NCBI RefSeq assembly: GCF_003428625.2
Contig: NZ_QVQT02000004.1
Location: 186,001 to 250,000 of the forward strand
Source of the DNA: Paracidobacterium acidisoli
GTDB taxonomy: Bacteria; Acidobacteriota; Terriglobia; Terriglobales; Acidobacteriaceae
Reading direction: 5' to 3'
Length of the DNA: 64,000 bases
The position numbers were made by a program, and so were the translations under genes. Below, piece after piece: positions 1-64,000 of this stretch; positions within the stretch are counted from its first letter, which is position 1; every line of letters starts with the position of its first letter. Below the pieces are notes generated by a model. It was not told where the DNA came from. It did no database searches and worked only from the letters and a program-made list of their open reading frames with translations.

Positions 1-876
1 TCCGGCCGCCGCCGCCCGCACCACACGCCGCCGCATCGCACCATCGAGCGCCCGCAACCGCTCCACTTCCATGCCCACGGTGCCTTCATCCGGATGCGTC
101 GAAACCGCCCGTCCCCCGCCTCGCACCGCTCTTCCAGGCAGCACCAGCCCCGGCAAAATGCGCTTCAGCTCCGTCTCCCAGTAGGCCTCTTCCTCGCGCG
201 CAATTGATGCCATATGCGCTAACTGGCTTTTAATCTGCGGGTTATATCCCTCCATCTGCGGCAGCAGCTCATGCCGGACGCGGTTCCGGGTAAACGCCGT
301 GTCCCGGTTCGACAGATCTTCCCGCCACTCCTGCCCCGTCGCTCGCAGCCATCCCTCAATCTCCGTCCGCCTTACCTCCAGCAGCGGCCGCAGGATGAAC
401 CCTCCCGGGTACTGAACCCGCGGATGAATCCCCCCCAGGCCTTCCGTCCACGCTCCCCGCAGCAGCTTCTGCACCACGGTCTCCGCCTGATCATCCAGCG
501 TATGCGCCGTCGCCACCGCGTCCATCTCTTCCGCCGCCAGCAGCTCCCGAAACCACCCATAGCGCAGATTCCGCGCTGCCTCTTCCAGCGTCTCGCCCCG
601 CTCCTTCGCCACCACAGGTACCTGCACGTGATGCAGCCGGAAAGCCAGCCCCAGCCGCCCGGCCAGCGCCGCCACAAACTCCGCATCCATCTCTGCGTCC
701 GCCTCCCGCATGCCGTGGTGCACATGCAGAACCGTGAGCACCAGCCCCGCCTCCGAAGCCGCACCCGCCAGCAGCCGCAGCAGAGCTACAGAATCCGCGC
801 CGCCGGAAACAGCAACCCCCAGCCGCATCCCTGGCCTCAAAAATCTCCGATCGAACGCTGGTGCCTCGCCGCTCAT
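1..876 (-). CDS. tilS: tRNA(Ile)-lysidine synthase TilS (C-terminus beyond the window edge)
   Basis: TilS attaches lysine to C34 of tRNA-Ile(CAU) in an ATP-dependent reaction, so that the tRNA reads AUA instead of AUG. Reading the minus strand from 876, residues 24-29 are SGGADS, the PP-loop ATP-pyrophosphatase signature of the N-type ATPase family, followed by LHVHHGMR and AHTLDDQAET, both typical TilS blocks. The frame stays open for 292 codons to the left edge, so the C-terminal tRNA-binding domains are missing here. I chose the ATG at 876 because GAAAGGG lies a few bases upstream; an in-frame ATG at 897 is the alternative. It is divergent from the acetyltransferase at 975. The family call is confident; the start is less so. 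Confidence 0.93.
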   Translation of the reverse strand, partial: MSGEAPAFDRRFLRPGMRLGVAVSGGADSVALLRLLAGAASEAGLVLTVLHVHHGMREADAEMDAEFVAALAGRLGLAFRLHHVQVPVVAKERGETLEEAARNLRYGWFRELLAAEEMDAVATAHTLDDQAETVVQKLLRGAWTEGLGGIHPRVQYPGGFILRPLLEVRRTEIEGWLRATGQEWREDLSNRDTAFTRNRVRHELLPQMEGYNPQIKSQLAHMASIAREEEAYWETELKRILPGLVLPGRAVRGGGRAVSTHPDEGTVGMEVERLRALDGAMRRRVVRAAAAG

Positions 877-974
877 CGAGCCCTTTCGATCCCCCATCCA
901 TCCCCAAAGGCCGTGGAAACTACCCTGCTCAGTGCAATCCGACCCCGGTCCCGAACGTAGATAATAATGCCCTG

Positions 975-1469
975 ATGACAGATTCGTTCGCCACGCGTTT
1001 CGCTCTGCCCTCCGATGCCGCCCTCATCAGCCGCCATCGCCGTCTTATGTTTGCGGACGCCGGACTCGGCACCAGCTCCGATCTCGCGCGCATGGAGCAG
1101 TCTCACGAGCGCTGGGTCGCGCAGCGTATTCAGGATGGCGCCTACATCGGCTGGCTCATCGAAGATCGCAGCCTCGAAAGAGAGCGCCCTGCCGTCGCCG
1201 CCAGTGCCGGCATGCTTCTCCTCGACTGGCCCCCGCATCCCCTCGATCCCGAGGGCTCACAGCGCGCTTATCTGCTCAATGTCTTCGTCGAGCCGGAGTA
1301 CCGCCGTCAGCGCCTGGGCCATTCTCTGATCCAGCTCGCGCTCGCCGAGGCGCAACGTCGCGGGATTCGCGTCACCGCTCTCCATGCAACGGAAAAGGGA
1401 CGTTACCTGTATGAAATCCTTGGATTCAAAACGACAAATGAGATGCACTTCCACGCGCCCGAGGTCTGA
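975..1469 (+). CDS. GNAT-family N-acetyltransferase
   Basis: This is a 164-residue single-domain protein of the Gcn5-related N-acetyltransferase fold. The acetyl-CoA pyrophosphate-binding motif A is visible as YRRQRLGHSL around residues 116-125, preceded by the beta-strand LLNVFVEP, and a C-terminal segment YEILGFKTTNEM matches the usual end of the fold. The reading frame is open further upstream (from 861), but that stretch overlaps the tilS 5' region and is proline-rich nonsense, so the ATG at 975 is preferred. The substrate cannot be inferred. It sits between divergent tilS and a convergent CDP-alcohol phosphatidyltransferase, so it is probably transcribed alone. Confidence 0.85.
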   Translation: MTDSFATRFALPSDAALISRHRRLMFADAGLGTSSDLARMEQSHERWVAQRIQDGAYIGWLIEDRSLERERPAVAASAGMLLLDWPPHPLDPEGSQRAYLLNVFVEPEYRRQRLGHSLIQLALAEAQRRGIRVTALHATEKGRYLYEILGFKTTNEMHFHAPEV

Positions 1470-1481
1470 TCCGGCAGGCGT

Positions 1482-2210
1482 CTAAGCGTGCGGAGCCGTA
1501 TGCGCCGGAAGCTCCGCGCCATGCTCCTGCGCCGAACCGGATTCGCGCTGCGCCCGAATCTCCCTCAGAACCAGCGGCTTCGTGTCGGCCACCGGAGCCA
1601 TATCGCGGGTCATCACGTAGGTATAGCGAATGCGGTGGATCACCGTGATCGTCGAGATCACGGCAAGCACCCACAGCACCGGCGCCATCGCTCCCCAGCG
1701 GTCGAACAGTGCGCCCAGAATAATCAGCACGATCCGCTCCGGCCGCTCCATAAAGCCCACCTTGCACTGGCCGATCAGCGCCTCGGCCCTTGCCCGGGTA
1801 TAACTCACCATCAGCGACGTGATCATCACAAACGCCGCCAGAAAGACATAGAACAAACGATTTCCGCGGGCGTAAAAGACCAGCAGACCGAAGAACAGCA
1901 CGACATCGGAGTAGCGGTCGATCACCGAATCGAAGAACGCGCCGAAGACGGTCACCTGCTTCGTCTGCCGCGCCACCCGGCCGTCGACCATATCGAAGAT
2001 GCCGGCGCCGATAATCACCAGACCCGCGTAAAGAAACATGCGGACATAGTTCCGGTCGTTGGCGAAGCCGAACAGGATCGCCGCGCCCGTATTGATCACC
2101 AGGCCGATGAATGTCAGCACATTCGGCGAAATACGAGTAAGCGCGAGCCCGTTCACAATCGCCTGCAGCAGCACCCCGCAGGCACGCCCAAATGCGCTGG
2201 TCCACGTCAT
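1482..2210 (-). CDS. CDP-alcohol phosphatidyltransferase family membrane protein
   Basis: Enzymes of this family move a phosphatidyl group from a CDP-linked lipid onto an alcohol such as glycerol-3-phosphate, inositol-phosphate or serine, in the cytoplasmic membrane. The full signature D-x2-D-G-x2-A-R-x8-G-x3-D-x3-D is present at residues 73-98 (D73, D76, G77, A80, R81, G90, D94, D98), surrounded by several hydrophobic helices. The protein is 242 residues, a normal length. The acceptor alcohol cannot be read from the sequence: pgsA-like and inositol-phosphate synthase-like roles are both possible. The gene begins 7 bases after the greA stop codon on the same strand, so it is very probably co-transcribed with greA. 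Confidence 0.88.
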   Translation of the reverse strand: MTWTSAFGRACGVLLQAIVNGLALTRISPNVLTFIGLVINTGAAILFGFANDRNYVRMFLYAGLVIIGAGIFDMVDGRVARQTKQVTVFGAFFDSVIDRYSDVVLFFGLLVFYARGNRLFYVFLAAFVMITSLMVSYTRARAEALIGQCKVGFMERPERIVLIILGALFDRWGAMAPVLWVLAVISTITVIHRIRYTYVMTRDMAPVADTKPLVLREIRAQRESGSAQEHGAELPAHTAPHA

Positions 2211-2217
2211 GACTGGT

Positions 2218-2691
2218 TTATTCCGCTTCGTCGTGAATGGTCGTCAACTTCAGGACTTCCAGTTCCCGGTTACCGTTCGGTGTCACCACCGTCGCCATAT
2301 CACCGACCTGTTTGCCTACCAGGCTCCTGCCGATAGGCGAGGTCGTCGAGATCAGTCCTTTGGTCACGTCTGACTCTTCGCTGGTGACCAGCTTGTACTC
2401 GATCTTCTCGTCTTTGTTCGTATCGTAAACCAGCACCGTCGAACCGAACGCCACGCGGTCTTTGGGAATATTGGCAAGGTTGACGAGCGCCAGGTCTCCC
2501 ATGCGCTTCTTCAGCTGTCCCAGGCGGGCATTGACGAACTCCTGCCGCTGCTTGGCCATATGGTATTCAGCGTTCTCGCTCAGATCGCCCAGCGCGACAG
2601 CCTTCTTGATCTCGGCAGGAAGCTCATGCGTGAGCTCATGCTCAAGCAGCCTGATCTCTTCCAGTAGCTTTTTCTTGATGTGTTCGGGCAT
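2218..2691 (-). CDS. greA: Transcription elongation factor GreA
   Basis: GreA rescues backtracked RNA polymerase by stimulating cleavage of the extruded 3' RNA end through the secondary channel. The 157-residue length is standard. The N-terminal coiled coil carries the acidic tip GDLSENAEYHMAK (residues 35-47), whose Asp and Glu residues position the catalytic metal, and the C-terminal FKBP-like half is recognisable by SPIGRSLVGKQVGD. The ATG at 2691 fits the family's usual start. The next gene on this strand, a phosphatidyltransferase, follows after 7 bases. A -10-like box and a hairpin lie in the leader and are listed separately. Confidence 0.97.
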   Translation of the reverse strand: MPEHIKKKLLEEIRLLEHELTHELPAEIKKAVALGDLSENAEYHMAKQRQEFVNARLGQLKKRMGDLALVNLANIPKDRVAFGSTVLVYDTNKDEKIEYKLVTSEESDVTKGLISTTSPIGRSLVGKQVGDMATVVTPNGNRELEVLKLTTIHDEAE

Positions 2692-2706
2692 GTAAATATC
2701 CGTTGC

Positions 2707-2768
2707 GGCTCATGGGTATGAGCCGTCTCTGACCCACAGCTGTGGCCTGTACCGTTCTGCTCATTATA
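2707..2768 (-). promoter_or_regulatory. Putative greA promoter and leader hairpin
   Basis: On the minus strand a perfect TATAAT lies at 2768-2763, about 70 bases upstream of the greA start. Between it and the gene is a hairpin GGCTCAT-GGGT-ATGAGCC (2707-2724) with a 7-bp perfect stem. No good -35 box is seen at the usual distance. The hairpin is directly visible; that it acts as an attenuator or processing site is inference, by analogy with the attenuated greA leader known in Escherichia coli. Confidence 0.45.
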
Positions 2769-2813
2769 CGGGACGCCGGTCAGCCAAAGGACCCTCAGAC
2801 GCCGTACTTTCCC

Positions 2814-3236
2814 TCAGTCAGATGCCGTCTGCACCCGCCGCGCATCCATGAAGCCCTGCAGAATCAGCACCGCTGCCACCTGATCCACAACCTCGCGATG
2901 CTCGGTCGCCGGCCGCCCCGCCGCCTGCAGATGGCGATGCGCCTCGGTCGTCGTCAGCCGTTCGTCCCACAGGTACACCGGCAGCCCGAACTCCTCGCGC
3001 AGCAAATGCGCAAAGGCCTGCGCCTTCTCCGCCTGCGGACTCACATCGCCCGACATATACAGCGGATTTCCCGCCACAATCGCCGCACACCCGTATTTCC
3101 GCAGCAGCCGCCCCAGCGACTTCAGGTCCTGCTTCCGGTTCTTCCGCACCAGCGTCAGCACCGGCTGAGCCGTCAGCCCCAGCTCATCGGAAACCGCCAC
3201 GCCGATTCGCCGGTCGCCGATATCGAGCCCCATCAT
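2814..3236 (-). CDS. ruvX: Putative pre-16S rRNA nuclease / Holliday junction resolvase-like RuvX (YqgF)
   Basis: YqgF/RuvX proteins have an RNase H-like fold and are implicated in 16S rRNA 5' end maturation and/or Holliday junction cleavage. The N-terminal strand MGLDIGDRRIGVAVSD carries the first catalytic Asp, GNPLYMSG follows, WDERLTT carries the second acidic group, and DQVAAVLIL near the C-terminus holds the third Asp; this is the full catalytic set. I placed the start at the ATG at 3236, close to the catalytic strand as in most family members. A GTG at 3263 would add nine residues. Neither has a convincing ribosome-binding site. It is divergent from mltG. Confidence 0.93.
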   Translation of the reverse strand: MMGLDIGDRRIGVAVSDELGLTAQPVLTLVRKNRKQDLKSLGRLLRKYGCAAIVAGNPLYMSGDVSPQAEKAQAFAHLLREEFGLPVYLWDERLTTTEAHRHLQAAGRPATEHREVVDQVAAVLILQGFMDARRVQTASD

Positions 3237-3358
3237 TCGCTCTGTCCCAGGACGCTCTTCCACATCATGGATGTTACGGCACCATCGCTCATGAAGGTTC
3301 TCCCGAATCGCCGCATCTTAAAATCGAGAGAGGAATCAAAACAAAAAGGCCTTTATCG

Positions 3359-4354
3359 GTGCGACGCCTCCTTTTTCTGTTCTTTCTGCTCATTCTGTTG
3401 CTCTTTGCCGCCGCAGGCTACACCCTGCTGGTCCCGGCTGGTCCGTCTTCGGAAACCTTCGTGGATATCACGCCCGGCACACCCACCATGCGCATCGCCG
3501 CTCTTTTGAAGCAGGACGGCCTCGTGCGCAGCAAATTCGTCTTCCTTGCGCTCCACCTGGCAAAGGGAGGCACCATCAAGGCCGGCGAGTACCGCTTCGA
3601 TCATCCGGCGCGTATGGCCGAGGTCTATGACCGCCTCCGCCGCGGCGATGTCTACACCCTCAGCCTCACCATTCCCGAAGGCTCCAACCTCTTCGACATC
3701 GCGGCGCGGGTCGAAGCCTCGAAGCTGGGCACAAAAGCCGCCTTCCTGGATGCCGCGAAGCAGAACGTCTCCCTCGTCGCCGATCTCGATCCGTCCGCTC
3801 CCAGCCTCGAAGGCTATCTCTTTCCCGATACCTACCGCTTTCAGCGCACCTCCACGCCGGTCGAGATTCTCGCAACCATGGTCAGGCGCTTTCGCACCCG
3901 CTCTGCCGAAATCGGCCTCTCCTCCGGCTATCACCAGGTCGTCACCCTGGCCTCGCTCGTCGAGAAAGAGACGCCGATCGACTTCGAGCGTCCCCTGGTC
4001 GCCAGCGTCTTCAGCAATCGCCTCTCGCGGGACATGCCCCTGATGACCGACCCCTCCGTCATCTATGCCGCGCTGCTCGACGGGCGCTACCGCGGTACGA
4101 TTTATGAGTCGGACCTGCAGGCCGACTCGTCCTACAACACCTACAAACATCCAGGCCTGCCGCCAGGTCCCATCTGCAATCCGGGCATCGCATCGCTGCG
4201 CGCCGCCATGCACCCCACCCGGACCGACTATCTCTACTTCGTGGCCGCCGGAGCCGACCCTTCAGGTCACTCGCGCTTTTCAGCCACACTCGAGGAACAT
4301 GCACAGAACGTACAGGCCTACCGGCGCGCACTGCGCTCCAGCGGCTCCCGGTAA
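3359..4354 (+). CDS. mltG: Endolytic murein transglycosylase MltG
   Basis: MltG cleaves nascent glycan strands within the chain and is thought to set their length by terminating synthesis at the membrane. The 331-residue protein has one N-terminal membrane anchor (residues 3-25), then a LysM-like region and the YceG domain with LEGYLFPDTY (150-159), the catalytic glutamate block ASLVEKET (E202), and SSYNTYKHPGLPP further on, all hallmarks of the family. The start is a GTG at 3359 preceded by an AAAAAGG-type ribosome-binding site. It is divergent from ruvX. The lipoprotein gene at 4420 follows on the same strand after 65 bases. Confidence 0.96.
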   Translation: MRRLLFLFFLLILLLFAAAGYTLLVPAGPSSETFVDITPGTPTMRIAALLKQDGLVRSKFVFLALHLAKGGTIKAGEYRFDHPARMAEVYDRLRRGDVYTLSLTIPEGSNLFDIAARVEASKLGTKAAFLDAAKQNVSLVADLDPSAPSLEGYLFPDTYRFQRTSTPVEILATMVRRFRTRSAEIGLSSGYHQVVTLASLVEKETPIDFERPLVASVFSNRLSRDMPLMTDPSVIYAALLDGRYRGTIYESDLQADSSYNTYKHPGLPPGPICNPGIASLRAAMHPTRTDYLYFVAAGADPSGHSRFSATLEEHAQNVQAYRRALRSSGSR

Positions 4355-4419
4355 CCCGGATAACAATAATGCAACCAGATATACTCGCAGTTTCGTATCA
4401 GATCGAAGTTTCGTAATAA

Positions 4420-5319
4420 ATGAATAACCGGATGCGGAGGCCCCGCGCGACAATCTGGATCGGCCTGGCTCTGGCGCTTCCCGCGCTGACGGGTTGCTTT
4501 TACACCACGCGCAAGGTGAAGCAGGCGAAGATGCCCTCCGTCGTCCTCAATGCAACCGCCGACCAGCTCATCGCCAAACTCAATCAGCAGTACGACACCA
4601 TCCGCTCTCTGAATGCGACCGTGGAGTTCCGCGCCACCACCGGCGGCCCGCGCCAGGGAAAGGAAAAGACCTACACCTCCTTCAGCGGTTACATCCTCAT
4701 GCGCAAGCCGGAGTCCATCCGCGTCCTCGGCTTTGTGCCCTTTATACACACCATCGCCTTCGACATGGCCAGCAATGGCGATACGTTTAAGCTGATCATT
4801 CCTTCCAAGAACAAGGCCATCGAAGGAAGCAACACCGTAACGAAGCAGTCGCCGAATCAGCTTGAAAATATGCGGCCAAACGTCTTCTTCGATTCGCTGC
4901 TGATTAAAGCGATCGATCCGAACGAGCTCTACACGCTCACGGCCGACACCGACACAAAGATCGATCCGAAGACAAAAAAGCTGATGCTTGAGCCCGAATA
5001 CGACCTGACGGTTCTGCACCGCGAAGGCTCCAGCAATCTGCTCGCGCCGGTGCGCGTCATTCACTTCAGCCGGGTCGACCTTCGTCCGTATGAGGAAGAT
5101 ATTTACGACAAGGACGGCGCCATCGAAACTCGCGCCCTGTACGGTCCCCTGCAGACCTTCGGCGCACAGCAGTTTCCCGCCACCATCACCATCGAGCGGC
5201 CGCTGCAGGAGTACCAGATCCTCATCAGTCTGCAGAAGCTGATCGTCAATCAGCCGCTCACCGACGACCAGTTCGAATTAAAGATCCCGCCGAGCACTCA
5301 GATTCAGAATCTCGACTGA
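4420..5319 (+). CDS. Outer-membrane lipoprotein-sorting-like lipoprotein
   Basis: The protein is 299 residues with a lipoprotein signal: a basic N-terminus, a hydrophobic stretch and the lipobox LTGC with lipidated C26. The mature part begins with TADQLIAKLNQQYDTIRSL and FSGYILMRKPESIRVLG, a pattern seen in LolA/LolB-like and DUF4292-type lipoproteins with a lipid-binding half-barrel fold. A role in lipid or lipoprotein handling at the envelope is therefore possible but inferred. An A+T-rich stretch before the gene (4360-4415) may hold its own promoter. It is convergent with the RDD gene, with only 21 bases between stop codons. Confidence 0.78.
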   Translation: MNNRMRRPRATIWIGLALALPALTGCFYTTRKVKQAKMPSVVLNATADQLIAKLNQQYDTIRSLNATVEFRATTGGPRQGKEKTYTSFSGYILMRKPESIRVLGFVPFIHTIAFDMASNGDTFKLIIPSKNKAIEGSNTVTKQSPNQLENMRPNVFFDSLLIKAIDPNELYTLTADTDTKIDPKTKKLMLEPEYDLTVLHREGSSNLLAPVRVIHFSRVDLRPYEEDIYDKDGAIETRALYGPLQTFGAQQFPATITIERPLQEYQILISLQKLIVNQPLTDDQFELKIPPSTQIQNLD

Positions 5320-5340
5320 TTCTGCATCGGTTGGGCCGCC

Positions 5341-6591
5341 TTACCGGTAACTCCGCTGATAGGTCCGGGTAATGCGGTCATGCCAGCCCAGATGGTCCTC
5401 GTCGAAAAAGGCCCACAAAAATCCAAGCCCGAGCGGCAGGGCTGAGAGCAGCAGTGCGGCTACGCGTCCGCGCATCGCCCTGCGCGTCGGATTCTCATCG
5501 TCGAAGGTGCAGAGCGCGATCTTTGCGTAGCGCATCCCCGGTGTCCCCGACGCCCAGCTGAAGAAGATCCACTGATACAGCACAGACAGACCCAGCAGAG
5601 CACATGCCGCGGCAATCAGCGCAGGTTTCCCCGACGGCGGATGCGCCGTGCACGCCACAAATACCAGCACGAAGAGCAGGAAGGCTCCCAGCACCAGAGC
5701 CACATCGACAATCGCCGCCATCAGCCGGTCTTCGAGTGGCGCCGTATGCAGCGGCATATCCAACGCAAACACCGAAGATGGCTCTGCGGTGCGTTTTGGC
5801 TCCGGCATTTCCCCCTCCGGTGCCGCATCAAGGCGGATGGAATGCCACTCAGTCAGCACCGGCTCTGTAACCGGCTCCGTCGAAATGGCGTCGGCTTCCA
5901 CTTCAAAAATCCGAAGCTGCGACTGCTCGGGCTCCCCCGCATCGCGCAGCGGACCCTCCGCGATCCGGGGCCGGGCCTTGCGGGAAGCGATCAGTTCCCG
6001 GGGAAACTCCAGAATCCGGGCCGGCAGCGGCTGAGCCGGTTCCCGAAGGGCCTCTTCATACAGGTCCGTCGCCGGCTCCTCAGCTTCCGTGATCATAGGA
6101 TGCGCCCCGGCGCGCGCCTGGGGAGGAGCCTTCCGCATTTCCGGCAGCGACTCCTGGCTGACCTTGTACCGTACCGGCTCCGGAATCCATTCCGGCTCTC
6201 GGCTGGCGATCATCACCACCGGCTCCGCCGCGGCCGGCGGAGTCAGCGCAAACTCCGCTTCCGGCTCCTCGCAGAATACCGGCAGCTCTGCCAGCAGCGC
6301 CTGAGCCGCCGCGTGGACCTCCTGCGCTGCCCTGGCGGCCTCTTCCGCGGCGCGTGCGGCCCTGGCGGCTTCGGCCGCCAGCATCTCGCTGTAGCTGGGA
6401 ATATTCGCGTACCGCTCCGCCACGCGTGCCGCCAGGCTGGACGCGCGCGAAGTCTTCCCGTCCACGGCGCCTTCCATCCCGGGGAGCGCCGGCTGCTTCT
6501 CCGCTGTCTGGCCCCGCCGGTTCCGGTGTTCATGCAGACGGGCGTTTACTTCTTCTTTCCACGCAGGCAGACGATTCGACGAAGTGCTCAA
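5341..6591 (-). CDS. RDD-family membrane protein with a long disordered N-terminus
   Basis: The C-terminal 130 or so residues form an RDD domain: an Arg-x-x-Ala-x3-Asp start (RLMAAIVDVALV), two to three membrane helices, TPGMRYAKIAL and a final HDRITRTY. The roughly 280 residues before it are Ala/Glu/Pro-rich, include an alanine-rich potential coiled coil (AAEAARAARAAEEAARAA) and are probably disordered and cytoplasmic. RDD proteins have no single known role; some affect ion transport. I favour a TTG start at 6591 because AGAGGG sits five bases upstream and the sequence from there (RLPAWKEEVNARL) looks coding; an in-frame ATG at 6717 would extend it to 458 residues. It is divergent from lptD. 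Confidence 0.8.
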   Translation of the reverse strand: MSTSSNRLPAWKEEVNARLHEHRNRRGQTAEKQPALPGMEGAVDGKTSRASSLAARVAERYANIPSYSEMLAAEAARAARAAEEAARAAQEVHAAAQALLAELPVFCEEPEAEFALTPPAAAEPVVMIASREPEWIPEPVRYKVSQESLPEMRKAPPQARAGAHPMITEAEEPATDLYEEALREPAQPLPARILEFPRELIASRKARPRIAEGPLRDAGEPEQSQLRIFEVEADAISTEPVTEPVLTEWHSIRLDAAPEGEMPEPKRTAEPSSVFALDMPLHTAPLEDRLMAAIVDVALVLGAFLLFVLVFVACTAHPPSGKPALIAAACALLGLSVLYQWIFFSWASGTPGMRYAKIALCTFDDENPTRRAMRGRVAALLLSALPLGLGFLWAFFDEDHLGWHDRITRTYQRSYR

Positions 6592-6875
6592 TGCAACCCT
6601 CTTGTTCCACGCGCTCGCTGCCGGCTCTCGCAACGGAATCCGGAGCGGACACGTCTGTTGTTGTGACCAGGCATTCGAAAAAGGCGAGGAGGCAGCGGAT
6701 TCATCACCCCTGCGCACAACATCCAGGCAAGGCAGGGGTCCCGATACACGCGTCTCATGTCCATTGGCGATACTCCAATGCGGGCGAGACTACGAATTTT
6801 CGAGCCAGAGCAGCGGCGCTGTCAGCGCTTAGGGCATGGCTCTTCCGCTTTGCTATGCTGGAGTTGCCCCTCGCG

Positions 6876-9467
6876 ATGAGAGTCCGCTTGTTTTTGTGTA
6901 TCACGCTGCTGTTACTGTGTCATCCGCAGCTTTGGCCGCAGGCAGTAACGAGGCAGTTTCCCCCGGCGGATCAAACGCAGCAGACCGCCGGCCAGACTCC
7001 TGCCTCCACGCCGGATGCCTCATCGAATACGCTGCCCGATGCGCCTGATCTGCAAAGCTCCCTTCCGGAAGCGCATCCTGTCCCGTCTCCGCTCTCCGGC
7101 ACGCCGGTAAAGATCATTGCCGACTCGCAGACCCGCACCCCCACGGCAAAAGGCAATCTCTACGCGCTCGACGGCAACGTCGTAATCTACTACCGCAATT
7201 ATGTCGTTCGCGCCGACCACGCGACCTACAACGACGACACCGGCGACGTCATCGCCTCCGGCCACATGCTCGTCGACGGCGGCCCCGACGACGAGCACTT
7301 CGAAAGCACGCACGGCACCATCAACCTGCAGCAGGACACCGGCCACTTCTACGACGTCGCCGGCACCATCGGCGTGCAGCGCGCCGGCCACGGCAAAGTC
7401 ATCTACACCTCACCCAATCCATACGCGCTCACCGGAAAAGAGATTCTGCAGCTCGGCAAAAAACGCTATCGCGTCCTGCACGGCACCATGACCTCCTGCC
7501 GCCTGCCCGATCCCGACTGGAGCATCCTCGCCGGCGACATCGAGCTCGCCAACGACAAGGCGACCACGAAAAACGCGCTCTTCCAGCTCCTGCACATTCC
7601 ACTCTTCTACCTTCCTTATGTATCCCGCGCCGTCGGCGAAAACACCCGCCAGTCCGGAATCCTCCTTCCCTACTTCGGGAAAAACACGACCCGCGGCTGG
7701 ATTCTGGGCGAAGGCTTCTATCTCACCCTGGGCCGCAGCGCCGACATCACCGCCGCCGCGCAATACTACTCAAAGCGCGGCTTCGCTCCGAATGGAATGT
7801 TCCGCTACAAAGGCCTCGGCGAGAACTTCGGAAATATCCGCTTCCACAGCCTCCTCGACCGCGGCTGCGCCCCGCCCAGCTGTTCAAAGCTCACCAACCA
7901 GGGCGGCATCGACGTCAATGTGGACGGACGCTACGATCTCGGTCCGCACGCCCGTGCCGTCATCGACGGAGAATACCTCAGCTCCTACCTCTACCGGCTC
8001 GTCTTCGAGGAAAGCTACGCCGTCGCCATCAACTCTGAGATCAAGTCCCAGGCCTTTATCACGCATGAGCACGACGACATCTGGCGCAGCATCCGCGTCA
8101 ATCGCTACCAGAACTTCCAGGCAGCCTCACCGGCCGGCGACGAGGTCCGCATCCTGCACCTTCCTGAGCTCGACGTCGACACCGCCGAGCGTCATCTCGG
8201 CAAAAGCTGGCTCCTCTGGGACTTCACCGGCTCCGCCGCCGCTCTCTCGCGGTACGACTATCCCAACTTCCGCACTACGGCGGAAGTGCCCCGCACCGAT
8301 TTCAACCCCCATCTTTCTCTGCCGCTGCACTTCGCCGGCTGGAGCTTCCGCCCCGAATTCGGGCTGCGCGACACCTGGTACGGAAAAAGCCAGAACGATA
8401 CACCCCTCACAAACTTCCCCACGGTCCGCCTCGAGGGAATCAACCGCATGGCCATCCAGACCGGCTTCGACCTCCGCCCGCCGGCTCTCGAGCGCGACTT
8501 CAGCGCGCCCTGGCTGCAGAAACTTACCGGAGGAACGGTCCGGCACGTCCTCGAGCCTGATATCCAGTACCACTACGTGACCGGCATCAATAATTTCCGG
8601 CAGATCCTGCGCTTCGACGACACCGACATCGCCAGCAACACCAATGAGATCGAGTACTCGCTGACCCAGCGCTTCTACCTCCGCCAGCAGCATCCGCATC
8701 CCTGCAGTGAAGCCGACGTAACCGGACGCGAAGACGCTCGCCCGCCCTCCATCCCTCTCGCCTCCGGACCGGAAGAGATCGAGCCCGTCGAGGTCCTGCC
8801 GCAAAGCACCTGCACCGGCAGCCCCGTCGACTGGCTGAGCTGGAAGGTCGCGCAGAAGTACTTCTTCGAGCCCGGATTCGACCGCGCCATCACACGCGGC
8901 ACACCCAATCCCCTGCTCACCACCCTCGATTTCTCCGGCATCGACTTCCTCACCAGCTCTCGGCACTATTCGCCGGTCATCTCGCGTCTGCATGCCCGCA
9001 CCACCGCAGCCACGGACTTCGAGTGGGATCTGGACTACGACACAAAGACCGGCCGCCTGCTGTCGAGCAATCTCTACACCACATTCCACACCGGCGAATA
9101 TCGCTTTCAGTTCGGCGACGCGTATCTGAATACTCCTCCCGGTCCCCCTCCCGGCTCTCTTCCCCAGGTAACACCATCCACGACGGAGAAGAACGCATAC
9201 CACCAGATTCATCTCGCCAGCAGCTACGGCTCCGAGACCAAGCTGGGCTTCAGCACAGGAATCAACGCCGCCTATGACCTGGTCCATGAGCAGCTCCAGT
9301 ACGGAGCCGTGCAGGCCGCCTATAATCTGGATTGCTGCGGCCTCGCCATCCAGTGGCGAAAGTTCTCTCTGGGATCGATCCGCGACGACACCGAATACCT
9401 CTACAGCTTCAGCTTCTCCGGCTTCGCCTCGCTCGGAAACCTCTCCCGCCGTCTGCGACTCTTCTGA
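6876..9467 (+). CDS. lptD: LPS-assembly outer-membrane protein LptD
   Basis: LptD is the beta-barrel that, with LptE, inserts lipopolysaccharide into the outer leaflet of the outer membrane. From the ATG at 6876 the protein has 863 residues: a signal peptide (MRVRLFLCITLLLLC), a low-complexity linker, an OstA/LptA-like jellyroll domain (for example DGNVVIYYRNYVVRADHATY), then a long barrel with the family's PLFYLPYVS and QSGILLPYFG blocks. An in-frame ATG at 6855 is possible, but GGAG fits 6876 and the signal peptide better. With lpxC at 60.6 kb it supports an LPS-bearing outer membrane. The following DsbA-like and PPIase genes suggest a shared folding role. Confidence 0.93.
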   Translation: MRVRLFLCITLLLLCHPQLWPQAVTRQFPPADQTQQTAGQTPASTPDASSNTLPDAPDLQSSLPEAHPVPSPLSGTPVKIIADSQTRTPTAKGNLYALDGNVVIYYRNYVVRADHATYNDDTGDVIASGHMLVDGGPDDEHFESTHGTINLQQDTGHFYDVAGTIGVQRAGHGKVIYTSPNPYALTGKEILQLGKKRYRVLHGTMTSCRLPDPDWSILAGDIELANDKATTKNALFQLLHIPLFYLPYVSRAVGENTRQSGILLPYFGKNTTRGWILGEGFYLTLGRSADITAAAQYYSKRGFAPNGMFRYKGLGENFGNIRFHSLLDRGCAPPSCSKLTNQGGIDVNVDGRYDLGPHARAVIDGEYLSSYLYRLVFEESYAVAINSEIKSQAFITHEHDDIWRSIRVNRYQNFQAASPAGDEVRILHLPELDVDTAERHLGKSWLLWDFTGSAAALSRYDYPNFRTTAEVPRTDFNPHLSLPLHFAGWSFRPEFGLRDTWYGKSQNDTPLTNFPTVRLEGINRMAIQTGFDLRPPALERDFSAPWLQKLTGGTVRHVLEPDIQYHYVTGINNFRQILRFDDTDIASNTNEIEYSLTQRFYLRQQHPHPCSEADVTGREDARPPSIPLASGPEEIEPVEVLPQSTCTGSPVDWLSWKVAQKYFFEPGFDRAITRGTPNPLLTTLDFSGIDFLTSSRHYSPVISRLHARTTAATDFEWDLDYDTKTGRLLSSNLYTTFHTGEYRFQFGDAYLNTPPGPPPGSLPQVTPSTTEKNAYHQIHLASSYGSETKLGFSTGINAAYDLVHEQLQYGAVQAAYNLDCCGLAIQWRKFSLGSIRDDTEYLYSFSFSGFASLGNLSRRLRLF

Positions 9468-9469
9468 AG

Positions 9470-9590
9470 GTCCGGCAGCGGATCAGTTTCATGCTGTCTG
9501 GAAGGTCACGACTTCAACCCTGCCGCAAAGGGCACGATAAGTGCGGGGCCTTAGCCCCTGAGGGACGGCTTTTCAAACTGCCCCATTGCT
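9470..9590. repeat. Dispersed intergenic repeat, copy A
   Basis: The stretch between lptD and the DsbA-like gene resembles those at 15217-15360 and 26523-26870: a GGATCAGTTT-like start, a GTCACGACTTCA block, a GGCACG block and a segment ending TTTCAAACTG. It contains the imperfect hairpin GGGGCCTTAGCCCC. No coding sequence of family type is seen here. Its function is unknown. Confidence 0.6.
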
Positions 9591-9634
9591 GAAAGGCCCT
9601 CCCGGTCTTCCCCGATGCCAGGAATGGGATAATA

Positions 9635-10654
9635 ATGCATACGTTGCGAAGCCGCCCGGCCGAAAGGTGGATTGACTTGTACCGAACCCGTTTTCTGCAG
9701 GGCTGCCTCGTCCTGCTGCTCCTGGCTGCCGGATGCAAAGCTCAGACCGCGCCCGTCGACAGCGCCCCCAGCGCAGTCGATCGCAAGATTGAGCTCCTCG
9801 TGCGCTCTGAGCTGAATGTCCCTCCGCAATACAGCGTTGCCGTCGGACCCCATACACGCAGCGATATTCCCGGCTATGACACCATCACCATCACCTTCTC
9901 GCTGCCCGGCCATCCCGACCACACGCAGACGCTCGATTATCTGATCTCCAAAGACGGCAACACGCTCGCTCGCCTGGCAAAGTGGGATATCAGCAAAGAT
10001 CCCGCCGCCGTCTTTCCCATCGCCAACCGCCCCATTCGCGGCAATCCTGCGGCAAAGGTCACCATCGTCAACTTCGACGATCTCGAATGCCCCTACTGTG
10101 CGCGCATGCACGCCGAGTTTTTCCCGGCTACCCTCGAGCGGTATAAAGATCTCATCCGCATCATCTATCTCGATTACCCGCTCACCGAGCTGCATCCCTG
10201 GGCCATGCACGCCGCCGTGAATGCCAACTGCCTCGCCGCGGAAAATCCGATCGCCTACTGGAACTACGTCGACTACCTCCATACTCACGGAGAAGATGTG
10301 AGCGGCCCCGATCACGATCCCGCCAAATCCGCGGCTATGCTCGACAAGCTCGCCCGCCAGGAAGGCACCCGTCAGAACGTCGATGCCGTAAAGCTCGACG
10401 CCTGCATCACCAAACAGGACGACTCGCAGATTCGGGCCGAGATGCACGTGGGAGACAGGCTGGGAGTCAATGCCACCCCGACCTTTTTCGTCAATGGCGA
10501 TCGCTGGTCCGGCGCCCTGCCTGCGGCCGATCTCGATCTGATGATCGACCGCGCCCTTCGCGCCGCAGGCCAGACCCCTCCCGTCGAGCAGAAGGTCGCC
10601 CCCGCCACGCCTTCCCAGGAAAGTAAACCGGCCGGAGCCACCCCTTCTGAATAG
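9635..10654 (+). CDS. DsbA-like thioredoxin-fold lipoprotein
   Basis: The 339-residue protein carries a thioredoxin_4/DsbA-type domain with the active-site pair C152-P-Y-C155 in LECPYCARM and a cis-proline region NATPTFFVNG, so it probably oxidises, reduces or isomerises disulfides of exported proteins. A lipobox LAAGC (C34) near the N-terminus suggests membrane anchoring on the periplasmic side. The region between (about 45-130) is a small domain preceding the thioredoxin fold, and the C-terminus is a Pro/Ala-rich tail. It lies between lptD and a SurA-like PPIase on the same strand. LptD proteins need disulfides in some bacteria, so a link is plausible but inferred. Confidence 0.87.
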   Translation: MHTLRSRPAERWIDLYRTRFLQGCLVLLLLAAGCKAQTAPVDSAPSAVDRKIELLVRSELNVPPQYSVAVGPHTRSDIPGYDTITITFSLPGHPDHTQTLDYLISKDGNTLARLAKWDISKDPAAVFPIANRPIRGNPAAKVTIVNFDDLECPYCARMHAEFFPATLERYKDLIRIIYLDYPLTELHPWAMHAAVNANCLAAENPIAYWNYVDYLHTHGEDVSGPDHDPAKSAAMLDKLARQEGTRQNVDAVKLDACITKQDDSQIRAEMHVGDRLGVNATPTFFVNGDRWSGALPAADLDLMIDRALRAAGQTPPVEQKVAPATPSQESKPAGATPSE

Positions 10655-10681
10655 GTTCTTCCGTTCTGCAATCACCCTGTC

Positions 10682-10703
10682 AGCCCGCCCTATGCAGCGG
10701 GCT
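10682..10703 (+). terminator. Hairpin after the DsbA-like gene
   Basis: AGCCCGC (10682-10688) pairs perfectly with GCGGGCT (10697-10703) across an 8-base loop, 28 bases after the stop codon. Only a short TTT follows, so as a rho-independent terminator it is weak. Confidence 0.4.
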
Positions 10704-10713
10704 TTCCGCCGAT

Positions 10714-10753
10714 TATGCTGATAATTGCCTTTCGGCCAGTTATGCTGGTAATT
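10714..10753. repeat. Two 13-bp direct repeats before the PPIase gene
   Basis: TATGCTGATAATT (10714-10726) and TATGCTGGTAATT (10741-10753) differ by one base and are 27 bases apart. They lie in an A+T-richer pocket about 60-100 bases upstream of the SurA-like gene. They could be regulator sites or promoter elements, but nothing in the window decides this. Confidence 0.35.
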
Positions 10754-10813
10754 ACGGACCGGAGATACCTGCCGATTCGGACGCCGCCTCGCCGGCGTCC
10801 CTGGAGATGACTG

Positions 10814-11935
10814 TTGCAATTCCCATTGTTCGCTGCTGCAAAGACCTTCCCCCGACATAACGTGCGTAGAACGCCGGCCGGAGTCACCCGCCGCGCAGCC
10901 TTCGCGGCCTTTGCTCTCGGCATGGTCTGCGCCGTTACCGGATGCCAGCGCGGGCACACCCCGGACACGCTCGCTTCCGTAAACGGCAAGCCGATCCTGC
11001 GCGGCGAGGTCGAGACCATCTACCAGAACAACCTCGGCAACTCGCACCAGCAGCCGTCGAAGGTGCAGGCCGATATCGTTCGCCTCAACATTCTGCGCCA
11101 GCTCATCGACGAAGAGATTCTGATGCAGCGCGCGGCCAGGATGAACCTCTCCGCCACCGACGAGGAAGTGGACTCGAAGCTCAACGAGATCAAGGCTCCG
11201 TTTACCCAGGAAGAGTTTCAGAAGCGTCTCGACTCGCAGCACCTCACGCTCGACGATCTGAAAAAGGAAATCCGCCGCAGCAAGACCGAAGAGAAGCTCT
11301 TCAATAAGGAAATCAACTCCCGCATCAACATCACCGACGCCGACATCGCCGGCTACTACAACGAGCACAAAGCGGAGTTCAATCTCATCGAGCCCCAGTA
11401 CCATCTGGCTGAGATCGTCGTCACCTCCATCCCCACTCAGCCGCAGCAGGCCGGCAATCTCCAGAACAGCAAGGCGATGAACGACGCCGAGGCGAAGAAG
11501 AAGGTGCAGATGCTGCACAACCGCCTCGAAAGCGGAGAAGATTTCGGCGCCCTCGCCATGAACTTCTCCGAGCGGCCCGACACCGCTCCCAACGGCGGTG
11601 ACATGGGCTTTGTCACCGAGTCGCAGCTCCACGCCGATGCCGATGTCTACAACGCGGTCGCCAAACTGAAGCCCGGTCAGATCACCGAGATCCTGCCCGT
11701 CTATGCCTCGGCCGGATCGAAGCAGGCCATCGGCTATGCCATCTACAAGCTCATCGACCGCGAAGCCGCCGGCCAGCGCGAGCTCAACGATCCCCGCGTA
11801 CAGCAGGCCATCCGCCAGCAGCTGCGCGACAGCCGCTCCCAGCTCCTCAAAAACGCGTACCTCGAAATGCTTCGCGACCAGGCCCACGTCACAAATTACT
11901 TCGCGGAAGAGGTCTTCAAAGAAGGCGCGCAGTAA
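10814..11935 (+). CDS. SurA-like peptidyl-prolyl isomerase lipoprotein
   Basis: The protein resembles parvulin-type periplasmic chaperones (SurA/PrsA). A lipobox VTGC (C44) follows a hydrophobic stretch. Then comes a SurA_N-like helical region (LASVNGKPILRGEVE, LIDEEILMQRAARMNL, which are typical) and a parvulin domain around residues 190-300 recognisable by EPQYHLAEIVV, GEDFGALAMNFSE and GGDMGFV. It probably helps outer-membrane proteins fold. The TTG at 10814 has GGAG upstream; a GTG at 10862 would give a more usual signal-peptide length. It is 34 bases ahead of the oxidoreductase gene on the same strand. Confidence 0.88.
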   Translation: MQFPLFAAAKTFPRHNVRRTPAGVTRRAAFAAFALGMVCAVTGCQRGHTPDTLASVNGKPILRGEVETIYQNNLGNSHQQPSKVQADIVRLNILRQLIDEEILMQRAARMNLSATDEEVDSKLNEIKAPFTQEEFQKRLDSQHLTLDDLKKEIRRSKTEEKLFNKEINSRINITDADIAGYYNEHKAEFNLIEPQYHLAEIVVTSIPTQPQQAGNLQNSKAMNDAEAKKKVQMLHNRLESGEDFGALAMNFSERPDTAPNGGDMGFVTESQLHADADVYNAVAKLKPGQITEILPVYASAGSKQAIGYAIYKLIDREAAGQRELNDPRVQQAIRQQLRDSRSQLLKNAYLEMLRDQAHVTNYFAEEVFKEGAQ

Positions 11936-11969
11936 CCCCGGAAGAAGAACGAAAACAGAGGAAGAGCGA

Positions 11970-12959
11970 ATGATCCGGTACGGCATCCTCGGCTTCGGCC
12001 ATCATGCCATCAAGCGCATGGTCCCCGGCTTTTCATACGCGCAATCCTCGCAGCTCGCCGGCTTGTGGCGCCGCGATCCGGTAAAAGCCGAAGCCAACGC
12101 GCGCGCATACAGCATCCCCCGCGTCTTTGCCTCCGCCGGCGACCTCTGCGCCTCGCCGGAGATCGATGCCGTCTTTATCGCATCACCCGACGCATTGCAC
12201 CTCGCCGATGTGCTCACCGCGGCGCGTCACGGCAAACATATTCTCTGCGAGAAGCCGCTCGCCATGAATGCCTCCGAAGCCGAACAGATGCTCTCTGCCG
12301 CAAACGCGGCGGGCATTCGCTTCGGTGTCGCGCAGAACATGCGCTACTACCGCAGTCTTGAGCTCATCCGCCAGTGGATCGCCGAAGGTCGCATCGGCGC
12401 GCCGGCACTCGCGCAGTCGCAGTTCGCCTTCAATGCCGCCGCCAGCCCGCGCGTCTGGATTTACGACTCCTCGCTCGCCCTCGGCGGCCCCATCGGCGAC
12501 GTGGCCATCCACTGCATCGATGCGCTGCGCTTTATCCTCGACACTACCGTCGCGCAGATCAGCACTCTCGCGCATCGCGATGCTCACTCCGGCTCCGTCG
12601 AATCGCACGCTGCGCTGGCGCTCGCATTCGCCTCAGGAGCCATGGGAGCCGTTACCGTCACCACCCGCACCGCATATCGAACGGTGATCGAAGTGGTTGG
12701 CGAAACCGGCGCCATTCTCTGCGAAAACGGCCTCACCGTCGACCATCCTGTAGAAGTGATGCTGCGCCGCCGCACCGAGGTTGAATCCGTTGAGACCGTC
12801 TCCAACGCCGACGCCTATGGCAGAATGCTCGATGGCTTTTCCGCCTGGATCGAAGGCGGCGTGGAATACCGCTCCCCGGGCACCGACGGCCTGATCAACC
12901 AGCGCATCCTCGACGCCGCTTACCGCAGCTGGCGCACCGGCGAAACCCAGACGCCATAA
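11970..12959 (+). CDS. Gfo/Idh/MocA-family NAD(P)-dependent oxidoreductase
   Basis: These enzymes oxidise or reduce sugars, inositols or related compounds with NAD(P). The 329-residue protein opens with a Rossmann strand and glycine turn (YGILGFGHHA) and carries the family's E-K-P motif in ILCEKPLAMN (E94-K95-P96), followed by the alpha/beta dimerisation domain (GGPIGDVAIHCIDALRF). The ATG at 11970 is well supported by GAGGAAGAG upstream. The substrate is unknown. It follows the PPIase gene after 34 bases but has no obvious functional link with it. Confidence 0.9.
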   Translation: MIRYGILGFGHHAIKRMVPGFSYAQSSQLAGLWRRDPVKAEANARAYSIPRVFASAGDLCASPEIDAVFIASPDALHLADVLTAARHGKHILCEKPLAMNASEAEQMLSAANAAGIRFGVAQNMRYYRSLELIRQWIAEGRIGAPALAQSQFAFNAAASPRVWIYDSSLALGGPIGDVAIHCIDALRFILDTTVAQISTLAHRDAHSGSVESHAALALAFASGAMGAVTVTTRTAYRTVIEVVGETGAILCENGLTVDHPVEVMLRRRTEVESVETVSNADAYGRMLDGFSAWIEGGVEYRSPGTDGLINQRILDAAYRSWRTGETQTP

Positions 12960-12966
12960 TCCGGGA

Positions 12967-12998
12967 GCAGGGGTTAGCCCTTGGGGATTAGCGGTTAG
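12967..12998. repeat. GGGATTAGCGRTTAG-type intergenic repeat, copy 1
   Basis: This stretch (GGGGTTAGCC, GGGGATTAGCGGTTAG) reappears in the opposite orientation at 63696-63734 next to ahcY. Both copies lie just outside gene ends. Its function is unknown. Confidence 0.5.
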
Positions 12999-13037
12999 AA
13001 ATCAGCCAGCCAATACAACCTTTCCTGCCTGAATGAT

Positions 13038-13121
13038 GCCCTGTGCCCTGTGCCCTGTGCCCTGTGCCCTGTGCCCTGTGCCCTGTGCCCTGTGCCCTGT
13101 GCCCTGTGCCCTGTGCCCTGT
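13038..13121. repeat. Perfect tandem array, 12 x GCCCTGT
   Basis: Exactly twelve uninterrupted copies of the heptamer GCCCTGT fill 84 bases between the convergent ends of the oxidoreductase and the biotin-carrier gene, stopping two bases before the latter's stop codon. Perfect short arrays change length by slippage. Because 7 is not a multiple of 3, any change here would shift a frame, but no gene reads through it. Confidence 0.97.
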
Positions 13122-13123
13122 CT

Positions 13124-13630
13124 TCACTCAATCACTGCCAGCACATCTCCTGCCGTCACGGTATCGCCGGCTCCGACGTGAATCTCGGTTACCCGCCCAT
13201 CCTTCGGCGACTTCACCTCATTCTGCATTTTCATCGCTTCGATCACCACAATTCCCTGGTGCGCTCTCACTGTCTCGCCCTTTGCCGCCAGCAGCCGCAC
13301 CACGCGGCCCGGCATCGATGCCTTCAGAGTCTTCGGCCCATCGGTGCCTCCGCCATGCGTTCGCCGCGATCGCAATGAGCGCGGATCTTCGACTCGATAC
13401 GCCATCCGCTCCGTTCCCGCGAACAACACCTGCTCCTCCGCTGCGCTCTCTTCCAGCACAATCCGGTAAGAGCGGCCATCGACGATCAGCGAAAGCACTC
13501 CCGGCCGCAGCAGCCGCGCTTCTGCAGTGACGCTCTCTCCGTCGACAGAAGCACGCCAGACGCCGTTCTCCGCCGCCTGCTCCAGCTGCACTTTGCGAAG
13601 CTGCCCGCCCATTTCAATCTCGATCCTCAC
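13124..13630 (-). CDS. Biotin carboxyl carrier-type protein
   Basis: The C-terminal 70 residues form a biotinyl domain: SMPGRVVRLL, then the biotinylation motif E-A-M-K-M with the modified lysine at residue 134, and VGAGDTVTAGDVLAVIE at the end. The N-terminal half (MRIEIEMGGQLRKV onward) resembles the linker region of acyl-CoA carboxylase alpha chains. I chose the GTG at 13630 because it overlaps the biotin carboxylase stop in a GTGA junction with GGGGAG upstream, and because the domain begins there; an ATG at 13666 would overlap 40 bases of accC. The protein would shuttle carboxybiotin between the carboxylase and a carboxyltransferase encoded elsewhere. Confidence 0.9.
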   Translation of the reverse strand: MRIEIEMGGQLRKVQLEQAAENGVWRASVDGESVTAEARLLRPGVLSLIVDGRSYRIVLEESAAEEQVLFAGTERMAYRVEDPRSLRSRRTHGGGTDGPKTLKASMPGRVVRLLAAKGETVRAHQGIVVIEAMKMQNEVKSPKDGRVTEIHVGAGDTVTAGDVLAVIE

Positions 13631-15144
13631 CCGCGCAGCGCTCCCCGCCTGGCCTGCAGCTTCCACCCGCCTGCGCTTGCCGTCCCGGCTGTCCTGGCCG
13701 CGCCATCGCCGCGCAACGTTTCGAAGATCGCCGCGCCCAGCACCGCAGGGATCGCCGCATCCTTCACTTCGGCAGACGCTTCTCCCTCTGTACCGGAATC
13801 CCTTTGCAATAAACGATCGAGGTAGCCCGTATCGATGCGCGCGGCGCGAAAGTCCTCATCATGCAGAATGCGGCGAAAAAGGTTCAGGTTGCTCCGGATG
13901 CCGCCAATCACATACTCATCCAGCGCACGCAGCATCCGCGCAACCACCATCTTACGCGTCGGCGCATACGCAATCAGCTTGGAAAGCATCGGGTCATAAT
14001 CCATCGGCACCACCCAGCCCTCGTAAATGCCGCTGTCTTCGCGAATACCCGGCCCGCCCGGCTGCAGCAGCCGTGTAATGCGGCCCGGCGACGGAAAAAA
14101 TCCATTCTCCGGATCTTCGGCATAGATACGGCACTCGATCGCATGGCCGCGAAGCTGCACATCCTCCTGCTTCAAAGGCAGTGGCTCACCCTCGGCAATG
14201 TGAATCTGCAGGTGCACCAGGTCCAGACCTGTCACCAGCTCAGTTACCGGATGTTCCACCTGCAGCCGCGTATTCATCTCGAGAAAATAAAAACTCCCGC
14301 TGTCATCCAGCAAAAATTCGACCGTGCCTGCATTCGTATATCCAGCCGACTGCGCCAGCCGCACCGCAGCCTCTCCCATCCGCTGCCGCAGTTCTTCATC
14401 CACAACCGCAGACGGCGCTTCTTCAATTACCTTCTGATGCCGCCGCTGCACCGAGCATTCCCGCTCTCCAAGCGAGATGCAGTGACCATGCTCATCGGCC
14501 AGCACCTGTATCTCGATATGCCGCGGCCGCTCAATCAGCTTTTCGAGATAGACCTCGCCCGAACCGAATGCCCGCTCCGCCTCGCTCTGCGCCGATGTAA
14601 AAGCGCTCGCCAGCTCTTCGCGCCGAGTGATGGCCCGCATCCCCTTGCCGCCGCCGCCCGCAGCCGCCTTGAGCATCACCGGATACCCGATCTGCTCCGC
14701 GACCTCATACGCCTCGTCGAGCGAGGCCAGCGCCTCGGTCGATCCAGGCGTGCGCGGCATCCCCGCCTTATCCGCCGCCTGACGCGCGCGGGTCTTCGAT
14801 CCGAGCGCCCGCATCGCCTGCGCCGTCGGCCCGATAAACTTTATCCCCGCCTCTTCGCACGCCAGCGCGAAATCCGCATTTTCCGAAAGAAAGCCATATC
14901 CCGGATGAATCGCCTGCGCGCCCGACTCGCGGGCAATCTTCAGAATCAGATCACCGCGAAGATACGACTCCGTCGCCGGCGCCGGACCAAGCCGGTACGC
15001 CTCATCCGCTTCCATCACGTGCGGCGCTGCACGGTCTGCGTCGGAATACACCGCGACGGTGGCAATCCCCAGTTCGCGGCAGGCGCGCTCCACGCGCAGC
15101 GCAATCTCACCGCGGTTTGCAATCAGAATTTTGGTAAAGGCCAT
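13627..15144 (-). CDS. accC: Acyl-CoA/acetyl-CoA carboxylase, biotin carboxylase subunit
   Basis: Biotin carboxylase uses ATP and bicarbonate to carboxylate biotin on its carrier. The 505-residue protein begins KILIANRGEIALRV, carries the glycine-rich ATP-grasp loop AAGGGGKGM (161-169), QRRHQKVIEEAPS, EMNTRLQVEHPVTE and the C-terminal biotin-carboxylase domain (HAIECRIYAEDP). At about 50 residues longer than typical AccC, with an extended tail, it resembles the carboxylase part of propionyl- or methylcrotonyl-CoA carboxylase alpha chains. Its stop overlaps the carrier gene by four bases, implying translational coupling. No carboxyltransferase is in the window, so the acyl-CoA substrate is open. 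Confidence 0.92.
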   Translation of the reverse strand: MAFTKILIANRGEIALRVERACRELGIATVAVYSDADRAAPHVMEADEAYRLGPAPATESYLRGDLILKIARESGAQAIHPGYGFLSENADFALACEEAGIKFIGPTAQAMRALGSKTRARQAADKAGMPRTPGSTEALASLDEAYEVAEQIGYPVMLKAAAGGGGKGMRAITRREELASAFTSAQSEAERAFGSGEVYLEKLIERPRHIEIQVLADEHGHCISLGERECSVQRRHQKVIEEAPSAVVDEELRQRMGEAAVRLAQSAGYTNAGTVEFLLDDSGSFYFLEMNTRLQVEHPVTELVTGLDLVHLQIHIAEGEPLPLKQEDVQLRGHAIECRIYAEDPENGFFPSPGRITRLLQPGGPGIREDSGIYEGWVVPMDYDPMLSKLIAYAPTRKMVVARMLRALDEYVIGGIRSNLNLFRRILHDEDFRAARIDTGYLDRLLQRDSGTEGEASAEVKDAAIPAVLGAAIFETLRGDGAARTAGTASAGGWKLQARRGALRG

Positions 15145-15216
15145 GCGGCTCCGCAGGAAGCAAGGAAGGATTCTAAATCACACCGCGCCTCTCCCGGCAA
15201 TCAGCTCTCGCTTCGG

Positions 15217-15360
15217 TAGTGGGTCAGTTTGAATGGTTTGGAAAGGGCATACCTTCAGAGCCTGCGCTGAGCGAAGTCGAAGGATGCCGTAAGAGGTTCA
15301 AAAGGAGCGCAGCTTCAGCCGCTGAGGGATGGTTTGCTTTCTCTGCATTGCAAACTGACC
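15217..15360. repeat. Dispersed intergenic repeat, copy B
   Basis: Upstream of accC lies an element starting AGTGGGTCAGTTTGAAT, then AAAGGGCATACCTTCAG, the widespread motif TGAGCGAAGTCGAAGG (15268-15283), and a tail GCTGAGGGATGGTT ... TGCATTGCAAACTGACC. The tail matches 26819-26870 nearly base for base. Like copies A and C it is non-coding. Confidence 0.7.
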
Positions 15361-15390
15361 TGCGTCCCTCGCTTCCATCCCGAAAGTGCA

Positions 15391-15413
15391 AAGCCCCCGG
15401 AATCCGGGGGCTT
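15391..15413 (-). terminator. Rho-independent terminator after the TPR gene
   Basis: AAGCCCCCGG-AAT-CCGGGGGCTT is a perfect 10-bp stem with a 3-base loop, followed on the minus strand by TTGCACTTT. It sits 27 bases beyond the stop codon of the TPR lipoprotein gene and probably ends the tonB-exbBD-TPR transcript. Confidence 0.8.
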
Positions 15414-15439
15414 CACGTTCTGCTCGGAAGGTAAACCGC

Positions 15440-16261
15440 CTACTTCATCACAATGCCGCCCTGCGATTTGCTGTTAGCCTTCTCTTCCGCTTCCTTGCGG
15501 ACGCCCATAGCCTTCTCGCGCCACTCGTCGGCCTTGGCAATATCGGCCTTGCGCGCCGCATCGTCTCCGCACTCAATCTCCGCTTTACGGCGGTACATGA
15601 GGTTGAGATACGCCATCGCGTCTTCGTAGTTCGGCCGAATCTGAATCGCCTGGTTCAGATAAGTGAAGCCATCATCGATCAGCGGGCTGTTCTGCGTCGC
15701 AAGATCCTTGCAATCCTTCACCGGCAGCTTGGCATTGCCTACTCCATCCACCTGCTGGTTGGCGCCTGTAATCACCTTCGTGGCATTGCGGAGCGCCTTG
15801 CCGAAGTCGATCACGCCAATGGTGTATGCAGCCTCGGCATCCTGCGGATCAGCCTGCAGCACCTTCATCTGCCACTGCTTCGCGTCATCGAATTTATCGA
15901 TGTCATAGTACAGAGCGGCGATGCCCTTCAGGCTGCCCGGATCGTTCGGATGGTCCTGAAGCACCTGCTGATAGGTATTGATCGCCATCTGCGCAGTCTT
16001 CAGGTTGTCTGGGCTGGTATTGTCCGGAGTCACCTGCTGCATGTAAGCCGTGGCAAGATACAGCCGGGTCATCGGATAGGTTGGATCGAGATTCACTGCC
16101 TTCTGGAAGTGGCCGATAGCCTCTTCATACTTGGCCGCCTTATAGGCCTGAACACCCTTATTGAGCTGATCCCGGGCTTCAAGGCGCTTGCACCCGGCCA
16201 TAGACGCCACCAATGCGATCGTGGCGGCTGCCAGCACCGGTACACGTGCGATTCGATTCAT
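15440..16261 (-). CDS. Tetratricopeptide-repeat lipoprotein
   Basis: The 273-residue protein starts with a lipoprotein signal ending ASMAGC (lipidated C24). The body holds at least four TPR-like helices, for example KAAKYEEAIGHFQKAVNLDP, YPMTRLYLATAYMQ and DAKQWQMKVLQADPQDAEA, so it is likely a protein-protein scaffold at the envelope. The ATG at 16261 has GGAGAAGGAAG upstream; an in-frame ATG at 16315 lacks such support. It is the last gene of the tonB-exbB-exbD-exbD run, 165 bases after the second exbD. A role in TonB- or Tol-type energy transduction is suggested only by position. Confidence 0.87.
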   Translation of the reverse strand: MNRIARVPVLAAATIALVASMAGCKRLEARDQLNKGVQAYKAAKYEEAIGHFQKAVNLDPTYPMTRLYLATAYMQQVTPDNTSPDNLKTAQMAINTYQQVLQDHPNDPGSLKGIAALYYDIDKFDDAKQWQMKVLQADPQDAEAAYTIGVIDFGKALRNATKVITGANQQVDGVGNAKLPVKDCKDLATQNSPLIDDGFTYLNQAIQIRPNYEDAMAYLNLMYRRKAEIECGDDAARKADIAKADEWREKAMGVRKEAEEKANSKSQGGIVMK

Positions 16262-16426
16262 TCTGTCTTCCTTCTCCTTCAGGCCGCCTGCCTGAGATGG
16301 CATCTGCAGTTTCAAAAACTATCGTGCGGCAATTGTATTCTGAACATCGTTCGCGAGCGTCTGCCGCACAACCGGGGAAACACAAAATCAGTCGTCAGGC
16401 GGCTTGCCGGAGCGTCGCCGCAGGAT

Positions 16427-16861
16427 CTACTGGCCGGCTTCGATCTTCGGCGTAATCAGACCGATATGATCCACACCAACCGCATGGCCAATATCGATCA
16501 CCTCGGCAACCGACTCGAAGTTCAGATTCGGATCGCCCTTGACGAACATGACCTTCTCAGCACGCGCCGAATAAATCGCATTCAGCTTGTCCTCAAGCTG
16601 GTTCTTGGCCACATCGTCCTGATTGATCTTGTAAGTTGGATTTCCGTTGCCGGTACCGAAAATCTGCACGACGATGGTGCGGTCATTCGGCTGCTGCTGA
16701 TTCGGATTCTTCGGCGGCTGCGGCACAAGAGCATCGAGCCCGTGCGGCGTAACCGGCACGATCACCATGAAGATGATCAGCAGCACCAGCAGCACATCGA
16801 TCAGCGGCGTCACATTGGGTTCGGAATTCAGTCCGCCCGAACCGCCCAAACTCATTGCCAT
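16427..16861 (-). CDS. exbD: ExbD/TolR-family biopolymer transport protein (second copy)
   Basis: ExbD works with ExbB as a proton-driven motor in the inner membrane that powers TonB. The 144-residue protein has the N-terminal NVTPLIDVLLVLLIIFMVIVP helix with the conserved membrane aspartate (D22) and a periplasmic domain ending VGVDHIGLITPK. It differs from the neighbouring copy in its Pro/Asn/Gln-rich linker (PQPPKNPNQQQPND), so the two are paralogs rather than recent duplicates. The ATG at 16861 is the family start. Confidence 0.93.
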   Translation of the reverse strand: MAMSLGGSGGLNSEPNVTPLIDVLLVLLIIFMVIVPVTPHGLDALVPQPPKNPNQQQPNDRTIVVQIFGTGNGNPTYKINQDDVAKNQLEDKLNAIYSARAEKVMFVKGDPNLNFESVAEVIDIGHAVGVDHIGLITPKIEAGQ

Positions 16862-17011
16862 ACGTCAGTTCCTCATTTCTCCGAAGTGGAGACCTCTGTC
16901 AGATTATGCTGCCCGCATCTTCCGGAACCCGGCTCGAAATCGCTTCCTGCCGGTGGACGCTGCATGGACGGCCCGCGCCCTTCGCAGCTGTAATCCCGGA
17001 AGATCCTTCCA

Positions 17012-17464
17012 CTATTCTCCGCTGGTGCCGGACATATTCAGCGCATTCGAGCGCTGCTCTGTCAGCAGACCGACTTCCTCGACGCCGGCGGTACGCACCG
17101 CGTCGATGGCATCTTCCACAGTGCCGTAATGCGCACGCGCATCTGCGCGGAAGTATACGATCTTGTTCGTCTTGTTCTCCAGCATGTCGTGAACCTGCGA
17201 GCCAAGCTGGTCAATCGACGTCTGGTTCTGCCCCAGATACACTTTGCTGTCGCGGGTGATCGCCACCGTAACTGAATCTTCCTTGTTGGCATCGTCCATC
17301 GGCGTAGCGGTATTTGTCTGCGCCAGATCGACGTTCACCTTGTTGTTCAGCATCGGGGTGATGACCATGAAAATAATCAGCAGCACCAGCATCACGTCCA
17401 CCATAGGGGTCACGTTGATGTTGGAATTAACCTTGCTGCCTTCGTCTCTGACAACCATTGACAT
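17012..17464 (-). CDS. exbD: ExbD/TolR-family biopolymer transport protein (first copy)
   Basis: This 150-residue ExbD has the characteristic NVTPMVDVMLVLLIIFMVITP helix with the proton-path aspartate (D23), then a periplasmic domain containing YFRADARAHYGTVEDAIDAVR, the usual C-terminal fold of ExbD. It follows exbB after about 120 bases and precedes the second exbD after 150 bases, all on the minus strand. Two ExbD paralogs beside one ExbB may let the motor form mixed assemblies; that is inference. Confidence 0.94.
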   Translation of the reverse strand: MSMVVRDEGSKVNSNINVTPMVDVMLVLLIIFMVITPMLNNKVNVDLAQTNTATPMDDANKEDSVTVAITRDSKVYLGQNQTSIDQLGSQVHDMLENKTNKIVYFRADARAHYGTVEDAIDAVRTAGVEEVGLLTEQRSNALNMSGTSGE

Positions 17465-17584
17465 TTGTATGCTCCGTCTTTCGGGCTCTTCTCTGAATCA
17501 CAGCGAAATCAGTTGCCGGGGGAGGCAGAGTCCCCACTCAGCCACCCCGGCCAGGATTCCCGCTGTCTCGAACAAAGACCGTGG

Positions 17585-18325
17585 TTAGCGACGGCCCTGC
17601 TTGAGGAAGTAATCGATCAGCTCGCTGGACGAGTTGTCCATCTCGACGTCGAAGGCTTCCACTTTATTGGTGAAGTAGTTGAAGGTCCACACCGCCGGCA
17701 CGGCCACCAGCAGACCGAAAGCCGTCGTAACCAGAGCTTCCGAGATACCGCCCGCCACAGCGCCGATACCAGGAGTCTTCTGCGTCGCGATCTCCTGGAA
17801 GGCCTTAAGGATACCGGCGACCGTTCCGAACAGTCCGACGAAGGGAGCCGTGGAGCCGATCGTGGCCAGACCGCCCAGACCGCGCTTCAGCTTCGCATGC
17901 ACGATCGCTTCGGCACGCTCAAGAGCGCGCTTCGAAGACTCGATCTGCTCCGGCGTCACAGCGCCGCCGCTGCCGTAGTTGCGGAACTCCTGCAGACCGG
18001 CCGTAACCACCTCGGCCAGGTGCGACTTCTTGTTGCGATCCGCAACCTTGACCGCTTCGTCCAGCTTGCCTTCCTTCAGGGCGCCGGCGACGCGGGGAGC
18101 AAACTCACGCGACTGCTTACGGGCCGCTCCGAAATAGAGCCAGCGGTCGATAATCACGGCCAGAGACCAGATCGACATGATGAACAGAATGAACACGACG
18201 CCGCGGGCCAGCCAGCCCATGTTGTTCCACAGATCAATGGGGCTGAAACCCACCTGCGTATTGTCCTGGAAAAAGCCGAGGGCCGCGGGGTTTGAAACGA
18301 GTTGACTGAGATGAGCGAGAATCAC
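17585..18325 (-). CDS. exbB: ExbB/TolQ/MotA-family proton channel protein
   Basis: ExbB forms the pentameric inner-membrane channel around ExbD. The 246-residue protein has a membrane segment near residues 38-60 (GWLARGVVFILFIMSIWSLA), a long cytoplasmic part with RALERAEAIVHAKLKRGLGGLATIGSTAPFVGLFGTV, and paired C-terminal helices with ALVTTAFGLLVAVPAVWTFNYF, all standard for the family. The start is a GTG at 18325, strongly supported by AGGAGGAAG eight bases away. It lies between tonB and exbD in one likely operon. Confidence 0.95.
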   Translation of the reverse strand: MILAHLSQLVSNPAALGFFQDNTQVGFSPIDLWNNMGWLARGVVFILFIMSIWSLAVIIDRWLYFGAARKQSREFAPRVAGALKEGKLDEAVKVADRNKKSHLAEVVTAGLQEFRNYGSGGAVTPEQIESSKRALERAEAIVHAKLKRGLGGLATIGSTAPFVGLFGTVAGILKAFQEIATQKTPGIGAVAGGISEALVTTAFGLLVAVPAVWTFNYFTNKVEAFDVEMDNSSSELIDYFLKQGRR

Positions 18326-18426
18326 TGAATCTTCCTCCTGGGGAGTTGCTTCTGGTAAGTACCGGTATTGGTGCTGTTGGAATGCCTCGCCGGGTTAATC
18401 CCGGCGAGACCGGAAATGACTGCCGA

Positions 18427-19158
<732 letters not shown>

Positions 19159-19455
19159 GGCCTACCTCGAACCCTCCAAAACGTTGTTACCACCTTTAGA
19201 CACCGTCACAGCCCCGTTTTGTTCCCGGCTGTTCCGGACAAAATTCACATTCGCCCCGGCGCAACAAATATTTCACCTCGCCGTCCTGCGTCGACACGGC
19301 TGCCTGCGACAGCCCTGTTCCATTTGCAGATTGTTCGGCGAAATTTCGACACTGCATTCCAGACAAAAAGCCGAGTTCTGCTTTGATAACACATCCGGCA
19401 TACGATGGGAAACCCGGCAAAGGAATCTGATGCTGAAAATCTCTTCCGTGGAAAC
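19159..19455. other. Gene-free stretch upstream of tonB
   Basis: About 300 bases between the secF terminator and the tonB start. It should carry the tonB promoter on the minus strand, but I see no convincing -35/-10 pair. No reading frame here resembles a known protein. Confidence 0.5.
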
Positions 19456-19492
19456 AAAAACAGGAAAAGCGAAAGCCGCTTTTCCTGTTTTT
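19456..19492 (-). terminator. Strong rho-independent terminator of the secDF operon
   Basis: A perfect 15-bp inverted repeat (AAAAACAGGAAAAGC / GCTTTTCCTGTTTTT) with a 7-base loop lies 26 bases after the secF stop codon. On the minus strand the stem is followed by TTTTTG, a classic terminator. Confidence 0.92.
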
Positions 19493-19517
19493 GCATGTAT
19501 CTGCCTGAGCTTTCGCC

Positions 19518-20735
19518 TCAGGCTCTTGCCTTCTTTGCCGCAGGCAGCGTGGCGCGGCGTCCGCGCCCCGCACGCCAGTCCTGATACGCCACCAGCATCG
19601 GTGCAGCAACCGCGATCGACGAGTAGGTTCCGATAAGGATGCCGATTACCAGCGCAAACGAAAAGCCATGAAGTACTTCGCCGCCAAACACATACAGCGA
19701 AAGCACGGTCAGGAAGGTCAGACCGGAGGTCAGCACCGTTCGGCTCAGCGTCTGGTTGATGCTGCGGTTCACAAGGTCCGTAAGCGGCTCGCGTCGTGTC
19801 ATACGCAGATTCTCGCGAATGCGGTCGAAGACCACGATCGTATCGTTCATCGAGTAGCCGATCAGCGTCAGGATCGCCGCAATCACCGTCAGCGAAATCT
19901 CCTGATTCGTAAGGCTGAATGCGCCGATGGTAATCAGCGTGTCGTGAAATACGGCAACGACCGCGGCCACGCCGTAAATCAGTTCAAATCGGAACCAGAG
20001 ATAGATCAGCATGCCTGCCAGCGAATACAGCGTCGCATACAGCGCCTGCATCTTCAGCTGATTGCCCACCTGCGGTCCCACAATCTCCACGTTGCGGATG
20101 GCAAAGCCGGAAAGGTATCCGTCCTGCTTCAGCTCGCTGACCACCGCGGCATCGGCCACGCTGCTCAGACCGTCGATCGAATCGATCAGACCGCCGTGCG
20201 TCACATCGCGATAGTTCTGGATCGCCGCCGCCTGCTGTTCATAGTGCGTCTGCGCATTCTGGCTGTCGGCGCCTCCAAGATGCTCAGGGTCCTTCTGCTC
20301 CAGCCACGCCGACAGAGACCCTCGCCCGGCATTATCGAGATCGATCTTCCCGGCATCCTCCGGGCCCGCCTTCGAATAATTCGTCGTCAGCGTCTTCACG
20401 ATGGCTGCGCGGCCCCGGTCGAGCGACGCCTCGCTGGTCTGCTTCTGCGCCAGCGTGATGTACACCTCGTTGTTCGACTCCGCCGTGTTGGCGATGCTCT
20501 GGATGCGCACATCGCCCAGTCCCGCCTTACTGGCTGCCTCGCGGATCTTGTCCGTATCCGGCTTCTGGCCGAACTTGACGCGCACCACCGTGCCGCCCGT
20601 GAAATCGACATCCAGCGGCAGATGATGCCAGAAGAGCAGCGACAGGAGGCCTGACACGCTGAAAATCAGAGAAAACCCGAGGAAGTACCATTTCTTCCCC
20701 AGCCAGTCGATCTTTACGTCATGAAACAGTTCCAC
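19518..20735 (-). CDS. secF: Protein translocase subunit SecF
   Basis: SecF pairs with SecD to drive late steps of Sec-dependent export using the proton motive force. The 405-residue protein has the SecF opening (FLGFSLIFSVSGLLSLLFW, DVDFTGGTVVRVKF), a periplasmic domain, and five more helices including FHDTLITIGAFSL, LTLIGYSMNDTIVVFDRIREN and LTVLSLYVFGGEVL. The periplasmic insert of roughly 180 residues is longer than in Escherichia coli SecF. The start is a GTG at 20735 with GAGG upstream. It follows secD after an unusual repeat-containing spacer and is closed by a strong terminator. Confidence 0.96.
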   Translation of the reverse strand: MELFHDVKIDWLGKKWYFLGFSLIFSVSGLLSLLFWHHLPLDVDFTGGTVVRVKFGQKPDTDKIREAASKAGLGDVRIQSIANTAESNNEVYITLAQKQTSEASLDRGRAAIVKTLTTNYSKAGPEDAGKIDLDNAGRGSLSAWLEQKDPEHLGGADSQNAQTHYEQQAAAIQNYRDVTHGGLIDSIDGLSSVADAAVVSELKQDGYLSGFAIRNVEIVGPQVGNQLKMQALYATLYSLAGMLIYLWFRFELIYGVAAVVAVFHDTLITIGAFSLTNQEISLTVIAAILTLIGYSMNDTIVVFDRIRENLRMTRREPLTDLVNRSINQTLSRTVLTSGLTFLTVLSLYVFGGEVLHGFSFALVIGILIGTYSSIAVAAPMLVAYQDWRAGRGRRATLPAAKKARA

Positions 20736-20756
20736 AGCGTCAGTCCCTCAAGTCCT

Positions 20757-20863
20757 GCTCCCGCAACTCGCGACCAGCGGGAGCGGTTCGCATTTGCGCC
20801 GGAGGCGCGTACGCCCGAACGGCAGGTTCCGCCGAAGGCGCGGCTGCCTGAACGGCCGGTTCC
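20757..20863. repeat. secD-secF spacer: hairpin plus tandem 33-bp repeat
   Basis: GCTCCCGC (20757-20764) pairs perfectly with GCGGGAGC (20777-20784). Next come two adjacent 33-base copies, 20798-20830 and 20831-20863, alike at roughly four of five positions (both contain GCCGRAGGCGCG and end GGTTCC). The second copy touches the secD stop codon. SecD and secF are usually close-packed, so this 127-base spacer is unusual. Confidence 0.8.
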
Positions 20864-22485
20864 TAAATCGAAATCGCCTCGCCCCGCTGCTTGCGGTTCA
20901 GGTTCGCGTCGAAGATCACACGCGACACAAACACCGCGGTAAACAGGTTCGCCGCCAGACCAAAGACCAGCGTTACAGCGAATCCGCGCACCGGACCGGT
21001 TCCGAAGATGAACAGAATCGCCGCCGAGACCATCGTCGTCACGTGCGTATCCAGAATCGTCGTCCATGCGTGCGCAAATCCCTGATCGACCGCGGCCGCC
21101 GGAGTCTTCCCTGCGCGCAGCTCTTCCCGGATGCGCTCAAAAATCAGCACATTCGAGTCGACGCCCATACCAATGGTCAGAATCACGCCCGCTATGCCTG
21201 GCAGCGTCAGCACAGATTCCGTATAGCCCATGAACCCCAGCAGAATCACCAGGTTCAGGAAAAGCGCCAGATCGGCGTTAATGCCCGCGCCTCGGTAATA
21301 CACCAGCATGAAGATCATCACGGCCAGCATGCCGACCACCGACGCCATCACGCCCTGCCGGATCGAATCCGCGCCCAGCGACGGCCCGACCGTGCTCTCC
21401 TGCAGGTACCGGATCGAGGCCGGAAGCGCGCCCGTCCGCAGCAGCATCGAAAGGTCCTTCGCCGCCTGGGCCGAGATGCCTCCGCCCGAGATCGTTCCCG
21501 TATCGCGAATCTGGTCGCGGATATCGGCGACCTCGCGAACCTTGTTGTCCAGCACAATCGCCAGTGGCTTGCCCTTGTTGGCCAGCGTGAACTGCCCGAA
21601 GTGGTCGCCCGCGGCACTGGTCAGATAGAAGACCACCTGCGGCTCGTTCGTATCCGGATTCGTGCCCGGCTGCGCGTCGCGGATATCGGTTCCCGCCACG
21701 GCCGGAATGCGCGTCAGCTCATACCACGCTGAGCCGCTGTCCGAGCTCGATGCCCCCGGAACGCTCGGCAGCAGCACGGAGTCGTAAGGAACCGTGCCGC
21801 CAATCGCCTGCAGCGCCGTCTGCTGGTCAGGCCACGGGCCTCCGGTCACCAGATGGATCTCGAGGCGGGCCGTCGACTGAATCACTTCCTTTACGCGCGC
21901 CGGATCGTCCACACCCGGCAGCTCCACCAGGATCTGATCGCTGCCCAGGTTGTACTCCTGAATCACCGGCTCGCTCACACCCAGCGAGTCCACGCGGGTG
22001 CGAATCACCTCGATCGCCTGCTCGAGCGCGTGCTGCTTCATCTCCGCTTCGACCGACGGCTTCATCGTCAGCGTCAGCGCGCCGTCCGCGGCCGAGCCGA
22101 TATCGTACTGGCTGCCGTACCGCGAGCTCAGCACCTCGCGCGCATCGCCCACGTGATCCGTCGAAACGCCCGAAATCTGGATATAATCCGGCCGCCCCTT
22201 CGGATCGGGCTTGATCACCGTTGCGCCGGCGACGCTGTTCTGCTGCAGATCGGTCTGAATCCGGGCAGCGTCGCTGTCCGTGTTCGCCCCCACGGCCTCA
22301 TCCACCATGACCTGCAGAATCAGGTGGGTTCCACCCTTCAGGTCCAGGCCAAGATGAATCCGGCTCAGCAGCGACTCCTTCAGAGCGCTGCCGCTGAATC
22401 CCTTCGGAATACCAATGATTCCGATGATGAAGACGAGGAGTACGGCGAAGATCGTGATCGTTTTAGTGGTGAGATTCTTACGCAT
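20863..22485 (-). CDS. secD: Protein translocase subunit SecD
   Basis: SecD is the larger partner of SecF in the accessory Sec translocase complex. The 540-residue protein shows the N-terminal helix, HLGLDLKGGTHLILQVMVD, a P1 periplasmic region with RVDSLGVSEPVIQ and QILVELPGVDDP, and the C-terminal six-helix half with GIAGVILTIGMGVDSNVLIFERIREELRAG split across conserved turns. Length and order are standard. It follows yajC after 27 bases on the minus strand, forming the usual yajC-secD-secF operon. Confidence 0.97.
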   Translation of the reverse strand: MRKNLTTKTITIFAVLLVFIIGIIGIPKGFSGSALKESLLSRIHLGLDLKGGTHLILQVMVDEAVGANTDSDAARIQTDLQQNSVAGATVIKPDPKGRPDYIQISGVSTDHVGDAREVLSSRYGSQYDIGSAADGALTLTMKPSVEAEMKQHALEQAIEVIRTRVDSLGVSEPVIQEYNLGSDQILVELPGVDDPARVKEVIQSTARLEIHLVTGGPWPDQQTALQAIGGTVPYDSVLLPSVPGASSSDSGSAWYELTRIPAVAGTDIRDAQPGTNPDTNEPQVVFYLTSAAGDHFGQFTLANKGKPLAIVLDNKVREVADIRDQIRDTGTISGGGISAQAAKDLSMLLRTGALPASIRYLQESTVGPSLGADSIRQGVMASVVGMLAVMIFMLVYYRGAGINADLALFLNLVILLGFMGYTESVLTLPGIAGVILTIGMGVDSNVLIFERIREELRAGKTPAAAVDQGFAHAWTTILDTHVTTMVSAAILFIFGTGPVRGFAVTLVFGLAANLFTAVFVSRVIFDANLNRKQRGEAISI

Positions 22486-22512
22486 GGAATTCGTGTCCGG
22501 CTGGAGGGCCCC

Positions 22513-22824
22513 TTACTTCGCCTCGTCCTGGGTAACGGAAGCAATGGCCGTTTTGATCACTTCCAGCTTCAGATTGTCGGGGGGAACACGCAGCTGAATC
22601 GCGTCCTCTTTAATGGAGAGAATCACGCCGCGGATGCCGCCGGTCGTCGTTACCCGGTCACCCGGCTTCAGATTGCTCAGCATCTGCTGCCAGTTCTGCT
22701 GCTTCTTCTGATTCGGCCGAATCAGAAGAAAATAGAAGACCACGATAATCAGGAGGAAAGGAAGTAACTGCATCATTCCGGGCGGAATGGCTGCGGCGGC
22801 CAGCAAAGTCGTAGACGTCAACAC
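22513..22824 (-). CDS. yajC: Preprotein translocase accessory subunit YajC
   Basis: YajC is a small single-span membrane protein that associates with SecDF. The 103-residue protein has one hydrophobic helix followed by FLLIRPNQKK and the SH3-like stretch LKPGDRVTTTGGIRGVI, the family's signature. The probable start is GTG at 22824. It is the first gene of the secDF operon. In many bacteria tgt lies directly upstream; here tgt is about 4.1 kb away. Confidence 0.95.
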   Translation of the reverse strand: MLTSTTLLAAAAIPPGMMQLLPFLLIIVVFYFLLIRPNQKKQQNWQQMLSNLKPGDRVTTTGGIRGVILSIKEDAIQLRVPPDNLKLEVIKTAIASVTQDEAK

Positions 22825-23225
22825 ACAGTCCTTTTGGCCGGATCAGCCTCGGCCGTCCAGCCGCAAACGTTATTTCTCTCCGCGGAAGGTCCCTGTCGCC
22901 GGTTCGGCCGCGTTTCCGCATACCTTCACATCCGGCATGCTGCAAACAGCTCCAGCTGCTTCCTGGGGATGGCCCGCCCTTCAGTCCCGTCTCACCATCC
23001 CGGGCACATACACACGACAGCGGAGTGCCGGAAGAGAGGCCTGCCTCTAAGAATCACGTACCACGCCCCCACTGTCAAGAGATGCGACCAGAGGTCCATC
23101 TCATGATGGCCATTCAATATCTCAAATTCCGCCGAGTCTGCCATGAAGGCGCTTCGACACCATGTCGAGGAGTACCATCCGCGAGCGAGGACTTTAGCCA
23201 GGCTGCTCGTGGAGCGTTAGGGAAG
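22825..23225. other. Gene-free region between fic and yajC
   Basis: Four hundred bases with no recognisable coding sequence, RNA gene or clear repeat. It must contain the yajC-secDF promoter (minus strand) unless transcription comes through from fic. I could not identify promoter boxes with confidence. Confidence 0.4.
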
Positions 23226-24386
23226 CTATGAAAGAGTAGTGAATTCCAGCTGCCCCGTCTCCGGGACAAACGGGTCGGGAATCGGTCTCAGGTATTCTCC
23301 CCTCAGTCGGTCAAACACAGCCTTGATTTGGAGAGCCCCACTGTACAAACGACCTCGGCGCTCGCCGGTAGGAATGAGAAGACCTGAATCGACGGCTGCT
23401 TTAAGGTCTCGGCTGGCCATTATGTCGTTCAACTCTGCCAGGTTACGGTAGCTGGCATTTCTAACTCGATAACCGATTGCGGCATCGCAAATAGCGTAAA
23501 GCAGACGCTCAGGAAGACCTCGCGCCTTTACTACCTGCTCCATCTCTTGCCACAACAAATCCATCACCTTTGTTCTGTTAAGCAGAGTCAGTGCTTGACG
23601 ATAGTGAGCAGTCAGGTTAAACCGAATCCAGTCTCGTGTAGTACTTTGTGGATGCCAGGAACCTGCGCCAGTCTTCGCCAGCACATCGTAGTAAGCTTGG
23701 GTATTTCGACCCAGGTACTCCTCAATCGAAGAGAATTCTGACTCCAGAATTCCCTCACGCGCCAGTACGAGAGTCTGCAGACAACGTGCCATGCGGCCAT
23801 TCCCATCTGAAAAAGGGTGAATCATCACCAAATTGAGATGGGCCATCGCTCCTTTGATCAGAGCATGGGAGCGCTCCTCGTCTTCGTTGAGAAATTCGAC
23901 CAGCTCCTCAATCAATCCAGCCACCATCTCCACATCCGGGCCTTCATAGACAATCTCGCCGCTCGCCTCTTCGCGAACATAAATCGTGCCCGGTCGCCAA
24001 TTTCCGGGGTTCTTTGAGAGATCATGCTGAAGCATCATGAAGTGCAGACTGCGAATGAATCCTTCGCTATAGATAAAATTCTTATCTTTCGCCAATTGAA
24101 GAACAAAAGTCATGGCAGTGCGGTATCCAGTCACCGCGAGCCACGCCTCCCGTTTCGCGTCCAATGGCTCCTCTCCCTCGGCGGCGGCTATGGCGTCTTC
24201 GGCTGTTACGTTGTATCCCTCGATACTGTTTGAACCTCTGATAGCGCGAGCAAATGTGTTGCGCCGAAGAAGCCCCGTCCATCGCCGGGGAGTGGCAAGG
24301 TTGTGCCGTAATCGATTTCTCGCTTCATCGATCCGAACGATGACCTGGGATTCAGGTTCGCCGATCTCTGCACTCTTGAACAGCAT
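23226..24386 (-). CDS. Fic-domain protein (class II inhibitory motif, winged-helix-like C-terminus)
   Basis: Fic enzymes usually transfer AMP from ATP to a hydroxyl on a target protein. The active-site motif HPFSDGNGRMAR (residues 190-201) is complete, and an N-terminal S-N-S-I-E-G (52-57) fits the [S/T]-x3-E-[G/N] auto-inhibitory helix of class II Fic proteins, so activity is probably self-restrained. The last 100 residues (NLAELNDIMASRDLKAAVDSG) look like a winged helix that could bind DNA. I chose the ATG at 24386; a TTG at 24422 would add 12 residues. The gene is visibly more A+T-rich than its neighbours, which suggests horizontal acquisition. No antitoxin partner is adjacent. Confidence 0.9.
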   Translation of the reverse strand: MLFKSAEIGEPESQVIVRIDEARNRLRHNLATPRRWTGLLRRNTFARAIRGSNSIEGYNVTAEDAIAAAEGEEPLDAKREAWLAVTGYRTAMTFVLQLAKDKNFIYSEGFIRSLHFMMLQHDLSKNPGNWRPGTIYVREEASGEIVYEGPDVEMVAGLIEELVEFLNEDEERSHALIKGAMAHLNLVMIHPFSDGNGRMARCLQTLVLAREGILESEFSSIEEYLGRNTQAYYDVLAKTGAGSWHPQSTTRDWIRFNLTAHYRQALTLLNRTKVMDLLWQEMEQVVKARGLPERLLYAICDAAIGYRVRNASYRNLAELNDIMASRDLKAAVDSGLLIPTGERRGRLYSGALQIKAVFDRLRGEYLRPIPDPFVPETGQLEFTTLS

Positions 24387-24530
24387 CAGCCAAAGATACC
24401 AAGGCTTCAAAATAAAGTACAATACTAATTAACTATAGGCAAATAATATTGCACTATTGCTCACGGCAAGTGTGCGAAGGGAGTAGGCACACGCCTCCGG
24501 GAAAACACAATCAGAATCCCCCCTACTCTC

Positions 24531-25043
24531 TCACGCCACAATCTGTATCCGCGAACAGCTCGTCGCATACCCGAGAGCCCGCTTCAGCGTCGGAAACGTC
24601 CCAGCGCTCGTAATGGCCAGAGCCAGTGTAATCAGCCCCTCGTCGCCGTAGCGCTCGCGCATCGTCTCCCGCAGCTCCGCGTTGTCGATCCGGTTCGCCT
24701 GTTCCGCAGCAAAGCGGTAAACATCCCGCAGCAGCTCCGGCAGTGCCTGCAGCCGTCCCGCCAGCAGATCGCGAATCAGCTCCGTGCGCACGCCGTCGCG
24801 CTTCGCAAAGTTCACCGTGATCTGCAGGCAGCTTCCGCAGTCTTCCTGCCGGTAGGCCGCAATCTTGGCCGTGTAATACACCTCGGCCTCCAGCGGCCCG
24901 TGAAACCGGGAAATCCCCTGCAGGCCGCTGTACGCCCGCAGCGCCTTCATCGAATGCTTCGCTATAAACCGCGTCTCATCGATCGGTACCCCCAGAAACT
25001 TCTCCGCCTTGTCCAGACGTCTCCTCACCAGCCAGTTCATCAT
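24531..25043 (-). CDS. Carboxymuconolactone decarboxylase/AhpD-like protein
   Basis: The 170-residue all-helical protein contains EDCGSCLQ with C69-x-x-C72, the redox pair of AhpD-like alkylhydroperoxidase folds; the histidine that usually follows (CxxCxxxH) is not at the expected place, so peroxidase activity is uncertain. The start ATG overlaps the stop of the upstream sigma-factor gene in ATGA, implying translational coupling. Genes of this type are often found beside SigJ-like ECF sigma factors, where they may be part of an oxidant response; that is inferred from family context. Confidence 0.82.
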   Translation of the reverse strand: MMNWLVRRRLDKAEKFLGVPIDETRFIAKHSMKALRAYSGLQGISRFHGPLEAEVYYTAKIAAYRQEDCGSCLQITVNFAKRDGVRTELIRDLLAGRLQALPELLRDVYRFAAEQANRIDNAELRETMRERYGDEGLITLALAITSAGTFPTLKRALGYATSCSRIQIVA

Positions 25044-25927
25044 GCCTCTCCCTCCTTCGGCAGTCTCTGCAGTTTGTCCGGATTCACCACGATATAAATC
25101 GCCCGAATCCGTCCCTCGCCCACGCCATCTTCCTCGATATCCGGTACCAGCACCGTCTGCGCCGCTCCGTCTCGGAAGCCGATAAATCCCGGCTGCCCGT
25201 TGATCCAGGTCAGCTCGCGCCTCAGCCCCTCTCCACCCTTGCGCGCAATCCCGATCAGGAACCGTGCCGCCCGGTCCTGTCCGTGGATCGGATTCAGCGC
25301 CGCGCGCGTCCGTCCACCGCCATCCGAGTACACCGTGATGTCTTCATGCAGCAGGCTCATCAGCCCTTCCAGGTCGCCGCCCTGCACCGCCGCGCCAAAC
25401 TGCTGCATCAGCCGCTCCACCGCCCCGGGCTCAGGATGAAATCTCGGACGCCGCGCCTCCATCGCCTGTTTCGCCCGCCGCAGCATCTGCCGGCACGCCT
25501 CTTCCGTGCTGCCCACAATCTGCGCCGTCTCCGCGTGCGAGTAGTCAAAGACGTCGTGCAGCAGAAAGACCGCCCGCTCCACCGGAGTCAGGCTCTCCAT
25601 CAGCACCAGAAACGCCATCGCCAGCGACTCCGAAAGCTCCACCGGGTCAGCCGCGCCCACCGTCACCACCGGCTCCGGCAGCCACGGCCCCACATACTCC
25701 TCGCGCCGCACCCTGGCCGAGTCCAGATAATTGATCGCCAGCCGCGTCACCACCGTCGTCAGGTAGGCCCGCGGCGAGCGAATCTCCTCCGTATCGGCCT
25801 GCCTCCAGCGCAGCCACGCCTCCTGCACCAGATCCTCCGCATCGGCCATGCTGCCCAGCATGCGGTACGCCAGCGACAGCAGGTAACGCCGCTCTCCGGC
25901 AAATATCTCTGCGCCCGAACTCTCCAT
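25040..25927 (-). CDS. SigJ-like ECF RNA polymerase sigma factor with SnoaL-like C-terminus
   Basis: The 295-residue protein has sigma region 2 (YLLSLAYRMLGSMADAEDLVQEAWLRW split over the first 45 residues), region 4 with a helix-turn-helix (LTPVERAVFLLHDVFDYSHAE), and a C-terminal extension of about 110 residues with MSLLHEDITVYSDGGG, a SnoaL-like fold typical of the ECF41/SigJ group, where it regulates the sigma factor in place of an anti-sigma protein. The ATG at 25927 starts directly before region 2. It is coupled to the AhpD-like gene and divergent from the cytochrome gene, 162 bases apart. Its targets are not visible. Confidence 0.9.
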   Translation of the reverse strand: MESSGAEIFAGERRYLLSLAYRMLGSMADAEDLVQEAWLRWRQADTEEIRSPRAYLTTVVTRLAINYLDSARVRREEYVGPWLPEPVVTVGAADPVELSESLAMAFLVLMESLTPVERAVFLLHDVFDYSHAETAQIVGSTEEACRQMLRRAKQAMEARRPRFHPEPGAVERLMQQFGAAVQGGDLEGLMSLLHEDITVYSDGGGRTRAALNPIHGQDRAARFLIGIARKGGEGLRRELTWINGQPGFIGFRDGAAQTVLVPDIEEDGVGEGRIRAIYIVVNPDKLQRLPKEGEA

Positions 25928-26089
25928 CTGCTTACTATGACCGGATTCCTCTTCTGAGCGTGACAACACCGCGCAGTTACCGCGGTGTGAACATAACGTG
26001 CACCTGTCTGCGAATAATCCTGTTCCACCGCTCCCGTTCAGGCGTAAAGTGTTCTGCGGATTCCCCCCACCCTGTATCAGGAGGCTGCA

Positions 26090-26515
26090 ATGCTCAGGCC
26101 TTTTCTGATGTTCGCGTCTCTGGCCTTCTTCGCCTTTTCCGCTCCGGTGCAAACCCCGCCTCCGTCCGGAGCGCCTGCAGCCGCACCCGCACCTGCCGTT
26201 CCGGCCGATGCCGCCCAGACCCCCAACCCCGTCAAGCCCACCGCAGAATCCCAGGCGCGCGCCAAACAGATTTATGGCTATGACTGCGCTCTCTGCCACG
26301 GCGAAAAAGGGGACGGCAAAGGCGATGTCGCCGCCGACATGAAAACGCCTATGGGCGACTTCACCAGCTCCGCCACGCTGAAAAGCATGACCGACGGCGA
26401 GCTCTACTACGTCATCCTCAAAGGAAAGGGCCAGATGCCTCCCGAGGAAGGCCGCGCGAAGCCGGCTGAGATCTGGAACCTGGTCATCTACCTGCGGTCG
26501 ATGTCCAAACAATAA
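26090..26515 (+). CDS. Secreted c-type cytochrome
   Basis: The 141-residue protein has a signal peptide (MLRPFLMFASLAFFAFS), a Pro/Ala-rich linker and a single class I cytochrome c domain: haem attachment C66-A-L-C69-H70 in GYDCALCHGEKGDGKG, and a likely axial methionine M116 in GKGQMPPEE. It acts as a periplasmic electron carrier or as a subunit of an oxidase or dehydrogenase encoded elsewhere. The ATG at 26090 follows AGGAGGCTGCA. It is divergent from the sigma gene and convergent with tgt. Confidence 0.92.
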   Translation: MLRPFLMFASLAFFAFSAPVQTPPPSGAPAAAPAPAVPADAAQTPNPVKPTAESQARAKQIYGYDCALCHGEKGDGKGDVAADMKTPMGDFTSSATLKSMTDGELYYVILKGKGQMPPEEGRAKPAEIWNLVIYLRSMSKQ

Positions 26516-26522
26516 AGATGGC

Positions 26523-26870
26523 GTAGTGGGTTAAGACGGAGTAGCGGATCGGTTTGAATAATTTGGGGGAAGGGCACGGCTTCATAGGTTGCGGAAAACT
26601 CTGCTTTGTATCAGGCGGGGTGCGTGGTGAAAGGCTCATTGCTTTGTTTGCATCACAGGTTGCGGAAAACTCTGTTTTGTATCAGGGCACGACTTCAGTC
26701 GTGCCGCAAATGCTTCAGAATCAGCCGGGCTTTAGCCCCTGTGACCTTCTTTTCTGCTGACTTCGCCTCAAATTCCCTCTTTTCGGCAGCCTGTTCAGCC
26801 GTAAGAAGCACAAACATGTGCGGCTTCAGCGCTGAGGGATGGTTGGTTTTTCCTGCATTGCAAACGGACC
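26523..26870. repeat. Dispersed intergenic repeat, composite copy C
   Basis: The gap between cytochrome c and tgt is filled by repeat material: a start like copy B (GTAGTGGGT, GGTTTGAATAATTTGG), two 30-base direct repeats that differ at one base (26586-26615 and 26657-26686), a perfect hairpin GGCACGAC-TTCA-GTCGTGCC (26686-26705), the imperfect hairpin GGGCTTTAGCCC, and a tail nearly identical to 15307-15360. No coding sequence is present. Confidence 0.8.
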
Positions 26871-26904
26871 CCACGATCAGGACGACCAGAATGGGGTAGA
26901 ACGC

Positions 26905-28044
26905 TCAGGCGCTCTGCGAGGCTTCCATCTTCAGGTCCGTCACCGGAAGCCCGGCCTCGATGCGCTCGCGCACCCTGCGCATCGTCCCCAGATAGAACGC
27001 CAGGTTGTGCAGCGTATTCAGCACCGCTGCCAGCGGCTCCTGTGCCGTCATCAGATGCCTCAGGTAGGCCCGGCTGTAGCGCCGGCACACCAGGCAGTCG
27101 CACTTCGGATCGGCCGGCCCCTGATCCTCCGCAAACCGCCGGTTCTTGATGTTCAGCCGCCCCTCGGAAGTAAACAGCAGCCCATGCCGCGCCGCCCGCG
27201 TCGGCAGCACGCAGTCCATCATGTCTACGCCCATCGCCGCATACTCTACAATCTCATCGGGATAACCCACGCCCATCACATAGCGCGGCTTGTCCTTCGG
27301 CAGCAGCGGCAGCGTCGCCGCAATGATCTCCCGCGTCAGCTCTCTCGGCTCGCCTACGCTTAATCCACCGATCGCATAGCCCGGAAAATCCATCTCCACC
27401 AGCCGCTCCGCCGACTCCCGCCGCAGATCGGGATACATCCCGCCCTGCACAATCCCGAACAGGCTGGGCATCTTCCCTTCAAATCCCTCGCTCCACGGCC
27501 TCTCGTGTTTGTGCGCTTCAAAGTGATCGCGGCTGCGCTGCGCCCAGCGCAGCGTCAGGTCGAGCGACTTCCGCGCCCGCGCATAATCCGCCGGATACTC
27601 CGTACACTCGTCGAACGCCATCGCAATATCGGAGCCCAGCGCAACCTGCACATCCATCGAATGCTCCGGCGAGAAAAAGTGCGACGATCCATCGATGTGC
27701 GACCGGAACGCCACGCCCTCTTCCGTGACCTTCCTCAGCTCATTCAGGCTGAAGACCTGAAATCCGCCCGAATCGGTCAGAATCGCCCGCTCCCAGCTCA
27801 TAAAGCGGTGCAGTCCGCCCATCCGCCGCACCAGCTCATGTCCCGGCCGCAGATACAGGTGATACGTGTTGCCCAGAATGATGCGCGCATCCAGCTCTTC
27901 CAGCAGATGCTGCGGCACCGCCTTCACCGAGCCCACCGTTCCCACCGGCATAAACACCGGCGTCTCGACCGCGGCATGGGGCAGCATCATCGTCGCGCGC
28001 CGGGCCGCTCCCGACTCGGCATGAATCTGAAATGCAAGAGACAC
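26905..28044 (-). CDS. tgt: Queuine tRNA-ribosyltransferase
   Basis: Tgt exchanges G34 of certain tRNAs for the queuosine precursor preQ1. The 379-residue protein has PVFMPVGTVGSVK, the catalytic aspartate region LTDSGGFQVFSL (D91), GGLSVGEP, DMMDCVLPTRAARHG and the zinc site beginning CDCLVCRRYSRAYLRHL, all diagnostic. The probable start is GTG at 28044. It is transcribed on the same strand as yajC-secDF, whose usual immediate neighbour it is, but Fic, AhpD-like, sigma-factor and cytochrome genes lie between. Confidence 0.97.
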   Translation of the reverse strand: MSLAFQIHAESGAARRATMMLPHAAVETPVFMPVGTVGSVKAVPQHLLEELDARIILGNTYHLYLRPGHELVRRMGGLHRFMSWERAILTDSGGFQVFSLNELRKVTEEGVAFRSHIDGSSHFFSPEHSMDVQVALGSDIAMAFDECTEYPADYARARKSLDLTLRWAQRSRDHFEAHKHERPWSEGFEGKMPSLFGIVQGGMYPDLRRESAERLVEMDFPGYAIGGLSVGEPRELTREIIAATLPLLPKDKPRYVMGVGYPDEIVEYAAMGVDMMDCVLPTRAARHGLLFTSEGRLNIKNRRFAEDQGPADPKCDCLVCRRYSRAYLRHLMTAQEPLAAVLNTLHNLAFYLGTMRRVRERIEAGLPVTDLKMEASQSA

Positions 28045-28093
28045 TTCCGTGATTGTACCGGGCAGGAGAACGAGTACTCCCCCTTAAACCTTT

Positions 28094-28274
28094 GTCATCC
28101 CGACCGGAGCGGAACGAAGTGAAGCGCAGCGGAGGGATCTGCATTCCGTCTCGCGCCCACGAGACTCGGCAGAAGCACTGGGCTTCGGAAGTATCTGATA
28201 AATCGGCCCCTGCAAAGTTTCGTATCAGGGCACGGCTTCAGAACCTGCCCTGAGCGAAGTCGAAGGGTACCGTA
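28094..28274. repeat. Cluster of three repeat types upstream of tgt
   Basis: Three motifs sit in a row. First, 28094-28143, a TCATCCCGACCGGAGCGGA-type element. Second, 28147-28183, a 37-base element (CGTCTCGCGCC ... AGAAGCAC) matched at 42770-42806 with a few changes. Third, 28221-28274, CGTATCAGGGCACGGCTTCAG followed by CCTGAGCGAAGTCGAAGG, the motif also at 15268 and inside mnmG. All are non-coding. Confidence 0.7.
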
Positions 28275-28329
28275 ACGGCCTCCGCCAGCACTCTCATGCA
28301 CGCCGGTCTTTATGGATTTCTGATGGGAA

Positions 28330-28350
28330 CCCCATAAGTTCCTTATGGGG
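28330..28350 (+). promoter_or_regulatory. Hairpin in the leader of the porin-like gene
   Basis: CCCCATAA-GTTCC-TTATGGGG is a perfect 8-bp stem with a 5-base loop, ending about 20 bases before the GAGGTG ribosome-binding site of the porin-like gene. It could control translation or stop incoming transcription. Confidence 0.5.
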
Positions 28351-28383
28351 AATGCTGTCTCCTGAACATCTGAGGTGTTCCCC

Positions 28384-29847
28384 TTGCGTCTTCTTTTTAT
28401 CGCTTCCCTGTTGTTGCTTTTTTCCTCCGGAGTCAGTGCCCAGCAGACGGCCACCGGTGCGCCGCTCCCTGAAGAGCCTTCCTCTGCGGTGTCCGCCTCT
28501 TCGTCTTCGCCGGGTGCAGCCGCTCCCGCTGCAGGCTTCTTCTCCCGTCTGGGAGAGGCTTACCGCAGCGACTGGAATCCTGCGCCGGACGCCGGCCCTG
28601 CGCCCGCCCGTCGCGGCTACGACGCTCCTCTCGATTCGATACCGTTTCCCAGCCCGGACTACTCCGTCGGAGGAACCCCCATCATCGGCGCGCCCGACAC
28701 GCAGACCTATCCGCTGATGCAGGCCATCAACGAGAACCGCACCCGCACCAAAATTTATGGATGGTTCAATGGCGGCTTCAACGTAAGCACCTCGAACAAA
28801 GGCGATGGCGCAAACTCCCCCGCCGCTTACTACTACAATCCCAACCGCATCACGCCCGATCAGGAAGTGCTCTACATTGAGCGCCTGCCCAACACCGTGC
28901 AGACCGATCATGTCGATTACGGCTTTCGCTTCGCGCAGCTCTGGGGGCAGGACTATCGCTACACCACATCGAAGGGCATCTTTTCCCAGCAGCTGCTGGC
29001 AGAAAATCACGAGTACGGCTACGACCCCGTGATGCTCTATTTCGACATCTACTTTCCTCATGTTGCTCAGGGAATAAATATCCGCATCGGCCGCTACATC
29101 TCTCTGCCCGATATCGAGGCGCAGCTCGCGCCTAACAACTACACCTATTCGCACTCTCTGCTCTATACGATCGATCCCTATACGCAGACCGGCATCGTCG
29201 CGAGTGTCAAGCTCTCCAGTCACTGGCTCGTGCAGGGCGGATTATCCGCCGGCAACGACGTTGCGCCCTGGACAAAGGATGCGAAGCCCACCGGAACCGC
29301 CTGCGCCGACTACACCTGGCGGAAAGGCGGCGATGCGCTCTACACCTGCGCCAACTCCGTCAACAACGGCAAATACGCCTATAACAATGTGCAGAGCTAC
29401 TACGAGACCTGGTATCACAAAATCAATGCAAAGTGGCACACCGATACCGAAACCTGGTACATGTACGAGCGCCAGGTGCCGAACATCGCCGGAAATGTCG
29501 CGAATCCCATCACGCCCGAGACCGGAGCCAACGGAGCCTTCTGCAGCGCCGGCCAGCGCACCTGCTTCGCGCCCGAAGTTGCCGTCGTCAATTACCTCGA
29601 GCACGAGTTCGACACGCACCACTATCTGTCGATCCGCAACGAATTCGTGAACGACATCAAAGGGCAGCGCACCGGCCACGTCACAAAGTACTCAGAGCAT
29701 CTTGTGAGCTACGGCTACTGGATCGGCTCGACCATTCTCTTCCGCCCCGAGCTCCGGCTCGAGCACTCGTATGATCTTCCCGCCTACGACAACGGGACGA
29801 AGTACACCCAGTTCATCGTCGCCGGCGATCTGACGTATCACTTCTGA
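28384..29847 (+). CDS. Porin-like outer-membrane beta-barrel protein
   Basis: The 487-residue protein has a signal peptide (MRLLFIASLLLLFSSGVSAQ), a Ser/Pro/Ala-rich stretch, and a long barrel-like region with alternating hydrophobic residues and aromatic girdles, ending in a C-terminal phenylalanine (VAGDLTYHF), the outer-membrane insertion signal. Blocks such as IYGWFNGGFNVSTS and QGINIRIGRYISLPDIEAQLAPNN resemble the BBP2/OmpL-like porin family. I chose a TTG start at 28384 since TGAGGTG lies eight bases upstream; a GTG at 28375 overlaps that site. What it passes is unknown. Confidence 0.78.
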   Translation: MRLLFIASLLLLFSSGVSAQQTATGAPLPEEPSSAVSASSSSPGAAAPAAGFFSRLGEAYRSDWNPAPDAGPAPARRGYDAPLDSIPFPSPDYSVGGTPIIGAPDTQTYPLMQAINENRTRTKIYGWFNGGFNVSTSNKGDGANSPAAYYYNPNRITPDQEVLYIERLPNTVQTDHVDYGFRFAQLWGQDYRYTTSKGIFSQQLLAENHEYGYDPVMLYFDIYFPHVAQGINIRIGRYISLPDIEAQLAPNNYTYSHSLLYTIDPYTQTGIVASVKLSSHWLVQGGLSAGNDVAPWTKDAKPTGTACADYTWRKGGDALYTCANSVNNGKYAYNNVQSYYETWYHKINAKWHTDTETWYMYERQVPNIAGNVANPITPETGANGAFCSAGQRTCFAPEVAVVNYLEHEFDTHHYLSIRNEFVNDIKGQRTGHVTKYSEHLVSYGYWIGSTILFRPELRLEHSYDLPAYDNGTKYTQFIVAGDLTYHF

Positions 29848-29953
29848 CGCCGTCAGCGCTGCAATACATAAGCGAGCGCATCCCCGCTGTCCTGCCGCCC
29901 GGCAAAGGATGCGTTCCCCGCAAATCGCTCTGAAGAAACTTCCCCGGAAATAT

Positions 29954-29994
29954 AAAGAGGCTGCACCCGGAAGATCCGGATACAGCCCCTCTTT
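29954..29994 (-). terminator. Terminator after the first TonB-dependent receptor
   Basis: AAAGAGG/CCTCTTT and CTG/CAG arms form an interrupted stem around an inner CCGG-AAGAT-CCGG; on the minus strand it is followed by ATATTT. It lies 10 bases beyond the receptor stop codon and is convergent with the porin gene, so it may serve both. Confidence 0.65.
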
Positions 29995-30004
29995 CTTTAC
30001 TGCT

Positions 30005-33000
30005 TTAGAAGTGCAGCTTCGCTCCAAGCTGCAGGGTTCGGGCATCGTACGAGTTGGTAACCGCGCCGAAGTTCGCGTCACCGCTGTTGGCATCGATGGC
30101 ATTGAACTCCGTGTGGTTGAAGATGTTGAAGTATTCGAACCGCAGCTCCAGGTTCGGTCCTTCCCCGCTCGTGAACGGAATCGTCTTGAACAGTGACCAG
30201 TTGGAGTTGAACAGCCCAGGCAGCCGGACAGCGTCTTTTCCGGCATTGCCAAAGCCATCGTTTCCTCCTCCATTCCACGGAGCGACGGGATTCGCGAAGG
30301 CACTGGGTGTAAACCATGCTGTTCGCGTCTTCGGATAGGAAACCTTCCCAGCGAGGTCAGGACGATTCGTTGTGCCGCCGCCCAGGCCAAGCGTATCCGT
30401 CAGGCCGGTGGTACCGGCAATGGGACCCGTATAGGTGAGGGGTTGCGGAACTCCCGTTTCTGCCGTCGTGATACCTGAGAACTCCCAGCCGCTCAGGACC
30501 GTGCGGGCCGCCACACTCGAGCTGTGCGCAAAGAACGGGAAGGCATAGATATAATTCACGTTGAGGATATGACGGCGGTCGAGCGTTCCCGAGCCGCGGT
30601 CATACCCCGGATTGAATGGATTCGAAATCGCGCCAAGATCGTTGCTGGTCTCATCGATCTCATGCGAGTACGTGTAGGCAATCTGCGCCGTCACCCCGTG
30701 CTTGTTCTCCATGCGCAGACCGGCCTGCAGCGCGTTATAGCCGAAGTTAGTCTCGTTCTCTTCCTGGGTAACGCCGCCGAACCCCGGGAAGATGCGGTAC
30801 AGGTTGGCATTGAGTGAGCCATTCGAAACGCCCTGACGAAGGTCATATGGATTGGCGGCGTTGTTCGGATCGGTCAGCGGAAGCGTATTGATGTTCCGAT
30901 CGTCGTTCTGGTCCCATCCCAGCGAGCCCGCATACTGCACCTGCAGGACAACCGAGGGAGCCAGCTGGTGCTGCACGCCCAGACTGAACATCGCAGTTCC
31001 CGGAGGTGTGTACTTGTACTCGAGATTCGTCAGCACCGAAGGAAAGGTCTGCGATGTCGTATTTCCTGTCAGTGCGCTGGTATTCGGATTGGAGAAGTAC
31101 ACGTTGTTCGCCGCCGGCTGATAGGCAAAGGGCGGGTTCAGAGCAGCGTTATATACGTCGTTGCCCTGCACACGCTCATAGAAGAGCCCGAATCCGCCGC
31201 GAACCACCGTCTTTCCGTCTCCGCTCAGATCGTAGGCGAATCCAATGCGGGGCTGCCAGGTGTTGTATTTGTTCTGGACGTTCCCGCGCGGGAATCCGCC
31301 GACGCCCGCCTGCTGGATGCCGTTGAGGTAGAAGCCCTGGCCCTTGAAATTGGTGAGGAAGGCGGAGTTCAGCGTTCCATCCGCGTTCAGTGGATAGCCC
31401 TGCGACGTGTTGTAGTCGCCTGGCACGAAATTGGCAAACTGGTTATACCGCTCAAAGGCATGCGGCAGGCCGTCGAAGCGGATACCCAGATTCAGCGTCA
31501 ACCGCGAGCTGATATGCCAGTTATCGTTGGCGTAAAAGCCATAGTTATTGTTGACCCAGTGCTTGCCGGCCAGAAACTGCAGCTGAGTAAAGCTGGTCGC
31601 ATCGCCCAGAAGGAAGTTGATATAAGAGTCGCCGGAAAACGCGCTGGAATTGAATGCTGCGGTTCCCTGCGTATTCGCCTGCAGCTGCTGGTTTTTGTAA
31701 TCGTGCAGCCAGCTGAATCCGAACTTGAGCGCATGCCGTCCCTTCGTCCACGAAAGATCGTCACGCCATTCGAAGCCTTCGTATCCGTTCTTCCAGGGGA
31801 AGTAGCTCGATGTCCATGTCTGGTTGAGCGGCGATCCCTGTAGGTCGATCTCCGGCATACGGCTGCCGACGTTATCCGACACCGGGAAGAAGCTCGTCGC
31901 CGACCATCCGCTCGGCTGCACGAATGAGCCGCCAGGGCCGGTGATCGGCGACAGAGTGATCTTGTTGCCGCTGTAAAGGTAGGACGTTTCGTTCAGAAGG
32001 TTGGGAGAAATCGTCTGTGTCAGCTTGATCACCGACGACCATGCCGGATTCTGCATCTGGGTCCCGACCGTTGGATAATCCCCGCCCGGACCCCACAGCG
32101 GCGGGAAGAAGGTCGCCGTCACCGGCTCATGCAGCAGATGCCCCATCAGCTGCAGCTTGCTGTTGATGGTGTGATCGATGCGGACCACGTCCTCGCGAAC
32201 ATTGGTCGTCTGCGGAATCGACGAGATGAACTGGGCCGCCCCATAGTTCGGCCGGGGAAAGGTACCCGCGTTCACTTCGAGAACCGAATTGGGATCGATC
32301 AGGTTGGCCGGAATCACATTGCCCGGAAAGGGCTGGCCGGGAGTCAGTCCATCCGCCGCATACAGGCTGAGCTTGTTTGGGTCCGTTGTGGTGGGCACGA
32401 CAGGATTCGCATTGCTGCCCGGAACCGTGTAATGCAGGTCCTGGCCCGCCGTCGGAAAATTGTTCGCCATGATCGTATTCACAATCGACGGCGTGCTTCC
32501 CTGGATCAGTCTCCGCCACTCTTCGTTCACAAAGAAGAAGGTCCGCTTGCGCGCGTTGTTGTAGATGTGCGGAATAAACAGCGGACCGCCTATATTGCCG
32601 CCCGGCTCGTTCAGACGAAACTCAGGCCGCGGCTGGTTCGCAAGGTTGGTGAAGTAGTTGTTGGCGTCATAATCTTCGTTGCGGTTGAACTCATACAGCT
32701 CGCCATGAAAATCACGGGTGCCGGACTTGATCACCATCAGAATCGTGCCGCCCGAGCCGATGCCGTAATCCGGTGAATAGTTGCTGTCGAGCGTCTGGAA
32801 CTCGGAGAGAGCGTCAATCGAGGGCAGTGAGCCGAAGCAGCCGCCGCAGCCGCGATCGTTCAGCTCGCCTCCGTCCAGCAGGTAGATGTTGTGCGTGGTG
32901 CGTGTGCCATTGAAGCTGATGCCGTTGGCCGAGGTCAGCGCATTCACGCCGCTGAAGGCCGGCAGATTATTCGATACGCCGAGGCCAAGAGCCGCCAGCG

Positions 33001-33463
33001 CCGTTACGTTGCGGCCGTTGGTCGCAAGCTGGGCCACCTGCTGGCCGCTGATCAGTGTGCTCAGCTCGCTCGTCTCCGACTGCACCTGCAGAGCGTTCGC
33101 CTGGACAGTCACCGTCTGCCCTTCGCTGCCTACCGTCAGGCTCACGTCTTCTCGCAGGCTCTGGTCCGTGTTCACCACAATGTCCGTACGGGTGAACTTC
33201 TGAAATCCCTGCGTCGTCGCATTCAGCGTGAAGTGGCCTACACCCACGTTGGCGAAGAGATAAATACCTGCGCTGTTTGACACCGTCTGTCTCACCTGGC
33301 CGGTCGCCTGATTGGTGAGCGCGATGGATACATTCGGAACCACCGCTCCAGTCGGGTCTGTGACCGTTCCGGTAATCGTCGCATTCTCCTGCGATCTCGC
33401 GGCTGGAGCGAGAAGAATCAGCGCGAAGCTGATACCTGCCAGCCAGAAAGCTATGCGTCTCAT
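30005..33463 (-). CDS. TonB-dependent receptor with carboxypeptidase-regulatory-like domain (Oar-like)
   Basis: This 1152-residue outer-membrane protein has a signal peptide, then an Ig-like carboxypeptidase-regulatory domain (ATITGTVTDPTGAVVPNVSI, SNSAGIYLFANVGVG) at about residues 28-115, a plug region (SFNGTRTTHNIYLLDGG, YGIGSGGTILMVIKSGT) and a large barrel ending TLQLGAKLHF with a C-terminal Phe. Such Oar/SusC-like receptors are very abundant in Acidobacteria and are thought to import large carbohydrates or peptides using TonB. The insertion RGCGGCFGS in the plug has three cysteines that may pair. A LacI-type operator-like palindrome lies upstream and a terminator downstream. Confidence 0.93.
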   Translation of the reverse strand: MRRIAFWLAGISFALILLAPAARSQENATITGTVTDPTGAVVPNVSIALTNQATGQVRQTVSNSAGIYLFANVGVGHFTLNATTQGFQKFTRTDIVVNTDQSLREDVSLTVGSEGQTVTVQANALQVQSETSELSTLISGQQVAQLATNGRNVTALAALGLGVSNNLPAFSGVNALTSANGISFNGTRTTHNIYLLDGGELNDRGCGGCFGSLPSIDALSEFQTLDSNYSPDYGIGSGGTILMVIKSGTRDFHGELYEFNRNEDYDANNYFTNLANQPRPEFRLNEPGGNIGGPLFIPHIYNNARKRTFFFVNEEWRRLIQGSTPSIVNTIMANNFPTAGQDLHYTVPGSNANPVVPTTTDPNKLSLYAADGLTPGQPFPGNVIPANLIDPNSVLEVNAGTFPRPNYGAAQFISSIPQTTNVREDVVRIDHTINSKLQLMGHLLHEPVTATFFPPLWGPGGDYPTVGTQMQNPAWSSVIKLTQTISPNLLNETSYLYSGNKITLSPITGPGGSFVQPSGWSATSFFPVSDNVGSRMPEIDLQGSPLNQTWTSSYFPWKNGYEGFEWRDDLSWTKGRHALKFGFSWLHDYKNQQLQANTQGTAAFNSSAFSGDSYINFLLGDATSFTQLQFLAGKHWVNNNYGFYANDNWHISSRLTLNLGIRFDGLPHAFERYNQFANFVPGDYNTSQGYPLNADGTLNSAFLTNFKGQGFYLNGIQQAGVGGFPRGNVQNKYNTWQPRIGFAYDLSGDGKTVVRGGFGLFYERVQGNDVYNAALNPPFAYQPAANNVYFSNPNTSALTGNTTSQTFPSVLTNLEYKYTPPGTAMFSLGVQHQLAPSVVLQVQYAGSLGWDQNDDRNINTLPLTDPNNAANPYDLRQGVSNGSLNANLYRIFPGFGGVTQEENETNFGYNALQAGLRMENKHGVTAQIAYTYSHEIDETSNDLGAISNPFNPGYDRGSGTLDRRHILNVNYIYAFPFFAHSSSVAARTVLSGWEFSGITTAETGVPQPLTYTGPIAGTTGLTDTLGLGGGTTNRPDLAGKVSYPKTRTAWFTPSAFANPVAPWNGGGNDGFGNAGKDAVRLPGLFNSNWSLFKTIPFTSGEGPNLELRFEYFNIFNHTEFNAIDANSGDANFGAVTNSYDARTLQLGAKLHF

Positions 33464-33938
33464 AAACGCCTCCTGAAATTTTTCCTTACCCTGTGTGCCT
33501 TGCTGAGTCCGTGGGCATTTTGCCTTGTCTGTCGATAAAAACTCCGGTCAGTCGTTCCGGCGCCTCATCAGGCGCTCTGCTCTTCCGGAACCCGCCTGCA
33601 GCTCTCGATCCAGGCTGAGATAACGTTTGCCCATTCGCCGTTACAATCCGCCTTCAGTTTCTCTGCATTTTTCAATTGCTTCTCTGCATGATCTCCGGGG
33701 AACCCTCTGGAGTCTTTTACTAAAAGGCTTTTGGAAGTTGCTGCCGTGATGCTTTTCGAACCTCTGCTTTCAGCTTCCGGCAGTCGTGTAAATGTTTACT
33801 GGCGGTGAAGAATAGTCTGCTCCAATTGCCCCTGTCAAGCACGAACTACATCGCTCATCCATCCCCTCGAAACAGCCCGTTCAGGCGCGGTTTCATGCGT
33901 CTTCCCGATGGCTCCAAAAGAGATATCCCAAAAGAAAA
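33464..33938. other. Long leader/promoter region of the first TonB receptor
   Basis: Nearly 500 bases without a recognisable gene lie between the receptor start and the NIPSNAP terminator. The region is A+T-richer than the genes, especially at 33640-33830, and contains the operator-like palindrome listed next. No RNA gene is recognised. Confidence 0.5.
33787..33800. promoter_or_regulatory. LacI-family operator-like palindrome
   Basis: TGTAAATGTTTACT matches the cre/LacI-family consensus TGTAAACGTTTACA at 12 of 14 positions, with perfect GTAAA/TTTAC arms. It lies about 325 bases upstream of the TonB receptor start. No LacI-type regulator gene is in the window. Confidence 0.4.
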
Positions 33939-33966
33939 ATCCTCCGGCGCGGCTGCGCCGAAGGAT
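33939..33966 (-). terminator. Terminator of the NIPSNAP gene
   Basis: ATCCTCCGGCGC and GCGCCGAAGGAT form a 12-bp stem with one mismatch and a GGCT loop. On the minus strand it is followed by TTTTTCTTTT. It begins 26 bases after the NIPSNAP stop codon. Confidence 0.85.
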
Positions 33967-33991
33967 CTTCCCCGGAAAATTTTTCCCGCCG

Positions 33992-34792
33992 CTACACCTG
34001 AGACACACTCAGCGGACTCAGCAGCAGATTCGTCACATTGCTGACTGTCGGCTCAAAGCTGAAATGCGGATCTGCCGCCAGCTTCTTCCACTGCGGATCA
34101 CCGAAAAATGCCGCCCACTTCGGCTCCAGCTCCGCAGGACTTCCCAGGCTCAGCATGTAGGTCAGACACGGCATTTTGGGGCCGATCAGCGTATCGCCGA
34201 AGAACACCTGTTGAAATCCCGACCGCTGAAAGATCTCGAACTCGCCCGAATGGAACATCTCGATCTTGCGCGTATGGTCACGGTTTGTGGCGCTCTCATA
34301 GGTGCGAAGCTGATAGATCCGCTTCCCCTTCGTCGCGGCGGCCGGCGGCGGAGTCAGCTTCGGCCATCCCTGAAACGCCTCCAGCAGCGAGCTCTCGATC
34401 CTCCGGAAGGCCGGTGCATTCGCCGGCGCATTCCAGTACGGGTCCGCCGCCTTCAGAAACTCCTCATCCTCCGCAAGACGCAGATCGAGCGTCGCCAGCG
34501 TCTCGACCGACGATCCCGGAATCACCAGATAGAACGTCGGCGTCTCCGGACCGTAATCGACCTTGAATGCGCCCACAGGTCCCATACCCATGCGGCTTAA
34601 CGTCGGGATCAGCGCATCGCCGAAATAGCTCTCCGTCAATCTGGATTGCGGCCCGCTCTCCAGCTGATAGCGGCGAAGCTGATAAAACTCGCGCGAGCTG
34701 GCGGCGGCAGGGGGAGTCTGCGCGGAAAGGTCGCGCGTAAGGGCAAGAGCAGATGTGGCAAGGGAAGCGGCAAGGAACTGGCGGCGCTGCAT
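33992..34792 (-). CDS. NIPSNAP-family protein with Tat-type signal
   Basis: The 266-residue protein begins MQRRQFLAASLATSALAL, a twin-arginine-like export signal, followed by two ferredoxin-like alpha/beta repeats of the NIPSNAP type: FYQLRRYQLESGPQSRL with FKVDYGPETPTFY, and IYQLRTYESATNRDHTRKIE with FGDTLIGPKMPCLTYML. The biochemical role of bacterial NIPSNAP proteins is unknown. The ATG at 34792 has AGAAGGAGAG upstream, and an in-frame upstream start at 34843 would bury the signal. A strong terminator follows. It is divergent from the DUF1684 gene. Confidence 0.88.
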   Translation of the reverse strand: MQRRQFLAASLATSALALTRDLSAQTPPAAASSREFYQLRRYQLESGPQSRLTESYFGDALIPTLSRMGMGPVGAFKVDYGPETPTFYLVIPGSSVETLATLDLRLAEDEEFLKAADPYWNAPANAPAFRRIESSLLEAFQGWPKLTPPPAAATKGKRIYQLRTYESATNRDHTRKIEMFHSGEFEIFQRSGFQQVFFGDTLIGPKMPCLTYMLSLGSPAELEPKWAAFFGDPQWKKLAADPHFSFEPTVSNVTNLLLSPLSVSQV

Positions 34793-35003
34793 GAATCTCT
34801 CCTTCTGGAAGATGTCCGCAATTTTACGTGACCTGCGGCACACCTGGTCCGCTCCACTGTGTCTGTATGATCGCCGTGCTCGCGTCGCTCGTTTGACCCC
34901 GCCTGCAACGTGGCGCTACCCTCATCCCGTGAGTGCGCGCTGTCCATTCTTCGGTTTCTGTTGTCGCTTCTTCTGCCGTTGAAGCATACCCGGAGAACCA
35001 TGC

Positions 35004-35927
35004 ATGAAATTCCTTACGACATTCGCCACAGCCCTTGCTCTCTTTCTCGCAGCTCTGTTCGCCGCCGCCGTCGTCGTCCCCGCTCAGTGGAAATCCGATC
35101 TTCTCGCCTGGCGGGCCGATCGCGAAAAGGGACTCGCGCAGCCCGATAGCTGGCTCACACTCGTCGGCCTCGACTGGCTACAGCCCGGAGCCAATCCCTT
35201 CGGCTCAGCCGACGGCAGTCGTATCCGTCTTACCGCGCCATCCGCCGCTCCGCATCTGGGCATTCTCTTGCTCAGTGGCACTCAGGTGCGCCTCATCCCA
35301 CCGCCTGGCGGATTTCCCGCCGCACTCCGCGTCGACGGCAAACCCGCGCAGCCTGTGCTGCTCACCGATGACAGCGAGAACCACCCCTCCGTCCTCACCG
35401 CCGGAAGCCTTACCATGACCGTCATCCATCGCGGAGGCCGCTTCGCGCTCCGCATCAAAGACGCGCAATCCCCCACGCGGCTCCACTTCCACGGCCTGCA
35501 CTGGTATCCGGCCGACCCGCACTATCGCGTCGATGCAAAATGGATTCCCTCGGCTCCGGGCAGCACGCTTCACATCGCGACCATCATCGGCACCACGCTC
35601 AACCTCCCCGCTCCGGGCATCGCCGAATTCATCCTCGACGGCAAAACCCTGCAGCTTGAGCCGGTCATTGAAGAGCCCGGAGATACCCAGCTCTTCTTCA
35701 TCGTGCGCGATATCACCAGCCGCACCACCAGCTACGGCGCAGCCCGCTTCCTCTACACCGGTTTCCCCGACCACGGCCTCGACAAGCCCGGCCACCTGAT
35801 CCTGGATTTCAATCGCCTGCGGAATCCGCCCTGCGCCTACACACCGTACGCCACGTGCCCGCTGCCGCCCGAGAAGAACCGCCTGAGTATCGCTCTCCCC
35901 GTCGGCGAAGAGCGCTATTCGCACTGA
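35004..35927 (+). CDS. DUF1684 family secreted or anchored protein
   Basis: The 307-residue protein has a hydrophobic N-terminus (signal or anchor, about 5-27), SWLTLVGLDWLQPGANPFGS, and a C-terminal block DFNRLRNPPCAYTPYATCPLPPEKNRL that is the conserved heart of DUF1684, with two cysteines in PPC and TCPLPP. Nothing certain is known about the family's activity. The ATG at 35004 is preceded by GGAGAACC. It is divergent from the NIPSNAP gene and convergent with the ROK gene; no operon partner is evident. Confidence 0.85.
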   Translation: MKFLTTFATALALFLAALFAAAVVVPAQWKSDLLAWRADREKGLAQPDSWLTLVGLDWLQPGANPFGSADGSRIRLTAPSAAPHLGILLLSGTQVRLIPPPGGFPAALRVDGKPAQPVLLTDDSENHPSVLTAGSLTMTVIHRGGRFALRIKDAQSPTRLHFHGLHWYPADPHYRVDAKWIPSAPGSTLHIATIIGTTLNLPAPGIAEFILDGKTLQLEPVIEEPGDTQLFFIVRDITSRTTSYGAARFLYTGFPDHGLDKPGHLILDFNRLRNPPCAYTPYATCPLPPEKNRLSIALPVGEERYSH

Positions 35928-36039
35928 ATGGCAATGCACCGCGACCGCGCACGGAAGAGCAAAACCTGAAAACCCGTATCCGAAGATCGCCCGTGCGCAG
36001 ACCAGCCAGCGTCGCGTATAGCCTTCGCCCCGGAATTGC

Positions 36040-36942
36040 CTAGACCGCGCTGCGGATCACGTATTCCGCCGCGGCCCCGGCTCCAATCACTGAGGTCGTA
36101 TGCTCCTCCGGCAGAACCTCCACCGTATAGCTCTGCAGCGGGCTCATCTTGACCATCTCGTACAGATACTGCTTCAGCAGCGGCAGCTCCAGCCGCTGAA
36201 TATCCCGGCCTGTGTAGTAAAACTTTCCCGGCCCTTCCAGATGTATCTGCGAGGCCGTCGCGGCTGCCAGCGCCCTGTGCCACAGTTCGACGAACTCCAC
36301 GCACCGCCGGTCGCCCTTTTTAGCCGCGGCAAATACCTCGTCCGGCTCCAGGTCAAGAAAGCGCAGCCGCATCGCCCGGTGGCCCATAATGCCTTCCAGG
36401 TGTCCCCGTCCGCCGCATCCGCAGTAATTCTCCTTCGGGTCGAGCGTAACCGTTGTATGTCCGCCCTCCCACGGTCCTTCCGTGTAGGGAAACCGCCCAA
36501 ATCCAATCCCGTTGCCGATCGTCCACACCCGCACCGAGCGGTCCAGCCGTCCCCGGCTCGCAGCCAGCCCGGCGGCGACGGCATCGGCGTCGTTGAAGAC
36601 CTGCACCGTCCAGTCGATGCCTCGCGCCTTCAGCCCTGTCTCCACATTCTCCCGGACATGCGCGCCTTTCAGCTGCGGCAGATTCGGAGAATCCAGAATC
36701 ACGCCCTTATGCACGATCCCCGGCATCGCCACACCCACTGCGGAAATCTCAGAGCCCGCCGGAGCTACCTCTGCAATGGAGTCGCAGATCAGCTCGCACA
36801 GTGCGTCCGTGGGCATCTCCAAAAGAGCATTCGTGTCATCGGTGCGCTTCGGAAACTCCTGGAGCGCTCCCTGCAGAGTATGGTCATCCAGAAGCCCCAC
36901 CTTTACCCGCTCGGCCATGACCACACCCACGGTCTTTGCCAT
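36040..36942 (-). CDS. ROK-family sugar kinase-like protein
   Basis: ROK proteins are sugar kinases (glucokinase, N-acetylhexosamine kinases) or related repressors; without an N-terminal helix-turn-helix this one is probably a kinase. The 300 residues show VGVAMPGIV, NDADAVAAG and the zinc region CGCGGRGHLEG, in which the usual third cysteine of C-x-C-G-x-x-G-C is replaced by His. TIGNGIGFG resembles the usual phosphate-binding loop TIGTGIGGG but lacks one glycine. The ATG at 36942 has AGGAGGAGCAGG upstream. It follows sthA after 18 bases, so the two form an operon. Confidence 0.85.
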   Translation of the reverse strand: MAKTVGVVMAERVKVGLLDDHTLQGALQEFPKRTDDTNALLEMPTDALCELICDSIAEVAPAGSEISAVGVAMPGIVHKGVILDSPNLPQLKGAHVRENVETGLKARGIDWTVQVFNDADAVAAGLAASRGRLDRSVRVWTIGNGIGFGRFPYTEGPWEGGHTTVTLDPKENYCGCGGRGHLEGIMGHRAMRLRFLDLEPDEVFAAAKKGDRRCVEFVELWHRALAAATASQIHLEGPGKFYYTGRDIQRLELPLLKQYLYEMVKMSPLQSYTVEVLPEEHTTSVIGAGAAAEYVIRSAV

Positions 36943-36960
36943 CCTGCTCCTCCTGCCGGC

Positions 36961-38358
36961 TCAGTCTTCGAAACGCGCCAGTTTGTTGACTCCGTTAAAC
37001 GCTGCCGCCTTGTAGCATTCGGCCAGCGTGGGATAGTTGAATACCGAATCGATGAAATAGTCCAGCGTGCCGTTCAGCGTCATCACCGCCTGGCCGATAT
37101 GCACCAGCTCCGCTGCGCCTTCCCCGATGATATGTACGCCCAGAATCGCCCGCGTCTCGCGGTGAAAAACCAGCTTCAGCCGTCCCGTCGTGTCGCCGCG
37201 TATCTGCCCGCGCGCAATCTCGCGGTAATACGCGACGCCCACCTCATACGGAACATCCTCTTCCGTCAGCTGCTCCTCTGTCTTGCCGATAAAGGAGATC
37301 TCCGGAATTGTGTAAATCCCATACGGATAAAAGCTGGGGTTCGACTGCATCGAGTCGTTTCCGTACGCCCGCTCGATCGCGATGCGCCCCTGTTCCATCG
37401 AAACCGACGCAAGGCTGGGAAAACCGATCACGTCGCCGACGGCAAAAATATGCGGCACCTTCGTCCGGAAATCCTGATCCACCGGAATGCGCCCGCGCCC
37501 GTCCGCCTCGACGCCCGCCGCCGTCAGGTTCAGCTCGTCGATATTGCCCTGGCGTCCCACCGCGTACAGCAGCGCATTGCCCGAGATCCGTTTTTTGCTC
37601 TCCAGATTGGCGACGACCGTCCCGTCAGGAAGCTCCTCAACGCTCTCCACCTCTTCGGCCAGCCGCATCGTTACCCGGCTGTCGCGCAGATGGTAGCTCA
37701 GCGCCTCCACAATCTCCTGATCGGCAAACTCGAGCAGTTTCGGCCGCTTTTCCACCAGCGTCACCCGCACGCCCAGCGCCGCAAACATGCACGTGTACTC
37801 CACGCCGATCACGCCGCCGCCCACCACGATCAGCGTCTTCGGCAGGTCCTGCAGCTCCAGCACCTGATCGCTGTTGATGATCGTGCGCCCGTTGATCGGA
37901 ACCTTCGCCGAATCCGCCGGCCGCGTCCCCACCGCGATCACGATCTTTTCGGCCTCGTAGCTGTTGGTCCCGCGCGGCCCTTCCACGTGAACATGGTGCG
38001 GATCGTCAAAGCGCGCCGTGCCGCTGACTACCTCCACACCGTTGCGCGAAAGCTGCGCCTCGGTGACGTCGATCTCCGTCTTGATCACGTGCTGCACCCG
38101 GAAGGCAAGATCCGACATCGTGATCTTCTCCTTCACGCGGTAATTCATCCCGTAAATCGAGCGGTAGTTGTATCCGGAGAGATGCAGTACCGCCTCGCGC
38201 ATCGTCTTGCTCGGAATCGTTCCGGTATTGATGCACACACCGCCCACCACACTGCGCATCTCCACCAGCGCGACGCTCTTCCCCTTCTTCACGGCGGAAA
38301 CGGCGGCGCGCTGGCCCGAAGGACCCGATCCTATCACCAGCAAATCGTATTTCGTCAT
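36961..38358 (-). CDS. sthA: Soluble pyridine nucleotide transhydrogenase SthA
   Basis: SthA is an FAD enzyme that moves hydride between NADPH and NAD+. The 465-residue protein begins DLLVIGSGPSGQRAA (FAD-binding), has GGVCINTGTIPSKT where the second cysteine of lipoamide-dehydrogenase-type redox pairs is replaced by Thr (C42, T47), a second Rossmann loop VVGGGVIGVEYTCMFAALG, and FAVGDVIGFPSLASVSMEQGR. The lack of the disulfide and of the C-terminal His in YPTLAECYK distinguishes it from the disulfide reductases. It is co-transcribed with the ROK gene and divergent from the ThiE-like gene. Confidence 0.94.
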   Translation of the reverse strand: MTKYDLLVIGSGPSGQRAAVSAVKKGKSVALVEMRSVVGGVCINTGTIPSKTMREAVLHLSGYNYRSIYGMNYRVKEKITMSDLAFRVQHVIKTEIDVTEAQLSRNGVEVVSGTARFDDPHHVHVEGPRGTNSYEAEKIVIAVGTRPADSAKVPINGRTIINSDQVLELQDLPKTLIVVGGGVIGVEYTCMFAALGVRVTLVEKRPKLLEFADQEIVEALSYHLRDSRVTMRLAEEVESVEELPDGTVVANLESKKRISGNALLYAVGRQGNIDELNLTAAGVEADGRGRIPVDQDFRTKVPHIFAVGDVIGFPSLASVSMEQGRIAIERAYGNDSMQSNPSFYPYGIYTIPEISFIGKTEEQLTEEDVPYEVGVAYYREIARGQIRGDTTGRLKLVFHRETRAILGVHIIGEGAAELVHIGQAVMTLNGTLDYFIDSVFNYPTLAECYKAAAFNGVNKLARFED

Positions 38359-38495
38359 GTCGTCAGAGGAGGCCTCAAAGGCGTGCTCCAGGGCTTGATC
38401 TTAAACCGTCGGGGATCAGAATTGCGTGAAAGGACATTTAGTGGAGAGCTTTCTTCCCAATTTGGCGTAGTCCGTCGCGGTAGACTCAATTCGGG

Positions 38496-39113
38496 ATGCT
38501 GCTCTGCGCCATCACCAACCGGAAACTGCTCGGTGACGACGAGTCCTCCCGCCGCGCCGCGCTCGTCCATCGCACCCAAATCTGGGCCCGCGACGGCATT
38601 CCCTTTATCCTGATCCGCGAAAAGGATCTCCCACTTCCCGATCTCCAGTCCCTCGCCTCCGAAATCGCCGCCGTCGTTCACGCCGAAGGCGGCAAAACCC
38701 GCCTGCTCCTCAGCGCGCCCCCGCAGCTCGCCCTCGCAGCAAACGCCGACGGCATCCACCTCTCGAGCGGCATCGGCCTTCCCGGCATCACCGCCGCCGA
38801 ACAGGCCTACCGCCGCGCCGGGCGCGAGCCTCTTGTCAGCGTCTCCTGTCACAATCCCGACGACATCCGCCAGGCCCGCGGCGCATCTCTGCTGCTCTTC
38901 GCGCCGGTCTTTGAAAAGGTGACCGAAACCCGCACCCTCCCCGGCCAGGGCCTCGTACCGCTCCGCCAGGCCTGCCAGGCCGCAGGAGACATCCCCGTCC
39001 TCGCCCTCGGCGGCATCACCGCCTCCAACGCCCGCGTCTGCGTCGATGCAGGAGCCGCCGGCATCGCCGCTATCCGCCTCTTTCTCACCGGCGCCTGGCA
39101 CGCCCTCCGCTGA
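38496..39113 (+). CDS. Thiamine-phosphate synthase/TenI-like protein
   Basis: The 205-residue alpha/beta barrel matches the TMP-TENI family: ITNRKLL, IREKDLP (pyrophosphate-side Arg/Lys), ANADGIHLSS, VSVSCHNPDDI and the C-terminal VLALGGITASNARVCVDAGAAGIAAI. ThiE joins hydroxymethylpyrimidine diphosphate and thiazole phosphate. Here the usual GP-x-x-P-T-x-T-K loop reads FAPVFEKVTETR, so thiazole-tautomerase-type (TenI) activity or an altered ThiE is also possible. The ATG at 38496 starts the first strand. It is divergent from sthA. No other thiamine gene is in the window. Confidence 0.82.
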   Translation: MLLCAITNRKLLGDDESSRRAALVHRTQIWARDGIPFILIREKDLPLPDLQSLASEIAAVVHAEGGKTRLLLSAPPQLALAANADGIHLSSGIGLPGITAAEQAYRRAGREPLVSVSCHNPDDIRQARGASLLLFAPVFEKVTETRTLPGQGLVPLRQACQAAGDIPVLALGGITASNARVCVDAGAAGIAAIRLFLTGAWHALR

Positions 39114-39270
39114 TTCCTTCGGCTGGTTCACTCCGGACCGGCGTATCCCGGGCAGCGCTGATTCATCAGATTGATTTGTTTCGGACGGATCTATCCCGGC
39201 AACGCTGACCGCCGTCCCAAAATCCCGCACACGCTGTGTACACTGCGAAAGAAAGGAGCTGATTTCCGTC

Positions 39271-39375
39271 CGCTGGCTGCTTTTTCGCTGACCGGACCTC
39301 CGCTGACCGCTTTTCAGCTAACCGGCCTTTAGCTGACCGTTTCTTCGCTGACCGCCTCCTGGCTGCTTTCTCCCA
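39271..39375. repeat. Seven imperfect tandem 15-bp repeats before the thioesterase gene
   Basis: Seven consecutive 15-base units (39271, 39286, 39301, 39316, 39331, 39346, 39361), mostly of the form [CA]GCTGACCGnnnnTT, run up to the ATG of the thioesterase gene. A degenerate eighth may precede them. One frame crossing them contains TAG and the other two meet TGA, and no start codon lies upstream, so the array is non-coding. It occupies the place of the ribosome-binding site. Confidence 0.85.
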
Positions 39376-39944
39376 TGTCCCACTTCAACAGCTTTGTCCG
39401 CATTCCCGCTCTCGCCCTTCGCCAGCGCATCCGGCCGCTGCCCCGCATCGGCGTTCTCGACGAGGATTGCCTCGCAATGCGCGTCCGGCCCCTCGACATC
39501 GACTTCAACCTGCACCTCAACAACGCCCGCTACCTCAGTCTCATGGATTACGGCCGCATGCACCTCATCGCGGCCATCGGCGCCCTCGACCCCGCTCTCC
39601 GCGCCCGCTGGATGCCGCTCGTCGGCTCCATTTTCATCACCTACCGCCGCTCCCTGAATCTCTTTGCGCCCTTCACCCTCGCCTCGCGCATCCTCTGCTG
39701 GGATGAAAAGTGGTTCTACATGGAGCAGGTCTTTCGCACCCCGACCACCCCCGGCTCCGATACGGATGGCCTCGCCGCCATCGCCTGGGTCAAAGGACTC
39801 TTCCGCGCAAAGACCGGCAACGTCGCGCCGCAGCAGATCGTCCACCTCGTCGCTCCCGGCCTCGCCTCGCCCCTCATGCCTGAATCTCTCGCGCAGTGGA
39901 ACACCCTCACCCGGGAAAAACTGGTTCAGGCCGACGGATTGTAA
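39375..39944 (+). CDS. Acyl-CoA thioesterase-like hotdog protein
   Basis: The 189-residue protein has the thioesterase-like (4HBT/Them6-type) hotdog fold with the active-site segment DIDFNLHLNNARYLSLMDYGR spread over residues 42-62, including the catalytic-type Asp and the helix-start Asn, followed by FITYRRSLN and the WFYMEQVF strand. It probably hydrolyses acyl-CoA or acyl-ACP thioesters, the chain length being unknown. The ATG at 39375 directly abuts a 15-bp tandem array, so it lacks an ordinary ribosome-binding site. Confidence 0.85.
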   Translation: MSHFNSFVRIPALALRQRIRPLPRIGVLDEDCLAMRVRPLDIDFNLHLNNARYLSLMDYGRMHLIAAIGALDPALRARWMPLVGSIFITYRRSLNLFAPFTLASRILCWDEKWFYMEQVFRTPTTPGSDTDGLAAIAWVKGLFRAKTGNVAPQQIVHLVAPGLASPLMPESLAQWNTLTREKLVQADGL

Positions 39945-40218
39945 GGATTTTCAGAGAAGTGGACTCAGGGCAGTACCGGGAAAGCCCGCACTCGCACCGT
40001 CCCGATCCTGTTACCAATGGGCAGCGCAATGGCAATCAGGAGAAAGTAGAACAGAAAATCCGCGATCTTCGCCGCAGGCTCTGACGAGCAGATCAAAAAT
40101 TCACACCGCACCCGCTGACAACCCCACACGCCGCGACTACGATGGCTCCGTCTGCACCGGCCTGGCGGCACACGCGGCCTGCAGACACAAACCCACACGT
40201 CCCGAAAGGATGGCTCTC

Positions 40219-40569
40219 ATGGCTAACCCCTTCGTTCACCTCGAGCTCAACACGCCCGATCTCGCCAAAGCCAAAGAGTTTTACGGTCAGCTCTGCGGCT
40301 GGACCTTTGAAGATTCGCCCACGCCCCACGGCGTCTACTCCCTCTTCCGTCCCGACAACGGCCCCGGCGGCGGCATCATGAGCATGCCCGACGGGCCTAC
40401 CCAGTGGCTGCCTTACATCGGCGTCGACGACATCCACGCCGCCACGGATAAAGCGGAAGCCCTCGGCGCAAAGGTCTGCATGCGCGCCCAGGAAGTCCCT
40501 CAGATGGGCTGGTTTTCCGTGCTGACCGACCCCACCGGAGCCGCCATCGCTCTCTGGCAGGGCAGATAA
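40219..40569 (+). CDS. VOC-superfamily (glyoxalase-like) protein
   Basis: A 116-residue vicinal-oxygen-chelate protein with two beta-alpha-beta-beta-beta modules: FVHLELNTPDLAKAKEFYGQ (with the His metal-ligand position) and WLPYIGVDDIHAATDKAEALG, ending FSVLTDPTGAAIALWQG. Similar proteins include glyoxalases, antibiotic-resistance proteins and many of unknown role; nothing here decides which. The ATG at 40219 has GAAAGGA nine bases upstream; another ATG at 40210 overlaps that site. Confidence 0.88.
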   Translation: MANPFVHLELNTPDLAKAKEFYGQLCGWTFEDSPTPHGVYSLFRPDNGPGGGIMSMPDGPTQWLPYIGVDDIHAATDKAEALGAKVCMRAQEVPQMGWFSVLTDPTGAAIALWQGR

Positions 40570-40709
40570 CCCAACCACGGCGCACCCGCCCTCCCCATGA
40601 CAGGGAAAAGGCAGCAAAGTGCCTCCCCTCCCTGCATAAAGAGACGGAGCGCCGGTTAGCGCCTGCTCGTTACAGGCGCAGACAGAAAAATCAGATCGCG
40701 GGACCGGTG

Positions 40710-40919
40710 CTACGCCGCGTGCGCCGGTTCAAAGCCGTCACAGCCGCTGATCGGCGTGACTTTCAGGTGCAGCGAGGCATTCTTCGGAAGACCGCAGGAA
40801 TCCACCATCGACTCCGGAGCCTGCTTCGTGGTCAGAATAGCCACCAGCTTGTCGTTGCTGGCATGCCCTTCCCCGAAGTGGCTGCAGAGACCGCATTGAC
40901 CGTTGTGAACTGCGAGCAT
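40710..40919 (-). CDS. Small cysteine-containing protein of unknown function
   Basis: A 69-residue protein starting MLAVHNGQCGLCSHFGEGH, with a C-x-x-C pair followed by His residues and two more cysteines in VDSCGLP and ISGCDG, a composition that suggests metal binding or redox activity. The ATG at 40919 has GTGGAGGTGC seven bases upstream, an almost ideal ribosome-binding site, which is the main support for it being real. It is convergent with the VOC gene. I do not recognise the family with certainty. Confidence 0.7.
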   Translation of the reverse strand: MLAVHNGQCGLCSHFGEGHASNDKLVAILTTKQAPESMVDSCGLPKNASLHLKVTPISGCDGFEPAHAA

Positions 40920-41467
40920 AAGCACCTCCACTGAGATAACCATCGGACGCCGCCATCATGCCGCCAGGTTGTCCGGATGTCCAGTGAAAAAATTCCTGTA
41001 ACCTTCTGAATTTACGACCATTTATGTCCCATTTATTAAGGACCGCTATGGTCGGAAACCCTTCCATCTGCAGCCTGTGTTAGACTTTATCTACGCTCAG
41101 TTGTTTGGTTTGTGAGCCGTTCTCGCCCTCATCAGCAGGACCGCCTTCCACGAAAAAATTCCAGGCCCCTCAGCGTAATGGCCCGCACCGATGGATCGGT
41201 TCGGGACCAGGCCCTCGCCATCCGGCGCGAGCCGAAGCTGCAGCGTGAGGCAGGAAACAGGCCTCCCGAATGCGCGCCGCACAGGCCGCCGGGGATGAGA
41301 GCCTGAAAGATTTGATCCTTCCCTGCGTACATCAATATCATCCGCTCCCTTTGCGCGGCAGGCCGCCGTTCTTCGGGAGCAGCACGACCGGCAGCCCCGG
41401 CGTCTCCTCGTATCCGGCACAATTCCGGAGGAGCATGCGTCCGGCATCTGCCCCATCAAGGACCTAC
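40920..41467. other. Gene-free region between the small Cys protein and the DEAD-box helicase
   Basis: About 550 bases with no convincing gene. The stretch at 40985-41100 is A+T-rich and should hold the divergent promoters for both neighbours. The remaining 350 bases would form a long helicase leader. Long leaders are known for some cold-inducible DEAD-box genes, but no cold-shock element was identified here. Confidence 0.45.
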
Positions 41468-42649
41468 GTGACCCAGTTTTCCGATTTTTCCCTCTCGCCC
41501 GAGCTGCAGAAGCACCTGGCGAACGCAAATTTCACCACCCCCACCCCCGTTCAGGCAGGAGCCATTCCGCCCGCCCTCGAAGGCCGCGACGTGCTCGCTA
41601 CCGCTCAGACCGGAACCGGCAAAACCCTCAGCTTCCTCGTTCCGCTGATCGAGCGCACCGCCGGTCTCGCCACCAAAGGCGCTTCGGCGCTCATCCTGCT
41701 CCCCACCCGCGAGCTGGCCATCCAGGTTCTCGAAGCCTATAAGCAGCTCACCCGAACGCCCGAACACGGTAAAGGCCGGGGTCGGGGCCATCATCAGTCC
41801 TCCGGCCGGCACGATGCCGCGCTCGTCGTCGGCGGTCTCGCCGAAGGCCCGCAGCTTGAGGCCATCCGCCGCGGCGCAAAGCTGATCGTCGCCACCCCCG
41901 GACGCCTCGAGGATTACCTCACCCGCAACCTCGTCAGCCTGAAGGATGTAAAGATCCTTGTCCTCGACGAAGTGGACCGCATGCTCGACATGGGCTTCCA
42001 GCCGGCCATCCGCCGTATCGCCGCGGCGCTGCCCGCCGAGCGCCAGACGCTCTGCTACTCGGCGACTCTCAGCCCGCAGATCCAGCAGGTCACCCGCGAA
42101 TATCTGAAGAACCCGGCCCGCGTCGAAATCGGCTCCGTGCTCAAGCCTTCCGACCGCGTCGAGCTCCGCGCCTTCGAGGTTCCGCAGGAGAAGAAGCAGG
42201 AGCTCCTCGAGCACCTGCTCGGCTCGCATGACGGCAGCTTTCTCGTCTTCGTCCGCACCAAGCATGGTGCCGACCGCATGGCCCGCCGCCTCATCCGCAG
42301 CGGACACTCCGCCACGCAGATCCACGGCGATCGCTCGCAGTCGCAGCGCAACGCCGCCCTGCGCAGCTTCGCCGAAGGCCGTCACCGCGTCCTCGTCGCG
42401 ACCGACGTAGCCGCTCGCGGCATCGACGTCGCCGACGTGGCCCATGTCGTCAACTACGACATGCCGAAGGAAGTTGAGGATTTCGTGCACCGCGTCGGCC
42501 GCACCGGCCGCGCCTCCTCACACGGCATCGCCTCCACCTTTGCCTCGCCGGAAGAGAAGCACGACCTGCGGAAGATCGAGCGCCGGCTCTCCATCACCAT
42601 GAAGAAATTCCGCGTGAAGGCAAACGAAACAACAGCTCAGTCTGCATAA
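41468..42649 (+). CDS. DEAD-box ATP-dependent RNA helicase (RhlE-like)
   Basis: The 393-residue protein has the complete helicase core: Q-motif region FSLSPELQKHL...TTPTPVQ, Walker A AQTGTGKT (46-53), PTRELA, TPGR, the Walker B box as DEVD rather than DEAD, SAT, TDVAARGIDV and HRVGRTGR. The short C-terminus (KKFRVKANETTAQSA) lacks an added RNA-binding domain. It probably remodels ribosomal or messenger RNA. I placed the start at the GTG at 41468 because AAGGA is seven bases upstream and the Q-motif follows at once; an ATG at 41435 is also open. Confidence 0.92.
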   Translation: MTQFSDFSLSPELQKHLANANFTTPTPVQAGAIPPALEGRDVLATAQTGTGKTLSFLVPLIERTAGLATKGASALILLPTRELAIQVLEAYKQLTRTPEHGKGRGRGHHQSSGRHDAALVVGGLAEGPQLEAIRRGAKLIVATPGRLEDYLTRNLVSLKDVKILVLDEVDRMLDMGFQPAIRRIAAALPAERQTLCYSATLSPQIQQVTREYLKNPARVEIGSVLKPSDRVELRAFEVPQEKKQELLEHLLGSHDGSFLVFVRTKHGADRMARRLIRSGHSATQIHGDRSQSQRNAALRSFAEGRHRVLVATDVAARGIDVADVAHVVNYDMPKEVEDFVHRVGRTGRASSHGIASTFASPEEKHDLRKIERRLSITMKKFRVKANETTAQSA

Positions 42650-42669
42650 GGCATGCAGAAGAAGCCGGG

Positions 42670-42891
42670 TGCCCCACCTTCGCGAACCGGGGCCCCGGCG
42701 AACAAAGTTCGCTGGGGCGGGAAGCTAAGGTGGGAAGGCTGGTGTTGTCTGTTCAGAGCTGAGATATATCGTCTCGCGCCAGCGAGACCCGGTAGAAGCA
42801 CCGGGCAACCGGGGTCCCCGGCGAACAAAGTGCGCTGGGGTGATCTTTAGCCCGGTGAATGCAGGCTAAGAAGAGAAGGGGCTTCAGCCCC
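42670..42891. repeat. Composite repeat region between the helicase and obg
   Basis: CCCACCTT (42673) and AAGGTGGG (42727) bracket a 29-base element (42689-42717, GGGGCCCCGGCGAACAAAG...). The same element, with a base added and a base changed, returns at 42811-42840. Between them, 42770-42806 matches 28147-28183. A perfect GGGGCT-TC-AGCCCC hairpin (42878-42891) closes the region. No gene is seen in 42650-43026. Confidence 0.75.
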
Positions 42892-43026
42892 GGGGGTTTT
42901 TCAGCAGTTTCCGAACCTGATCGATCTGCATGAAGAAAGGCACAGCGAAAATCGCCATGCACTTCTTTCAGGGGAAAAAACAGGCCTGAGCAGTTCCCCG
43001 CACATGGCCTGAAATGGACCGGAGTG

Positions 43027-44076
43027 TTACTTTATGGCGCTGTCTGTCGATGCCGCAATCTGCTTTTCCCGCAGCTCCTCCACCCGTTCCCCGATCGCAT
43101 ACTTCAGCTTCTCGATGCCCATGCCGGTCACGGCGGAGATCTCGTAAAACGGCAGCTTCTTCCGTTTCGCCATCGCCTGCAGCTTTTTCAGCTTCTCCGG
43201 ATTCGCCACATCGGCCTTCGATGCCACCACGATCATCGGCTTCTCGTCCAGCCCGTGTCCGAAGCTCTGCAGCTCGCCGACAATGACCTTGAAATCCTCC
43301 ACCGGATCGGGCCGCCCGCTCGCATCCGACACATCCACCAGATGCACCAGAATCCGCGTCCGCTCGATGTGCCGCAGAAACTGCACGCCCAGCCCCGCGC
43401 CCAGATGCGCGCCTTCGATCAGCCCCGGAATATCCGCGACCACAAAGCTCTTTTCGTGCGGAGCCTCGCCGATCGAGACCACCCCCAGATTCGGCTCCAG
43501 CGTCGTAAAGGGATAATCCGCAATCTTCGGCTTTGCCGCCGAGATGCGCGAGATCAGCGTCGACTTCCCTACATTCGGATAGCCCACCAGGCCCACATCG
43601 GCCAGCACCTTCAGCTCCAGCCGATACGTGCGCTCCTCGCCCGGCCATCCCAGCTCATGCTCGCGCGGAGCCTGATGCGTCGACGTCGCAAAGTGCTGGT
43701 TGCCGCGTCCACCGCGGCCCGCCTTCGCAATCACAATGCGTTCGTCCGGATGCGCGAAGTCATGCACCAGCTCGCCCGTCTCCGCATCGTAGAGCTGCGT
43801 CCCCACCGGAACCTTCAGCACCACATCGTGACCGGCGCGGCCCGTGCAGTTCGATCCCATCCCGTGCTCGCCGCGCTCCGCCTTGTGCTCCGGATTGAAC
43901 CGGAAGTAGACCAGCGTATTGTGCCGCTGCGTCGACTCCATGACCACATCGCCGCCATGCCCGCCGTCGCCACCCGAAGGCCCGCCCCGCGGCACGAACT
44001 TCTCGCGGCGGAAGGCCATGCAGCCATTACCTCCGTCACCGGCCTTGATTCGAATTCTCGCTTCATCAATAAACAT
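43027..44076 (-). CDS. obg: GTPase Obg/CgtA
   Basis: Obg is an essential GTPase of 50S ribosome assembly and stress signalling. The 349-residue protein opens with the Gly-rich Obg fold ([35 protein letters not shown]), then the G domain with G1 GYPNVGKS (165-172), G2 region [12 protein letters not shown]3 DIPGLIEGA and a G4 variant ASKAD. There is no long C-terminal acidic extension. The ATG at 44076 is the family start. It is divergent from the TonB-receptor pair, 160 bases away. Confidence 0.97.
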
Positions 44077-44236
44077 TTGCTTCTTTCAGTCTAACGAATC
44101 CGATACGCTCGTCTCACCAATTCTCAAATGATTCAGGCAGAAACCGGGCGCAAACCAGCGCCGCGGGTCATGCTTTTGTGCGGTGACCGTCCGCCGTACC
44201 AACAACTGCGCTCGTCCTGCCGCGAGGCTCGGATAG

Positions 44237-47200
44237 ATGGCTATATTCGGCTCTGCTTTGCTGATCGCGACGTGCAACATCCGCTCCGCGCCTGCGCGGG
44301 ACTATTCTTCCCCGTGGCGCTACCGGCTGCTCTGCATCCTCCTCCTCGCCGTCCTCTTTCCGGCGGCCCTCCGCGCACAGTCCGATACCGGAGGTTCGGT
44401 CTCCGGCCAGGTCATCGACCAAAGCGGCTACGCCACATCCTCCGCGCTCGTCGTCATCGCAAACAACGCCACCGGCGTGCAGAACGAAGTGCTCTCCGAT
44501 CCCCAGGGCAACTTCCGCTTCGCCGAGCTCGCTCCAGGAAGCTACACCCTCCGCGTCGAGGCGCGCGGCTTCGCCGTGTGGGAGGCTGACAACATCGCCG
44601 TCGCCGTCGGCACCGTCCGCCGCATCACCGCCGACCTCAGCCTCCTCGCCATTCACCAGACCGTTCTCGTCGACGCAGACTCGTCCGAGCCCGCCGAAAC
44701 GCCCTCGCCCGCCGTCACCGACAACATCAGCCAGGAGCAGATCGAAGACCTCCCCAGCAACGGGCGCCACTGGTCGACCTTCGTTCTCCTCACCCCCGGC
44801 GTCACCTCCGATGCAAACGCCGACGGCTCGCTCAGCTTTCGCGGCATGAGCCCGCTGCTCAACAACAACACCGTCGACGGAGCCGACAACAATCAGGCCT
44901 TCTTCTCTCAGGAGCGCGGCATCATCGGCAACGGCTACTCCATCGCTCAGGGCGCCGTGCGCGAGTTCCAGGTCAATACCTCCAACTTTTCCGCCGAGTA
45001 TGGACGCGCCTCCGGCGGCGTCATCAATACCGTCACCAAATCCGGAACAAATGAGCTGCACGGCCGCCTCTTCGGCTTCGATCGCGACGCGGCATGGGGC
45101 GCAGCCAATCCCTTCACCGCTCTCACCACGCAGACCGCCTCCGGCTTTGCCGCCGATCCCTACAAGCCGCAGGACCTCCGCCAGCAGTGGGGAGCCTCCA
45201 TCGGCGGACCCATCCGTCACGACCACCTCTTCTGGTTCTTCGCTTACGACCAGCTTCACCACAACTTCCCCGGCGTCGCCGTGGCCAGCGAACCGGCCAC
45301 TTTTTTTGCCACGCCGACCGCGCAGCAGCTTCAGACTCTCTGGAGCCGCGTCAGTACTGGCACCAGCCCCATCGTCACCGGCTGTATCGCCGCCAATACC
45401 GGCGATCCCGCTCTCGAAGGCGGATGCGCCTACAACGCCGTCCTCGCCGGTCTCAATACCCTGCTCGGCAGCGTGCCACGCCACGCCGATCAGCTCATCC
45501 TCTTTCCCAAGCTCGACTGGCACCCCAACGACCGCAGCCACATCACGCTGCAGTACGACCGCATGCGCTGGAGCTCGCCCAACGGTGTCGAAACCCGGCC
45601 AGCCGAAGCCTGGGGCATCGCCAGCTTCGGCAGCAGCTACACCCGCGTCGATGCCGGTGTCGCGCGCTGGCAGTACTTCCTCACGTCTGATCTGCTCAAC
45701 GACCTCCGCTATCAGTACGGACGCGACTTCGAGCAGCAGCTCGGCAATACGCCGTCCTCTTTTGAAGCTCCCTTCGCGCAAAACGCCTACGGCCGTCCCC
45801 CGCAGATCTCCGTCGCCGGAAGCAGCTCCGGCTTCCGCTTCGGCAAGCCCGCCTTTCTCGACCGCCTCGCATGGCCCGACGAGCGCCGCTGGCAGATCTC
45901 CGACGCCGTCACCTGGGTGCGCGGACACCATGACATCAAGGCCGGCTACGACTACAACCATGTCAACGACTACAGCAGCGGCCTCAGCGATCAGACCGGC
46001 ACCTACGACTACTCCAGCGCTCTCACCTTTGCCGCCGACTACCTCTCCCCCGGCCACTGCGACGACACCACCTCCGGCTCCGGCCTTCTTCCCTGCTGGT
46101 CGTATTACAGCCAGGCCATCGGACCATCCATCTTTCAGTTTCAGTCCGCCGACTACGCCGCCTTCGTCGCCGACGAGTGGAAGCTCTTTCACGGCCTGAC
46201 GCTCTCACTCGGCGTGCGCTACGAATACGAGCGCCTGCCCAACCCCGGCACTGCGCTCGCCAATCCCGACATTCCACAGACCGCGCTCCTGCCCCACGAC
46301 CGCAACAACTTCGGCCCTCGCGCCGGCTTCGCCTGGGACATCTTTGGCAAAGGCCGCACCGTGCTGCGCGGCGGCTACGGCATCTACTACGCGCGCATCA
46401 TCAATGCCACCGCCCTCAGCGCCCTGGCCCGCACCGGCTCCTCAGGGGGACAGCGCAGCTACTACTTCAGGCCGCTCAACACCGGCGCGCCGCCCTTCCC
46501 CTATGTCTTCAGCAGCAATCCCGTGTCGCTGGTCCCGCCCGCCGCGGTCTTCTTTCAGAAGCACTTCCAGAACCCTGAAGTCGATCAGGCCGAGCTCTCC
46601 CTCGAGCAGACCATCGGACGCACCACCCACCTCGCGCTCACCTGGATGGGCAGCTTCGGGCGCGAGCTGCCCTCCTTCGTCGACACCAACATCGACACTG
46701 GTTCCATTGGAGCCATGCACTACACCGTGAAAGATCCCACCGGCAAAGGCCCTCTTCATGAGACCTACACCGACAAGTTCTTTTATGCGCGCCTGAACCC
46801 CGCATATCAGCAGATCACCGCCATCACCAGCGAGAGCAATTCCATCTATCAGGCCGCCGTTCTCCGCCTCGATACCCGCATCTCCCGCCTGCTCGATCTG
46901 CACAGCTCTTACACCTTCGCCCACGCCATCGACGACGGCCAGAACGAATCCACCTCTGCCGATACCAACGATATCCTCGATCCCACGAACCTCAGACTCG
47001 AGCGCGGCACCTCGAATTTCGACGTGCGCCAGCGCCTCGTCGGCGGCTTTGTTCTTCACTCTCCCTGGCGCGCCCGCGGCTTTGCCGCGCTCTTCATCAA
47101 CGGATACTCCCTCGCCTCCTCCGGCGAGCTCCGCTCCGGGCTGCCCTACAGCATGCGCATCACCGGAGCCATCCCGGTATCCTTCTGCTCCCCGCAGGAC

Positions 47201-47647
47201 TATGTGAGCATGCAGAGTCAGTGCATCTTCGCTCCCAATCAGGGAACCATCCTCTCTCCCGAAAGCGCATACGGCGTCAGCGGCCTCGGCGCCAGCCTCA
47301 ATGGCTCCGGCGGCAGCAACTGGATTCCCGAAGTCGGCCGCAACACCTGGCGCTATCCCCGCATCTCCAACCTCGATCTGCGCATGAGCAAGAGCACACG
47401 CGTTACGGAGCGGATCTCTTTCGATCTCCTCGCCGAAGCCTTCAACGTGCTCAACCATGAAAACGTCACATCCGTGGATACGACCGGCTACATCCTCGAC
47501 AACAACCGCGACCAGACCAACTCCGGCACGCTGACCTTTCTCAGCGGAGCCAATGGAAAAGCCTCCTTCGGCAGCATCACCAACGCCAACAGCGCGACCC
47601 TCTACCGCGAGCGCCAGATCCAGGCAGGCATAAAACTGATCTTCTGA
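44237..47647 (+). CDS. TonB-dependent receptor, Oar-like (tandem copy 1)
   Basis: The 1136-residue protein has a long N-terminal stretch before a hydrophobic signal (LLCILLLAVLFPAALRAQ), a carboxypeptidase-regulatory-like domain (SVSGQVIDQSGYATSSALVV, DPQGNFRFAELAPGSYTL), a plug (LSFRGMSPLLNNNTVDGADN, GGVINTVTKSGTNELHGR) and a barrel ending ERQIQAGIKLIF. It shares many blocks with the next gene (DGADNNQAFFSQERG against DGADDNQAYYSEERG), so the two are paralogs. The ATG at 44237 is used although a start nearer the signal peptide may be real. The substrate is unknown. Confidence 0.92.
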   Translation: MAIFGSALLIATCNIRSAPARDYSSPWRYRLLCILLLAVLFPAALRAQSDTGGSVSGQVIDQSGYATSSALVVIANNATGVQNEVLSDPQGNFRFAELAPGSYTLRVEARGFAVWEADNIAVAVGTVRRITADLSLLAIHQTVLVDADSSEPAETPSPAVTDNISQEQIEDLPSNGRHWSTFVLLTPGVTSDANADGSLSFRGMSPLLNNNTVDGADNNQAFFSQERGIIGNGYSIAQGAVREFQVNTSNFSAEYGRASGGVINTVTKSGTNELHGRLFGFDRDAAWGAANPFTALTTQTASGFAADPYKPQDLRQQWGASIGGPIRHDHLFWFFAYDQLHHNFPGVAVASEPATFFATPTAQQLQTLWSRVSTGTSPIVTGCIAANTGDPALEGGCAYNAVLAGLNTLLGSVPRHADQLILFPKLDWHPNDRSHITLQYDRMRWSSPNGVETRPAEAWGIASFGSSYTRVDAGVARWQYFLTSDLLNDLRYQYGRDFEQQLGNTPSSFEAPFAQNAYGRPPQISVAGSSSGFRFGKPAFLDRLAWPDERRWQISDAVTWVRGHHDIKAGYDYNHVNDYSSGLSDQTGTYDYSSALTFAADYLSPGHCDDTTSGSGLLPCWSYYSQAIGPSIFQFQSADYAAFVADEWKLFHGLTLSLGVRYEYERLPNPGTALANPDIPQTALLPHDRNNFGPRAGFAWDIFGKGRTVLRGGYGIYYARIINATALSALARTGSSGGQRSYYFRPLNTGAPPFPYVFSSNPVSLVPPAAVFFQKHFQNPEVDQAELSLEQTIGRTTHLALTWMGSFGRELPSFVDTNIDTGSIGAMHYTVKDPTGKGPLHETYTDKFFYARLNPAYQQITAITSESNSIYQAAVLRLDTRISRLLDLHSSYTFAHAIDDGQNESTSADTNDILDPTNLRLERGTSNFDVRQRLVGGFVLHSPWRARGFAALFINGYSLASSGELRSGLPYSMRITGAIPVSFCSPQDYVSMQSQCIFAPNQGTILSPESAYGVSGLGASLNGSGGSNWIPEVGRNTWRYPRISNLDLRMSKSTRVTERISFDLLAEAFNVLNHENVTSVDTTGYILDNNRDQTNSGTLTFLSGANGKASFGSITNANSATLYRERQIQAGIKLIF

Positions 47648-48037
47648 AGAGAAAGCTCCTCCCCGGATGTGCCTGCTGGCGATACGGCCCGACGGAGAAT
47701 CCCGCCTTTCGTCTTTCTTTGTTACAAAATCTCCTTCTCGCCTCTGATTTCCACTCCGAATCCCTGTTTTCCAGAAAGCTGCGCACGATAGCCCTCTAAA
47801 ACTGACGATTTTGTAATCCTGCATTAAGAAACTTATGGCACCGTGTATTGGGTGCAGGCACGATCATCTGCACCGCTTTCAGTCCCGCTGCCCAGAACGA
47901 GTCATTACATCGCGGAGCGGATGAAGGATTTCGCAGGAATCATTCCGTGGGAATGATTTTCCTTTCTTCACCTCAATGAACTGCCACGAGCCAGGCGCAC
48001 GACCCAGGCCGGCCATACAACTTTCAGGAGCGCCAAT
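47648..48037. promoter_or_regulatory. Intergenic region with palindrome between the tandem receptors
   Basis: Nearly 400 bases, more A+T-rich than the flanking genes. It contains AATCATTCC-GTG-GGAATGATT (47938-47958), a perfect 9-bp inverted repeat followed by TTTCCTTTCTT, about 80 bases before the second receptor. It could be an operator or a terminator for read-through. No gene is seen. Confidence 0.5.
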
Positions 48038-51000
48038 ATGTTGATTCTCTTTTTACAGAGACGAGTCCCCCTGTTTTTCACCCTGCTTCTCATCTGCGGC
48101 CTTGTATGCACGGCCTCCGCTCAATCCACCACACAGGGCGCCATCGCCGGAACGGTCTTCGATTCCTCAGGCGCCGTGGTCAGCGGAGCCTCCATCACGA
48201 TTCACAACACAGGCACCAATGCCGACATCACCCTCACCGCCGACGGCAGCGGCTACTTCAAGGCGCCGCTGGTCGAGCCCGGCACCTACTCGGTGACCGT
48301 AACCGCATCCGGGTTCGCCTCCTTCCGCGCCGACGCCCTTGTTGTCCAGGTCGGCCAGGTCACGCCGGTCGAGCCGCATCTTTCGGTGACCGCGGCCTCC
48401 ACTTCCGTCGTGGTGACCGAGCAGGCGCCCGTCGTCAATCTGGATTCGCCCGACTTCAACAGCGTGCTCAATGCCAAAGCGCTGACCTCGATCCCCATCA
48501 ACAACCGCCGCTGGTCGAGCCTCGCCATGACGACACCGGGAGTCGTCTCCGACTCCAACGGATACGGTCTGGTCAGCATTCGCGGCGTCAGCCCTGTCCT
48601 CAACAACGTCGAGATCGACGGTGCCGACGACAACCAGGCCTACTACTCTGAAGAGCGCGGCCGCACCCGCGAGGCCTATTCCACCTCCGCTAGCGCCGTG
48701 CGCGAATTTGCCGTGAACACCGGCGTCTACTCCGCGGAATATGGCCGCGCCGCCGGCGGCGTCATCACCTCCGTAACAAAGAGCGGAACCAATCAGCTTC
48801 ACGGAGAAGCCTACTTCTGGGATCGCCAGAGCAACTGGGCCGCCTTCAACGACTACGCCACGGAGTCCGTTTTTGATCCCGCCGCGAACAAGTACAACCC
48901 GACGCACATCAAGCCTGAGGATCTCCGCAAAATTTACGGCTTTACCGTCGGCGGTCCCCTCATCAAAGACAAGCTCTTCTGGATGTACACATACGATCAG
49001 CACACCCACGTCTTTCCCGGAACAGCCGTTCCAAACAACCCGAACTCTTTTTACGCGCTGCCCTCTCCGTCAACGGCATGGACAAGCAGCGGAGAAAGCT
49101 GCAATACCGCCACCGGATATCTGACTGAGGGTTCGGGCACCGATACAAACTACACGCTGAACAGCCAGGCCTGTACCCTCGCCGCCCGCCAGGGAGTCGG
49201 CTACGACCAGGGCGTCAGCCTGTATAACGCCGGCATCGCGGCGCTCACCACCGACCTCGGCATTGTCTCCCGTTTCGGCTATCAGGAGATCAACACGCCC
49301 AAGCTGGACTGGCAGATCAACAGCCGGGAGCATCTCAGCGTTCTCTATCATCGTCTTCGCTGGGACTCGCCCGGTGGCGTGCAGACCTCTGCTACGGCCG
49401 ATTACGGACGCGACACGTGGGGCAACGACTTCGTGAAGCTGGACTACGGCGTCACCAAACTGACCAGCCTTATCTCCACGAACATGAGCAATGAGCTGCT
49501 CTATCAGTACGGACGCGAGCTGAATGACGAAGGACAGCAGCCCTTTACTCCCTACACTCTCGCCAACCTCGTGGGCACCGGCGCATCGGCCGGCAACATT
49601 CCGGAGGTCGCCGTCGACACCGCGGAAGGCATGAACATCGGCTCCCCGTATTACTCCTACCGCAAGGCGCTGCCCGACGAGAGGAAGTGGCAGATCGGCG
49701 ACACCTTCTACTGGAGCCACGGCAACCACACCCTGAAGTTCGGCGTCGACGAGGTCCACAACTACGATCTGATCAACAACACCTACGAAAGCAACGGCGA
49801 CTACAGCTACCAGTATGTTGGCAACTACATCAACGATCAGCTCAATCGCAATAACGGCAAAACAAACACCTGCGACTCCGGCGCATCCTCTGCCGGAACT
49901 GCTCCGTCCTCCAAAGGCAGCGGCACCGCGGTAGGCACTTCGTCCTGCTATGCCGACTTCTACCAGGGCTTCGGCAATCCGGTCTACGCCATTTCCACGA
50001 TGGACAACGCCGCCTTTGTCCAGGACAACTGGAAGTTCTTACCGCGTCTGACGCTGGAGCTCGGCCTGCGCTGGGATTACGAAACGATTCCCCCGGCTAC
50101 TCCCAGTCTCATTACTGCCGTCGGCAGCTTCGTTCCGTATCCGCAGCTGGCCAATCATCCCAGCGACAAGACTAACTTCGGACCGCGCATCGGCTTCAGC
50201 TATGACGTGTACGGCCAGGGAAGAACCGTCCTCCGCGGCGGCTACGGCATGTATTACGGCCGCCTCAACAACGGCGAGCTGCTGCTGACCCGGCTCACTA
50301 CCGGCAGCCCGAACGGCCAGTACACCACTACCTACAAAGCCAACACCGGCGGCGCGCCGCAGTTTGCCAATATCGAAACCGGCTCCGGCGCGGCAGCGGC
50401 AAAGCCAACTTCCAACTTCCTGGCTTCCAACCTGCGTAACCCGGAAGTGCAGGAGTACGATCTGAGCCTGCAGCAGCAGATCACCCGAGGCACCGTCTTT
50501 TCGCTGAGCTATCTCGGCGCTCTGGGACGCCGCCTGCCGAACTTCCTCGACGTCAACCTGAACCCTGTCCAGACGCCGATTACCGTCACCATCTCCGACG
50601 CCTCTGGTAAGGGTCCGCTGCCAAACGGCGCGCACTATCAGGTGCCGCAGTTTACCGGATACGGTAATACGGCCCTCTTCGGCGCCGCGGCCTCCAGCTT
50701 CCAGGCCATTCAGGAAATGGTCAGCAACGTGAACTCGAACTACAACGCGCTGGTCGCCGAGGTGCAGAATCAGACGCTGCGCAGCCTCCAGTTCGATGTC
50801 AACTACACCTGGTCCCATGCCCTCGACTACGCGCAGAACGCCAATACCAGCACCACGGGCGGAAACAGCTGGTACAACCCTTATCAGGACGCGCGAATCA
50901 ACTACGGCGACTCCAATTACAACGTGCCCAATCGCTTCGTGGCCTACGCGCTGTATAACCTGCCCAACGTACAGTCCGGCAACTGGGTCAAATGGCTGGC

Positions 51001-51439
51001 CAATGACTGGAGCGTGAACGACAGCTTCCAGATGCAGAACGGCCTTCCCTACACCGTCGGTGTCAGCGGCTTCTTCAGCGCCGGCATTCTGAGCGACTGG
51101 AACGGCGGCTCCGGCTCGACGATGATCCCCATGATCGGTGTCAACACCAAACGGTATCCTCGCCGCATGGTCGACGACCTCCGCGTCCAGAAGAGCATCG
51201 CATTCACCAGCCGCTACCATCTGGAGCTGATGGCAAATGTCTTCAACCTTGCCAATCATCAGAATATCGACGGTCTGGGAACCACCGCTTACAAGCTCTC
51301 CGGAACCACCGCGACCTATCAGGGACAGGGGCTGTCGAACCCCTCCAACAACACCTACCAGGTCGTGACCAGCTCGAACAACAGCGGCTTCCTCTACACG
51401 CCGCGGCAGATCGAAATCTCCACCCGGTTCGTCTTCTAA
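48038..51439 (+). CDS. TonB-dependent receptor, Oar-like (tandem copy 2)
   Basis: The 1133-residue protein begins with a clear signal peptide (RVPLFFTLLLICGLVCTASAQ), then the regulatory-like domain (AIAGTVFDSSGAVVSGASITI, DGSGYFKAPLVEPGTYSV), the plug (VSIRGVSPVLNNVEIDGADD, AAGGVITSVTKSGTNQLHGE) and a barrel ending TPRQIEISTRFVF. CAGGAGCGC upstream supports the ATG at 48038. A strong terminator follows directly. It differs from copy 1 by a Thr/Ser/Asn-rich extracellular stretch at about residues 600-640 with two cysteines, likely a surface loop. Confidence 0.93.
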   Translation: MLILFLQRRVPLFFTLLLICGLVCTASAQSTTQGAIAGTVFDSSGAVVSGASITIHNTGTNADITLTADGSGYFKAPLVEPGTYSVTVTASGFASFRADALVVQVGQVTPVEPHLSVTAASTSVVVTEQAPVVNLDSPDFNSVLNAKALTSIPINNRRWSSLAMTTPGVVSDSNGYGLVSIRGVSPVLNNVEIDGADDNQAYYSEERGRTREAYSTSASAVREFAVNTGVYSAEYGRAAGGVITSVTKSGTNQLHGEAYFWDRQSNWAAFNDYATESVFDPAANKYNPTHIKPEDLRKIYGFTVGGPLIKDKLFWMYTYDQHTHVFPGTAVPNNPNSFYALPSPSTAWTSSGESCNTATGYLTEGSGTDTNYTLNSQACTLAARQGVGYDQGVSLYNAGIAALTTDLGIVSRFGYQEINTPKLDWQINSREHLSVLYHRLRWDSPGGVQTSATADYGRDTWGNDFVKLDYGVTKLTSLISTNMSNELLYQYGRELNDEGQQPFTPYTLANLVGTGASAGNIPEVAVDTAEGMNIGSPYYSYRKALPDERKWQIGDTFYWSHGNHTLKFGVDEVHNYDLINNTYESNGDYSYQYVGNYINDQLNRNNGKTNTCDSGASSAGTAPSSKGSGTAVGTSSCYADFYQGFGNPVYAISTMDNAAFVQDNWKFLPRLTLELGLRWDYETIPPATPSLITAVGSFVPYPQLANHPSDKTNFGPRIGFSYDVYGQGRTVLRGGYGMYYGRLNNGELLLTRLTTGSPNGQYTTTYKANTGGAPQFANIETGSGAAAAKPTSNFLASNLRNPEVQEYDLSLQQQITRGTVFSLSYLGALGRRLPNFLDVNLNPVQTPITVTISDASGKGPLPNGAHYQVPQFTGYGNTALFGAAASSFQAIQEMVSNVNSNYNALVAEVQNQTLRSLQFDVNYTWSHALDYAQNANTSTTGGNSWYNPYQDARINYGDSNYNVPNRFVAYALYNLPNVQSGNWVKWLANDWSVNDSFQMQNGLPYTVGVSGFFSAGILSDWNGGSGSTMIPMIGVNTKRYPRRMVDDLRVQKSIAFTSRYHLELMANVFNLANHQNIDGLGTTAYKLSGTTATYQGQGLSNPSNNTYQVVTSSNNSGFLYTPRQIEISTRFVF

Positions 51440-51461
51440 TCCGGACATCCCTCACCACACA

Positions 51462-51483
51462 CGCGGCAGTTCAGACTGCCGCG
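51462..51483 (+). terminator. Terminator after the tandem TonB receptors
   Basis: CGCGGCAGT-TCAG-ACTGCCGCG is a perfect 9-bp stem with a 4-base loop followed by TTTTCTTTTT, 22 bases after the stop codon: a textbook rho-independent terminator. Confidence 0.93.
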
Positions 51484-51529
51484 TTTTCTTTTTGCGCGAA
51501 GCGCCTCCCGGTAGAATAAAGAGAGCATC

Positions 51530-53608
51530 ATGCCGTTCACCGAACAATACGACGTCGTTGTCGTGGGAGCAGGCCACGCCGGCTGTGAAGCCGCCATGGC
51601 CTCTGCGCGCATGGGGCTGCGCACGGCCTTGTTTACGCTCAACCTCGATCTCATTGCGCAGATGTCCTGCAACCCCGCCATCGGCGGCATCGCAAAAGGC
51701 CATCTCGTTCGCGAAGTCGACGCCCTCGGCGGCATCATGGGCGAAGTTGCCGACGCGGTGGGCATTCAGTTCCGCCTGCTCAACACCTCGCGCGGACCCG
51801 CCGTCTGGTCACCGCGCGCGCAGTGCGACAAGCAGCAGTACCGTGTCAAAATGCGCGAAGTGCTGGAGTCGCAGCCGAACCTCTTCATCAAGCAGGCCGA
51901 GGTCATCGACCTTATCTCGGATTCTCATCCTGAGCGAAGCGCACAGCGCGAAGTCGAAGGATCTGCGGTTTCTGAGCTCTGTCCCCTGAGCTCTCAGCCC
52001 CGCATTGCAGGGCTGAAGCTGCGCGACGGCCGCACCATCCATGCTCACGCCACCGTCATCACCACCGGAACATTTCTCAACGGCCTCATCCACTGCGGAG
52101 AAGAGCAATATCCCGCGGGCCGCAGCGGCGAGCCGCCCGCCATTCTGCTCGGCGAAGCGCTCAAGCGCCTCGGCCTGCGCGGCTGCCGCCTCAAGACCGG
52201 AACCCCTCCGCGTCTCGACGGCCGCACCATCGACTGGTCGCGCTTCGAGGAGCAGCCCGGCGACGCCGATCCCACGCCCTTCAGCTTCCGCACGAAGGAG
52301 ATCCCGCAGCGCCAGATCAGCTGCCACATCGCTTACACCACGCCGGAGACGCTGCGCATCATCCGCGAAAACGTACACCGCTCGCCCATGTACTCCGGGC
52401 AGATCGAAGGCATCGGGCCGCGCTACTGCCCGTCCATCGAAGACAAAGTCGTGAAGTTTCCCGACAAATCGCAGCACCAGTTCTTCCTCGAGCCCGAGGG
52501 TCTCAACACGCACGAGGTCTACGTCAACGGCATGTCCACCTCGCTGCCCATGGACGTGCAGTGGGAGATCGTGCGCTCTATCCCCGGTCTCGAAAACGCT
52601 GAGATGCTGCGCCCCGGCTATGCCATCGAGTACGACGCCATCGACCCCACCGAGCTCGACCGCTCTCTGCGCGTGAAGAAGTTCTCCGGCCTGTATCTTG
52701 CCGGACAGATCAACGGCACCTCTGGTTACGAAGAAGCCGCCTGCCAGGGCCTCATGGCCGGCATCAACGCCGCCCGCAGCGTCAACGGCCAGCCTGCATT
52801 CACCCTGGACCGCACCGAGGCCTACACCGGCATCCTCATCGACGACCTCATCAGCAAAGGCACCAACGAGCCCTATCGCATGTTCACCTCGCGAGCCGAA
52901 TTCCGCCTTCATCTGCGCATCGACAACGCCGACCGGCGCCTTACGCCGCATGGCCGGCGCCTCGGCCTCATCACCGATGCCGCATGGTCCGAATACGAGG
53001 CGAAGCAGTCCCGCGCCGTCGCGCTTGAAAAGCTGCTCTCGACCAGAAAGGTGAACCCTGAGAAACTCGCGTCTCTGCTTCCTGAAGCGACAGCCCTGGG
53101 CAATCTGCAGGGCCAGACATACGCGCAGGTTCTGAAGCGTCCAGAGGTTTCCATCGATCTCCTCTGGCCGGCCATCCGTGAAGATCTCGCCTCGCTCGAT
53201 GATTCCTCTCTCTTCGATGCGTGGACCAGTCTGCAATGGACCGGAACAATCCCCGACGCGAATGGCGCGAAGCATCTTTCGGCTTCGCTCACGACAGGCT
53301 GCCTGGACAGCAAGTCCAGAAACGAATTGAAGTCCGTCGAGACCGAGATCAAATACTCCGGCTATCTCGACCAGCAGCGCAAGGCCATCGACAAGCTCAG
53401 GAAGGCTGAGGAACGCAGCATTCCCGCGTGGTTCGACTACACCGCCGTCAGCGGCCTCTCGCGCGAAATGCAGGAGAAGCTTCTGCGCGTGCGCCCCGCC
53501 ACCATCGGCCAGGCCAGCCGCATCCCCGGCGTCACGCCCGCCGCGCTCTCGCTCATCAACGTCTACATCGGGATTCAGGGCAGGCGTTTCGCTGCAGCAT
53601 CGAATTAA
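51530..53608 (+). CDS. mnmG: tRNA uridine-5-carboxymethylaminomethyl modification enzyme MnmG, with two insertions
   Basis: MnmG (GidA) is an FAD protein that, with MnmE, modifies U34 of tRNAs reading NNA/NNG codons. The N-terminus [20 protein letters not shown] binds FAD, and the blocks [37 protein letters not shown] and [18 protein letters not shown] are diagnostic. At 692 residues it is about 60 longer than Escherichia coli MnmG (629). The excess lies in two places: residues about 130-159 ([13 protein letters not shown]) and about 565-605, and both match the genome's dispersed TGAGCGAAG[TC]CGAA repeat. The frame is intact and the catalytic core unaffected, so the enzyme is probably active. 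Confidence 0.95.
51924..51966. repeat. Dispersed repeat inside mnmG, first copy
   Basis: TCATCCTGAGCGAAGCG... followed by CGCGAAGTCGAAGGATCTGC is the same motif class as the intergenic copies at 15268-15283 and 28251-28266, here read in frame as part of mnmG. Confidence 0.8.
53271..53304. repeat. Dispersed repeat inside mnmG, second copy (reverse orientation)
   Basis: The reverse complement reads CCTGTCGTGAGCGAAGCCGA followed by AAGATGC, matching the CCTGCCCTGAGCGAAGTCGA of 28245 at most positions. It falls in the stretch of mnmG that has no counterpart in Escherichia coli. Confidence 0.65.
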
Positions 53609-53680
53609 AATTCGATCGCCGCGGCGCGCGTACACCGCTTGATACTTTCGTGTGCGCATCGCCGATGCTACGGTGAGCAG

Positions 53681-54079
53681 ATGAAACTCCCCTTTGCTTC
53701 ATTTGCTCTCCTGGCCGCTCTGGCCATGACTCTGCCCGCTTCTGCTCAGAACACTGTGTCCACATACAAAAAGGTAAAGCTGCTCGAAAACACCGCTTCC
53801 TCCAAAGCAAATGCCGCCGCATCCATCGAAGGCACGCTCAATCTCGATCCCGATTCAAAGAACGTTCTCTTCATCGTGAACGAGAGCGTGAAAAAGACCA
53901 TTCCCTACCGCAATATCTCGTCGATCGATTTCTATATGGCGAACGATACGCTGCGCATCCTCTATCGCGATGGAAGCAACGCCGAAGCATATCTCGACAT
54001 GGATCTGCCGAAACACCTCGAGCCGGAGTTGCTCAAACAGCTCCAGGCACAGACAGGCATTGCCATTCATCTCAGCTAA
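53681..54079 (+). CDS. Small secreted protein of unknown function
   Basis: The 132-residue protein has a signal peptide (MKLPFASFALLAALAMTLPASA) and a compact mature part rich in beta-strand patterns (NVLFIVNESVKKTIPYRNISSIDFY, TLRILYRDGSNAEAYLDMDL), loosely like a PH-type or lipid-binding barrel. I do not recognise the family. The in-frame frame opens at 53639, but the ATG at 53681 gives the signal peptide directly and has GGTGAGC upstream. It sits between mnmG and the MFS gene on the same strand. Confidence 0.72.
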   Translation: MKLPFASFALLAALAMTLPASAQNTVSTYKKVKLLENTASSKANAAASIEGTLNLDPDSKNVLFIVNESVKKTIPYRNISSIDFYMANDTLRILYRDGSNAEAYLDMDLPKHLEPELLKQLQAQTGIAIHLS

Positions 54080-54149
54080 ACGAATCCGCACTGATCCGCC
54101 ACAACAGCCGCCCTGCATCTACAATGCGTGAGAAGCATTCTCCTTATCC

Positions 54150-55496
54150 ATGCCGGAAGAAGAATCCGCAGCAGCACTCTCCGCGGCTGAATATGCGCCG
54201 CCACCGTCCTCGCACCGGCGGTGGCGAATCGCCGTGCTGCTCGGCATCGGTGTGCTCATCAACTTCTTCGACCGCGTCAATCTCTCTGTGTCGCAGGCCG
54301 CTCTGCGCGACGCCTTCGGTATCACCGCGCTCACCTTCGGCTTTCTCTCAAGCGCCTATAGCTGGACCTATGCCGCTCTTCAGATCCCCGTCGGCGTCTT
54401 CCTCGATCGCTTCGGCGTCAAAAGCATCGGCCGTATCTCCACCTTTCTTTGGAGCCTCGCATCCTTTGCCGCTGCCATCGCCCCCGGCATCGGCACCTTC
54501 CTGGGAGCCCGCCTGCTGCTCGGCGTGGGTGAAGCTTCAACCTTTCCCTCGAACGCCAAGGCTGTCGGCTACTGGTTTCCCGAGAGCGAACGCAGCTTCG
54601 CGACCTCCATCAACGATGCCGCCGCCAAATTCGCCTCCGCCATCGGCGTGCCCATCCTCGGCGTCCTGCTCATCCACTTCGGCTGGCGCTGGAGCTTCGC
54701 CTTCACCGGCATCCTCAGCTTCGCCTACTTCCTGCTCTTCTGGCACGTCTACCGCAATCCCGGCGACGATGCCGAGCTCACCCAGGCCGAGCGCCAGTTC
54801 ATCCTTCGCGGCAAAGCGCAGCCCGAGAGCGCCACACGCGACTACAACGGCGCGCCGCTGCTTTATCTCATTCGCCAGCCGCAGGTCATCGGAGCCTCGA
54901 TCGGCTTCGCCGCCTACAACTATGGCTTCTATCTCCTGCTCACCTGGCTGCCCAGCTATCTCTCCATGAGCCTGCACGTCGATCTGCTCCATTCGGTCCT
55001 CTACACCAGCGTGCCCTGGCTCATCGCAACCTTTACCGATCTCTTCGTCGGCGGCTGGCTCGTCGACACGCTCATCCGGCGCGGATGCCGTCCCTGGCTC
55101 GTTCGCCAGTCCGTGCTCGTCCTTGGCATGGCCTTCGGAGCCGGCCTCTTCGGCGCGGGCTTCGCGCACACCCCAGGCCGGGCGCTCTTCTGGATCAGCC
55201 TCTCCATCGGCGGACTCGGCGCCATGGCGCCCGTCGGCTGGTCCATCCCTTCGCTCATCTCTCCGCGCGAAAGCGTGGGCCGCATCGGCGGCATCATGAA
55301 CTTCGTCACGCAGATCTCTGCCATCTCCGCGCCCATCATCACCGGCTGGTTTGCCCAGCGTCACAACTTCCGCGGAGCCTTCACTGTCGCCGCCGTCGTC
55401 CTCGCCATCGGCATCGCCGGCTACGTGCTCTTCCTCGGAAAGATGCGCCTCATCCCCGAGCCCGTTCACGCATCCGTCTCTGGCGCCGACCTCTGA
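54150..55496 (+). CDS. MFS transporter, anion:cation symporter (hexuronate/sugar-acid) type
   Basis: The 448-residue protein has twelve predicted membrane helices and the family's cytoplasmic loop signature in LDRFGVKSIGRIS, with NFFDRVNLSVSQAAL in the first helix and SSAYSWTYAALQIPVGVFLDRFG, features of the ACS group that carries hexuronates, glucarate or related organic anions with protons. The actual substrate is not determinable. Its 3' end overlaps the 3' end of the convergent amino-acid permease gene by 31 bases, so transcripts from the two must collide or terminate within each other. Confidence 0.88.
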   Translation: MPEEESAAALSAAEYAPPPSSHRRWRIAVLLGIGVLINFFDRVNLSVSQAALRDAFGITALTFGFLSSAYSWTYAALQIPVGVFLDRFGVKSIGRISTFLWSLASFAAAIAPGIGTFLGARLLLGVGEASTFPSNAKAVGYWFPESERSFATSINDAAAKFASAIGVPILGVLLIHFGWRWSFAFTGILSFAYFLLFWHVYRNPGDDAELTQAERQFILRGKAQPESATRDYNGAPLLYLIRQPQVIGASIGFAAYNYGFYLLLTWLPSYLSMSLHVDLLHSVLYTSVPWLIATFTDLFVGGWLVDTLIRRGCRPWLVRQSVLVLGMAFGAGLFGAGFAHTPGRALFWISLSIGGLGAMAPVGWSIPSLISPRESVGRIGGIMNFVTQISAISAPIITGWFAQRHNFRGAFTVAAVVLAIGIAGYVLFLGKMRLIPEPVHASVSGADL

Positions 55497-56917
55497 TCCG
55501 GACCATCCCCGCTCTGTCCCTTCCGCCGCGCGGCCCAAAACACCCCGGCGCCCGCTCCGATCAGCACCGCCGTCGAGATCAGCACCTTCGCCACGGCCAG
55601 CGGCTTGTTCGGCTCTTCATCCGGTGGAATCACCGACAGCACAATCGTAAGCATCGTTGTTACAAATCCCATCGCCGCCAGCGGCACGGCTACCTTCGCT
55701 CCGCCCGGCACGCGCATCACCTCTGCGCCTGCCGGTTTCTTCTGCAGCCGGATCATCGCCGCAAAGACAAACAGATACGGAATGAAATACGTGATGATCG
55801 ACATCGCCACCAGCACGTCGTACGCGCCGCGCACCGTCGTTCCCGCCTGCCCCAGCGCGGCAACCACGATCCCCGCGAAGCCGTACACGCCAATCGCCAC
55901 CCACGGCGTCCGGAAGCGCGGATGAATACTCCCGAAGGCCGCCGGTAAATAGCGATCAATGCCTGCTACAAATGGCAGCCGCGAGGTCGACGAGAGAAAC
56001 GCTGCCGCGCCGCCCACTGCATTCAGCGCCAGCAGCACCGCCAGAATCGCAATCATCCACGGTACGCCGAGCCGCGTGCAAAGCTGCTCCGCGCCCCGCA
56101 TAAATCCATCCACGCCGCTCACCGCGCTGCCCGGCAGCGCCACCAGCAGCGACCCCGTCCCCGCAATATAGCCCACCGCCAGCACGCTGCCGCCCGCCAG
56201 CAGAGCGCGCGGAATCACCCTCCGCGCATTCTCGATCTCCTCGCCCATAAATGATCCCGCTTCACAGCCGCCGAAGGCAAAGAAGATCGTCGACCAGAAG
56301 ATCGCATTCTTCAGCGTCAGGTGCGGCACAAGCGTCGTCCGCGTAAATGCGGTCGCCGATCCGAAGCGCATCGCCGACACCGCGGCCAGCACAATCAGAA
56401 TCGCAATCGGCAGCCAGCTTCCGAACGAGCAGACATTGTTCAGCCGCTTCCCCATGTCGAGGCCGGTGATGTTCAGCACCGTAATCGCCGTCAGCCACAG
56501 CACCGCGAAGCCCATGTAAAACACCGGGCTCGCCGACAAATTGTGCCCCCGCGCGCCGGCCGCAAACAAAATCGACCCCGCGCCGAAGTACAGCACCGCC
56601 GGAAAATACGGCAGGTTCGACATCCAGTACATCCACGCCGCAATAAAGCCGGAGAAATCCCCGAACGCCTCCCGCGCCCACACATACAATCCGCCTTCCT
56701 GGGGATACCGCGACGAAAGCTCCAGCACGCTTGCCGCGAGCGGCAGAAAGAAGCCCACCAGGGCAAACAGCCACACCACCAGTGTGCTCGGCCCCGCCGC
56801 TGCCGCCGTGGCGACCCAGCGCACGCTCAGCCCGCTGACGATGTAAAAGAGCGTGAGGTCGCGAAATCGAAGCGCGCGCTTCAGTGTCGGCGGCGTCGCA
56901 ATCGGTGCGTCAGCCAT
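55466..56917 (-). CDS. APC-superfamily amino-acid permease
   Basis: The 483-residue protein has about twelve membrane helices and typical APC segments: FYIVSGLSVRWVATAAAAGPS (unwound first helix), SSRYPQEGGLYVWAREAFGDFSGF and FGGCEAGSFMGEEIENARRVIPRAL. It probably imports or exchanges amino acids or amines. The ATG at 56917 begins the first recognisable residues; the ribosome-binding site is poor. The C-terminus overlaps the MFS gene by 31 bases. The CrtI-like gene lies upstream on the same strand, 41 bases away, so the two may be co-transcribed. Confidence 0.88.
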   Translation of the reverse strand: MADAPIATPPTLKRALRFRDLTLFYIVSGLSVRWVATAAAAGPSTLVVWLFALVGFFLPLAASVLELSSRYPQEGGLYVWAREAFGDFSGFIAAWMYWMSNLPYFPAVLYFGAGSILFAAGARGHNLSASPVFYMGFAVLWLTAITVLNITGLDMGKRLNNVCSFGSWLPIAILIVLAAVSAMRFGSATAFTRTTLVPHLTLKNAIFWSTIFFAFGGCEAGSFMGEEIENARRVIPRALLAGGSVLAVGYIAGTGSLLVALPGSAVSGVDGFMRGAEQLCTRLGVPWMIAILAVLLALNAVGGAAAFLSSTSRLPFVAGIDRYLPAAFGSIHPRFRTPWVAIGVYGFAGIVVAALGQAGTTVRGAYDVLVAMSIITYFIPYLFVFAAMIRLQKKPAGAEVMRVPGGAKVAVPLAAMGFVTTMLTIVLSVIPPDEEPNKPLAVAKVLISTAVLIGAGAGVFWAARRKGQSGDGPDQRSAPETDA

Positions 56918-56958
56918 TGGAGCGCAGCATACCTGAGAAAGACCCCCGTGACGAAGCC

Positions 56959-58527
56959 TTAACTCGCGCCCATATCCTTCAGCACCGCCATCGCCGCATT
57001 CCGCCCGTTGATCCCGATCACGCTGCCGCCCGGGTGCGTGCACGCCCCGCACAGATACACGCCCCTCATCGGCGTTCGCGGCGGCAGCCGGTTCGACCAC
57101 ATATACGGCGGCAGACACTCCCCCTGAAAGATATGTCCGCCCGTCAGCCCCACCTTCTTTTCGATATCCGGAGGCCCCAGCACCTGCGCATCGATCACCG
57201 CATCGTCGATATTCGAGCAGAACCGCGCCAGTGAGTTCAGCGCCAGAAAGCGCACCTCGTTTCGCCGCTCGTCCCAGCTTCCCTTCGCAAACGCATACGG
57301 AACATACTGCGCAAACACGCTCATCGTATGCCGGCCGTCAGGAACCACGCTGCGATCGTGCACGCTCTGGAAGTACAGCTCGCACCACAACGCCTCAGCC
57401 AGCTCTCCCTGCCGCGCCGCCGCATATCCGGCCTTCCATTCATGCTTCGTCAGCGGTGCATTGATCTGCCCATAGTGGTGCGGCTCATCCGTGCCCTGCC
57501 GCGCCGTAAAATTCGGCAGCTCGCGCAGCAGCACGTTCAGCTTTACCGTGCACCCTTTTATCGGAATCCCTTCGACGCGCCCTCGCCACGCCTCATCGGC
57601 CGCATCGCCCAGCAGCCGCAGCGTCACGCGCGGATCGGCATTTGAAATCACCACGAGCGCAGGGATGCGCTCGCCGCCCTCCAGCACCACACCCTCTCCC
57701 GGTTCAATCCCTGCCACAGCCACGCCCGACGCCACCATCGCGCCCGCCTCGCACGCCGCATCGCAGAAGTAGAACGAGACCATCCCCATCCCGCCCTCCA
57801 CGTAGCCCCACATCCCCGGCATGCCTCCCAGCCTGCCCGAAGCGTGGTGAAAGCGGATCGACGCCGTGCCCGCGTCAAACGGACTCGCATTCGTCCCGAT
57901 CACTCCCTGGCCCAGCAGCGCCACCTGCAGCCGTTCGTCCTCGAGGTACCGCTCCACATACTCCGCCATCGACCAGTCGAAGAGCAGGTGCTTCGCTTCC
58001 TCATCGTTTCCCAGCCGCGCCTCGATCTCCTCCCGTGCCGGAGCCTCGCCGATCCACATATCTCCGGGCTTCCCGCCTGGGACATCGCCGCTGCCCCCCG
58101 GCCGCAGCGCATCGCGCAGCCGCCGCATCACCGCGCTCATCGCGCGCCAGCCCTTCACGTCCCCGGGCGCGAACCGTCGAATCTCCTCTTCGCACCGCTC
58201 GTCGTCATCCCACAGCTGGACGCTCGATCCATCGAGGAACGGCACAAAAAGCCCATTCACCGCCGGGGTCCACCGGAAGCCCCTCGCCGGCAGCTCCAGC
58301 TCCTCCACCACCAGCGGATGCAGCAGCCCCGCCAGATACGCGCACGGCGACATCCTCACGCCCGGATACCGTTCCGGAAACGGCTCCTCGATCGTGCATG
58401 CTCCGCCCACGCGCGTCCGGCTCTCCAGCACCAGAACCCGCTTCCCCGCCCGCGCCAGATACGCCGCGCATGCCAGGCCGTTGTGCCCCGCGCCCACTAC
58501 AATCGCGTCCCAGCGCCGCTGCGCCAT
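56959..58527 (-). CDS. CrtI-like FAD-dependent oxidoreductase (phytoene-dehydrogenase-related)
   Basis: The 522-residue protein opens with the FAD dinucleotide-binding motif IVVGAGHNGLACAAYLARAG, then LESRTRVGGACTIEE, as in phytoene desaturases and the PYROXD2-like oxidoreductases, and ends GVYLCGACTHPGGSVIGINGRNAA, the family's C-terminal FAD block. No carotenoid gene lies near, so the substrate is open; related proteins also act on other polyenes or are uncharacterised. I chose the ATG at 58527 just before the FAD motif; an upstream start at 58599 would add 24 residues. It precedes the permease on the same strand. Confidence 0.85.
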   Translation of the reverse strand: MAQRRWDAIVVGAGHNGLACAAYLARAGKRVLVLESRTRVGGACTIEEPFPERYPGVRMSPCAYLAGLLHPLVVEELELPARGFRWTPAVNGLFVPFLDGSSVQLWDDDERCEEEIRRFAPGDVKGWRAMSAVMRRLRDALRPGGSGDVPGGKPGDMWIGEAPAREEIEARLGNDEEAKHLLFDWSMAEYVERYLEDERLQVALLGQGVIGTNASPFDAGTASIRFHHASGRLGGMPGMWGYVEGGMGMVSFYFCDAACEAGAMVASGVAVAGIEPGEGVVLEGGERIPALVVISNADPRVTLRLLGDAADEAWRGRVEGIPIKGCTVKLNVLLRELPNFTARQGTDEPHHYGQINAPLTKHEWKAGYAAARQGELAEALWCELYFQSVHDRSVVPDGRHTMSVFAQYVPYAFAKGSWDERRNEVRFLALNSLARFCSNIDDAVIDAQVLGPPDIEKKVGLTGGHIFQGECLPPYMWSNRLPPRTPMRGVYLCGACTHPGGSVIGINGRNAAMAVLKDMGAS

Positions 58528-58666
58528 TTCTTTTACCGGAAGCGGAAGGCCGATCTCTCCCAGAATCGCCGCCGTGGGCGAGGCAGTTGTACGCACCAAC
58601 GAGGAATCCTCCAGAGGCCGTATTCTATCCCGTCATCCCTGCATCACACCGCGCTTCCGTCCCCGG

Positions 58667-59224
58667 TCACCCATCCCCGGTCAGCGCAAAGCGCTCGCGA
58701 ATCTCATAGCGCGATCCCTCCGGCAGCGGCAGCGACTCATACAGCAGAAACTCATTTGCCGTGAATCCCCCGAAGACTGCCTTCGCCCTTCCGCGCATCG
58801 CCGTCTTCAGCGGAGCCAGTGGTCCCGCGCCGCTTCTGCCGCGGCTGCGCGCCAGCGTGATATGCGGTGCATACGCTCGGCCCTCCGGCAAAAATCCGCA
58901 GTGCTGCGTCTCAGCCGTAATCCGCTGCTGCAGCGCCAGCAGCTCGGCCGTCACTACAACCCCGGCAAAAAACACTCCTGCCCGGTCGAAGAATCCTGTG
59001 CCATCCATCGCCACCGGCACCGGTGCCGCCTGCACTCCCCGCAGCCGTTCCGTCACGCACGCATACTGCGCTTCTTCTGTTCTGCCCAGAAACTGCAGCG
59101 TGATATGCCATGTGGCCGGTGCCGACCAGCGCAGATCACGCGCCACCGGAGCCAGCCTCTCGACCAGCCGCAGCAGCTCTCCCGCGATCTCCTCCGGAAT
59201 AGCGATACCGAGAAACAGCCGCAT
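58667..59224 (-). CDS. thpR: RNA 2',3'-cyclic phosphodiesterase ThpR
   Basis: ThpR belongs to the 2H phosphoesterases, which open 2',3'-cyclic phosphates on RNA ends. Both catalytic H-x-T-x motifs are present: HITLQFLG (H40, T42) and HITLARSRG (H121, T123), spaced as in the family, in a 185-residue protein of normal length starting MRLFLGIAIPE. The physiological role is usually linked to RNA or tRNA ligation and repair. It lies 140 bases upstream of the CrtI-like gene on the same strand. Confidence 0.93.
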   Translation of the reverse strand: MRLFLGIAIPEEIAGELLRLVERLAPVARDLRWSAPATWHITLQFLGRTEEAQYACVTERLRGVQAAPVPVAMDGTGFFDRAGVFFAGVVVTAELLALQQRITAETQHCGFLPEGRAYAPHITLARSRGRSGAGPLAPLKTAMRGRAKAVFGGFTANEFLLYESLPLPEGSRYEIRERFALTGDG

Positions 59225-59346
59225 CGTGATTCACAGCATACGATGCGCATCTCTTCCCGGCCGCGCACAACCTGCCTCAAATCCATGAACGAATTTGGGG
59301 AAGCGAATTTGGCATCGCATCATCGATTGAGCGATGATGTTGCCCT

Positions 59347-60510
59347 ATGCCAATCATTCGCCGGCGTGACTTCATACGGGGAGCGCTCGCCGTCCCCGTC
59401 GCTGCCTGTTTTCCCTGGAAGAACGCTGCCGCTGAACCGAAGCGCACCATCCTCTTCGCCGGCACCCAGACCTCCGGCACCAGCAAAGGCATCTACGCAT
59501 ATCACTGGAACGCCGCGCAGGGCGAGCCCGTTCTCGCCGGCCTCGCCGCCGAATCGAATAATCCGACCTTCCTCGCCATCGATCCCGCGCGCAAATTTCT
59601 CTACGCCGCCAACGAGCTCAATCAGTTCGAAGGCCAGCGCAGCGGAGCCGTCAGCAGCTTCGCCATCGACCTCGCCACCGCAAAGCTGAAGCCGCTCAAC
59701 CAGATCACCGCTCTTGGCCCCGGCACCTGCCACGTCTCCACCGATCACGAAGGCCGCTCCGTCTTCTGCGCCAACTACACCGGAGGCAGCGCCTCGTCCT
59801 TCTACGTCTACCCCGACGGCCAGCTCAGCCAGGCCGTCTCGCACTTCCAGTACACCGGTCACGGGCCGAACCCGCAGCGGCAGGAGGCGCCCCACGCGCA
59901 CCGCACCACGCCCTCGCCCGATAATCGCTTTCTGCTCGTGAACGACCTCGGCCTCGACTGCATCCACATCTACCATCTCAATCAGACCAGCGCCCGCCTC
60001 ACCCCCAATACCCCGGCGCAGTGGAACGCCACACCCGGCTCCGGCCCGCGCGCCCTGCGCTTTCACCCGGGCGGCCGCTGGGCTTACTGCGTGCACGAGC
60101 TCTCGAACGAAGTCGAAGCGCTCGTCTGGAACGCCCAGGCCGGCACCCTCAAATCGCTCCAGAAAGTCAAACTCGTCTCCGACGATTACAGCGGTCCCGC
60201 CGGCGCCGGATCGGAAGTGGTCATCACCCGCGACGGCGCCTTCGCCTATGCCGCCAGCCGCTTCGCCGACGTCATCACCAGCTTCTCCGTCAACCGCAAA
60301 ACAGGGCTTCTCACCGTGCTCGGACGCACCACCTGCGGCGGCAAGGTGCCGCGCCACATTGCGCTCGACCCCTCGGAGAAGTGGCTGCTCGCAGCCAATC
60401 AGGAATCGGACAACATCGCCGTCTTCGCCCGCGACGAAAAGGCAGGCACACTCGCCGGCAGCGGAAAGAGCTTCCCGCTCTCTCGTCCGCAGTGCCTCGT
60501 CTTTGCCTGA
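59347..60510 (+). CDS. Lactonase-family beta-propeller protein with Tat signal
   Basis: The 387-residue protein carries a twin-arginine signal (RRRDFIRGALAVPVAA) and then a seven-bladed propeller of the 6-phosphogluconolactonase (PGL/YbhE) family: YHWNAAQGEPVLAGL, NNPTFLAIDPARKFLYAAN, GPRALRFHPGGRWAYCVHE and PRHIALDPSEKWLLAANQE are repeating blades. Export suggests an extracytoplasmic lactone or polysaccharide-derived substrate rather than cytosolic 6-phosphogluconolactone. The ATG at 59347 begins four residues before the arginines. It is convergent with lpxC and followed by a terminator. Confidence 0.9.
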   Translation: MPIIRRRDFIRGALAVPVAACFPWKNAAAEPKRTILFAGTQTSGTSKGIYAYHWNAAQGEPVLAGLAAESNNPTFLAIDPARKFLYAANELNQFEGQRSGAVSSFAIDLATAKLKPLNQITALGPGTCHVSTDHEGRSVFCANYTGGSASSFYVYPDGQLSQAVSHFQYTGHGPNPQRQEAPHAHRTTPSPDNRFLLVNDLGLDCIHIYHLNQTSARLTPNTPAQWNATPGSGPRALRFHPGGRWAYCVHELSNEVEALVWNAQAGTLKSLQKVKLVSDDYSGPAGAGSEVVITRDGAFAYAASRFADVITSFSVNRKTGLLTVLGRTTCGGKVPRHIALDPSEKWLLAANQESDNIAVFARDEKAGTLAGSGKSFPLSRPQCLVFA

Positions 60511-60555
60511 GGCTGCGCCGCACCCGCTTCGCGTCCATTCCTGATCCGGAAGAAA

Positions 60556-60583
60556 AAAGGCGGAGGCTCTTGCCCCCGCCTTT
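60556..60583. terminator. Bidirectional terminator between the lactonase gene and lpxC
   Basis: AAAGGCGG and CCGCCTTT form an 8-bp stem, extended after one mismatch by GGC-TCTT-GCC. It lies midway between the convergent stop codons, with TTTCTC after it on the plus strand and an AAAAAA run before it that becomes a T-run on the minus strand. Confidence 0.85.
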
Positions 60584-60632
60584 CTCGTATCCCTCCAGGC
60601 ACAGCAATGGATTGCCACCCGGTAAAAGTGTT

Positions 60633-61553
60633 CTACGCCGGAACCAGCCGCGGGTCAGCCGCCGCAACTGCCCGCGCCTTCTTCTGCTTTTCATGCCCCA
60701 GCGTGACCAGCTCCCACGCCGAGCGGTCCTTCAGCAGCCGCGACACCAGCGCCGTGTGCATCGCATGCCCCGCTCGCTCTGCCACCACATGCCCCAGAAT
60801 GTGGTGCCCGGCCAGCGCCAGATCGCCGATCAGGTCCAGCACCTTGTGCCGTACAAACTCGTCGCTGAAGCGCAGCGCGCCGTTCTGCACGCCGTCGCGG
60901 GTAAGAATGATTGCACTCTCCTCCGACACACCGCGGATCAGCCCCATATCGCGCAGCTTCTGCTCGTCTTCCTTAAAGCCGAAGGTCCGCGCTGGAGCAA
61001 TCTCCCGGTCGTACCGCCGCGCCGCCAGGTCCGTTACAAAGCCCTGTGCGCCGATCGGCGCCGGAAAATCGATCTTATACGAGATCGAATACCCCTCACC
61101 CGGATAAAGGCCGATGAACTTGTCGCCCTCCCGCACTTCGACCGCCTTGCGCACCCGCAGATACTCGCGCCGCCGCCGCTGCGTCTTCAGGCCCATGCGC
61201 CGAAAGGCCTGCACATAGGGCAAGGCGCTCCCATCCAGAATCGGCAGCTCCAGGTTGTCCAGCTCGACCACCACATTGTCCACGCCCATCCCGATCAGTG
61301 CCGAAAGCAGGTGCTCGGTCGTCGAGATCAGCACTCCCTGCCGCATCAGGCTCGTGGCATAGCTCACCTTGGCCACATTGCGGCCCGTCGCGGGTATCTC
61401 GAAGTTGTCCAGATCGGAACGCCGGAAGACAATCCCCGAACCGGCAGGCGCAGGCAACAGCCGCATGCGAACCGGTGCGCCGCTGTGAAGCCCCACTCCT
61501 GTAAATTCAATTTCGGTCGAAACAGTCTGTTCCAGATGCAGTACGTCAGCCAA
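60633..61553 (-). CDS. lpxC: UDP-3-O-acyl-N-acetylglucosamine deacetylase LpxC
   Basis: LpxC catalyses the committed, zinc-dependent step of lipid A synthesis. The 306-residue protein has FTGVGLHSG, the zinc and catalytic residues STTEHLLSAL (E80, H81), RHKVLDLIGDLAL (H236, D240) and the histidine in ERAGHAMH (H263), i.e. all known active-site positions. The ATG at 61553 is supported by GAGGAAATACTG upstream. Together with lptD it shows that the organism makes LPS. It is not close to other lpx genes here. Confidence 0.97.
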   Translation of the reverse strand: MADVLHLEQTVSTEIEFTGVGLHSGAPVRMRLLPAPAGSGIVFRRSDLDNFEIPATGRNVAKVSYATSLMRQGVLISTTEHLLSALIGMGVDNVVVELDNLELPILDGSALPYVQAFRRMGLKTQRRRREYLRVRKAVEVREGDKFIGLYPGEGYSISYKIDFPAPIGAQGFVTDLAARRYDREIAPARTFGFKEDEQKLRDMGLIRGVSEESAIILTRDGVQNGALRFSDEFVRHKVLDLIGDLALAGHHILGHVVAERAGHAMHTALVSRLLKDRSAWELVTLGHEKQKKARAVAAADPRLVPA

Positions 61554-62243
61554 TCAGTATTTCCTCGTCTCAGGGCATAGACTACTCTTGAAAGAGAAAA
61601 GTTTTACTGTTGTATATTTGCCACAGTTCATGCCCGAACCGGCACAGTAACCGCCCGGATACCCTTTCCGCATGTCTCTTATAATCAACTAGTTATAAAA
61701 TCCTGCGATTCCATATCATATCGTGGGATGCGAATCCGGAAAGCATTCGGCTTTGCCCTTCCGTGCCACAGCGTTCCGGTTTCCTGTGTCACATTTTGAT
61801 ACGGCCGTCCTCTTCCCTGCACTACCAGAGTGTGCAGCCGCGTTCAGGGGAGCAGACACCTCGAAGGAACCTCTCGAAGAAGAGCCTTCAGATCCTCTTC
61901 GGCACGCATCCGGGACGAAAGCACGTGCACGTGTGACGGAAATATTGGAACCTTTTCCTGCTGAATAACGATCCAATTGGTATCTGCCGCACGCATGCAG
62001 AACCTGACAAGATACGCCACAACGGCTGAAGAGAGCGCGACTCCGGCCATAAACCTGGGTTCGATTCGGTAAGCGCTGTCATGGCATGACAGTGGAAATC
62101 AGGCCCGCCGTAAAAACTCCGCTCCGGCATCCAATAAAGGTGTGGGCGCCGGAAGAAATGCACGAACCATTCGGTTTGCACGTCTAAGAACTGTCCCGAA
62201 CGGCACTCTTCGAAAATTACGATGAGTGCGGAGAGAGGATGCA
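61554..62243. other. Long gene-free region upstream of lpxC with a palindrome
   Basis: Almost 700 bases without a convincing gene. The part near lpxC (61560-61720) is A+T-rich and should hold its promoter. At 62076-62092 lies CTGTCATG-G-CATGACAG, a perfect 8-bp palindrome with a single central base, of the size of a dimeric repressor site, about 150 bases upstream of the 44-codon gene. Several short reading frames exist, but none resembles a known protein. Confidence 0.5.
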
Positions 62244-62378
62244 ATGTTGAAGCTTGTAGAGTTGGCTCTGCTCGCCGTGTCGATCCTTATCATCTTTGGC
62301 CTGGTTGCCGCATCGCCGCATGAGGTGCCGCCCTCCGAGGTCGATCCCATCGGCGCGCGCAAATCCGAAAGCCAGTAA
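62244..62378 (+). CDS. 44-residue single-span membrane protein
   Basis: An ATG at 62244, preceded by GGAGAGAGGATGCA, opens a 44-codon frame. The product begins MLKLVELALLAVSILIIFGL, a clear transmembrane helix, followed by a short polar tail (PHEVPPSEVDPIGARKSESQ). Good ribosome-binding site, G+C-rich third positions and a sensible topology support it, but it has no recognised family. It ends 4 bases before the convergent Maf stop codon. A palindrome lies upstream. Confidence 0.6.
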   Translation: MLKLVELALLAVSILIIFGLVAASPHEVPPSEVDPIGARKSESQ

Positions 62379-62382
62379 ACGC

Positions 62383-62994
62383 TCAGCGCGCCACCAGCCT
62401 GCGCTGCAGGCCCATGCGTGCCTGCATTCCTTCCAGCATATTCACCACTAAAGCCAGCGGCAGTCCCATCACATTGAAGTAGCAGCCGTGAATCCGCGGA
62501 ATCCACCGCGCCGCATATCCCTGAATCCCATAGGCTCCCGCCTTGTCATTCGGCTCGCCCGTGGCGATGTACGCGGCAATCTCTGCATCCGAGAGCGTGT
62601 TCACCGTCACATACGTCACCTCGGCGGCAATCTCTTCCGCAACATCCGACAACAGACAGACCCCGGTCACCACCTCATGCGTCGCTCCGGAGAGCAGCCG
62701 CAGCATCCGTGCCGCATCGGCCTCATCGGCAGGCTTGCCCAGAATCTCTCCGTTCGGCGCCACCACCGCCGTATCCGCCCCCAGCACCAGCAGCGCATCT
62801 TCCTCGGCATCGCCCTCAGACTGCGCCGTATACACCGCCCGTGCCTTCTCCCGCGCCACGCGCGTCACATAAGCAACAGGCGATTCACCGGAGCGAACAT
62901 CCTCCGGAATGGAAGACGGCAGAACCCGGAAATTGAGACCAATCTGCGCCAGCAGCTCCCTGCGGCGCGGCGATGCGGAGGCAAGAACGAGCAT
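62383..62994 (-). CDS. Maf/YceF-family nucleotide pyrophosphatase
   Basis: Maf proteins hydrolyse non-canonical or dTTP/UTP-type nucleoside triphosphates to monophosphates, limiting misincorporation. The 203-residue protein starts MLVLASASPRRRELL, the family's conserved opening, and has GADTAVVAPNGEILGKP (the catalytic aspartate region), GATHEVVTGVCL and DKAGAYGIQGYAARWI. Reading frame continues upstream to 63144, but the ATG at 62994 matches the family start. It is divergent from brnT, with 72 bases between the starts. Confidence 0.94.
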   Translation of the reverse strand: MLVLASASPRRRELLAQIGLNFRVLPSSIPEDVRSGESPVAYVTRVAREKARAVYTAQSEGDAEEDALLVLGADTAVVAPNGEILGKPADEADAARMLRLLSGATHEVVTGVCLLSDVAEEIAAEVTYVTVNTLSDAEIAAYIATGEPNDKAGAYGIQGYAARWIPRIHGCYFNVMGLPLALVVNMLEGMQARMGLQRRLVAR

Positions 62995-63066
62995 AAGGAG
63001 AATTATTTCAAATCGATCGTTAAATGATTTGACGTGGATATATACAATGTATATACGTTGGCTGAA

Positions 63067-63366
63067 ATGGAAATTCGCTTTCTTTATCAGGGACAGCACT
63101 TCATCTGGAACGCAGAGAAAGCGGCAACCAATCTGTTGAAGCATGGCATTTCATGCCAGACGGCCTGTGAGATCTTCTTCGATCCCTTCGTCCGCCTCAC
63201 GGAGGCCGACGATTCCGGAGAAAAGCGTGCTGCTGCTCTGGGACTGGCCGAGGACTGGAGCCTGCTTTTCGTTGTTCATCTGTTGCGGGAAGAAGATTCC
63301 ATCCGCATCATCTCTGCCCGGCAGGCCACATCCCATGAAAGGAAAGCGTATGAAGAAGGCGAGTGA
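63067..63366 (+). CDS. brnT: BrnT-family type II toxin
   Basis: BrnT is an RNase-like toxin of the BrnTA toxin-antitoxin family. The 99-residue protein shows the typical pattern FIWNAEKAATNLLKHGISCQTA, FFDPFVR, a variable stretch, then LLFVVHLLREEDSIRIISARQATSHERKAYEEG, where HERKAYEEG is the usual C-terminus. The ATG at 63067 is favoured; a GTG at 63034 is also in frame. Its 3' end overlaps brnA by 17 bases, the normal toxin-first order. The operator that BrnTA would autoregulate should lie in 62995-63066, where no strong palindrome stands out. Confidence 0.9.
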   Translation: MEIRFLYQGQHFIWNAEKAATNLLKHGISCQTACEIFFDPFVRLTEADDSGEKRAAALGLAEDWSLLFVVHLLREEDSIRIISARQATSHERKAYEEGE

Positions 63367-63646
63367 AAGGATTCAGCAGCGGCTCCGCAAGGACCGTCCC
63401 ATGAGCACCATCAGCATCCGCATTCCCGAGGATGTGGTCGACGATCTGAAAGAGATTGCGCCCGCGCTGGGCTTTTCCGGTTATCAGCCGCTGATCCGCG
63501 CCTACATTGGACAGGGCCTGAGAAAAGATCTGGCCAGGCTGGAAAACCCGCAGACACAGGCGCTGGCGGAAAGCCTGCGCAAACATGGCGTCGCCGACAA
63601 AATCATTGCGGAGATCATCGCCGAAACCCGGCTGCGGTCGGCATAA
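63350..63646 (+). CDS. brnA: BrnA-type ribbon-helix-helix antitoxin
   Basis: The 98-residue protein overlaps brnT by 17 bases and has AAAGGAAAGC as ribosome-binding site. It contains a ribbon-helix-helix (STISIRIPEDVVDDLKEIAPALGF) that would both bind DNA and hold the toxin, followed by YQPLIRAYIGQGLRKDLARL, and a C-terminal helix. The match to the BrnA/CopG-like fold is by pattern and context; BrnA and other RHH antitoxins cannot always be told apart. Confidence 0.85.
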   Translation: MKKASERIQQRLRKDRPMSTISIRIPEDVVDDLKEIAPALGFSGYQPLIRAYIGQGLRKDLARLENPQTQALAESLRKHGVADKIIAEIIAETRLRSA

Positions 63647-63660
63647 CCCGCAGAAAACCA

Positions 63661-63687
63661 AAGAGCCAGGCTCATCGCCAGGCTCTT
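63661..63687 (-). terminator. Probable terminator between brnA and ahcY
   Basis: AAGAGCC (63661-63667) and GGCTCTT (63681-63687) form a 7-bp stem. On the minus strand it is followed by TGGTTTTC, suiting an ahcY terminator. The run of T is modest. Confidence 0.5.
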
Positions 63688-63695
63688 CAGCATTT

Positions 63696-63734
63696 CTAAT
63701 CGCTAATCCCTGATGGCTAATCCCTGATCCCTGC
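63696..63734. repeat. GGGATTAG-type repeat, copy 2 (inverted)
   Basis: CTAATCGCTAATCCC and GGCTAATCCC are the reverse complement of the motif at 12967-12998. It ends next to the ahcY stop codon. Confidence 0.55.

Positions 63735-64000
<266 letters not shown>

Follow-up and report, generated by a model that had tools for sequence, protein, structure and literature searches.

The dispersed hairpin repeats of Paracidobacterium acidisoli are almost certainly units of the REP/RAYT type, and they obey a near-perfect orientation rule relative to GC skew. They were described in an earlier note on a 64,000-nucleotide stretch of this genome, here called the window. Taken as a whole, our reading is that they are REP-type non-autonomous units spread by a RAYT, oriented through single-stranded DNA (ssDNA) at the replication fork and modified later by insertions and deletions at their hairpin loops, and we consider it very probable. 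The orientation rule, a second repeat family at 42878-42891 and the splitting of several window copies at a hairpin loop go beyond the earlier note.

Anatomy, copy number and distribution of the units

The core of the main family, A, is a two-hairpin unit of about 69 nt with the plan GYTTTGTATCAG-[GGCACGRC-TTCA-GYCGTGCC]-n~22-[GGGC-TTYA-GCCC]CTG. The first bracketed hairpin is termed HP1 and the second HP2, the latter also occurring as GCGGC-TTYA-GCCGC; a perfect HP2 lies within 50 nt of an exact HP1 in 66 of 72 cases. Among 82 aligned copies of at least 60 bits the unit borders are sharp, with conservation extending from G(C/T)TTTGTATCAGGG to the end of GCCCCTG, and the spacer between the hairpins is A-rich and variable. 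A covariance model, R1, was built from an alignment of 42 copies (A1). With this model, a search of the kind suggested in the earlier note was run over the whole 5.0 Mb of the genome and returned at least 147 matches (E<=1), a lower bound in that the best 150 of 4035 candidates from a first look went on to scoring. Copies are thus neither rare nor restricted to the window. Plain DNA searches of the same genome gave 48 matches with window positions 26519-26880 as the query and 50 with 15215-15365.

The hairpins with TTCA or TTTA loops that the earlier note had pointed out are real and abundant. Perfect hairpins with arms of at least 6 and such a loop or its complement number 130 in 963 kb, whereas three Markov controls gave 1, 3 and 6, and all perfect hairpins with a 4-base loop number 587 compared with 319-381, the 963 kb being stretches chosen around repeat copies so that these densities are not genome-wide values. 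A second family, D, is present in the same stretches and follows the plan CCGGTAGAAG-CACCGGGC-TTYA-GCCCGGTG-n~22-GGGGC-TTCA-GCCCC. Both families share the two-hairpin layout but differ in their arms and in their tags, which are GTAT in family A and the GT[AG]G form canonical for REP/RAYT systems, GTAG, in family D. Positions 42878-42891, listed in the earlier note as a partial copy, do carry a similarly built two-hairpin repeat, of which they are the second hairpin (GGGGC-TTCA-GCCCC), but this repeat belongs to family D. A further palindrome family, CCCATGTCCG...CGGACATGGG, is found near some units (L018, L019, L020).

R1 units were detected at E<=0.001 in 25 of 41 genomes, P. acidisoli included. 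Scored copies per family genome range from 0 to 115, and G016, G017 and G019 gave no match at E<=0.001; these counts are lower bounds because at most the best 119 candidates per genome were scored. Across the phylum, R1 matched at E<=1e-8 in at least 15 of 149 genomes (own genome included), 13 of them in the same family, with the best 32 candidates per genome scored. Among the matches listed, the exact HP1 motif occurs in Acidobacteriaceae, Terriglobia, Bryobacterales-labelled and similar genomes.

A RAYT clade in related genomes and covariation of the hairpin arms

The earlier note had suggested looking for a REP-associated tyrosine transposase, and such a search was successful in relatives but not in P. 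acidisoli itself. The own assembly, which is 97.4% complete, contains no Y1_Tnp match at E<=0.001 (5 of 14 control genomes gave matches) and no match at E<=1e-20 to a profile built from four RAYT proteins (A3). The cause of the repeats was therefore read from relatives. Y1_Tnp is present at E<=1e-5 in 31 of the 41 genomes (own among them). Strong inverted R1 units lie on both sides of the gene at two of the 30 loci fetched (L193, L197) and very weak ones at a third (L179); the remaining Y1 genes belong to other groups or are without such flanks. Inverted R1 units also surround a RAYT at L249 and in the complete genome of Acidobacteriaceae bacterium ZG23-2 (L235). All four RAYT proteins (L193, L197, L235, L249) score above the NCBIfam REP_Tyr_transpos cut-off (95-112 bits vs 80) and keep PDHxH, WQ and YI..NP.

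The four-RAYT profile matched 43 of 60 family genomes at E<=1e-20, the own genome being among the 60. Of the 30 loci fetched with it, two (L393, L394) also built the query. At 27 of the 30, R1 lies in + orientation on the left and - on the right, each within 250 nt of the RAYT, and at 20 of the 30 both flanking units reach at least 30 bits. The exceptions are L397, whose right unit is 283 nt away, L410 and L416. Within the genome set G000-G024, R1 units occur in 18 of 18 genomes with a profile match (E<=1e-20; four of them distant, 1e-22 to 1e-24) compared with 4 of 7 without one (p=0.015, calculated by hand). The association with REPs concerns one RAYT clade and not Y1 genes in general. One candidate pair, at L241, was discarded as no RAYT-like ORF was seen there by eye, and none of 62 RAYT/Y1 loci has family D beside it. 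At L172-L178 and elsewhere, other RAYT/Y1 genes have inverted hairpins on either side whose arms are of CCCA type, and several RAYT/REP pairs therefore coexist in Acidobacteriaceae.

Changes in the hairpin arms are modest within P. acidisoli and decisive across the RAYT-flanking copies of relatives. For the latter, 55 units were aligned (A4), taken from 26 of the 30 profile-fetched loci plus L235 and L249 (the right unit of L397 was omitted, as were L405, L410, L416 and L420). Pairing is intact in 97.9% of HP1 cells, all 8 HP1 pairs change on both sides, and 11 of 13 stem pairs overall show both-sided changes, in 90 cells. The covariation score is 0.388, whereas shuffles give 0.094 (sd 0.011) and slid partners 0.114 at most; none of 500 shuffles reached the observed values. 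By contrast, in the own-genome alignment A1 both-sided changes affect 2 of 13 pairs, which is not above shuffles for that measure, with 24 changed cells compared with 8.2 in shuffles. Compensatory arm changes, whose absence the earlier note had named as a counter-argument, are thus present, and the selection on hairpins rather than on sequence that it had suspected is supported by the RAYT-flanking units.

Given that no RAYT was found in the assembly, and that the units of relatives flank a RAYT and have covarying arms, the repeats of P. acidisoli are apparently orphaned REPs of an acidobacterial RAYT. This agrees with the non-autonomous elements or REP-like sites considered in the earlier note, as a RAYT clade is flanked by inverted units in relatives. 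We infer that the units were mobilised by a RAYT, a Y1 HUH enzyme, which P. acidisoli would have lost unless the gene lies in the unassembled 2.6% or so of the genome. The mobile unit would consist of two unequal hairpins in the constant order HP1, HP2, with stems kept by structure, and with a TTYA loop and 5' GTAK tag conserved largely in sequence.

Short high-copy palindromes, a 5' tetranucleotide tag and inverted copies on both sides of a cognate Y1 HUH gene (here seen in relatives) are shared with the REP and RAYT/TnpAREP systems known as REPtrons and REPINs/BIMEs, as far as the consulted parts of their descriptions go (PMC6006769, PMC3116915, PMC8266576); a perfect stem with a TTTA loop is also found in the Mb REP of Marinomonas (PMC8266576). 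Measured against the same portions of these sources, the repeats described here differ in having two unequal hairpins in fixed order and the family-A tag GTAT and, in the own-genome stretches, in having copies of one orientation only, tied to skew, and no RAYT that could be found. Tags of the RAYT-flanking copies in relatives vary (GTAT, GTAG, GTGG and others). The closest precedent, judged from the accessible text, is the TIRtrons of Acidobacteria (PMC3733652), in which RAYT-like genes (TIRYT) are flanked by long inverted repeats and not by GTAG REPs. One sharply defined TIRYT group is acidobacterial (T. saanensis, K. versatilis, A. capsulatum, G. mallensis), and some TIRtron repeats form families, some being called 'double palindromic' in that text. 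The likeness is one of description, and in the parts available the TIRtron text gives no rule that would tie orientation to replication or skew.

Orientation relative to GC skew

Read from HP1 to HP2, the units of P. acidisoli lie on the C-rich strand of the surrounding DNA, skew being measured over at most 16 kb, up to +-8 kb around the masked copy. Within the sampled stretches this holds for 88 of 89 matches of at least 50 bits (64 of 65 when counted by 10-kb bin) and for 129 of 130 of at least 30 bits, a class that between 30 and 50 bits includes family-D units. These 130 form the main count; the other 23 of the 153 R1 matches agree in 22 cases, which gives 151 overall. Both exceptions, C9:266282 (64.8 bits) and L170 (19.9 bits), lie at near-zero skew (-0.02). 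The strand of the matches changes only blockwise along contigs, with + copies where the + strand is C-rich and - copies where G predominates on it; contig C8 contains three such switches and C1 two. When these stretches were scanned for hairpins, the orientation ratio was 126:4, with 61:1, 23:0, 15:0, 11:0 and 11:0 for the five larger arm families; the 23:0 arm is family D, all 23 hairpins of which follow the family-A rule.

Agreement is weaker in relatives. Single copies follow skew in 23 of 26 cases in ZG23-2 (20 of 21 where |skew|>=0.03) and in 30 of 42 in G004 (17 of 20 where |skew|>=0.03), counts that omit inverted pairs and in which 1 of 40 and 20 of 75 matches, respectively, are without a skew stretch. 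Inverted pairs comprise 13 copies in each of these two genomes, and none was found among the 153 R1 matches in the sampled stretches of P. acidisoli. In Centralia_MAG_166 close inverted pairs resembling REPINs/BIMEs were seen (L211, L218, L237, L243, L263, L266, L275), unlike in P. acidisoli. In two complete genomes the strand runs are fewer than expected by chance over all listed copies (96 of 111 and 54 of 69 copies were used in these tests), and are not significantly so for copies at least 20 kb apart (P 0.24 and 0.09).

Local same-strand duplication alone could keep orientation without any replication bias, and the clustering of copies and the largely local strand runs in G049 and G063 are in line with it. 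Agreement with skew is not predicted by such duplication, and the skew domains of the own genome agree in 13 of 14 cases (counted by hand, two-sided p about 0.002), or in 13 of 15 (p about 0.007) if C13 is added, whose sole match scores 19.9 bits and disagrees. We therefore regard duplication alone as unlikely. Target composition was ruled out as the cause since a skew of 0.15 gives at most a 3.35:1 bias for a 4-base target.

Gene direction was likewise rejected, there being no rule by flanking genes and skew not following gene direction. According to crude ORF calls, 86 of the 89 matches of at least 50 bits fall into the classes tandem same (13), tandem opposite (24), convergent (19), divergent (14) and within an ORF (16). 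Regional skew is not determined by gene direction in three genomes (rho -0.05, -0.21, -0.07), the third-position skews of + and - genes agree with each other (rho 0.77, 0.81, 0.59), and 51% of coding bases lie on the G-rich strand. The same gene classes speak against structured RNA elements such as terminators, processing hairpins or small RNAs, whose orientation would be set by transcription. Strong hairpins, the intergenic position of many copies and a stretch of 151 nt (15215-15365) that folds better than most shuffles (z -2.39) would suit RNA elements; two other stretches, of 353 nt (z -1.49) and 133 nt (z -1.45), are unremarkable as single RNA folds, and an Rfam search of the window gave no match at gathering score. 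That the repeats are RNA elements seems extremely improbable.

A role as polar functional DNA sites under selection would account for the strict orientation relative to skew. KOPS and AIMS are polar guides for chromosome processing, and sites like these would be read one way relative to the fork. Such a role is very unlikely in view of the uneven copy numbers among family genomes, three of which gave no match at E<=0.001 with at most 119 candidates scored per genome, of a unit of some 69 nt that has two hairpins and flanks RAYT genes, and of a second family with other arms that obeys the same rule.

Which strand is replicated as the leading one is less evident from markers. In the own genome no skew switch coincides with dnaA, as far as the sampled stretches resolve it, the strand of the single 16S gene is the G-rich one in its 1.5-kb flanks (+0.07, +0.12), a DnaK-like motif is on the C-rich strand, and tRNAs are too few to set polarity. 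Nor does ZG23-2 qualify as a clean two-replichore chromosome, as its skew is patchy. In 44 sampled stretches of its chromosome (G041) the sign of the skew changes many times and not once per arm, which suggests many inversions or another cause. For these reasons the replication strand is inferred from skew.

We consider the coupling of orientation to replication likely. TnpAREP cuts the REP and not its complement (PMC8266576), and IS608 is excised and inserted preferentially at the lagging-strand template, which makes the orientation of elements follow replication (PMC5371812), both according to the consulted parts of these papers. The same coupling is the best explanation here. The orientation rule points to a gain or loss of units that depends on ssDNA at the replication fork. 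The enzyme would act on one strand of folded ssDNA, and copies would be gained or survive in one orientation only relative to the fork; with action on a single strand, copies would follow the regional strand asymmetry. The rule offers genomic evidence for an involvement of ssDNA at the fork. As far as the consulted text (PMC5371812) allows comparison, elements of the IS200/IS605 group such as IS608 and ISDra2 resemble the present system in their Y1 HUH enzyme, hairpin ends and orientation following replication. They differ in that the moving unit here does not contain the enzyme: instead of a tnpA between hairpin ends moving with it, we found 69-nt geneless units and no Y1_Tnp in the own genome.

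In bacterial chromosomes the G-rich strand is usually the leading one. If this applies here, as the single 16S gene also suggests, the tagged strand, which is the C-rich one, is the leading-strand template, a polarity opposite to that of IS608 in the passages available (PMC5371812). Under that assumption, survival of copies that escaped excision fits better than targeted insertion. It is tempting, if rather doubtful, to speculate that REP populations are shaped by strand-selective loss and not by targeted insertion: a RAYT would remove copies whose tagged (TTYA/GTAK) strand is on the lagging-strand template, and the protected orientation would survive as a strand-oriented fossil population after loss of the RAYT. 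If true, and with the G-rich strand leading, strand-selective loss would predict the polarity seen here, and past fork direction and inversions would become readable from REP orientation. Polarity, once settled, will separate insertion bias from excision bias as the biased step, and as the unit, the RAYT clade and a complete genome with both (ZG23-2) can now be named, the mechanism of spread has become testable.

In the portion of the literature covered by our search, no report was found that relates REP orientation to replication strand or skew, and within those bounds a near-perfect rule relative to skew is new for REPs. Tandem REP arrays of P. fluorescens SBW25 are all forward near 2 Mbp and all reverse near 4 Mbp, and no rule is drawn from this in the section consulted (PMC3116915).

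Copies in the window and their composite forms

The dispersed repeat is present where the earlier note had placed it, with R1 matches at four of its places, all on the + strand (Table 1). Its stretch 26523-26870 is composite as stated there but does not represent a single unit. Comparison by eye with intact copies shows a full copy inside an older one that is split at its hairpin loop: the older copy breaks off in its own HP1 loop and resumes on the far side of the complete unit.

Table 1. Repeat copies in the window and their parts
Feature	Positions	Strand	Basis
Decayed copy	9493-9566	+	R1, 39.7 bits
Copy within terminal inverted repeats like GGTCAGTTTGAA	15222-15360	+	R1 at 15235-15330, 37.4 bits
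Older copy, 5' part, ending in its own HP1 loop (GGGCACGGCTTCA)	26546-26584	+	query part 23-69 matches C11:346219-346264
Left outer arm ACAGGTTGCGGAAAA	26655-26669	+	score 9; reached by 7% of control pairings, weak alone
Full family-A REP unit (HP1 + spacer + HP2)	26674-26747	+	R1, 83.8 bits, model positions 1-74
HP1 GGCACGAC-TTCA-GTCGTGCC	26686-26705	+	sequence; exact in hairpin scan
HP2 GGGC-TTTA-GCCC	26727-26738	+	by eye; helix 2 of A1
Right outer arm TTTTCGGCAGCCTGT	26780-26794	+	weak outer-arm pairing with 26655-26669
Older copy, 3' part (HP2 + right terminal inverted repeat)	26798-26870	+	query part 280-358 matches C11:346290-346371
Partial copy: left side and HP1 with same ~25-nt insert as at 15.2 kb, no HP2 seen	28217-28275	+	R1 at 28217-28258, 21.5 bits
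Family-D copy	42781-42893	+	by eye: GTAG tag, CACCGGGC arm, insert, TTTA, GCCCGGTG arm, GGGGC-TTCA-GCCCC

Interrupted hairpins are not confined to this place. HP1 left halves without an intact right arm make up 33 of 123, some of them being chance matches. An insert of about 25 nt, GCCTGxCCTGAGCGAAGTCGAAGG, lies at the CTTCA loop or in the 3' half of HP1 in the window copies at 15.2 and 28.2 kb (approximately at 15258-15283 and 28242-28265, the former judged by eye) and at L129, L135, L139 and L158; the piece turns up repeatedly in the HP1 3' half, and the hairpin loop looks like its insertion site. The two window copies are 86% alike over 28227-28275 and 15244-15292, and 26830-26870 is 88% alike to 15320-15360. 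At the split CTTCA loop a new unit may also begin, led by a CAGGTTGCGGAAAA-like stretch, as seen in the window and at L141 and L149. In six copies (L128, L137, L139, L144, L150, L162) an HP2-like right arm (GCCGC) follows immediately on the left arm and loop of HP1, and these fusions look like deletions between two GGCTTCAGCC stretches. The family-D copy at 42.8 kb has a 39-nt insert next to its loop, the same spot as in the family-A splits. With ~25-nt inserts, new units, fusions and the family-D insert all lying there, the hairpin loop is a recurrent junction. In the proposed scheme, insertions and deletions at hairpin loops, subsequent to the spread of the units, would have produced the composite forms in the window.

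Outer inverted repeats of several unrelated sequences surround a minority of units (window 15222-15360; L119, L145, L152, L165). They raise the question of MITEs derived from a DDE transposon, whose terminal inverted repeats would be the mobile ends and the hairpins mere passengers. Such repeats score at least 10 at 11 of 81 copies compared with 2.3% of 399 control pairings, and a unit lies within 9 of 9 terminal-inverted-repeat pairs found, in stretches that were chosen around units. Most copies are nevertheless without an outer repeat, the arms that do exist are of several unrelated sequences, and DDE elements are expected in both orientations whereas these copies are oriented; we judge a MITE origin highly unlikely. 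Elsewhere in the window, a tandem array of the heptamer TGCCCTG occupies positions 13037-13120, near the start of ORF 13033..13530.
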